Part shown: positions 1 through 34,274 of the stretch, in pieces
Numbering within the stretch: position 1 is the stretch's first letter
How the letters are laid out: the number at the start of each line of letters is the position of its first letter
Source: Leptolyngbya iicbica LK
Lineage (GTDB): Bacteria; Cyanobacteriota; Cyanobacteriia; Phormidesmidales; Phormidesmidaceae
Reading direction: 5' to 3'
Assembly (NCBI RefSeq): GCF_004212215.1
Contig: NZ_QVFV01000001.1
Span: 1,533,532 to 1,567,805 of the forward strand
Length of the DNA stretch: 34,274 nt
The notes under the pieces: model-generated
What the model was told of the DNA's origin: nothing
Database searches by the model: none
The model's input: only the letters and a program-made list of their open reading frames with translations
Position numbers and translations under genes: made by a program

Positions 1-379
1 AAGGGCTGATGGTTCGTATCTTCAGCTTATGGCGAGTGAGCTTTTTTACTGACTGAGCGATTTATCAAACATCCTCTAAGGATTTATTCAATATTCGGCT
101 GGCTATATTCTTTCGTGAAAAACAGCTTTTTCTTTAGGTTTAATTCGTCAGTTTTGTGACTTCAGTGTCTGGTTAACACCCATCAAAAACGTTCACTTTT
201 CTCAATATCGGCTTACGCTTCTTAGCTCAGTGAATTTTTTTGTGGAAGAGAATCCCACCGTTTATGAGAGCGTTAATGTGAAACTAAGCCAGTAGATTAA
301 CTGGTCATTGATTCACCCAACTTCCCAGGCGCTACGGGTGGTTAGGTGAAGCCGTTTCACCTCAATGGAAGGGGTAATT
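1..379. other. Intergenic leader region upstream of the EF-G-like gene
   Basis: I find no convincing gene here. The last 70 bases hold complementary segments: TTCACCCAAC at 312-321 can pair with GTTAGGTGAA at 341-350 (9 of 10), and the GGTGAA part of that segment (345-350) can instead pair with TTCACC at 356-361. The second hairpin ends just before the ribosome binding site GGAAGGGG (367-374). A promoter was not assigned with confidence. Confidence 0.5.
367..374 (+). promoter_or_regulatory. Ribosome binding site that sets the EF-G-like start
   Basis: GGAAGGGG lies five bases before the ATG at 380 and overlaps the codons that would follow the upstream ATG at 365. This favours the downstream start. 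Confidence 0.6.
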
Positions 380-2407
380 ATGACCCAGAAAGTATTAGCG
401 GGGCCTCGCAATGTTGCCATTGTTGGCCCCTACTCTAGTGGTAAGACCACCCTGTTAGAAAGTTTGCTGTACATCGGGAAAGCCATTACCCGCAAAGGCA
501 AAATTGAAGAGGGAACCACGCTGGGAGACGCCACACCAGAAGCCCGAGATCGCACCATGACCGTTGAATTAAACGCCGCCAGCGCTGAGTATGGCGGCGT
601 TCGTTTTAATTTTTTAGATTGTCCGGGTTCCGTCGAGCTACAACAGGAAACGGACAACGCTTTGATCGGTGCCGATGCCGCCATCATTGTGTGTGAAGCA
701 GACCCAAGCCGGGTATTGACCCTGGCTCCTCTGTTCCAGTTTTTAGACAGTTGGGAAATTCCCCATCTGATCTGGATCAACAAAATGGATCGGGCCACCG
801 CGCCGTTTCAAGAAGTGCTAGAAGCGCTAAAAACGGTTTCCAGTCGGCCCATTTTGCCGCAGCAATATCCCATTCGCGAAGACCAAAGGCTGGTAGGCTT
901 TATCGACCTCATCACCGAGCAGGCTTACCACTATCACGCCAATGCACCCGCTGATCCCGTGCCCCTGCCAGCCACGTTGAAAGCGCAAGAGCACGCCGCC
1001 CGCGACGAAATGCTAGAAGCTTTGGCCGATTTTGATGACCATCTGCTCGAAGAACTGTTAGAAGAAATCGAGCCCCCCCAAGAGGAAATTATTAAAGACC
1101 TCAAGCAAGATTTGGGCGCTGACCTGATTGTGCCTGTCTTTTTCGGTATCGCGTCCGATGACTACGGCACCCGTCCCCTCTGGGATGCCCTCGTCAAAGA
1201 AGCGCCCGAAGCCAACGCCACCGCAGCGAACCGTGGGCTGGAAGCCGACGGCGACGAAACGTTGGCCCAAGTCCTCAAAACCTTCTACACCCCCCAGGGC
1301 GGCAAGCTGTCGCTAGTGCGACTTTGGCAGGGTAGCCTCAGCGATGGTGATAGTTTGAACGGCGATCGCATGGGCGGCATTTATCAGCTCATGGGCCAGC
1401 AGCAAAACAGCGTCACCCAGGCTCAAGCCGGGGATATTGTGGCGATCGCTCGCCTCGACAGCGCCCTGACCGGAGCGACTTTGACCACCCATGGCGAGCC
1501 CAGCGTCGAACTGCCGACCGCTGAAGTGCTGGCGCCCGTCTATGCCCTCGCCATCACCCCCGAAAAGCGCAGCGACGAAGTGAAGCTGACCGATGCCCTC
1601 ACCAAACTGATGGAAGAAGATCCATCCCTGCGATGGGAGCAGCACGGCGACACCCACGAGGTGATTTTGTGGGGCCAAGGCGAAGTGCACCTGAATATCA
1701 CGCTGGATCGCCTGCGTCGCAAATACAACCTGCCCATGACCACGCACCTGCCGCGCGTGCCTTATAAAGAGACGATTCGCAAAGCGGGCAAAGAAATTCG
1801 CGGTCGCTATAAGCACCAAACCGGCGGCCACGGGCAATTTGGCGATGTCTATCTCGACATTCAGCCGCTCGATCGCGGCGCTGGCTTCAGTTTTGACCAA
1901 AAAATTGTCGGTGGCGTCGTGCCCCGCCAATACATTCCCAGCGTAGAAACGGGCGTGCGGGAATATCTCAGCCAGGGGCCGTTGGGCTTCCCGGTGGTCG
2001 ATGTCGCGGTCACCCTGACTAATGGCTCCTATCACAATGTGGATAGCTCGGACCAAGCCTTCAAACAGGCGGCCCGCATCGCCATGCAAGAGGGTTTGCC
2101 CAAGTGCGAACCCGTGCTGCTAGAGCCTGTGGACGCCGTGGAAATTTCGGTGCCGACCAGCTTTACCTCTAATGTGTTGAAACTGATCAGCACCCACCGA
2201 GGACAAATTCTCGGCTACGAGGGCAAGGCGGGCTGGCAAGGTTGGGATGTCGTTTCTGCCTATATTCCCGAAGCGGAAATGCAAAAGCTGATTCTGGAAC
2301 TGCGATCGCTCTCCATGGGGGTCGGCACCTTTAACTGGAAGTACGACCACCTGAACCCAGTGCCAGATGAGTTGCGCGATCGCATTCTTGCGGAAACCAG
2401 CTCGTAA
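380..2407 (+). CDS. Elongation factor G-like translational GTPase (FusA2-type paralogue)
   Basis: Full-length EF-G architecture of about 675 residues. The P-loop GPYSSGKT lies at residues 16-23, DCPG (G3) at 80-83 and NKMD (G4) at 134-137, followed by the beta-barrel domain and the EF-G domains III-V. The C-terminal part carries QTGGHGQFGD, VGGVVPRQYIPSVE and a VDSSDQAF segment. The protein departs from canonical EF-G in the switch region (RDRTMTVE where EF-G has an ERERGITI-like motif) and resembles the FusA2/EF-G-like group known from mycobacteria. Canonical EF-G drives ribosomal translocation; the role of this paralogue is not settled. The open frame starts at 365, but the ATG at 380 has GGAAGGGG five bases upstream, so I use 380. 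It stands alone, with a terminator 53 bases after the stop. Identification as an EF-G family GTPase is very secure; the subgroup is inferred from motif memory. Confidence 0.9.
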   Translation: MTQKVLAGPRNVAIVGPYSSGKTTLLESLLYIGKAITRKGKIEEGTTLGDATPEARDRTMTVELNAASAEYGGVRFNFLDCPGSVELQQETDNALIGADAAIIVCEADPSRVLTLAPLFQFLDSWEIPHLIWINKMDRATAPFQEVLEALKTVSSRPILPQQYPIREDQRLVGFIDLITEQAYHYHANAPADPVPLPATLKAQEHAARDEMLEALADFDDHLLEELLEEIEPPQEEIIKDLKQDLGADLIVPVFFGIASDDYGTRPLWDALVKEAPEANATAANRGLEADGDETLAQVLKTFYTPQGGKLSLVRLWQGSLSDGDSLNGDRMGGIYQLMGQQQNSVTQAQAGDIVAIARLDSALTGATLTTHGEPSVELPTAEVLAPVYALAITPEKRSDEVKLTDALTKLMEEDPSLRWEQHGDTHEVILWGQGEVHLNITLDRLRRKYNLPMTTHLPRVPYKETIRKAGKEIRGRYKHQTGGHGQFGDVYLDIQPLDRGAGFSFDQKIVGGVVPRQYIPSVETGVREYLSQGPLGFPVVDVAVTLTNGSYHNVDSSDQAFKQAARIAMQEGLPKCEPVLLEPVDAVEISVPTSFTSNVLKLISTHRGQILGYEGKAGWQGWDVVSAYIPEAEMQKLILELRSLSMGVGTFNWKYDHLNPVPDELRDRILAETSS

Positions 2408-2459
2408 TCCCGCTGCTCTCCTCTCAACCCAGTTGCCAGACTGAATAAACGTCAAACCG

Positions 2460-2499
2460 ATCTCCCTGTAGGCACTACTTAGCCCCAGGGAGATTTTTT
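2460..2499 (+). terminator. Rho-independent terminator after the EF-G-like gene
   Basis: ATCTCCCTG (2460-2468) pairs perfectly with CAGGGAGAT (2486-2494), and a run of T follows to 2499. It lies 53 bases after the stop codon. Confidence 0.85.
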
Positions 2500-2683
2500 A
2501 GGGTTTCAGTGAGATGCTAACCACTGACATCAAGTGTGCCGTTGCTAGAGAGGGACAGTAAGAGCCGCACAAACAGCCAGCAATGTGCGGGGTCGGACAA
2601 CTAACCGATTCACCTGAGCGGTATCGGGGAGAGCAACTCAGCCATCCTGAGAATTGCCGCAAAGCCGCGATCGCACTTCCGTT

Positions 2684-2705
2684 GGCGAAGGATTTCGCCT
2701 ATGAT
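2684..2705 (+). promoter_or_regulatory. Probable rpmB promoter region with a small inverted repeat
   Basis: GGCGAA (2684-2689) and TTCGCC (2694-2699) form an inverted repeat directly before TATGAT (2700-2705), a possible -10 element about 40 bases upstream of rpmB. No good -35 hexamer is visible at standard spacing. Confidence 0.35.
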
Positions 2706-2744
2706 AATTATTTGTGAATAAAACTGACCGTTTTGGAGAAGCTG

Positions 2745-2981
2745 ATGGCTCGTCATTGTGATCTCACTGGCAAAAAGGCCAACAACGCCTTTGCAATTTC
2801 TCACTCCCACCGTCGCACCAAGCGCCTGCAAGAAGCCAATCTGCAGTCCAAGAAAGTTTGGTGGCCCCAAGGCAATCGTTATGTAAAACTTCGCCTCTCG
2901 ACGAAAGCGATCAAAACGCTTGAGAAGAAAGGTATCAGTGCCATGGCTCGCGAAGCTGGCATTGATTTATCTAAGTATTAA
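2745..2981 (+). CDS. rpmB: 50S ribosomal protein L28
   Basis: A basic 78-residue protein beginning [16 protein letters not shown], the typical L28 opening, with the SHSHRRTKR segment, a VTL-type VKLRLS strand and the C-terminal helix region. It is a component of the large ribosomal subunit near the L1 stalk/E site. Only one cysteine (residue 5) is present, so it lacks the paired CxxC zinc-ribbon motifs of the C-plus L28 form. The longer frame from 2733 would add four residues (MEKL). The ATG at 2745 matches the family and has GGAG upstream (TTTTGGAGAAGCTG), so it is preferred. It is a single-gene unit between two terminators. Confidence 0.97.
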
Positions 2982-3304
2982 TCGTTTCACACCGACGGTC
3001 GGTTAGTGATTGCCACCAAAGTTCCCTGAAGGTCAGACACCTTGAGGGAATTTTGTTTTGTCCAGCTACATAGAATATTGTGGCGATCGCCTCATCTGTT
3101 CCGGCACTTACGTGCGCGGATACTGAAACACCTGCCAACTCCCGGCTGCGGCTAACCACAGCCACTTTCAGCCCATCAGCTTTCGCCTCGCCCTACTCGC
3201 GATAGTGTTCCGATCAGTGATGCCATCATTCCAAAAATTGGGAGAAAATCGAGTCCTCTGCTACCAGGCATTGACCGACCGTTTACCTCAGCGCCAACAT
3301 CAAC
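2982..3304. other. Intergenic region between rpmB and the ACT-domain gene
   Basis: Contains the rpmB terminator (3022-3059) and a HIP1 octamer near 3083. The remaining ~245 bases show no gene, tRNA or confident promoter. Confidence 0.5.
3022..3059 (+). terminator. Rho-independent terminator after rpmB
   Basis: TTCCCTGAAGGT (3022-3033) pairs with ACCTTGAGGGAA (3039-3050) with one mismatch, and the T-rich TTTTGTTTT follows. Confidence 0.85.
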
Positions 3305-3724
3305 ATGTCTGATGCTCCAGTCGGCGAAACGCAACTCTCAGTCTTGCTCAGCACATTACAACCTGAGCTGCATCCCGATACCTTCGTGTTTGTGACTCTG
3401 CCCACATCGCATGTTCCCGACGATCTAGAACCTGTGTGTCAGTTTCGCGAGGCAGAAGGGTTGACATTGATCGTGCCTCAAGCTCAAGCGGCCCAAGCTC
3501 AACTGTCGTATCAATATCCCTGTCGCATGATCACGCTGACCGTTCACTCTAGCTTGGCTGCCGTGGGCATGTTAGCCGCCATTACCCAAGCGCTAGCAAC
3601 AGAAGGCATCAGCACTAATGTGGTGTCAGCCTACTTTCACGACCATCTTTTTGTCGCCTGCAATCGCGTCGAGGCAACGCTTGACTGCTTGGCCCGACTG
3701 GCAGCGACCGCATTAGACCCCTGA
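3305..3724 (+). CDS. ACT domain-containing protein
   Basis: A 139-residue protein of the stand-alone tandem ACT type (ACT_3/ACT_7-like families). The N-terminal half (about residues 1-70) runs through a strand-rich segment with FVFVTLP. The C-terminal half (about 72-139) has the classical ACT pattern: MITLTVHSSLAAVGMLAAIT, then ALATEGISTNVVSAYFHDHLFV. ACT modules bind small ligands, often amino acids, and form regulatory dimers; here no catalytic domain is attached and the ligand is unknown. No clear Shine-Dalgarno sequence is seen before the ATG at 3305. It appears to be monocistronic, between the rpmB terminator and a convergent small gene. Confidence 0.85.
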   Translation: MSDAPVGETQLSVLLSTLQPELHPDTFVFVTLPTSHVPDDLEPVCQFREAEGLTLIVPQAQAAQAQLSYQYPCRMITLTVHSSLAAVGMLAAITQALATEGISTNVVSAYFHDHLFVACNRVEATLDCLARLAATALDP

Positions 3725-3911
3725 TCTCAACCTATTGCGCTCAAGCCACCTATGGCGACTGAAAATCCTGTTTAAAGACCAAAACTCCCTGCAACCCAGC
3801 TGACTCCATTGAGAGTTAGCGCGATCGCAGAGAGCTTATGAATATTTGCACTAGGCATTGCCAATCGCTGCGCACAATTATGTAAATCGCGACTGAACAA
3901 GGCTCGGTCAA

Positions 3912-4076
3912 TTAACGCAGCACCAAAAAGAAATTGAGCGCCAGTAAAGCCGCCGAAACGCCCAGGAATAAGTTGCTCATAGATAACGAAGCATGATTGT
4001 CGGCTCGCATTTGGTCGGCAAGCACAGCGACCTTAACCTCGTCTCCACCGTTTTGGTAGCGATTTGAATAGCGCAT
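3912..4076 (-). CDS. Small single-pass membrane protein of unknown function
   Basis: Not recognised. The frame can start at 4109 (65 residues), but the internal ATG at 4076 has AAGG ten bases upstream, while 4109 has none, so I use 4076 (54 residues). The product has a charged N-terminal half (MRYSNRYQNGGDEVKV, then DQMRADNH) and one hydrophobic helix at the C-terminus (LFLGVSAALLALNFFLVL) ending in Arg. This is typical of small thylakoid or plasma-membrane proteins. An 18-bp palindrome sits 36-53 bases upstream of the chosen start. Being short, it could still be a chance frame; the clean helix and upstream palindrome argue for a gene. Confidence 0.5.
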   Translation of the reverse strand: MRYSNRYQNGGDEVKVAVLADQMRADNHASLSMSNLFLGVSAALLALNFFLVLR

Positions 4077-4111
4077 GTCTAAGTGACCTTGTTTGATCGA
4101 TATATCCATAA

Positions 4112-4129
4112 TGTAACAAAAACGTTACA
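4112..4129 (-). promoter_or_regulatory. 18-bp palindrome TGTAAC-N6-GTTACA, candidate operator
   Basis: Perfect 6-bp arms at 4112-4117 and 4124-4129, upstream of the small membrane-protein gene. The spacing (GTA-N10-TAC) is two bases longer than the NtcA consensus GTA-N8-TAC, and the total length is longer than a CRP-type TGTGA-N6-TCACA site, so the cognate factor is unknown. Confidence 0.4.
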
Positions 4130-4355
4130 AGATTGCATACACTCTCAGACTGGCGGTATTCATCATGATGACGGCCCTGTGTAATCGCTAACGCTTAGAG
4201 CAGACTCACCTGAGAAGTCGGCCTGTGAGAATTAGGGGGATCCTGAGAGGCGTCATGGATTTAGAACATAAAACGGGATCGCTGTGCAAGTAATTCAAAG
4301 TTTTGTTAACTTGCAGATAGTTAGAAGACTTAGACTCAGTTATTAGGTATCTGAA

Positions 4356-4733
4356 ATGGCTAACCGATTACTTGGTATTTTTCCGAAACCTGCGGCCATG
4401 CAGGACATGTCTCGCGTTTATGATCTGAAGTCGCGTTTGGATTGGGGCGAGCCCGCACTGACCATTATCGATATTCGCGATCGCGCGCTCTTCAACGAGA
4501 GCCACATCATGGGGGCAATTTCTATGCCCATGGCTGAGTTACTTGGCCGGGTGCAAGCCGCTTTGGAATACGATCGCGATATTTACCTCTACAGCCACAC
4601 CGATGAAGAGGCTGTGCAAGCGGCTCAACAGCTACGCGATGCTGGTTATCAGAAAGTCTCTGTGGTACGTGGCGGAGTCGCAGCCTGGAAAGCCGCTGAC
4701 TTCCAAGTCGAAACTGGTATGGCAACAGTATAA
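4356..4733 (+). CDS. Rhodanese-like domain protein without catalytic cysteine
   Basis: A 125-residue single rhodanese domain. Visible landmarks are IIDIRDRALFNESHIMGAISMP (residues about 37-58, the CH2A-like substrate-loop region), a strand IYLYS, and the closing VVRGGVAAW. Active rhodaneses have a CxxGxR(S/T) loop after the strand; here the position is serine (S80), in SHTDEEA, so thiosulfate sulfurtransferase chemistry is not expected. Such inactive single-domain forms usually bind partners or act as regulators, but the role here is unknown. It is soluble, with no signal peptide. The ATG at 4356 has AGG about eight bases upstream. It is convergent with the RNase D gene and shares a bidirectional terminator. 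Confidence 0.9.
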   Translation: MANRLLGIFPKPAAMQDMSRVYDLKSRLDWGEPALTIIDIRDRALFNESHIMGAISMPMAELLGRVQAALEYDRDIYLYSHTDEEAVQAAQQLRDAGYQKVSVVRGGVAAWKAADFQVETGMATV

Positions 4734-4747
4734 GCGTTAAGACTGAA

Positions 4748-4773
4748 GAGCAGTTATCGCTCGGTAACTGCTC
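4748..4773. terminator. Bidirectional hairpin terminator between rhodanese and rnd
   Basis: GAGCAGTTA (4748-4756) pairs perfectly with TAACTGCTC (4765-4773) in the 45-base gap between two convergent genes. The T-tracts are weak on both sides. Confidence 0.6.
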
Positions 4774-4778
4774 ATCAA

Positions 4779-5420
4779 TTAATGCTCAAAGATATTGGTA
4801 TATTGCAGCAGGTCGAGGGTGACTAGAGTAGGAATGCAGCTAAAGCATTCTGAAGCTAGTTGTCTTCGACCTTCTCTTTGCAGCATATGGGTCAGCGATT
4901 GGCGAATCTCATGCAAAAATCGCACATCGTTGGCGGCATACCGGAGCTGCTCATCAGAGAGATGCATCGCGTTGCCCCAGTCAGAACTTTGCTGGGTTTT
5001 GTCCAGTTCGACGCCAGTCATTTCTCTCACCAGCTCTTTCAGTCCGTGTCTAGGACTGTAGGTGCGAATCAGCTTGCTGGCGACCTTCGTGCAAAAGATC
5101 GGCTTCACATCAATTTCCAGGTGATATCGCATCGTTGCCAGGTCAAACCGGGCAAAGTGAAAAATCTTGGTGATGTTTTGGGCTTCCATCAGGCGCTTGA
5201 GATTGGGCGCCGCTTGTTGGCCGAGCTCGATGCGTACAACACTCACATACCCGGCTTCGTCACAAAGCTGCACTAAACAGAGGCGATCGCGCCACGGCAG
5301 CAAGCCCATCGTTTCAGTATCGACAGCGATCGCCTCTGCCTCTAAATACCGCTCTAACAACTCGTCAGAGAGATCGCGATCGCAGACCTCAAACATCTCT
5401 GGGGCTAACCCTTCACTCAC
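4779..5420 (-). CDS. Ribonuclease D-type 3'-5' exonuclease (DEDDy)
   Basis: A 213-residue exonuclease domain of the DEDDy superfamily. Exo I is DTETMG (D34, E36), Exo II is [11 protein letters not shown] (catalytic Asp in FD) and Exo III is YAANDVRFL with the tyrosine and aspartate. The HRDC domains of E. coli RNase D (about 375 residues) are absent, as is usual for short cyanobacterial homologues. It is expected to trim RNA 3' ends, for example tRNA precursors, in the cytoplasm. The start is a GTG at 5420 whose bases overlap the trpB stop (GTGA, 4 bp), so translation is probably coupled to trpB. No separate ribosome binding site is needed under that model. Confidence 0.9.
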
Positions 5421-6700
5421 GACAGATTCCCCAATGCTTTGGCTACCGTTTGCACATCCTTATCCCCACGACCAGAGCAGTTGATCACAATCCGCGGATC
5501 GTCCGACAACTGCGGACACAAGGTTTCCAAATATGCAAAGGCATGGGCCGTTTCCAGGGCGGGAATGATCCCCTCCAGCTGTGACACGAGCTGTAGCGCA
5601 TCCAGGGCTTGCTGGTCAGTAACGCTGTAGTATTCGGCCCGACCAATTTCTTTCAAATAGCTGTGTTCTGGCCCGACACCGGGATAATCTAACCCCGCAC
5701 TGATCGAGTGGGCTTCTTGAACCTGGCCGTTGCTGTCTTGCAGCAGGTAACTCATGGCACCGTGCAGCACCCCCACTCGTCCCTGGGTCAGGGTGGCGGC
5801 GTGCTTGCCCGAGAGAACGCCTTCGCCCTCCGCTTCGACCCCAATCATCCGCACCGAGGTGTCGCCAATGAAATCGTGAAAGAGGCCCATTGCGTTGGAG
5901 CCGCCGCCCACACAGGCCATCAAAATGTCGGGTAAACCGTTCCACTTCTCCACACATTGAGATCGCGTCTCTTGACCAATCACCGCGTGAAAGTCCCGCA
6001 CAATCATCGGATAGGGATGCGGCCCGGCCACTGACCCCAAAATATAGTGAGTCGTTTCGACATTGGTGACCCAGTCACGAATCGCTTCTGAAGTAGCGTC
6101 TTTCAAGGTGCCGGTGCCAGCCGTGACAGGGCTCACCTCGGCCCCCATTAAGCGCATCCGAAAGACATTGAGGGCTTGCCGCTCCATATCTTGCACGCCC
6201 ATGTAGATGACGCACTTAATGCCAAACCGGGCGCAAACGGTCGCGGTCGCGACGCCATGCTGTCCGGCTCCCGTTTCCGCGATGACGCGCTCTTTGCCCA
6301 TGCGCTTAGCCAACAGCACCTGTCCCAGCGCATTGTTAATCTTGTGAGCACCCGTGTGATTCAGATCTTCCCGCTTTAAGTAAATTTGTGGGCCGCTGCC
6401 GTCGGGACGGACGTAATGAGCCGTCAGACGCTCAGCGAAGTAAAGCGGGGTAGCGCGGCCAACATAATCACGAAGTAAGCCATCTAGCTCGGCTTTGAAA
6501 TCTTCGGTGTCGCGGTAACGGTAATAAGCTTCTTCCAGTTCAGCCAGGGCGGGCATCAGCGTTTCGGGCACGTACTTGCCCCCAAATTGCCCAAACCGAC
6601 CGAGCGGATCAGGCCGCGCAGACAGGGCTAGTGCATCAGCGGATAGCTGGCTCAGAGGAGTGGACTCGAGGTTAGAAGGAGAAAGCGGCGTCTGGGTCAC
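5417..6700 (-). CDS. trpB: Tryptophan synthase beta chain
   Basis: Catalyses indole plus serine to tryptophan with pyridoxal phosphate, as the beta subunit of the alpha2-beta2 complex. Landmarks are [19 protein letters not shown] near the N-terminus, the PLP lysine in [11 protein letters not shown] (K120 from the chosen start), [12 protein letters not shown] and the phosphate-binding CVGGGSNA. The open frame runs 100 residues further upstream to 7000, but that part overlaps the divergent gene and looks non-coding. The GTG at 6700 gives 427 residues, normal for the family. It lies about 30 bases downstream of a TATAAT box at 6737-6742, so it is preferred even though its Shine-Dalgarno is weak. 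rnd follows with a 4-bp overlap. The other trp genes are not in this window, as is usual in cyanobacteria. Confidence 0.95.
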
Positions 6701-6736
6701 GGGTTTTAAGGCGATAGAACAGCGGCAGTGGCAATC

Positions 6737-6742
6737 ATTATA
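6737..6742 (-). promoter_or_regulatory. -10 box of trpB
   Basis: A perfect TATAAT on the minus strand, about 37 bases before the GTG at 6700. The expected -35 position holds only a poor match (TGAAAG). It supports the short trpB start. Confidence 0.55.
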
Positions 6743-6934
6743 AAGAATTGCGTGAGCCCCTTTCAGGCGATGTGGGCTTAAGAAAGCTGAAAGAAAGCCG
6801 AAACCGGTCATCAAGCCATCAAGTTGTTGACATACTTGAGGTGAGGCCGCGCTAGGAAAACTGGCGACTGTCGCGGCATCAACGCCGCCGCCCCAGACAG
6901 GTGGCTTAATGGATGAACCTAAGGAGAAGTGCCC

Positions 6935-7618
6935 ATGATCACTGTTGCCCAAGCGCTGCCGAGCGATCGCGCCGCCTTTATTCGCCGCACCTACACCCAT
7001 TTGGCGGGGGCCGTGCTCGCATTTATCGCGGTGGAATGTGTCTTGTTTATCACCGGCATCGCGGGAGCCATCACGAATCTCCTGGCAGGCAGTCGGTTCA
7101 TCTGGCTCGCTATCTTAGGCGGCTTTGCCATTTTGGGCTGGTTTGCTCGCAGCATGATTGCGCGGGCCAAGTCTGGCGAACAAGCCTATCTGGGCTTGGG
7201 AATATACGTGGTCGCCGAGGCACTGATTTTTGCCCCCATTCTCTACATTGCGGCGGTTTACGCTGGGGATGATGTGATTCCCATTGCGGCGGGGCTGACG
7301 CTGTTACTCTTTGGGGGCTTGACCGCGATCGCCTTCACCACCCGTCAAGATTTTTCCTTCCTTCGGGGATTCCTCACCATCGGCGGCTTTGTGGCATTGG
7401 GGTTAATTCTCTTTAGTGTGCTGTTCGGCTTTACCTTGGGCCTGATCTTTTCTGGCGCGATGGTCATTTTCGCGTCAGCGGCCATTTTGTATGACACCTC
7501 CAAAGTCATGCACCACTATTCCACCGACCAGCATGTCGCCGCGTCGTTAGAGCTGTTCGCCTCGGTGGCGCTGCTGTTTTGGTACGTGTTGCAGATTGTG
7601 ATGTCCCTACGCCGTTAA
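6935..7618 (+). CDS. Bax inhibitor-1 / YccA family membrane protein
   Basis: A 227-residue integral membrane protein with seven predicted hydrophobic helices. It shows the BI-1/YccA features: an RRTYTHLAG start to the first helix, a repeated small-residue helix pattern, and a C-terminal [37 protein letters not shown] region with the conserved acidic residues. Family members are pH-sensitive calcium-leak channels or modulators of membrane proteases such as FtsH; the role in cyanobacteria is not established. AAGGAG at 6921-6926 is eight bases before the ATG at 6935 and only two before a GTG at 6929, so 6935 is chosen. The gene is divergent from trpB and convergent with the next gene, eight bases away. 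Confidence 0.9.
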
Positions 7619-7626
7619 GGCAGGCA

Positions 7627-9150
7627 TCACCGGAGCTGACAAAACTTGCGCGAGTTATCGAACTCTGGATCTTGCCACGAGTAGGCAAAATGGCTCACCG
7701 AATTGATCTGAGGCATGGCCTGACGAATCGCCTGCATCTGCGCTTCTAACGACGGGCGATTGCGCATCGACTGCCCCCAGGCCCCGGCAAGGGCCGGTTT
7801 TACGGACTGGGCACCCTGCGGCCCAGCCGCTGCCATCACTCGGCGAATCTCATCCAAAATGCAGCCGGTATGGCCACACACGCCATAGGCCATCGGATGC
7901 CAAGACATCCAGGTGGGAAAGCGATCCCAATACTGTAAGCGCGAGTCAAAGCCATTCCCCACCGTTTGGTTACCGAGGGGAAAAAAGACGGCTCCGGTGC
8001 GCAAGCCCCTTTGCTGAGCTAACTGCCCCGCCTCAGTCAGATAGTCCACCACGCCCTGCACGGCATGAGCGACGGTCAATTGCCATAGCTCCCGCTGCAA
8101 AGTAGATAACGCAGCAGGAGCGACGTTACCTTTTTGATCGGAGGGTACACGACTCTGCCACAGGGGCTCTGAGTCGTTGGGATAAGCCTGTCTGACAGCT
8201 TCCAAATCAGTGGGTGATAACTGCCCCTGCTCAAGATAGCGCTGGATTAACGCCAAGCCTTGGGCGTTGGTGGCGCGGCGCAGTAGAGCATTACGGGATG
8301 CCTCGCCATAAATCCACAGGTCGGCAACATCATCAGTGACTGAGTAGCCGCCAGTCCCTCGGGGATACCGGATGTAGTCGAACAAAATGCCTTGGGGACG
8401 GCGCTCGGCCACCTCTGACAGGACCGTTTGAAAGTGTTGTCGCGCTTCCAGACTGTAGGGATCGACAAAGACCTCTTGGGCATTGCTGCTCAAGCCGTTT
8501 TGGGCAAAGGTGTAGGTATCTTGACCACGCCCGTTCATGGCGAGGGTGCGGCGCTGTTGCGGATTCAGGGTGTACGTATAACCGAAGTTCAACGAAAACA
8601 CCCAGGCATAGGTTTGCAGTCCGCGTGGTGTGGCTTTGGCGATCGCCTCTGCCAGCAAATCGCGCTGCTCATAACCAGGTGTCTGCACCACCGACGGCCA
8701 CACTGTCGGGTTATCGGCCTTTGGCAGCAACACCATGCCGCTATAAAACGCTTCCGCATAGACCTGGTTGTAACCCAAGTTGGCAATGCGATCGAGCACC
8801 GCTTCGAGGATGCCAGGTTGCAAATCACAGGGATAGAGCCGCAGCCAAACAGCTTGTTCACGGGGCCAATTGGCGGCTCGACATCGAGCCAGCGCCTGGG
8901 CATGTTCCGACACCAAAGCTTCGTACTGTGCTTTGGCTTGCCCATCATTATTTTCAAAGGCAGCACGGCGCAGGGCTTCTTTGCGAGAGGCGTCGGCTTG
9001 GGAGATTTGACAATAGCTGTTGAGCTGGACGGCACTAGCGCGCTTCGGCAATGCCGCCTCTAAGGTCATGGCACTGCCTAAACCGATCGCGATCGCCGAT
9101 ATCACTGACCCCAGCACAGACCGTAGCCATGTACGTTGCAAATGTTTCAT
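7627..9150 (-). CDS. Secreted glycoside-hydrolase-like TIM-barrel protein (GHL10/DUF4015-like)
   Basis: A 507-residue protein with an N-terminal signal peptide: basic MKHLQRTWLRS, then a hydrophobic stretch, then a likely cleavage near residue 38-42. The mature part has barrel-like signatures of glycoside hydrolase-like families: LGYNQVYAEAFYSGM, GLQTYAWVFSLNFG, FVDPYSLEARQHF, GILFDYIRYPRG and MSWHPMAYGVCGHTGC. The FDYIRYP strand with its aspartate is the hallmark I rely on. A role in cell-wall or exopolysaccharide turnover outside the cytoplasmic membrane is plausible, but the substrate is unknown. The frame also has an ATG two codons earlier (9156); I choose 9150 because G-rich GGGATGGGC precedes it. 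It is convergent with the BI-1 gene. Confidence 0.8.
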   Translation of the reverse strand: MKHLQRTWLRSVLGSVISAIAIGLGSAMTLEAALPKRASAVQLNSYCQISQADASRKEALRRAAFENNDGQAKAQYEALVSEHAQALARCRAANWPREQAVWLRLYPCDLQPGILEAVLDRIANLGYNQVYAEAFYSGMVLLPKADNPTVWPSVVQTPGYEQRDLLAEAIAKATPRGLQTYAWVFSLNFGYTYTLNPQQRRTLAMNGRGQDTYTFAQNGLSSNAQEVFVDPYSLEARQHFQTVLSEVAERRPQGILFDYIRYPRGTGGYSVTDDVADLWIYGEASRNALLRRATNAQGLALIQRYLEQGQLSPTDLEAVRQAYPNDSEPLWQSRVPSDQKGNVAPAALSTLQRELWQLTVAHAVQGVVDYLTEAGQLAQQRGLRTGAVFFPLGNQTVGNGFDSRLQYWDRFPTWMSWHPMAYGVCGHTGCILDEIRRVMAAAGPQGAQSVKPALAGAWGQSMRNRPSLEAQMQAIRQAMPQINSVSHFAYSWQDPEFDNSRKFCQLR

Positions 9151-9383
9151 GCCCATCCCGTGTCGTGTTGATCCTGTCCCGGTAGACGCGCTTAATGCCC
9201 CTAACGTTTCCCATCATTTGGCCGTGAACAATACAACGGTTAGGCGGGCGATCGCCATGGCAATATCGATTGCTCAAGCAGACCAAATGGAGTCAGCCAG
9301 CACGACAAAACAACCCCATCACCACTGACTTGGTTCACCCCAGCCAAAATCGATGCTTCATTCTAATTCGGTTGCTCAAAAAT

Positions 9384-9737
9384 CTACTCAGTGGCCGAAA
9401 AATTGCCTTCCGCATCATCCATATCGTCAGATATTTCGGCTTCAGCCAGTTCTAATTGCTCTAACAGCGCATGGAGCCGCATCCGTTGAATATAGGGCCA
9501 GCCACCACTGATTTCGATATCGCGGAGTAGGGCATATAGCCGCTGACGGTTGGTCGGCAAAGAATCTTGAAACCAAGCATCACGAATCTGGCTATGCAGT
9601 TCTTCTAACAAACGCAGCAGTCCTAACAAGGCGATTTCGTCACCAATGCGGGCGATCGCCGCTTGTTCCGACGCCTTGGCAAGCTGCTTGAGATCGTCTG
9701 GCAACTGGTCAAAGTCAATATCAATGCGATCGCCCAT
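9384..9737 (-). CDS. Conserved acidic helical protein of unknown function
   Basis: A 117-residue protein, not recognised as a named family. It is soluble and very helical (LALLGLLRLLEELHSQI-type repeats of Leu; two long helices from about 12-50 and 60-100), with an acidic tail (EISDDMDDAEG). No cysteine, signal or membrane segment is present. The ATG at 9737 has GGAAG nine bases upstream, a good ribosome binding site. It stands alone between the glycoside-hydrolase-like gene and psbO. Its composition and codon use match the neighbours, so I accept it as real. Confidence 0.7.
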   Translation of the reverse strand: MGDRIDIDFDQLPDDLKQLAKASEQAAIARIGDEIALLGLLRLLEELHSQIRDAWFQDSLPTNRQRLYALLRDIEISGGWPYIQRMRLHALLEQLELAEAEISDDMDDAEGNFSATE

Positions 9738-10131
9738 CGTACTTACTTCCCATTAGAACCTAGCAGTCAAATCTCACCTACTCTATCGGTTTCTCTCCCG
9801 ACATCCAGAAATTAATATCATTTACACTTCTTAACTTTAGAGTCTGAATCTGAGAACTCTACCGTGCTCCGTCGCTGAGCCATGTAGAATGCTAACTTGA
9901 GGCTTTGAATCGCCCCCCAAGACAGCTCCAAATCATCCCCAGGTATCCCCCTCCGGGACTCTTTATGAGGACACTATCATCATGTATTCCTGGCATGGTT
10001 CATAGCTGCACTTAGTTAGAGTGGCGATAAATTCACAAAACTGCGTCAGCAGTTTGCCAAAGCTGAGATTAATATTCTGCTCCGACAGAACTCCATTTCA
10101 TACAGAGACTCTATTGCTTTTGAGGTTGACC
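9738..10131. other. Intergenic region upstream of psbO
   Basis: A 394-base divergent spacer that must hold promoters for psbO and for the small gene on the minus strand. It is more AT-rich between 9790 and 9860. I could not place a convincing -35/-10 pair, and no RNA gene was seen. The frame in phase with psbO is open back to 10021, but the lipoprotein-type signal peptide begins only at 10132. Confidence 0.5.
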
Positions 10132-10968
10132 ATGAGGTATCGCGCGCTCATTGTGGCTTTCCTGGCTGTTTGCCTGGGCTTTTTAACCGCTTGCAGTGAT
10201 GGCCCCGTCGCCACCGCTGACGTTCCCCTAACCTATGACGAGATTCGCAACACTGGGTTGGCAAACAAGTGCCCTCAGCTCTCTGAGACCGCGAGAGGTA
10301 CCATCCCAGTTAGCGCTAGCCAGTCTTACCAAATTGCTGGTCTATGCCTAGAACCGACTAGCTTTTTCATTAAAGAAGAGCCCACCAATAGCCGCCGCGA
10401 AGCGGAATTCATTCCGGGTAAATCCCTAACTCGTTACACCTCGTCCCTTGACCAAGTCCGTGGCGATCTGGTGCTAGAAGATGATGGCAGCCTAACGTTT
10501 TTAGAAAAAGACGGTATCGACTTCCAGGCCATCACAGTACAACTCCCCGGTGGTGAGCAAGAGCCCTTCTTATTCACCGTCAAAGGATTAGTCGCTCGCT
10601 CTCAAAGCGATCTCAATGCAGTCACTACCTACACTGACTTCGAAGGTGATTACCGGGTGCCTTCTTATCGGACATCTAACTTCCTCGACCCCAAAGGACG
10701 CGGTTTGGCAACAGGCTATGACACCGCTGTCGCACTGCCAGCCCGTGGCGATGAAGACTTAATTCGGGAAAATACGAAAGCTTTTGACGTGTTGGAAGGT
10801 CACATTTCGCTAATGGTTTCTAAAGTTGATCCAGAAACCGGCGAAATTGGGGGCACGTTTGAAGCGATCCAACCTTCTGACACTGATATGGGCACCGCAG
10901 AGCCCGTAGACGTCAAAATTCAAGGCATTTTCTACGGCTATTTAGAAGAAACCACGGAAGAAGCCTAA
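10132..10968 (+). CDS. psbO: Photosystem II manganese-stabilizing protein PsbO
   Basis: The 33-kDa extrinsic subunit that caps the Mn4CaO5 cluster on the lumenal side of photosystem II. The mature protein starts near LTYDEIRNTGLANKCPQL, and the two conserved cysteines C47 and C72 (in GLCLEP) form the known disulfide. Further landmarks are FIPGKSLTRYT, DFEGDYRVPSYR, LDPKGRGLATGYDTAVALPA and the C-terminal VKIQGIFYG. Length is 278 residues, usual for the family. The ATG at 10132 follows TGAGGT (10121-10126). Unusually, the signal ends LTAC (L18-C21) with Ser next, a lipobox rather than an AxA site, so the protein may be lipid-anchored. It is monocistronic, with a long hairpin after the stop. 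Confidence 0.98.
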   Translation: MRYRALIVAFLAVCLGFLTACSDGPVATADVPLTYDEIRNTGLANKCPQLSETARGTIPVSASQSYQIAGLCLEPTSFFIKEEPTNSRREAEFIPGKSLTRYTSSLDQVRGDLVLEDDGSLTFLEKDGIDFQAITVQLPGGEQEPFLFTVKGLVARSQSDLNAVTTYTDFEGDYRVPSYRTSNFLDPKGRGLATGYDTAVALPARGDEDLIRENTKAFDVLEGHISLMVSKVDPETGEIGGTFEAIQPSDTDMGTAEPVDVKIQGIFYGYLEETTEEA

Positions 10969-11024
10969 CGGCCTCCAACGACTGACCACTCCAATAGGCT
11001 GACTTGACAGCTCAGCTTGACTCA

Positions 11025-11056
11025 ACGAGGAGAGATTGAAATCAATCTCTCCTCGT
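11025..11056 (+). terminator. Hairpin terminator after psbO
   Basis: ACGAGGAGAGATTGA (11025-11039) pairs perfectly with TCAATCTCTCCTCGT (11042-11056), a 15-bp stem. The following T-tract is weak (CGTTTA), so it may stabilise the mRNA 3' end as much as terminate. Confidence 0.7.
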
Positions 11057-11262
11057 CGTTTATGGTCTGTTTACTTGTCTTGGCCGGTTGTGAACTTCAC
11101 CAAACGCGGCTCTTTGCCAGATCATCATTCAAAGATCACATTTCAACCGTGCATCCTTTGCCAGATCAGGCGATAAGCCTTGTCAGACAGGCCAATCAAC
11201 CGCCATCTTATAGATTTTGAGAGTGCACCCCATGCTCGCTGAATATTAGTGCAGATCAATAA

Positions 11263-11307
11263 TTGCCCTGGACATTTCCGGTATTTATGCAGAAATGTCC
11301 AGGGCAA
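11263..11307. terminator. Second strong hairpin between psbO and phoX
   Basis: TTGCCCTGGACATTTC (11263-11278) pairs perfectly with GAAATGTCCAGGGCAA (11292-11307), with a 13-base loop. It lies between convergent genes, 35 bases beyond the phoX stop, so it is likely the phoX terminator and a backstop for psbO. Confidence 0.65.
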
Positions 11308-11342
11308 ATTTGTATCCAAGCTAGTTCACAGGTAAATCGTGA

Positions 11343-13553
11343 TTAAACCAGGGTGCCGCCATCGATTTTGCGGACAGCGACCACAGCCGGACGCGGTGCC
11401 GCGTTGACCTGCTGACTGGGCCAATTAGAGCCCAGGGGCACGTCGCGCTCTTGGGTAAAGAGCTGACCATCGGTCGTTTTCATCGCAAACTTGCGCGTCT
11501 CAAAGGCTCCCTCTTTGCGAGTGCCATAAGTTTCACCTGGGTGCTGAGCCGCCAAAAAAAGAGTCGACTGGTCTTGGGTGATAAACGGGCCACACATCTC
11601 ACATTCCATCGGGCCATAGGCAAACATCAACGCTTCCCCAGCATGTGGCCCCGAGGTGGGAATGTACCAGACTGAATTGTTGCCAAACAATCCGCGCAGA
11701 TTCGACTGGCTGACGGCGTTACCTTCTTCATCAATTCGGCTGGCGACTTCGAGATTATGCTTACTGGTGGACATATCCGTCACCATCCACAGGTTGCCGC
11801 TGCCATCGATTTCCAAATTATCCGGGTTCGAGAAGCCAAAGCCACCCTCGGCAGGTTCACCGCCCAAAGCCATCATTTCCCAGGTAAAGGTCATGGCGGC
11901 AGGGTCCGTTCCCGTCTCTTGCAACTTCATGATCCAGCCGTGTTCATAAGGCGTTTCGCCATTCGGGCCTTGAAAGATAGTGTTATCGGGGCCGCCGTCG
12001 CCACCGGGGCCACCTGACGTAAAGGCGATGAACAATGTGCCATCAGCCGCCACATCGGTGTCTTCGGGGCGGGCGGTGCAGATCGCGCCTGCCGCATTGG
12101 CGGCAAAATGCGCGTCGATCAAAATCGCCCCCTGCTTTTCCTCAGCAGAGCCTTCGTACAGATCGCCTAAGGTGCGATATCGCTGGGCAAAGGCCCGCAT
12201 CTCAGCATCGGACTCAACTTTGACCACGCCGCCTGCGGGCCGTTGCGGCAAGGTAATCATGCCGCCTGCCACTTGGCTGGGCATATCGGGGTTCACCGCT
12301 GTATCGGCTTGGAGGGCAATCCACTGGCCGGTGCCATCCGCATTGAATTTGGCCGCGTAGAGCATGCCGTCGGTCATGAGTTGGGAGTTAGTTTTGCTGG
12401 TGGGATTCATCACCGTACCAGCACTCACAAATTTGTAGAGGTGGCCGCCCCGGCGATCGCACCCCGAGTAAACCGCCAGCTTTTGATTAGCGACGGCGCG
12501 TACTGCCACGGCTTCATGGCGAAACCGACCGAGCCAGGTGTGCTTGACCCCGTAGTCGTCAGCGTTGGCGGGATCCACCTCTACCATCCAGCCATACTTA
12601 TTGCCCGCGTAGCCAAAGACGCCACCCAGGCCATCAAAGTCATTGGCCTCGACGATAAATGGCTTTTCGGAGGTTGGCAGGGAAGTGCCATCGGCAAAGA
12701 CGGGTTCGGGTACGTAGTTCTGAAAGTTTTCTTCAGCACTGAGCACCGTGCCCCAGGGGGTAGTGCCGCCCGCGCAGTTATTGAAGGTGCCGATAATTTT
12801 TTCGCCCAAGTCGTCTACATAGCCCCGACCTGAGGTTTTATTAAAGACAGCCACAGCCGGCCCTGTGCTGGCTAGGTAACGGCCATCTTCCAGACCTGAG
12901 AGGCCCGTGATGCGGCGATCGGCAGGGGAGAAGGTACGCTCCCAGGCACCAGCGGCATTACGGCGCACTGAGATGACGCCAATCCCCACGTCGGTCAGGG
13001 CTTCTTTCCCCAATTCACGCAGCTGCGCCTTGAGCACACTGTTATCGGGCACGTCGTCAAAATTAATGCCCGCGTCGCCCGCAGCGATCGCAGCAGTCTT
13101 GATTTCATCCAAAGGCAGTGACTGACCAATGACATCAGGATACGTTTCTAGCCAGGTGCTGCCGCTGATGTATTCAAAGTTGATCGTCAAATAGCCTTCG
13201 TTGGGTGCAGTTTCGACCAGGGACAGGTAGTCGTTGTTGTAGCCAAAGCGCGAGTCACCAATTTGATCGCCCCAGGCTCCAATGACGTCGTAGGTGTAGC
13301 CCTCAGGCACCACCAACTCATCTTGCACAATGTACCGACTAAATTTCGTCGATTCGTTAGCGGAGGACAAGCCCATGTAGGGCATGGGCATCGGGCCTTC
13401 GACGGGGGTGAACGGTAGCGAAGTGTTGGCCAGGGCTGGCGCACCTTGCAAAGGGGCTGCCAGTTCTTTACCCGTACGCCCCCAAGGGACTAAAGCGGTC
13501 GCCCCAGCAGTGGCGCCTATAAACATCAAAAACTGTCTGCGCTTAAGGCTCAT
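11343..13553 (-). CDS. phoX: PhoX-family alkaline phosphatase (DUF839), Tat-exported
   Basis: A 736-residue secreted phosphomonoesterase of the PhoX family, whose members use iron and calcium to release phosphate from organic esters. The N-terminus KRRQFLMFIGATAGATAL is a twin-arginine signal, consistent with export of the folded metalloenzyme. Family landmarks are TPWGTVLSAEENFQNY, SGCDRRGGHLYKFVS, PDNLEIDGSGNLW, and the C-terminal MECEMCGPFITQD with FLAAQHPGETYG. The frame is open to 13655, but the ATG at 13553 (AGGT upstream) begins the Tat signal, so it is chosen. A three-repeat Pho-box-like array lies about 180 bases upstream, suggesting induction by phosphate starvation through SphS-SphR. 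A hairpin follows the stop. Confidence in the family is high; substrate range is inferred. Confidence 0.92.
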   Translation of the reverse strand: MSLKRRQFLMFIGATAGATALVPWGRTGKELAAPLQGAPALANTSLPFTPVEGPMPMPYMGLSSANESTKFSRYIVQDELVVPEGYTYDVIGAWGDQIGDSRFGYNNDYLSLVETAPNEGYLTINFEYISGSTWLETYPDVIGQSLPLDEIKTAAIAAGDAGINFDDVPDNSVLKAQLRELGKEALTDVGIGVISVRRNAAGAWERTFSPADRRITGLSGLEDGRYLASTGPAVAVFNKTSGRGYVDDLGEKIIGTFNNCAGGTTPWGTVLSAEENFQNYVPEPVFADGTSLPTSEKPFIVEANDFDGLGGVFGYAGNKYGWMVEVDPANADDYGVKHTWLGRFRHEAVAVRAVANQKLAVYSGCDRRGGHLYKFVSAGTVMNPTSKTNSQLMTDGMLYAAKFNADGTGQWIALQADTAVNPDMPSQVAGGMITLPQRPAGGVVKVESDAEMRAFAQRYRTLGDLYEGSAEEKQGAILIDAHFAANAAGAICTARPEDTDVAADGTLFIAFTSGGPGGDGGPDNTIFQGPNGETPYEHGWIMKLQETGTDPAAMTFTWEMMALGGEPAEGGFGFSNPDNLEIDGSGNLWMVTDMSTSKHNLEVASRIDEEGNAVSQSNLRGLFGNNSVWYIPTSGPHAGEALMFAYGPMECEMCGPFITQDQSTLFLAAQHPGETYGTRKEGAFETRKFAMKTTDGQLFTQERDVPLGSNWPSQQVNAAPRPAVVAVRKIDGGTLV

Positions 13554-13734
13554 AATGACCTGTGTTCTCTGCTCAACATCAGATGGACTGGTGTCATCAG
13601 CTGCTGAGCCGGAGCAGCCATTTATGGCATTGACCGATGTGCCAACCTTCACCATTTACGGCGGGGCAGCGATCGCTCCCTGATACGACAACCCTGACAA
13701 CACCTGCCTTCCAGTGCCAAATCCTAGGGCGGCC

Positions 13735-13764
13735 AGATTAATGACAGGTAATGTGAACGTTATG
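13735..13764 (-). promoter_or_regulatory. Pho box-like array upstream of phoX
   Basis: Reading the minus strand, three 8-bp units CATAACGT, CATTACCT and ATTAATCT are separated by exactly 3 bases (11-bp period). Against the cyanobacterial consensus CTTAACCT/YTTAAYYT they match 6, 6 and 7 of 8. The sequence TAGGAT follows 8 bases later and could be the -10 element. The overlapping segment 13730-13747 also matches 14 of 18 positions of the E. coli Pho box. Confidence 0.55.
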
Positions 13765-13797
13765 GGTCGGCAAATTTTTCAGATTCCTATTGGAGCT

Positions 13798-14706
13798 TTA
13801 GGGCACGGGGACGGAATCCAGAAGGGAAGCAATGAGCGGAGCCCCTTGATGGCCCCCCGCAGGAATCAAGCGGTGAGCCAACACATAGGGGGCTAACTGT
13901 TTCACATCGTCGGGCAAGGCGTAGTCGCGATCGCTCAAAAATGCAAATGCCTGCACCGCCCGATAAAACGCCACGCTGCCCCGAGGACTCACCCCCAAGG
14001 TGATATCGATATGGTCTCGCGTGGCTCGCACCAGCGACAAAATATACTGCTTGACGGATGCCTCAACCCGCACTGTCGCACAAGCAGCCTGAATGCCCGC
14101 CACTTCTTCGGGTGTGATACAGGGCTGCAAATCCTGGGGACGAGTAGGGGTCGTCAAGCGATCTAGCATGTTGCTTTCTTCGGCCTCAGCGGGATACCCC
14201 AGAGAAAACGATAGCGCGAAGCGATCCATCTGGGCTTCTGGCAGCGGAAAGGTACCCTGATATTCCACTGGATTCTGAGTCGCAATGACGAAAAACGGGG
14301 TAGGCACAGGGCGGGAGACGCCATCCAGCGTCACCTGATGTTCTTCCATCACTTCTAATAAAGCTGACTGGGTGCGCGGTGTCGCCCGATTAATTTCGTC
14401 CGCCAGCAGCACGTGGGCAAAGACGGGGCCCGGCATAAATTGAAACTGACCGCTGCTGGGGTTCCAAATGTTGGTGCCGGTAATGTCAGCGGGCAGCAGA
14501 TCAGGCGTACATTGCACTCGCTGAAACGACCCATCAATGCAGCGTGCCAATGACTTGGCTAAGAGCGTTTTGCCCACACCAGGCACATCCTCTAGCAAGG
14601 CGTGGCCGCCAGAAAATAGCGCTACCAGCACCAGACGAATCGCCGCTTCTTTGCCGACGATAGTTTTGCTGAGGTTGTCAAATAACTGCTGGACGCGATC
14701 GCTCAT
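13798..14706 (-). CDS. MoxR family AAA+ ATPase
   Basis: A 302-residue AAA+ ATPase of the MoxR group. Walker A is EDVPGVGKTLLAK, Walker B is VLLADEINRA, sensor 1 lies in FFVIATQNPVEYQGTFPLPEAQMDRF, and the lid domain follows with the SPRGSVAFYRAVQAFA sensor 2 region. MoxR proteins act as chaperones that assemble or activate partners, often together with von Willebrand A domain proteins; no such partner gene lies in this window. The frame could begin with a TTG at 14712, but the ATG at 14706 has TAGGAA upstream and is chosen. It lies 59 bases downstream of ribF on the same strand. Confidence 0.93.
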   Translation of the reverse strand: MSDRVQQLFDNLSKTIVGKEAAIRLVLVALFSGGHALLEDVPGVGKTLLAKSLARCIDGSFQRVQCTPDLLPADITGTNIWNPSSGQFQFMPGPVFAHVLLADEINRATPRTQSALLEVMEEHQVTLDGVSRPVPTPFFVIATQNPVEYQGTFPLPEAQMDRFALSFSLGYPAEAEESNMLDRLTTPTRPQDLQPCITPEEVAGIQAACATVRVEASVKQYILSLVRATRDHIDITLGVSPRGSVAFYRAVQAFAFLSDRDYALPDDVKQLAPYVLAHRLIPAGGHQGAPLIASLLDSVPVP

Positions 14707-14765
14707 ACCCAATTCCTAACGGTAATGCTGGCTTTATGATGCCCTGCTGCCCGGTAAATTGCCCA

Positions 14766-15833
14766 TTACAGCACCGCTAACGCCGCCTCACAATCCGCTT
14801 GGATTTGGGCTTTAAGATGCTCTAACGAGTCAAATCGCTGTTCCGGTCGGAGGAATCCTTTGAGGGCCACCGTCAAGGTCTGGCCGTATAGATCGCCTTG
14901 CCAATTCAGCAAATGTACTTCGATCGATTGGTTTTGCCCGTCTACAGTTGGGCGCACTCCCAGATTCATCACCGCCGGTAGCGCCTTATCGTCGGCATAC
15001 CCCGGCACCCCGTAGACCCAAGCGCTATAAACACCGGTGCGGGGCAAAAACTTTTCGGGGGGTACTTGCAAATTGGCGGTCGGAAAGCCTAATTGACGAC
15101 CGAGTTGTTGTCCCTTAACCACGCGCCCCAGGAGGCGATAAGGTCGCCCCATGAGTTGCTGCACCTGGTCAATATCCCCGGCGCACAGCGCTTGGCGAAT
15201 GCGGGAACTGCTAATGCGATCGCCCCCCTCATGGGCTAACTCAACCACTGTGACGCGCGTGCCTTGTTGTTCAGCCAACTGCTTCAGCAAGGTGACATCA
15301 CCCTGTCGCTGACGACCGAAGCGAAAATCGGCCCCCACACTAATATGCCGAGCCTGCAAGCGTTGCAAGAGCACTTGTTCGACAAATACCGCTGGCGGCA
15401 AATTTGATAACTCCGCATTAAACGGTAACAACACCAGTTGCCGTACGCCTAAGAGCTTCATCAAAGCGGCTTTTTCGGCTAGAGGGGTCAGCCAAGGCCG
15501 CGACTGCCCCGAGAAAAATTCCTGAGGATGGGGATAAAAGGTCACCACGGTTGGAATCGGGGAGGGTGCGCCGGGCGGCAGATACGCTGGAGGGGCCGCT
15601 GGCTGAAAATCACACTCATCTAGCAATAGCGGGCAGCGATCGCTATATCCCTGTAGGTTGGCAAAATCGGTGGGCGGCGTGAGGTGCTGAGCAGCTAGCA
15701 CTTGAGACGCACTAGGCGCGATCGGCAAAATGGGCCGAATCACCGTTTGATGCCCTAAATGAACACCGTCAAAGTTCCCCAGGGCAATATCCGATGGGGT
15801 GTGAGCCGTTGACAGTGACGAAGTAATCCACAC
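14766..15833 (-). CDS. ribF: Bifunctional riboflavin kinase / FAD synthetase
   Basis: Converts riboflavin to FMN and then FAD. The N-terminal adenylyltransferase domain shows GNFDGVHLGHQ (residues 19-29), TFYPHP (98-103), VGADFRFG and ISSSRIRQAL. The C-terminal kinase domain shows GRPYRLLGRVVKG, LGFPTANL and MNLGVRPTV. Between GHQ and TFYPHP there are about 68 residues, roughly 45 more than in the E. coli enzyme. This proline- and alanine-rich insertion has no recognisable motif. The start is a GTG at 15833 without a strong ribosome binding site; the first residues (MWITSSL) fit cyanobacterial RibF. No FMN riboswitch was seen upstream. Confidence 0.95.
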   Translation of the reverse strand: MWITSSLSTAHTPSDIALGNFDGVHLGHQTVIRPILPIAPSASQVLAAQHLTPPTDFANLQGYSDRCPLLLDECDFQPAAPPAYLPPGAPSPIPTVVTFYPHPQEFFSGQSRPWLTPLAEKAALMKLLGVRQLVLLPFNAELSNLPPAVFVEQVLLQRLQARHISVGADFRFGRQRQGDVTLLKQLAEQQGTRVTVVELAHEGGDRISSSRIRQALCAGDIDQVQQLMGRPYRLLGRVVKGQQLGRQLGFPTANLQVPPEKFLPRTGVYSAWVYGVPGYADDKALPAVMNLGVRPTVDGQNQSIEVHLLNWQGDLYGQTLTVALKGFLRPEQRFDSLEHLKAQIQADCEAALAVL

Positions 15834-15891
15834 GTTTACATTCTGACATAATCCGCCTCCATGCAGGACGCCAGCACCTACAAGACCTTCG

Positions 15892-15929
15892 GGCGCATCT
15901 CATGTATTCAGGCGCATCCCATGTATAGG
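15892..15929. repeat. Tandem 19-bp direct repeat upstream of ribF
   Basis: Two adjacent copies, 15892-15910 and 15911-15929, share GGCGCATC and CATGTAT and agree at 15 of 19 positions. They lie about 60-95 bases upstream of the ribF start. This could be an operator or a chance duplication. Confidence 0.4.
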
Positions 15930-16108
15930 CAAATTCTGCATTATGAGGAGGACGGCTATTTGGCCCGCGATCGCAATCCAGCTATCCGCTTGCAACGCCC
16001 GGCTACCCCTGCAGCCAGTCGATGATTTCTACGGTTAGCGCTCAAATCACCTAGCCACCACCCTGAGAAAGTGACCGTTATCTGCCGTTGCGCATGAGCC
16101 ACTGAGGA

Positions 16109-16984
16109 CTAGGCGAGCACGGCAGACTCTGGAGCCGACATCAGATCAATGACCATTCCCTCTTTGGCCACAACGCTGTTGGGATACTGCTCTGCGGTGT
16201 CTTGAGCAATTTCATCCATAAACTCATCGTTGTGCAACGGATCGTGATGGAAAATCACGAGTTGCTTGACGTTGGCCGCCTTGGCAACTTTTACGGCTTC
16301 TTGCCAGGTGGAGTGCCCCCAACCCACTTTGCTGGATTTTTCGTTGTGGTACTCGCTGTCGGTATAAGTCGCGTCGTAAATCATGACATCAGCATCACGC
16401 GCGAGCCATAAAACATTTTCATCCAGCCGATCGGGAAAATGTTCAGTATCAGAAATGTAGGCAGCAGCTCGGCCATTCCAACTGACTCGATAGCCGACAG
16501 CTTCACCAGGATGATTGAGCAGCGTGTTCTCAACTTTGACGTCACCGAGCTGCACGGCTTCGCCAACATCAATATCGCAGAATTTCATATCCGCACCCAT
16601 AATCTGCAGCGGTACGGGGAAATTGGGATGCAGCATTTGGTCATTCAAACGCTGCTCGATTGTGCTGCCATTGGGCGCGATCGCGCCATAAATGTCAATT
16701 TTGTTGCCCGGTACAAAAGCCGGAACAAAAAAGGGAAAGCCTTGAATGTGATCCCAGTGTGAGTGGGTAAAAAACATCGTCACGTCCAGGGGCATTTCGG
16801 ATAAAAGTTTTAAGCCCAGTTCTCTTAAGCCAGTACCGCCGTCAAAAATGAGCAGCTGGCCACCCACCCGCATCTCAATACAGGAGGTGTTGCCGCCGTA
16901 GCGCACAGTGTGAGATCCAGGGCAAGCAATGCTGCCACGGACTCCCCAAAAACGGACCAAGAACTGGTTTTCTGTATCAGACAT
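16109..16984 (-). CDS. MBL-fold metallo-hydrolase
   Basis: A 291-residue metallo-beta-lactamase fold protein. The metal-binding motif is THSHWDHIQG (H74, H76, D78, H79); further ligands lie in LLNHPGEAVGY, YISDTEHF and the terminal IFHHDP. It belongs to the group with an FWGVRGSIACPG N-terminus and the YGGNTSC segment, related to phosphodiesterase/PhnP-like hydrolases. Substrate is unknown; a cyclic nucleotide or phosphodiester is plausible from the family. It is cytoplasmic, with no signal sequence. The ATG at 16984 is the natural start. It lies upstream of ribF on the same strand, but a 275-base gap argues against one operon. Confidence 0.9.
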   Translation of the reverse strand: MSDTENQFLVRFWGVRGSIACPGSHTVRYGGNTSCIEMRVGGQLLIFDGGTGLRELGLKLLSEMPLDVTMFFTHSHWDHIQGFPFFVPAFVPGNKIDIYGAIAPNGSTIEQRLNDQMLHPNFPVPLQIMGADMKFCDIDVGEAVQLGDVKVENTLLNHPGEAVGYRVSWNGRAAAYISDTEHFPDRLDENVLWLARDADVMIYDATYTDSEYHNEKSSKVGWGHSTWQEAVKVAKAANVKQLVIFHHDPLHNDEFMDEIAQDTAEQYPNSVVAKEGMVIDLMSAPESAVLA

Positions 16985-17172
16985 GAGTGTGTTGCTTCAA
17001 GAGTTGGCAAGTCGCTGCGAAAGCTGCTCCGACACTGACCATTAATATGCCCTAATGGTATTGAAAATCTCGAAAGTCTGCTTGATCAAAGTTTTGCCTA
17101 AGATAATTCTATCGAATCGGTTTGTGGCGAATCTTTACAAACCTCAAGAGCCATCTAGCCACCTGCACTAAT

Positions 17173-18057
17173 TTATGATTTCACCGCTCCGTCTGAAGCA
17201 TCAGGACGAAGTGACGAGCACTCGCACTGAGCCTGCCAAGCCTGTAGCTGCATCATGCCCGCATGGGAGGTGAGATTATATTGCAGTGGCGTCATCGTGA
17301 TCCAATTTTCTTGAATTGCCAAAACGTCTGTTGGCATCTGCGCTAAAGCTTGAAACTGCGGCAGTTGCTCTAATTGTTCAGCGAGTAGCTGATAGCTGTC
17401 TTCATCATGGGCCACGGGTTCCAGCACTTCGCCTGCTAACCAGTAATAGGTTTTACCGCGCGGATCAACCCGCTTTTCAAACATATCGATATACCGCCGC
17501 ACGCCCTGACGCGCAATCACACATCCGGGGATATCCGCCGCTGCGACGGGCGGGATGTTGACATTGAGCAGCATCGGTTCAGGCAGTGGCTGCGCTGCCA
17601 AGGTCTCGAGCAGTTGTCGCGCAAACTGAGCAGCAGGCTCAAAGTCACGGGACGTAAAACTGGTGAGGCTGAAAGCGATCGCGGGAATCCCTTCAATCAC
17701 GCCTTCCATCGCTGCCGAGACTGTGCCGGAATACAGCACATCCGTCCCCAAGTTGGCACCCTGATTAATTCCTGAGAGCACCATATCCGGCGGGCTGTCG
17801 AGAATTGCCCCCAGGGCGAGTTTCACGCAGTCAGAGGGGGTACCTGAGCAGGCCCACGCTTGAATCTCGGGATGAAACACGCCTTCCACCGACTCAGCCC
17901 GAATAGGGTCATGTAGGGTCAAACCATGCCCAGTGGCCGAGCGTTCGCGATCGGGACAAACCACCACTACCTGGTGTCCGGCAGTCGCGAGGGTGTCTGC
18001 CAGTGCCCGAATGCCCATGGCAAATACACCGTCGTCATTGCTAATGAGTAGTTTCAT
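17173..18057 (-). CDS. surE: 5'/3'-nucleotidase SurE
   Basis: A 294-residue SurE-family phosphatase that removes phosphate from nucleoside monophosphates and sometimes short polyphosphates. The motif ISNDDGVFA holds the metal-binding aspartates D8 and D9. [20 protein letters not shown] and [14 protein letters not shown] follow, then the [25 protein letters not shown] segment with the conserved asparagine. The C-terminal region, about 20 residues longer than in E. coli, ends in a weakly conserved tail. It is cytoplasmic and monocistronic, divergent from pheS across a 342-base spacer. Confidence 0.95.
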
Positions 18058-18399
18058 ACCGTCTCAATCTGACCTTCTCACGTCAACCAGTTAGCTCGTG
18101 CCAAAGCCCTAATTGTAGAAGGAGCCGGGCGGACGTTGAGGATAACGGACCCACAAGGGCGAATGGGACAGACCGAACTGATTACCGTTGGGCTGACCCA
18201 GGCGATCGCGCCCTCAATACAATAGAGTGGTTAAAGTATTCCCGCTGAGGCGCGATGGCTCGTCAGCATAACCCATGGTTCATGGGGGTATCGCCGCTGG
18301 GGCAGAACGCTCTTAGCCGCGATCGCGCCCATTGTCACCAGCCACCGCGTTTTAGTGTGAGCTGCCTCTAGCTGTCGTCGATTCTGTTTAGTACCTGGC
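18058..18399. other. Divergent intergenic region between surE and pheS
   Basis: No gene or RNA seen. TACAAT at 18218-18223 is a possible -10 element for pheS, but its -35 is poor and it would leave a leader of about 170 bases. HIP1-type octamers occur at several places. Confidence 0.4.
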
Positions 18400-19401
18400 A
18401 TGACCCCACCTTCTGCAAGTTTAGAAGCCGATTTGCAAACCCTACAGACGGCTGGCGAGGCGGCGATCGCTGCTGCCGACAGCCTCGACGCATTGGAAAA
18501 GATTCGCTTAGATTATTTGGGCAAAAAGGGTAAAGTCTCCAAGGTCTTAGGGGGCATGGGCAAACTGCCACCAGAAGATCGCCCTCGCATTGGCTCCTTA
18601 GCTAACCAAGTCAAAACGGCCATTCAAACTCAGTTGGATGAGCAGAAAACCCAGCTGCAAGATGCCGCAATTCAAGCCCAGCTAGCGGCCGAAACGCTGG
18701 ATGTCACCATGCCCGGCGTGTATCAGCCTCAGGGGCGCGTGCATCCCATCAACAGCATTATTGACCAAATCACCGAAATCTTCGTCGGCTTAGGCTACAC
18801 CGTCGCTAGCGGCCCTGAAGTCGAGTCTGACTATTACAACTTCGAAGCGCTCAACTTTTTGCCTGATCACCCAGCGCGGGACATGCAAGATACGTTGTAT
18901 CTGCCCAATGGCGACCTCCTGCGCACCCATACGTCAAATGTGCAGATTCGCTATATGAAAGAGCATGAGCCGCCTTGCCGGGTCTTGGCGACCGGTCGCT
19001 GCTATCGTCGCGATACCGTCGATGCGACCCATGCCGCCGTTTTCCACCAAATCGAATTTTTTGCGATCGACAAAGGTATTACGTTTACTGACCTGCGGGG
19101 CACCATTCGCGCCTTTATCGATGCCCTATTTGGCGATATTCCCATTCGCTTTCGGCCCAGCTACTTTCCCTTTACCGAGCCCTCCGCTGAGGTGGATGTG
19201 GAATGGAATGGCCAATGGCTGGAAGTCTTAGGTTGCGGCATGATCGACCCCAACGTCTTAACAGCCGTGGGATACGATCCGGAAATCTACACTGGGTTTG
19301 CCGCTGGTCTCGGGGTTGAACGCTTGGCGATGGTGCAGCATGAAATCGACGATATTCGTCGCCTTTACGGGAGTGATCTCAGGTTCTTGCAGCAGTTTTA
19401 G
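18400..19401 (+). CDS. pheS: Phenylalanine--tRNA ligase alpha subunit
   Basis: A 333-residue class II synthetase subunit that charges tRNA-Phe as part of an alpha2-beta2 enzyme. The N-terminal coiled coil (about residues 1-90) includes [28 protein letters not shown]. Catalytic motif 1 lies near [19 protein letters not shown], motif 2 spans [24 protein letters not shown], and motif 3 is [20 protein letters not shown]. Length and motifs are normal for the family. pheT is not adjacent, as in many cyanobacteria where the two subunits are unlinked. No clear ribosome binding site is seen before the ATG at 18400. Confidence 0.98.
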
Positions 19402-19889
19402 AGGCTTCAGCCGTAAATCAGGAAAAGCCCTGCACAGTTTTGCGGCTATGCAGCGTCTTGTGGTTGCTTCATAGCACCCGATTATCGCTCTGGATCTGTC
19501 GCCATGGGATGAATTTTAAGTGTTGAACTGCATTAAGTGCAGCACTATCGAAAGTGGCAAAATCACGAGGGCGTATAGAGTGCTCACTTTTGTATTGCTA
19601 ACCTTCCAGAGATCAGAGACACACTAAATCCCATCAGCTCTCAAGCCAAGGTACTCCGCCGGTTGGGGAGGCAAGGGGTGATCGCTCTGTACAGCAGTTT
19701 CTACTTCTGTGAGGTATGGCACAGGCCCTAAAGCCCTGGTTGAACCTTTTCAGATCTGGATTTGCACTTTACTCAGCTGGGAAACGCAGTAAATGATCCC
19801 CTGACCTTTGTAAAAGTTCGAGCAGCCAGATTTAGAGGGATCACGCTGGACAGTACACTGAAGAGTGGTGTCCCCAGGGAGAAATCATC
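19402..19889. other. Long intergenic region between pheS and plsY
   Basis: This 488-base spacer holds no gene I can support. It includes a short stem, CTGCA-N5-TGCAG, near 19530, and a separated repeat TGATCCC/GGGATCA shortly before plsY. A 26-codon frame begins at 19716 with GAGGT immediately adjacent to its ATG, which is too close for a normal ribosome binding site. Confidence 0.4.
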
Positions 19890-20534
19890 ATGGCTTGGCT
19901 AGTTGGAGTACTGACGCTGTTGGCAGCTTACTTGCTCGGCTCAATTCCCACGGGATATATCATCGCCAAAGCTGTGCAAGGAATCGATATCCGCGAACAC
20001 GGCTCAGGCAATACGGGCGCAACCAACGTCATGCGCGTTGTTGGCAAGAAAGCGGGGATCGCTGTATTGGTGGTGGATCTCTGTAAAGGGTTGTTGGCCG
20101 TGCTAATGGTGCAAGGACTATTGACGGCCAGCTATGCCAACTTGCCAGTTTGGCTGGAGACGCTGCCGTGGTGGATGACTGGAGCAGGCTTGCTGGCAAT
20201 TTTGGGCCACAGTCGGTCGGTTTGGCTGAACTGGACTGGGGGCAAATCGGCAGCAACGGGGCTTGGGGTGTTGTTGGCATTGTGCTGGCCCGCGGGACTC
20301 GGGGCGGCAGCAGTATTCGGAGTGACGCTCGGCCTCTCAAGAATTGTCTCTCTGGGATCGATTACTGCCGCTTTAGCATCCGTGGTGTTTATGGTGGTGT
20401 TTCAACAACCGTTGCCTTACATCTTGCTGGCGATCGCAGGCAGTCTCTACGTCATTCTGCGCCATCGCACCAATATCCAACGATTGCTAGAGGGAACAGA
20501 GCCACGCTTAGGCAGCCGAACGCCCACCAGCTAA
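19890..20534 (+). CDS. plsY: Glycerol-3-phosphate acyltransferase PlsY
   Basis: A 214-residue membrane enzyme that transfers the acyl group from acyl-phosphate to glycerol-3-phosphate, the first step of phospholipid synthesis. The three conserved cytoplasmic motifs are visible: GSIPTGYIIAK, with GSGNTGATNVMR (residues about 37-48), and GHSRSVWLNWTGGKSAATGLG. The first two match the family closely; the third has GGKSAAT in place of the usual GGKGVAT. Five to seven hydrophobic helices are present. GGGAG lies eight bases before the ATG at 19890. It is convergent with the small membrane-protein gene, 28 bases away. Confidence 0.95.
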   Translation: MAWLVGVLTLLAAYLLGSIPTGYIIAKAVQGIDIREHGSGNTGATNVMRVVGKKAGIAVLVVDLCKGLLAVLMVQGLLTASYANLPVWLETLPWWMTGAGLLAILGHSRSVWLNWTGGKSAATGLGVLLALCWPAGLGAAAVFGVTLGLSRIVSLGSITAALASVVFMVVFQQPLPYILLAIAGSLYVILRHRTNIQRLLEGTEPRLGSRTPTS

Positions 20535-20562
20535 TCTCCATCTAAGCAATCCTGCCTTTTCA

Positions 20563-20862
20563 TCAGCGCTGGTAGCGTCCCCAAGAGAGAAAAGCAGTCA
20601 CTACAAACAGAATGACGGCTGAACCCAGGACGGCAGGCAAGATCGGTACGCCTTGAATATCCCAAGTGACAAAATCGGGAATGGGTAGCGAATAAGTTGT
20701 CTCTAAATACTTGATAACCCATTCTCCCAACCAGACACCCGCAAAGCCAATCACAATCAGGCCAAAGATTTTGCCGGGTATGCGACGGGGAATTAAAACA
20801 GTCGCTAAACCGGCACAGCCCAGGGCAATTAAAATTTGAACGACTAAGCGAGTCCAATCCAT
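20563..20862 (-). CDS. GlsB/YeaQ/YmgE-like small membrane protein
   Basis: A 99-residue protein with three hydrophobic helices: QILIALGCAGLATVLIP, IFGLIVIGFAGVWLGEWV and LPAVLGSAVILFVVTAFLSW. The glycine-rich second helix and the overall topology resemble the transglycosylase-associated GlsB/YeaQ/YmgE stress proteins. The central loop (YLETTYSLPIPDFVTWDIQG) is longer than usual, so assignment is tentative. GGAG lies eight bases before the ATG at 20862. It starts 21 bases after the proC stop, so the two are probably co-transcribed. Confidence 0.65.
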   Translation of the reverse strand: MDWTRLVVQILIALGCAGLATVLIPRRIPGKIFGLIVIGFAGVWLGEWVIKYLETTYSLPIPDFVTWDIQGVPILPAVLGSAVILFVVTAFLSWGRYQR

Positions 20863-20883
20863 GGCTAGTCTCCAATCGGGGGG

Positions 20884-21690
20884 TTAAGTCCCGAGCTCAT
20901 CAGCGCGATCGCAGGCAGCCTTGACCGCACGAATCAACGCAGTGCGAATGCCACCCGCTTCTAGTGCGGCAATGCCAGCAATGGTGGTGCCCCCTGGACT
21001 TGTTACCCGATCTTTGAGAATTGCCGGGTGCAGGTCGGTATCTTGCACAAGGGTAGCGGTGCCCCGTACGGTTTGAATGGCAAGTTGTAGAGCGATCGCC
21101 CGCGGCAGACCAGCAGCAACGCCACCATCTGCCAGGGCTTCGATCATGATGGCCACGTAGCCAGGGCCAGAGCCAGACAAGCCTGTTACGGCGTTAATCA
21201 GATTTTCGGGTACTTCGACCACATCACCGACAGCGGCAAAAATTGTCCTGGCCTGGGCGAGATGGTCGGCGGTGGCGTGTTGACCGGGAGCGATCGCGGT
21301 CATCCCCGCGCCTACGGTAGCGGGAGTGTTCGGCATTGCCCGTACGACCGGCCAGCCAGGAACTGCCGCTTCGAGCGTCACGAGCGGCGTACCAGCCATG
21401 ATCGAGAGCAATAGCGAAGTCTGTTGACTGGCAGCAGCCTGCAAGTCTGGCACCAGCTTGCTAAAAATCTGCGGTTTGATCGCTGCCATTACCACTGCAG
21501 CATTGGCAATCACCGCACGATTATCACCCGTAGCTTGCACACCATAGGTGTCAACCAAAAACTGCCGACGCGATGCCGACGGATCCCCGACAGCGATCGC
21601 CTCAGCGGCAAAAATTTTCAGAGAAATAAGGCGAGAGATGAGTGCTTCACCCATCACCCCGCCTCCCAAAACGCCTAGCTGTGTTGGCAA
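20884..21690 (-). CDS. proC: Pyrroline-5-carboxylate reductase
   Basis: Catalyses the last step of proline synthesis, NAD(P)H-dependent reduction of pyrroline-5-carboxylate. The Rossmann motif is LGVLGGGVMGEAL; further landmarks are AIKPQ, VRAMPNTPATVGAGMTAI, the GLSGSGPGYVAIMIEALADGGVAAGLPR segment and VTSPGGTTIAGIAALE. All are standard. The frame opens with a TTG at 21711, which has no ribosome binding site. A second TTG at 21690 has AAGGA ten bases upstream and gives the usual family length (268 residues), so I prefer it. It follows sepF on the same strand, the normal cyanobacterial order pipX-pipY-sepF-proC. Confidence 0.95.
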   Translation of the reverse strand: MPTQLGVLGGGVMGEALISRLISLKIFAAEAIAVGDPSASRRQFLVDTYGVQATGDNRAVIANAAVVMAAIKPQIFSKLVPDLQAAASQQTSLLLSIMAGTPLVTLEAAVPGWPVVRAMPNTPATVGAGMTAIAPGQHATADHLAQARTIFAAVGDVVEVPENLINAVTGLSGSGPGYVAIMIEALADGGVAAGLPRAIALQLAIQTVRGTATLVQDTDLHPAILKDRVTSPGGTTIAGIAALEAGGIRTALIRAVKAACDRADELGT

Positions 21691-21785
21691 CGAGCTAACG
21701 TCCTTTTTCAACGAACAGTAGAGTTGACGATGTCGCCATCGTCGCTATCAATCACGCTCTCAGCAGTGCTGATGGAGTGAGGCAA

Positions 21786-22415
21786 CTACCCCATACCCAC
21801 AGCGCGGTCAGTTCCCCAAACGGGCGTAGGAGGAACGCTGCGAGGGTCAACCATCGGCGTTTGAGGCGCCATGGGCATGTCTTCCTCAACATCGGTCGGC
21901 GTGCTCACATGCACACAGTTGGGCGTAAACAGGAAGATGCTTTCACCAATGCGCTCTTGATGGCCATCGATGGCATAGGTGCCGCCCGCGACGAAGTCAA
22001 CTGCCCGCTGAGCCTGATCCGGATCCATCGTGGTCAAGTTCAGTACGACCGACTTGCGTTCCCGCAGGGCTTGAATCGCTTGTGGCATCTCCTCAAACGA
22101 GCGTGGCTCCATCACCACAACTTCGGAGGCACCATTAATTGCTCCAGGCATACCAATCACATTACTTCCCATGGTGTTCATTCCAGCTTCATTGGACAAC
22201 ATCCGCTCGCGGACTCGACGGCGCGCGCGCACGTCTTCTTGCACAGGTTGCGGCTGGGGCTGCGGAGCCGCCATTACCGGTTGTTGTGGTGAGTTTTCTT
22301 CTTGATAGAGGGTCTGGTAATCATCCCCAGCCTCGATCTCGTCATACTCATAGTCGTAGTCGGCAGGGTCGTTGAGGCCGACAAAGTCTCTTAGTTTATT
22401 GAACAAGTTGCTCAC
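21786..22415 (-). CDS. sepF: Cell division protein SepF
   Basis: A 209-residue FtsZ-associated division protein. The N-terminus [15 protein letters not shown] is the membrane-binding amphipathic helix. A low-complexity acidic and Gln/Pro-rich linker (about residues 20-100) is followed by the conserved SepF domain: [66 protein letters not shown]. The frame opens with a TTG at 22433, but the GTG at 22415 has GGAG seven bases upstream and matches the family N-terminus, so it is used. SepF anchors and bundles FtsZ filaments at the division plane. proC follows after about 75-95 bases. Confidence 0.95.
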
Positions 22416-22832
22416 AGCTACACTCCATGACAATCAGCAGTTTGCAGGCCAAAGACCCGCTCAGCATGAGAGATGATGCCAACGACCTCGTTTAGCAGCT
22501 TCCTACTGCGTGAGTGAAGAAACAAACTAATTGAGGCAAGAGGCGTCGTTTTCTAGCCGAATCAAAGATTGAATCAGTCACAAAACGAGTCGTTCGTTGA
22601 ACCGCTTATACTCTAATCGAGTTTGCGGAATTTGAGTCCACAGTATACACGAAATCCCTAAATGGACACCCCAATTAATAATTAGTTAAAAACTTTAGGA
22701 TCTTTACCAGCGCTTGATTTCATCCTTTGGATTGAATTGATCCGATCGCACCGATCAAGTTTTTTGATCGTGGCCAGGGTTGCAGGATCAAACTAACTCG
22801 AAGCAAACTTGCAAATGACCGATCGCTGAAAC
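22416..22832. other. Intergenic region between pipY and sepF
   Basis: 417 bases, AT-rich around 22660-22700. A CGATCAA/TTGATCG stem (22752-22758 with 22764-22770) lies about 60 bases after the pipY stop and may help end the pipX-pipY transcript, but it is short and lacks a T-tract. TATACT on the minus strand near 22645 is a possible sepF -10 without a good -35. Confidence 0.4.
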
Positions 22833-23519
22833 CTAAGCAGGGCGATCGCCAAAGAGAGTTGTGCCTAGTCGAATCATCGTTGAACCAGCAGCGATCGCAA
22901 CTGGATAATCGCCCGACATCCCCATCGAAAGTTCTGATAAGTGCAGCTGATCAAACCCTTGCTGATTGATTTGATTGGCCAAAATTTTCGCCCGCTCAAA
23001 GATGGCTTCCACCTCGGCCATTGAGCTTTCTAAAGGGGGAATGGTCATTACCCCCACAATGTTTAAATGCCTCAGTTGGTTCAATTCCGGTAGAGCGGCC
23101 CACAGTTCTTCTAATGAAAAGCCGAACTTGGCCGGATCGGGCACCATTTTGACTTGCAGACAACAGTAAGGCGATCGCCCGATTTCGCCTGCAATCTTGT
23201 CCAGCCGCGTCGCAATTTTGAGACTATCGATGGAATGAATCCAGTCAAAGTGCTCTAATGCCTTGCGGGCCTTGTTGCTTTGCAGATGACCGATCAGATG
23301 CCAAGTAATGTCATCGAGGTCAGTCAGTTCAGCTTGTTTGGCGATCGCCTCTTGCACCATGCTTTCGCCAAAATCGCGGAGATTGGCCTGGTAGGCAGCT
23401 CGTACTGCACTCGCCGGTTGTCGCTTAGAAACACCAATCAACCTCACCTGGGGGGGGAGGTCGCGGGTAATTATCGTGATGCGATCAGCAATGGAATTGG
23501 TGGACGGAGACGCGGTCAT
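22833..23519 (-). CDS. pipY: YggS-family PLP-binding protein PipY
   Basis: A 228-residue homologue of YggS/PROSC, a PLP-binding protein that controls vitamin B6 and amino-acid/keto-acid homeostasis. The PLP lysine is K32 in LIGVSKRQP. Conserved segments are FGESMVQEAIAKQ, WHLIGHLQSNKARKAL, IHSIDSL, VKMVPDPAKFGF, VVGVMTIPP-type IVGVMTIPP, and LSMGMSGDYPVAIAAGSTMIRLGTTLFG. It is cytoplasmic. The start ATG overlaps the pipX stop (ATGA), and in cyanobacteria PipX and PipY are known to be functionally linked, so translational coupling is expected. Confidence 0.96.
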   Translation of the reverse strand: MTASPSTNSIADRITIITRDLPPQVRLIGVSKRQPASAVRAAYQANLRDFGESMVQEAIAKQAELTDLDDITWHLIGHLQSNKARKALEHFDWIHSIDSLKIATRLDKIAGEIGRSPYCCLQVKMVPDPAKFGFSLEELWAALPELNQLRHLNIVGVMTIPPLESSMAEVEAIFERAKILANQINQQGFDQLHLSELSMGMSGDYPVAIAAGSTMIRLGTTLFGDRPA

Positions 23520-23788
23520 TGAAAGGTTTGCTTGTAGATCTTCTGCAAGCGATCGTACTCCGAATAGTTGCCCTGTCGCCGCACAGCACGCATCCTTTCT
23601 TCAAACCGTTGTCGCGCATCGCTGCGACTGACCGAATCAAAGGTGAAGCCTCGAGGGATGGTTGCAGTCACCACAAAGAACAATCTCTGGGCATACAAGG
23701 TCGCGAATAACTCTTGCCCTTCGGCCACCATACACAGCCGGAAGAGTAGACCAAACGTTGGGTGATTAATGTAATTTTCTGTACTCAT
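23516..23788 (-). CDS. pipX: NtcA coactivator PipX
   Basis: A 90-residue protein with the PipX signature: MSTENYINHPTFGLLFRLC, a Tudor-like domain (about residues 4-55), then two C-terminal helices with SRSDARQRFEERMRAVRRQGNYSEYDRLQKIYKQTF. PipX shuttles between PII (GlnB) and NtcA: with high 2-oxoglutarate it binds NtcA and boosts nitrogen-assimilation genes, and otherwise it is held by PII. The ATG at 23788 begins the conserved N-terminus. A likely promoter (TTGTAA-N17-TATACA) lies about 80 bases upstream. Its stop overlaps the pipY start by 4 bp. Confidence 0.97.
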   Translation of the reverse strand: MSTENYINHPTFGLLFRLCMVAEGQELFATLYAQRLFFVVTATIPRGFTFDSVSRSDARQRFEERMRAVRRQGNYSEYDRLQKIYKQTFQ

Positions 23789-23855
23789 CCAGGTGGGAAA
23801 ACTTGAGTCATGGTACCGCTAGCCACCCAAACACTTTAGGTCATCACGGGATGTA

Positions 23856-23893
23856 ACACTAGAGTGTATATCAGGGTGGCACTTTGATTACAA
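23856..23893 (-). promoter_or_regulatory. Probable pipX promoter with overlapping palindrome
   Basis: On the minus strand TTGTAA (23888-23893) is followed after exactly 17 bases by TATACA (23865-23870). Each matches 4 of 6 consensus positions. ACACT-AG-AGTGT (23856-23867) overlaps the -10 and the expected start site, a suitable place for a repressor. Confidence 0.45.
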
Positions 23894-24015
23894 AAACCGT
23901 TGAATACGCCGCAATTTTCCGGCAGTGGATAGTAAAACGATCTCCACGACTCACCGACCATGACCTATCCCAGTGCGATCGCATCGGGCACCATAGCTTG
24001 GCAATTATCGTGTCA

Positions 24016-24077
24016 GGGGACGGGTCCCTTGGCCAATTCCTGCACATCTCGGCGGAGCCGACAAGGGACCCGTCCCC
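24016..24077. repeat. Nested inverted-repeat element, possible MITE or terminator
   Basis: GGGGACGGGTCCCTTG (24016-24031) and CAAGGGACCCGTCCCC (24062-24077) are perfect 16-bp inverted repeats. The 30-base interior holds a second hairpin, TCGGC-GGA-GCCGA (24049-24061). It lies 89 bases after the pabB stop. It may be a dispersed genomic repeat, or may end the der-ecfT-pabB transcript. Confidence 0.6.
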
Positions 24078-24165
24078 CTAAGACCGTCGCCGATCGCTCC
24101 CCTTTATGCTCAGGAGTATCGCGCGAGCGCCCCTGACCATGACTCGCTGCAAGTCCCGACAAGTT

Positions 24166-25647
24166 TTACAGAGCGGTCATGGTTTCGTCCGTGAGGCCGA
24201 TCGCGAGCAACTGGGCTTGCGCTTTTTGCAGCGACTCACGCCACTCTCGGGTCGGTTCACTATCGGCCACAATGCCTGCCCCCACTTGGCCCCACACAGT
24301 CTGTGAGTCATCCTGAGCCTGAGGAGCCATCAGCAAGGTCCGAATCAAGATATTCAAGTCCAGCTGGCCGCGCCAATCCAAATAACCACAAGAGCCGTAG
24401 AATAAGCTGCGCCGCCAGGGTTCCAACTCTTCGATGATTTCCATGCAGCGGACCTTGGGACAGCCGGTGATTGTACCGCCGGGAAACGTTGCCCGTATCA
24501 AATCGATCGCCGTTTTATCGGGTGCAAGCTGCCCCACGACATTGCTGACCAAGTGCATCACGTGACTGTAGGGTTCCAGCGCCAGCAGTTCGTCGACCTC
24601 GACCGTACCCCAGGTACAGACTCGTCCCAAGTCATTCCGCTCTAGGTCCACAAGCATGATATGTTCCGCCAGTTCTTTGCGGTTACTGAGCAGTTCTTGC
24701 GCTAAGGCCTGATCGGCGGCTGGCGAGGCCCCCCGAGGGCGAGTACCTGCGATCGGGCGAGTTTCAGCCCGTTGACCTTGGTTGCCAGCCCGGAGAGAGA
24801 CCAGGCGCTCTGGCGAGCAACTCACCACAGCTCCCCACGGCGTCCGCCAGTAGCTCGCAAACGGAGACGGATTAATGCGATGCAGGTGTTGATAGATCGT
24901 CCAGCTATCGGTGGTGGTTTCAGTGGTGAAACGGAGTGATAGATTAGCCTGAAAAATATCGCCTGCGCGAATGTATTCCTTGGCCCGGCGCACAGCAGCT
25001 TCGTAGGTAGCCTGGGAGGACGCAAATTCCAAGGGTTTAGCAAAGGCTGGGGAGGATAGCGGGACAATTTGGGCAGTGGCGATCGCCTGCTCCATTGCAT
25101 CCAATTTTGCGGGTTGCGTAGCCGCTAACCAGAGCTGCTGCTCGACGTGATCCAAAATGGCAAAGGTATCTGGCTCGTACCAAAAGGCCACGGGAAAGGG
25201 CAGCGGGTCAGTATTATGAGTCGGCAGCGTTTCAATTTCCCAGGCCAGATCATAGCCCAACCAGCCCAGCCAGCCCCCCGCAAACGGTTCCAGTTGGGTC
25301 GCCAGCGGTTGGCCCTGCTCGTCCAGCAGCATCGTGGGGGCGTGGGGGGTGGCCAGTCGGGCGGCCAGCATCGGCAAAATTTCACTGACTGGAGGCGTCC
25401 ACACCAGCGGGCGATCGCCCTCACACCGGGGCGGTCCAGCGCAGATCGAATAGCGAGCCAGTCGGGCTTGGGGAGTCTCAGGCGGCAGCTGATCAGGACT
25501 TTCCAACAGGGTCGCAATAGTCTCCCAGTCCGCGTTCCGATTCGATGTGTTGGCACCGGATGAGGGCCGACCGTATAGCGCGGCAAAAATATCCGACCCC
25601 GTTTTGCCGTTGAGGGGGCGCGATCGCACGTACCACGGTGACAGCAT
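24166..25647 (-). CDS. Chorismate-binding aminase: aminodeoxychorismate synthase component I (PabB-like)
   Basis: A 493-residue TrpE/PabB-family enzyme acting on chorismate, with the substrate and magnesium sites visible: PIAGTRPRG (near residue 297), LVDLERNDLGRV, VMHLVSNVVG, ATFPGGTITGCPKVR and the terminal QVGAGIVADSEPTREW. The segment KEYIRAGDIFQANLSLRF has QANL where TrpE usually has QV(V/P)xS, which favours PabB, making aminodeoxychorismate for folate. The N-terminus also has ATLLESPDQ, like the LLES amino-acid-binding motif of TrpE; the same site binds structural tryptophan in some PabB proteins. Its ATG overlaps the ecfT stop (TGATG). No pabA or trpG is adjacent. PabB is preferred over TrpE2 at about 70 percent. 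Confidence 0.8.
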   Translation of the reverse strand: MLSPWYVRSRPLNGKTGSDIFAALYGRPSSGANTSNRNADWETIATLLESPDQLPPETPQARLARYSICAGPPRCEGDRPLVWTPPVSEILPMLAARLATPHAPTMLLDEQGQPLATQLEPFAGGWLGWLGYDLAWEIETLPTHNTDPLPFPVAFWYEPDTFAILDHVEQQLWLAATQPAKLDAMEQAIATAQIVPLSSPAFAKPLEFASSQATYEAAVRRAKEYIRAGDIFQANLSLRFTTETTTDSWTIYQHLHRINPSPFASYWRTPWGAVVSCSPERLVSLRAGNQGQRAETRPIAGTRPRGASPAADQALAQELLSNRKELAEHIMLVDLERNDLGRVCTWGTVEVDELLALEPYSHVMHLVSNVVGQLAPDKTAIDLIRATFPGGTITGCPKVRCMEIIEELEPWRRSLFYGSCGYLDWRGQLDLNILIRTLLMAPQAQDDSQTVWGQVGAGIVADSEPTREWRESLQKAQAQLLAIGLTDETMTAL

Positions 25648-26576
25648 CAGACTCCTTCGCTACCCCAGACAACGCGGGCGTACCAAAAGCCAACGAGCAC
25701 GACTAACGCTATAAAATCAGCCGTCCGCAAGCGCAGCTCTGACCATTTCACGCGGTGGGTATTCGGAGTCGTAAAACCTCGTACCGCCATCGCCGCCGCC
25801 GTCTGTTCAGCCCGAAGCAGTAGGTTTTTCAACAACCGCTCAATGACCGCGAGCCACACTTGCGCGGAGCCCCGAAAGCCGAGTTTTTTCCAGTTGATGG
25901 CACGGGTTTGGACGGAACGAATCAGGTTTTGCGTCTCTTCCAGCACGAGGGGGATGAAGCGTAGCGCCAGCGTGACGGTAAGGGCAATTTCGGTGACAGG
26001 AACCTTGAGCGATCGCAGTGGACGCATCAGCACCTCAATCGCCACCGTCACTTCTTCCGACGCAGTGGTCAGCAAAAACAAGTTGGTGCCGTAGATGAGC
26101 GTAAACAGTAGCGTACTCAGGCGAATGCCCAGTTCTAGCGATCGCTGGGTCACCGTCAGTCGCCAAGCGTCGAACACGACATACTGGTAACCCGTTGCCG
26201 GTGGCATCTCAAACGCCGCTGGGGGAAATTGATCGGGAAACGGCTCAACGCTCTGGATCGCGGCTGGTGACGGCACCGGCGACAAATAATCGATCGCCAA
26301 ACCATCCGGCAGCAGTGAGGTTAACACCAGCATCATGGTGCAGAGAAACAGTAACCACCCCATTTGCTGCCGCCACACCCGCAGGGGAATCAAAGCAGCG
26401 ATCGTCAACCCCATCAACAAGCCCACTAAAAAGAACCGCCAGCTCGCATTCGCCAAAATGGGGCTGACCAAAATGCTAAACAGCCAAAATAGCTTGACAC
26501 GCGGGTCGAGGCGATGCAGCCAGGTGACCGGCTCTTCGAGATAGAGGCCAATGGGCAGGGTTTTGAGCAGATCCAT
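25647..26576 (-). CDS. CbiQ-family energy-coupling factor transporter T component
   Basis: A 309-residue integral membrane protein of the EcfT/CbiQ family, the scaffold linking a substrate-binding S protein to ATPase subunits in vitamin or metal uptake. Landmarks are the N-terminal HRLDPRVKLFWLFSI and the coupling-helix region AAAMAVRGF near residue 270, which carries the ARG-like signature. Five to six hydrophobic helices are present, with an unusually long proline-rich loop between about residues 100 and 145. No EcfA or S component is in the window, so its substrate is unknown. It starts 16 bases after the der stop and overlaps pabB, so der-ecfT-pabB is likely one transcript. Confidence 0.88.
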   Translation of the reverse strand: MDLLKTLPIGLYLEEPVTWLHRLDPRVKLFWLFSILVSPILANASWRFFLVGLLMGLTIAALIPLRVWRQQMGWLLFLCTMMLVLTSLLPDGLAIDYLSPVPSPAAIQSVEPFPDQFPPAAFEMPPATGYQYVVFDAWRLTVTQRSLELGIRLSTLLFTLIYGTNLFLLTTASEEVTVAIEVLMRPLRSLKVPVTEIALTVTLALRFIPLVLEETQNLIRSVQTRAINWKKLGFRGSAQVWLAVIERLLKNLLLRAEQTAAAMAVRGFTTPNTHRVKWSELRLRTADFIALVVLVGFWYARVVWGSEGV

Positions 26577-26592
26577 GCTTCAGGTCAAGCGG

Positions 26593-27957
26593 TTACACTT
26601 TCGTCGCGCGGTTGGCACTTTGACGTTCCAGATCCCGCATTTTCTTACCTCGCCACAATAGCCGAATCGGGCTGCCTTCAAAGCCTAAGTTTTGACGAAA
26701 CTGTTTCTCAATATAGCGGCGATAGCTCTCACCAAACAGTTTCGGATCATTCACAAACAGTGCAAATGTAGGCGGTCGCGCCGTGACCTGGGTGCCGTAA
26801 TAAATCCGGCCTTGCCGGCCCTGCCGCGTGGTGGGGGGCGTATGCCAACCGACCGCTTCTTCCAGCACTTCGTTAACCACTGAGGTGCTGACGCGGCGGC
26901 GATGCTCTGCTACAGCTTGATCTACTAAGTCGAGAATATTCGGCACGCGCTGCCCAGTCATGGCGCTGGTATAAATCCGCTTGGCCCATTCCATGAAATA
27001 GAGCTTGCTGCCAATGGTGCGATCGTATTCATAAATCGTGTGGGAGTCTTTGTCCACCGCATCCCACTTATTCACCACCACAACGCAGGCGCGACCATCC
27101 TCTTCAATGCGTCCCGCCAGTTTCTGATCTTGTTCAGTAACGCCATCGATCGCATCAATCACTAGCAGCACCACATCCGCCCGGCGAATCGCTTTGAACG
27201 CTCGGTTGATGCCAAAAAATTCGGGGCCATAATCCACATTCTTTTTCTTCCGGATGCCAGCGGTATCAATCAAGCGATAGCGCTTGTCATCTCGCTCCAC
27301 CAGCATGTCGATCGCATCGCGCGTCGTCCCCGAGACCGGACTGACGATCGCGCGATTTTCCCCCACAAACGCATTCAACAAACTGGATTTGCCCACGTTG
27401 GGGCGGCCCACAATCGCAACCCGAATCTCTTCCGGTTCCTCAATGGCTTCCGGGGGCGGCAGATGGCTCACCAGTTCATCCAGCAGTTCGCCTGTGCCGT
27501 TGCCGTGAATGCCCGAAACGGCATAAGGTTCGCCCAATCCCAACTCCCAAAACTGCGCGGCTTGAATCAATCCTTGATCTGGCGATTCGCACTTGTTCAC
27601 CGCGAGAAAGACAGGCACGGAATGCTGTTGCCGCAGCCACTGGGCAATTTCGAGATCGGATGCGGTCGGCCCTTCTTGACCATCGACGACCATGATAGCC
27701 GCACTGGCTTCACTCAGAGCCAGCATCGCCTGCTCGCGAATGTAGGGCAAAAATTCCGTATCGTCGTCAAAGATCAGCCCTCCGGTATCCACCACCAAGA
27801 AGTCCCGATCGGCCCAAAAGGCGGGCTTGTAGGTGCGATCGCGGGTCACCCCCGGCGTGTCGTAGACGATCGCCTCTTGCACCCCCGCCAGCCGATTCAC
27901 GAGAGTAGACTTGCCCACATTGGGGCGACCAATAATTGCAACGATGGGAAGAGGCAT
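26593..27957 (-). CDS. der: Ribosome assembly GTPase Der (EngA)
   Basis: A 454-residue GTPase with two tandem G domains, needed for 50S subunit maturation. Domain 1 has GRPNVGKST (residues 10-18), DTGG and NKCE. Domain 2 has [17 protein letters not shown] and NKWD. The C-terminal KH-like domain includes [19 protein letters not shown] and ends with [10 protein letters not shown]. Length is typical. It is the first gene of an apparent der-ecfT-pabB unit; the ATG at 27957 begins the conserved [17 protein letters not shown]1 octamer sits in the leader. Confidence 0.98.
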
Positions 27958-28053
27958 GGATTCAGGCCGAGGAGGATGAAGAGATGACTTTATTGTAGCG
28001 ATCGCTTTCCAGCAAACATTTTATTATCGCAGGGATAGTGCCACATTGATCAC

Positions 28054-28614
28054 TTACAGTTCTGAGAGATCGACTGTCGCATATTCCCACTGGCCCCAGG
28101 GCACATAGCCCCAAGGCAATTCCGGGCAACCGGTCGCATGACGGGGAAACACTAGTTCACTGTGCTGGACATAGGCGCGGCCACAGCTTAAAAAACTGCC
28201 TTGATGCAGCGCCCACCCCTCCAGAATTTCCATAACTTGATTGATGTCATACCCGCCGGAGCCGCCGCCGGGTAAACGCACGATCGCATAAATTCTCCCG
28301 CCCCGCCGAATCACGCTAACGCAGTCAGCACATCCTTGAGCCGTCAAGGCACCTGGCCAGAGTTCGAGCGGTACGATGAATCGGATGTCGTCGGTGGAAT
28401 GTTTGAGGTACAGCTCAGTGTGCGTGACGGTTTTCCCGGTGGGCAATGCGATCGCGGTTGCCGCAAGATCATAAACATATGGTGTGCCGCTGACTAGCGC
28501 ATTGGGTCGCAGATCAGCAAATCGCAGCCATTGCTTCGACAAACCTTGGTAGACAACGGCCATCGCCATAATGACTAACCAAGCACTCGCCAACACTCTG
28601 ACTGGTTTCTTCAA
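28054..28614 (-). CDS. Signal-anchored protein of unknown function
   Basis: A 186-residue protein that I do not recognise. The N-terminus MKKPVRVLASAWLVIMAMAVVYQGLS is a signal peptide or membrane anchor. The rest looks like a compact exported beta-rich domain with four cysteines (in QGCADC, LSCGRAY and TGCPELPWG). A glycine-rich RLPGGGSGGYDINQ turn and a tryptophan-rich tail (WGYVPWGQWEY) are also notable. It starts with a TTG whose bases overlap the stop of the J-domain gene (TTGA, 4 bp), so the pair is probably translated together and may work together. An alternative start was not found. Its stop lies 96 bases before der. Confidence 0.75.
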   Translation of the reverse strand: MKKPVRVLASAWLVIMAMAVVYQGLSKQWLRFADLRPNALVSGTPYVYDLAATAIALPTGKTVTHTELYLKHSTDDIRFIVPLELWPGALTAQGCADCVSVIRRGGRIYAIVRLPGGGSGGYDINQVMEILEGWALHQGSFLSCGRAYVQHSELVFPRHATGCPELPWGYVPWGQWEYATVDLSEL

Positions 28615-29339
28615 CGGCTCGCTACCTTCAACTTGTCTTTCGCTTCCCGCCGCAGCTTGGCCGAAATACGAAATAGCTCTTGCCCAGTGTGCAAATAGCT
28701 TTCCTCATAGCAGTAGGTATAGCGCTCCATTTCCTCAATGCCGTCTTCAAGCTGGTTGAGGCAATAGTAAAGATTGGCCGCTACGCCTGCGGTGCTAGAC
28801 GGATTAGAGACAGATTGAAACTTCGTCCGTGCTTTTTCCAAATTGTCCCGACAGCCTTCGAGATAGCTCTGGAAGTTTTCCATCAGCTCATCGTCGAAGG
28901 GATCGCCCGACAGTGACCGAATTTCGGCCTTGAGCGGATTGAGGATTTTCGCAATGAGGCGGTCCACCGGGTTATAGACTTTGCTGACCCAAGTCGCAAA
29001 AGCATCGTCCGCCGCTTGAGCGGCCTGTCGCCGTTGCTGATAGTGGGCCTGCGATTGGGCCGTGCGGTTGGCCCGATCGCGAATCTGACTTTCAGACTGG
29101 AAACCGGCCTGTTGCGCGCGGCGATCGCGATCGTAATCTGAACGCGACTGCGGGTCGCCCAACACTTCGTAAGCGGCGTTCAAACGCTTGATGCTCTCGG
29201 CATCCCCTGGATCACTCTGGGTATCTGGATGCAGCGCCTTCGCTAGTCGTCGATAGGACTGCTTGATTTCTTGCTGAGTCGCAGTTTCTGCAATCTTCAG
29301 CGTGCGGTAGTGATCAGTCTCAACGGATCTCGCAGTCAT
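28611..29339 (-). CDS. J domain-containing protein
   Basis: A 242-residue protein with an N-terminal J domain (residues about 9-75), including the HPD motif at H37-P38-D39 that stimulates DnaK ATPase activity. There is no Gly/Phe-rich or zinc-finger region, so it is not a canonical DnaJ. The remaining ~165 residues are mostly helical and charged, with a possible coiled coil around residues 85-110 and a Cys-containing CLNQLEDGIEEMERYTYCYEES stretch. It probably recruits an Hsp70 to a specific client. The ATG at 29339 begins just before the J domain. It overlaps the signal-anchored unknown downstream by 4 bp. Confidence 0.9.
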   Translation of the reverse strand: MTARSVETDHYRTLKIAETATQQEIKQSYRRLAKALHPDTQSDPGDAESIKRLNAAYEVLGDPQSRSDYDRDRRAQQAGFQSESQIRDRANRTAQSQAHYQQRRQAAQAADDAFATWVSKVYNPVDRLIAKILNPLKAEIRSLSGDPFDDELMENFQSYLEGCRDNLEKARTKFQSVSNPSSTAGVAANLYYCLNQLEDGIEEMERYTYCYEESYLHTGQELFRISAKLRREAKDKLKVASR

Positions 29340-29570
29340 AGCAGCCTGTCTACAGTTTGAAGCAACGTTGAGGCGCGATCGTCCTCTGCCTCATTGTGGA
29401 AGATTCCCCGCCTAGATGCAAAGCCTCCATACACCCTCACACCCAATCACCCATCTACCCTCACACTCCCCGTATGCCAGCTCTGGTTGTGACCCGCCCC
29501 GTGCCATGGGAATAGACGAATCGCTGTACCCTAGAAGACTGGTTCCCTATTTCCGGCTTGGTACCTGACC

Positions 29571-31382
29571 ATGAAGCATCCTCCCCTCAAGAGTGCCATT
29601 CCCTCATCGCTCACTACGCACCAGTCACAGCAGCGAGAACTTTGGGTAGCCGTCGGCTGGGTCATGCTCATGTGCGGCATCGCGTTTTTTCTCGGCTTGG
29701 CGAGTGTCGGCCTAGTAGATGAGACTGAACCCCTCTTTGCCGAAGCCTCCCGCCAAATGACCGTCACGGGTGACTGGGTGACACCTTATTTCAACGGGGT
29801 GACCCGGTTTGATAAACCACCACTGGTGTACTGGCTGATGGCGATCGGGTTCCAGATTTTTGGCGCGGGGGAATGGGCGGTGCGATTGCCGTCGGCCCTC
29901 GCAGCCACGGCGCTAGTGGGCATGGGCTTTTATACCTTGCGTCGATTTGGCTTTTCGCGACCAGAACTGGCCACTGCCATCACGGGAGAGATGAACGGTA
30001 CCGCTCCACAGCGATCGCGCCTCAGCCAGCGCAACTTATTCGGGTCCGCCATGATCGGCTCTGCCGTCATGGCCCTACACCCGGAAACGATCGCCTGGGC
30101 CCGGAGTGGCGTGTCAGACATGCTGCTCTCGGGCTGCATGGGCATCGCCCTATTCACCTTCTTTTTGGGCTATGCCCAACCCGAATTTCCCCAACGTCAG
30201 CGCAACTGGTATCTCACTGCTTACGTTTTTCTGGGACTCGCCGTCCTCACCAAAGGTCCGGTGGGCTTGGTGTTGCCGGGTCTCATCGTGCTGGCCTTTT
30301 TGGCTTACGTCGGTCAATTACGCCAGGGACTGCGAGAGCTGCAGCTCGTGAAAGGGGCAATCATCTTCTTCGCCATCACGGTGCCTTGGCATGTGCTGGT
30401 AATTGCGGCCAACGGACAGGCGTATATCGATTCGTTTTTTGGCTATCACAACGTTGAACGGTTCACCAATGTCGTGAACGGTCATGCGGCTCCCTGGTAC
30501 TTTTATTTTTTGGTCGTAGCCGTTGGATTTTTGCCCTGGTCGCCTTTTTTACCGTGGGCGATCGCTCGTCTCCAGTCCCACCGTCGCCAGTTTTGGCAAA
30601 CCCAACCCCGGTCGTCTCACCTGGGGATCTTTGCGTTGACCTGGTTCATCGTAATTTTTGGCTTTTTCACCATTGCGGTGACTAAGCTACCCAGTTATGT
30701 CCTGCCCCTGATGCCCGCTGCATCGGTGTTGATCGGGCTCGGTTGGAGCGATCGCCTCTGCCCATCACCACAAACACCAACCAGATCCGGTCTGGGCTTT
30801 TGGGTGAGTTATGGCTTGAATCTCTTGATTTTTGGCGTCCTCGCTGCCGCTGCACTCTACAGCCCCAACTGGATGGGCAATGACCCAGCGATGCCTGGTT
30901 TACCCGATTTAGTCCGGGAGTCCGGCGTGATGGTGCGGGCCGCCTGGATTTGGGGCATAGCTTTGCTAGTGGGCATCGGCTTACTGCTGCGTCGCCGTCA
31001 TCGCTGGTTGTGGAGCGTCAATTTGGTGGCCTTTGCCGCCTTTATGTTGCTGTCAATTTTGCCCACCTTTCAGTTAGCGGATCAGGTGCGCCAACAGCCT
31101 CTGCGCGAGATTGCGGCGACCGCGATCGCCGAACAGCAACCAGAGGAGTCCCTTTATATGGTTGGGTTTATGAAACCCTCCCTGGTTTTCTATACTCAAG
31201 CCCCCGTCACCTATATCGAACGCCCAGACGAGTTGCGCGATACGCTGCAGGCAGAGCCGACCCAATCGGCACTGGTGGTTGGTACCGCAAACGAACTTAC
31301 AGCGCTCAATTGGCCTGGCGCATCAACCCCATTGGTCACCACTGAAACGTATAACCTGGTGCGTCTGTCCCCCGCCGAATAG
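29571..31382 (+). CDS. Glycosyltransferase family 39 (ArnT-like) membrane protein
   Basis: A 603-residue polytopic protein with about 11-13 hydrophobic helices. The first extracytoplasmic loop contains VDETEPLFAEASRQM, with the acidic DE pair expected as catalytic in GT39/GT83-type polyprenyl-phosphate sugar transferases. TGDWVTPYFNGVTRFDKPPLVYWL follows, very typical of the ArnT group. The C-terminal ~130 residues include a soluble domain (IAEQQPEESLYMVGFMKPSLVFYT). Such enzymes add a sugar from a lipid-linked donor to lipid A, lipids or proteins at the periplasmic face; the acceptor here is unknown. The start ATG at 29571 precedes a cytoplasmic segment. It is monocistronic and convergent with cysK. 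Confidence 0.9.
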   Translation: MKHPPLKSAIPSSLTTHQSQQRELWVAVGWVMLMCGIAFFLGLASVGLVDETEPLFAEASRQMTVTGDWVTPYFNGVTRFDKPPLVYWLMAIGFQIFGAGEWAVRLPSALAATALVGMGFYTLRRFGFSRPELATAITGEMNGTAPQRSRLSQRNLFGSAMIGSAVMALHPETIAWARSGVSDMLLSGCMGIALFTFFLGYAQPEFPQRQRNWYLTAYVFLGLAVLTKGPVGLVLPGLIVLAFLAYVGQLRQGLRELQLVKGAIIFFAITVPWHVLVIAANGQAYIDSFFGYHNVERFTNVVNGHAAPWYFYFLVVAVGFLPWSPFLPWAIARLQSHRRQFWQTQPRSSHLGIFALTWFIVIFGFFTIAVTKLPSYVLPLMPAASVLIGLGWSDRLCPSPQTPTRSGLGFWVSYGLNLLIFGVLAAAALYSPNWMGNDPAMPGLPDLVRESGVMVRAAWIWGIALLVGIGLLLRRRHRWLWSVNLVAFAAFMLLSILPTFQLADQVRQQPLREIAATAIAEQQPEESLYMVGFMKPSLVFYTQAPVTYIERPDELRDTLQAEPTQSALVVGTANELTALNWPGASTPLVTTETYNLVRLSPAE

Positions 31383-31466
31383 TCGACCGCTAGCAGCCGT
31401 ATCGTTCCCGAGTCGGGCGATCACCGTGGGCATTTCACTGTGTCGGTAGAACCCGCTCAACCAAAT

Positions 31467-32429
31467 TTAATTCAGTGCAACTGGCGCTAGTAATTCTGGA
31501 TCTTGGAATAATGGCGTACTCAGATACCGCTCGCCAAAGCTAGGCTGAATCATCACAATCAGTTTGCCGGCATTTTCGGGACGCGAACCGACTGCGATCG
31601 CCGCTTTCAGCACAGCTCCGGTCGAAATCCCCGATAACAGTCCCTCTTCCCGCGCGAGCCGCCGTCCATAGTCAATGGCTTCCTCATCGCTGACAGTAAT
31701 TACCTCATCGATAATCTCGGTATTTAGCACCTCAGGAATGAAGCCCGCACCAATGCCCTGAATTTTGTGAGGTCCGGCATGACCGCCCGACAAAATCGGA
31801 CTGTTGGTGGGTTCCACCGCGATCGCCTGAACCTCGGGCTTGCGCGCCTTGAGCACCTCTGAAACGCCTGTAATGGTTCCCCCAGTACCTACCCCGGCAA
31901 TCACCATATCTACGGTGCCATCCGTATCCGCCCAAATCTCTTCAGCCGTGGTTTGGCGATGAATATCAGGATTGGCCGGATTGGAAAACTGCTGCAACAT
32001 ATAGGCATCAGGCAGGGTGTTGACCAACTTTTGGGCGCAACGAATACAGCCTGACATGCCCTCTAAGCCGGGAGTTAACTTAAGCTCGGCCCCAAACGCC
32101 CTCAGCATGGCGCGTCGTTCGCTACTCATGGTTTCAGGCATGGTCAAAATCAGTCGATAGCCTTTGGCTGCTGCCGCCATCGCGAGCGCAATACCTGTAT
32201 TGCCTGAGGTGGGTTCCACCAGCGTGGTGCGACCGGGGGCGATTTTGCCAGCAGCCTCAGCCGCATTAATCATATTGATGCCAATGCGGTCTTTCACCGA
32301 CGCCGAGGGATTCATCCCTTCTAGCTTGACAACAATATTCGCCTGACAGCCCTCCGACTGGGGAATGCGATTAAGGCGAACGAGCGGAGTGTGACCAATG
32401 AGGTCGGTAACATTGTCGGCGATACGCAT
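31467..32429 (-). CDS. cysK: Cysteine synthase A (O-acetylserine sulfhydrylase)
   Basis: Forms cysteine from O-acetylserine and sulfide with PLP. Landmarks are [13 protein letters not shown], the PLP lysine K46 in [31 protein letters not shown], the phosphate-binding [10 protein letters not shown] and GISTGA. Length is 320 residues from the ATG at 32429. A GTG two codons upstream (32435) overlaps the stop of the Rrf2 gene by one base. The ATG is preferred because the family begins with MRIA-like sequences. Its position directly after an Rrf2-type regulator suggests that the two are co-transcribed and that cysteine or sulfide status controls the unit. Confidence 0.96.
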
Positions 32430-32434
32430 GGTCA

Positions 32435-32869
32435 CTAAATGTAATACATCAGGTCAACTTGTTGTTTAGCTTTGCACTGGTCCAACAAATCCTGCAAGGT
32501 TTGCTTACGCAGCGCGTCTTCCGCCGCTTGTCGAGCCGCTTCCCAAGCCTCAGCGATGACCGCCCCTTCAGAAGTTTGTGGCGTAGTAGCGGTCTCTTTA
32601 GCTACATCAAACCCTTCGATGCAGCTGACAATCTCATAGAGGGTAATTTGCCAGGGCGATCGCGCTAACAAATAACCGCCCTTCGCCCCTCGTTGACTTT
32701 TGACAAAACCCGCTCGCCGCAGCGTGGCGAGGAGTTGCTCCAGATAGCGATCAGGAATGTTTTGCTGAGCCGCAATTTGGCGAATTTGCATCGGGTCACC
32801 AGTCGCAAACCCACGTCCCAGTTCCAGTAAAGCTAACAGCGCATATTCACTTTTGCTAGATAGTTCCAC
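32435..32869 (-). CDS. Rrf2 family transcriptional regulator
   Basis: A 144-residue winged-helix regulator of the Rrf2 group. The N-terminal [17 protein letters not shown], then [38 protein letters not shown], is the classical Rrf2 DNA-binding region. The C-terminal segment is helical and has a single cysteine (QCKAKQQ) plus one earlier (SCIEG). It lacks the three-cysteine iron-sulfur cluster motif of IscR, so it resembles CymR-like regulators of cysteine metabolism. The frame extends to a TTG at 32887, which has TAGG eight bases upstream. I favour the GTG at 32869 from alignment, but this is uncertain. It overlaps the first cysK start candidate by one base. Confidence 0.9.
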
Positions 32870-33030
32870 AAGCGTTTGGATAGACAAAGCTGCCTACCAG
32901 TATAACCCCGGTTCCCCAGTCGGGTTTGCAGGATTCTAAAATCGCATAGTTTCCCTCACAACAATATGCTTCGAGTGCAAGCTTAAATAACCTCCATTTC
33001 TGGCCAAATATCCAGCATTAACCTGCCATG

Positions 33031-33060
33031 AAAAAAGGGAGAGCAGTAACTGCTCCCCCT
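33031..33060 (-). terminator. Rho-independent terminator of the porin gene
   Basis: On the minus strand a GC-rich hairpin (GAGCAG 33041-33046 with CTGCTC 33050-33055, extended by GGG/CCC across one bulged base) is followed by TTTTTT (33036-33031). It lies about 40 bases after the porin stop. Confidence 0.85.
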
Positions 33061-33100
33061 TTTATGCTCTTCTAACTAAGCAGAGAATACGACTTTCTGA

Positions 33101-34274
33101 TTAGAAGGAGAAGGTTGCACGGAGTGCACCGTACCACTGGCTACCATCACCAGGATCAGCCAAAGTACCCGTGTCCAAATCGCCGTAGATAACAGCAGGA
33201 GTGATGGTCAAGAATTCGTTGACCGGCACACCCAAGTAGACTTCGAACATAGAAGGATCGCGTCTGTCGCTGTAGTCAGGCAGATCGGCGTAGTAAGCAC
33301 CGAGAGTAGACCCTTCAAAGAAGATGTCTTCGATACCAGCACCAGCCATCCAATGGAAGTCATCGTCGTCGCCGTTGTCACTCCAAGCAGCAGTACCAGC
33401 AACAAAGAACTGACCGAAGTCAAGGTTTAACAGACCAGCAAAAGTGTCAGTGAAGTTTCTGTCACCGTCACCATTACCGCGCATATAAGCAACAGCAGCG
33501 TCAATCAAACCATCGCTGATGTAGCTACCCTGGACGATGTAGGACTGGCTAGCTGCGCCAGCAATACCATCACGGGGGTCGTTGGAGCCGTCTTCGCCAT
33601 TGTCAGCGGAGTAACCAGCGTCGATAACGAAGTTGTCACCGAGAGCAGCACTACCACCAAAGGCGAAACCGCCGCCACCCATGTCGAAGTCATACAGGAC
33701 TGGACCACTAGGATCAGCAACACCAGGACCATCGAAAGGAACAATGGTGCTAACTACAAAGTCGTCAGTCTGGATGCTATTAGCAGCCACGATGAAGTCG
33801 AGATTATCGCCAACACCAAAGCTGTAGTAGAAGTCGTCAATGACGACATCAAGGTTGCCAGTGCCAGAAGCATTAGCCAGACCACCGGCAAAGTTCATGA
33901 TGCTGAAGTCATTGTCACCAGCCTGCAAACGAACGCGCAAGCGATCATCGCCAGTGAAGCTGGAGTCAAAGTTCAAGCGAGCCCGAGCGGTGAACGCCAG
34001 GTTCTCATCAGTGTCAACATCAATCCCAGTGTTGCCACCACCAATTTGAATGGTGGTTTCGCCGAAAGGAGCAACCAAGTTACCGTCGACCTGACCACGC
34101 AGTTTGGTGGTGGTGGAGAACTGCTGAGCGCGAAGTTCAGCGGTCTCAGCTTCCAGCGCATCAACGCGACCGCGCAGAGTGGCCAATTCAGCTGCAAATT
34201 CTTCCTGCAAGCGCTGAATGGTAGCCAAAGTTTCAGGGTCGAGACCACCGTCAGCAATCAAGAAACGGATGGAA
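33101..34274 (-). CDS. Iron uptake / OprB-type porin, 5' part beyond the window
   Basis: The visible 391 codons are the C-terminal part of a cyanobacterial outer-membrane porin (Som/iron-uptake porin group, carbohydrate-selective OprB fold). A short coiled coil (ETLATIQRLQEEFAAELATL, then RVDALEAETAELRAQ) links the missing N-terminal SLH domain to the barrel, which begins near FSTTTKLRGQVDGN. The barrel has alternating strands, glycine-rich turns with many aspartates (DNGDDDD, GDGDRN), and ends with YGALRATFSF, the terminal aromatic needed for outer-membrane insertion. The frame continues to the last base without a start codon, so the gene is cut by the window edge. A terminator follows. Confidence 0.92.
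   Translation of the reverse strand, partial: SIRFLIADGGLDPETLATIQRLQEEFAAELATLRGRVDALEAETAELRAQQFSTTTKLRGQVDGNLVAPFGETTIQIGGGNTGIDVDTDENLAFTARARLNFDSSFTGDDRLRVRLQAGDNDFSIMNFAGGLANASGTGNLDVVIDDFYYSFGVGDNLDFIVAANSIQTDDFVVSTIVPFDGPGVADPSGPVLYDFDMGGGGFAFGGSAALGDNFVIDAGYSADNGEDGSNDPRDGIAGAASQSYIVQGSYISDGLIDAAVAYMRGNGDGDRNFTDTFAGLLNLDFGQFFVAGTAAWSDNGDDDDFHWMAGAGIEDIFFEGSTLGAYYADLPDYSDRRDPSMFEVYLGVPVNEFLTITPAVIYGDLDTGTLADPGDGSQWYGALRATFSF

Follow-up and report, generated by a model that had tools for sequence, protein, structure and literature searches.

A three-box repeat upstream of phoX in Leptolyngbya iicbica LK is very probably a conserved SphR landing site

Introduction

In the cyanobacterium Leptolyngbya iicbica LK, a short direct repeat lies upstream of the phosphatase gene phoX, within a stretch of 34,274 nt that we analysed as a whole (hereafter, the window). 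The locus raises the question of what this repeat is: a Pho-box array serving phoX, the site of another regulator, a relic, or a part of the gene next door. Judging from its sequence and spacing, both of which are kept in related cyanobacteria, the repeat is very probably a landing site for SphR, the cyanobacterial PhoB.

Results

Three boxes and a −10 element precede phoX

Read on the coding strand of phoX, positions 13764 to 13721 of the window (− strand) are CATAACGT tca CATTACCT gtc ATTAATCT GGCCGCCC TAGGAT. The original prediction had placed three 8-bp units with 3-bp spacers on this strand at 13735–13764, with TAGGAT as a possible −10 element and a PhoX gene about 180 bases downstream, and the sequence bears out each of these points. 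The array itself (13764–13735, −; CATAACGT-tca-CATTACCT-gtc-ATTAATCT) consists of three octamers with an 11-bp period and 3-bp linkers, the −10 hexamer is conserved in relatives, and the end of box 3 lies 181 nt from the phoX ATG (Table 1). Two details of the boxes had to be revised. Each octamer matches the consensus CTTAACCT at 6 of 8 positions, where 6, 6 and 7 had been given, and the A at the second base, described for the units in general, is present in two of the three. Nor is this A specific to the lineage, as had been suggested: it is also found in the phoX box of L013 (another family) and of L014 (another genus of the same family), and in phoA boxes listed for Synechocystis (CATAGTCT, CATAAGTT) and Synechococcus (CATAATCT) in Table 1 of PMC1906773.

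Table 1. Features of the phoX locus (window coordinates)
Feature	Position	Strand	Remarks
phoX, 736 aa, N-terminus MSLKRRQFLMF	11343..13553	−	PF05787, 340 bits, E 3e-101
Predicted Pho box 1 (distal), CATAACGT	13757..13764	−	5.5 bits; CATAA in 5 of 7 aligned species, own included
Predicted Pho box 2, CATTACCT	13746..13753	−	5.9 bits; ATTACC invariant in 7 aligned species
Predicted Pho box 3 (proximal), ATTAATCT	13735..13742	−	8.5 bits; TTAA and last T invariant in 7 aligned species
Putative −10 element TAGGAT, 8 nt past box 3	13721..13726	−	T, A and final T invariant (7 species)
Predicted transcription start and phoX 5′ leader	13554..13720	−	inferred from the −10 position; poorly conserved

For comparisons between genomes we used 29 of 30 phoX loci, leaving out L032, whose locus does not include the N-terminus. 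An ATG aligned with the phoX start at 13553 in 23 of these 29 loci (own included), and a longer start at 13655 was dropped on these grounds. The RR motif at the N-terminus is presumably of the Tat type. PhoD, considered as a further phosphatase target, had no match in the L. iicbica LK genome.

The array sits directly 5′ of the −10 element and occupies the place of a −35 element, as in an SphR-type Pho-box promoter. A search of 13540–13900 for a consensus sigma-70 promoter with a −35 element found none, as would be expected if an activator were needed.

The array stands out from the genomic background

We scored the array with a single 8-column Pho-box matrix summed over three boxes. Its source was Table 1 of PMC1906773, reduced to 22 non-redundant rows: 29 of the 30 rows were taken, leaving out CCMP1375 (a strain without sphR), and seven near-duplicates were then removed. 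At 19.93 bits the array ranked first among 68,490 window positions, followed by a place with 14.53 bits, and it fell within the range of the published sites when these were left out one at a time (4.8 to 27.6 bits). To the window we added 20 further stretches, chosen non-randomly (13 around genes for phosphate-binding proteins or regulators, 7 as background), which brought the sample to 344,678 positions per strand, or ∼345 kb of the 5.7-Mb genome. Compared with intergenic background, as the original prediction had envisaged, the array again stood out: 2 of 168,882 sampled intergenic positions reached its score, itself included. The array is real and not a chance match.

A single place in the ∼345 kb scored higher, at 23.2, near a MobF relaxase gene. 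Here, 11-bp-spaced direct repeats (L065:9411–9525, −) lie some hundreds of bases 5′ of the gene; they probably belong to a mobile element, as iteron- or oriT-like repeats, and probably do not form a Pho site. Because these repeats reach 23.2, we rejected the matrix score by itself as proof of a Pho site. In 18 of the 29 phoX regions the three-box score was above 13.5, the highest value among 4000 random 400-bp windows; L026, L027 and L029 had no array by the three-box matrix.

A −10 element follows the boxes at 8 nt in many phoX promoters

To examine the spacing, the best two-box pair of each region was picked by the matrix alone, which contains no −10 letters, and TAnnnT was counted at each offset downstream (0–18 in the sets of 29 and 26 regions; 0–19 in the named-locus, de-duplicated and pstS sets). 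TAnnnT stood at offset 8 in 15 of the 29 phoX regions and at every other offset from 0 to 18 in at most three; once the close relatives L004, L005 and L008 were dropped, the count at 8 was 13 of 26 (own included in both). With the seven regions in which the 8-nt spacing was first seen left out, as well as L015 with its short upstream sequence, 10 of 21 relatives had TAnnnT at +8 and 4 had it at +19, one box further out and the next commonest offset. The same pattern emerged from named GTDB genomes, where 73 of 80 loci were usable (six were without the N-terminus and one had a short upstream sequence): 29 had TAnnnT at +8, nine at +19 and at most three at any other offset, and in 44 it was not at +8 of the best pair. 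Removal of eight near-duplicates left 65 genomes, with 23 at +8 and nine at +19. By background, TAnnnT would be expected at a rate of 1.6 to 2.4 percent; since the promoters are related and not independent, nominal P values would be too small and were not used. There is clearly one sharp TAnnnT offset, at 8 nt, across phoX promoters.

Only 35 of the 73 named loci had a best pair that scored beyond the 95 percent level obtained with shuffled sequence (medians 13.4 versus 8.2); L182, L190, L199 and L212 are examples without an array. Twelve phoX promoters from Phormidium, Pseudanabaena and Nostocales-type records (L147, L148, L164, L166, L167, L172, L175, L185, L189, L191, L201 and L208) share the form nTTACCT-nnn-CTTAAnCT, 8 nt, TA(A/G)A(G/T)T. 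Boxes at the 8-nt spacing were present 5′ of phoX in nostocalean records named Nostoc, Calothrix, Rivularia, Hassallia and Fortiea, and also in Brasilonema, Tolypothrix, Richelia and Fischerella muscicola records; they were absent from Fischerella thermalis, both Scytonema records and two Nostoc records with a distant PhoX.

pstS carries the same layout

A pstS gene on contig C5 (L049; TIGR02136, 303 bits), followed by pstC, has the promoter TTTAACCT-gtc-CTTTACGT, 8 nt, TAGTAT. TAnnnT was located at +8 in all 14 best-matching pstS loci (own and the 13 next best, L068–L081). Of the 16 weaker matches, L082–L097, only two had it there; among these 16 are one broken copy and the top match of each of five genomes. 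The pstS gene of L. iicbica LK is a second Pho gene with the same layout as phoX. When we searched the sampled ∼345 kb with a combined rule (two boxes summing to at least 12 bits, with TAnnnT at +8), exactly two places were returned, one 5′ of phoX and one 5′ of pstS. The matrix check that came with the original prediction, whether the site ranks with pstS/phoA promoters, is passed in this sample. The assignment of the array to an SphR/PhoB-type architecture draws support from the matrix rank and, more strongly, from conservation in relatives.

The other three of the four PstS-type genes examined in the genome (L048, L051 and L052) fail the combined rule, L048 with two good boxes but TATCCC at +8. 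In the same locus, an array of 19.5 bits, CTTAACCT-CTTAGCCA-GTAAACCT (L048:3496–3525, −), is without TAnnnT at +8; it lies ∼120 nt 5′ of a histidine kinase gene (L048:1898–3373) and ∼3 kb from a pstS gene on the same strand.

Candidate SphR and SphS genes are encoded

The NCBIfam PhoB model gave 89 matches in the L. iicbica LK genome, none of them over the cut-off and with an NblR-like protein scoring highest. Naming SphR by this model alone was rejected for this reason; we instead relied on gene neighbourhood in relatives and on a tree, setting aside RpaB (L057) and the NblR-like protein (L053) as candidates. By homology and by this neighbourhood, two paralogues that are 62 percent identical, RR-A (G000 C3:332043–332822) and RR-B (C1:472345–473061), are candidates for SphR. 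Each of eight genomes outside the family has one gene of this type at E 1e-75, and six of these eight loci have a same-strand histidine kinase, recognised by its H-box motif, downstream of it; the flanking sequence examined at 22 SphR-type loci within the family showed no such kinase. Two of the kinases were scanned and best matched the PnpS and PhoR models, below the cut-offs. To such an SphS-type kinase the L. iicbica LK genome has one match at E 1e-30, at C1:504818 (L134), with 53 percent identity. Judged by homology and by gene neighbourhood in relatives, and with no regulator over the NCBIfam PhoB cut-off, the genome thus encodes genes of both the SphR and the SphS type.

The tree separates RR-A (10 rows, 99/98) from RR-B (13 rows, 85/99, not starred), a result to be read with the caveats that long branches meet, that the bootstrap had not settled and that clade B lies outside the well-supported (starred) forks. 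A search of 15 genomes of the family, that of L. iicbica LK among them, found RR-A in 10. Upstream of it, L. iicbica LK has the array TTTAACCT-3-GATGATCT-3-CTTAAGCC (L059:4827–4856, +); the corresponding loci in relatives are L104–L112. All six genus members have GAnnAT at +8 of the array (16.1 to 18.4 bits). Among another four members of the family, the hexamer is GATCAT in L112 and CAAGAT in L111, and L110 and L113 do not show it. This conserved Pho-box-like array suggests autoregulation of RR-A. A more elaborate scheme strikes us as rather doubtful: SphR would be duplicated in the family into an RR-A and an RR-B clade, with one SphS-type kinase here, RR-A would activate itself through its Pho boxes, and the paralogues would share out phoX-type (nTTACCT-nnn-nTTAA) and pstS-type (nTTAACCT-nnn-CTTTACGT) boxes. 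In the literature searched on SphR paralogues and on SphR pho boxes in Leptolyngbya, nothing evidently concerned a duplicated SphR, which is not proof of absence.

Another OmpR-family regulator, RpaB, might use the same repeats. The HLR1 motif of RpaB consists of two TTACA-type octamers with a 2-bp gap and hence a 10-bp period, and ATTACCT and ATTAATCT have ATTA in common at a distance of 10 bp. RpaB is encoded (L057; NF045944, 397 bits, over the cut-off). When 10 upstream regions were scanned, three (L003, L004 and L009) had their best HLR1 match overlapping the array and seven had it elsewhere. At the phoX site the best match was 12 of 16 to the HLR1 consensus, a level that 39 of 343 background 400-bp windows reached or exceeded, and the pstS promoter carries the same Pho layout. 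An RpaB site is therefore very unlikely, and we rejected it because the match is not well above background.

The box cores are conserved whereas linkers vary

We aligned seven phoX upstream regions, from L. iicbica LK, five species of the same genus and one of the same family. Boxes 2 and 3 were the most conserved 19 nt among 311 windows, with a mean pairwise identity of 0.81 versus at most 0.61 elsewhere. Invariant in all seven were ATTACC, TTAA, the last T of box 3 and bases one, two and last of the −10 element, whereas linker and spacer bases varied, as expected under selection. Box 1 was less well conserved and has decayed in L006 and L009, where the best three-box match lies elsewhere (9.6 and 10.6 bits, respectively), as does the best box pair of L009. 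Conservation 5′ of phoX in relatives is present but not universal, given the 35 of 73 named loci above.

These cores bear on the idea that the array is a former Pho site, now weak and non-functional in this species. The 6 of 8 consensus matches per box would fit such a relic, but seven species share the box 2 and box 3 cores, and TA...T in the −10 element, without a change while linkers and spacers vary, L. iicbica LK has them intact and the regulator genes are retained, so that we regard a relic as highly improbable. The least probable reading is that the block is the 3′ end or terminator of the MoxR-type ATPase gene, the 5′ neighbour of phoX on the same strand. The stop codon of this gene ends at 13798, which leaves 33 nt up to the array, and MoxR was found 5′ of phoX in 7 of 29 loci, own included. 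We rejected this reading: the block is retained in L006 and L009, two loci with no MoxR detected upstream, and so goes with phoX; same-spacing arrays lie 5′ of phoX in other families in which MoxR was likewise not detected; and no terminator-like hairpin was found in 13540–13900.

Discussion

We put the probability at roughly 0.9 that the array and the −10 element form a phoX promoter activated by SphR, with the array as its predicted binding site. When phosphate runs short, the phosphorylated form of SphR would attach along one face of the DNA to the array with its 11-bp period. Boxes 2 and 3 take the place of the −35 element, and SphR would recruit a sigma-70-type RNA polymerase to TAGGAT 8 nt downstream, so that the PhoX phosphatase would be made and exported. 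SphR binding, the induction of phoX at low phosphate and the transcription start are the parts that we infer; the array, its fixed distance to the −10 element, its conservation, the pstS gene with the same layout, the missing −35 promoter and the SphR- and SphS-type genes are observed. Counting against SphR are the 6 of 8 consensus matches per unit, the MobF repeats that outscore the array and the many loci without one.

The finding would place phoX of this lineage in the phosphate-starvation regulon. It also provides a rule sharper than the consensus of the boxes by itself, namely two boxes followed after 8 nt by TAnnnT. An RNA-seq study of Nodularia from 2023 reports no conserved P-box before phosphate-starvation genes and suggests other regulators (PMC9846622); given the phoX promoters of other nostocaleans, the question can be reopened.

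Among known systems, the closest comparison is with the SphR-binding Pho boxes of Synechocystis PCC 6803 (sphX, pstS2 and phoA) and those predicted in other cyanobacteria (PMC1906773, Table 1). Like the array described here, they consist of three 8-bp direct repeats with 3-bp linkers; unlike them, none of the three phoX boxes has the full CTTAACCT, and the main text of that paper does not contain the word phoX. For Synechocystis, the motif is also given as YTTAAYYW with a three-nucleotide spacer and boxes that overlap the −35 region (PMC13226834); the cyanobacterial linker is stated as 5 bp in PMC6713934, versus 3 in PMC13226834 and in the table of PMC1906773. The pho box of E. coli PhoB shares the 8-bp repeats, the 3-bp linkers and a fixed distance to the −10 element, but has another consensus, a distance of 10 bp and at least two repeats (PMC1906773), compared with 8 nt and three repeats at phoX here. 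Trichodesmium phoX (Tery_3845) is reported to carry a pho box and to be induced, along with sphR, at low phosphate (PMC6411698); as far as its description allows a comparison, this is the same gene family by name and the same kind of site in a different lineage. Pho boxes before cyanobacterial phosphatase genes, that of Trichodesmium phoX included, are thus already known (PMC1906773, PMC6411698), and the phoX array of L. iicbica LK, though well supported, is an ordinary case of a known type of switch.
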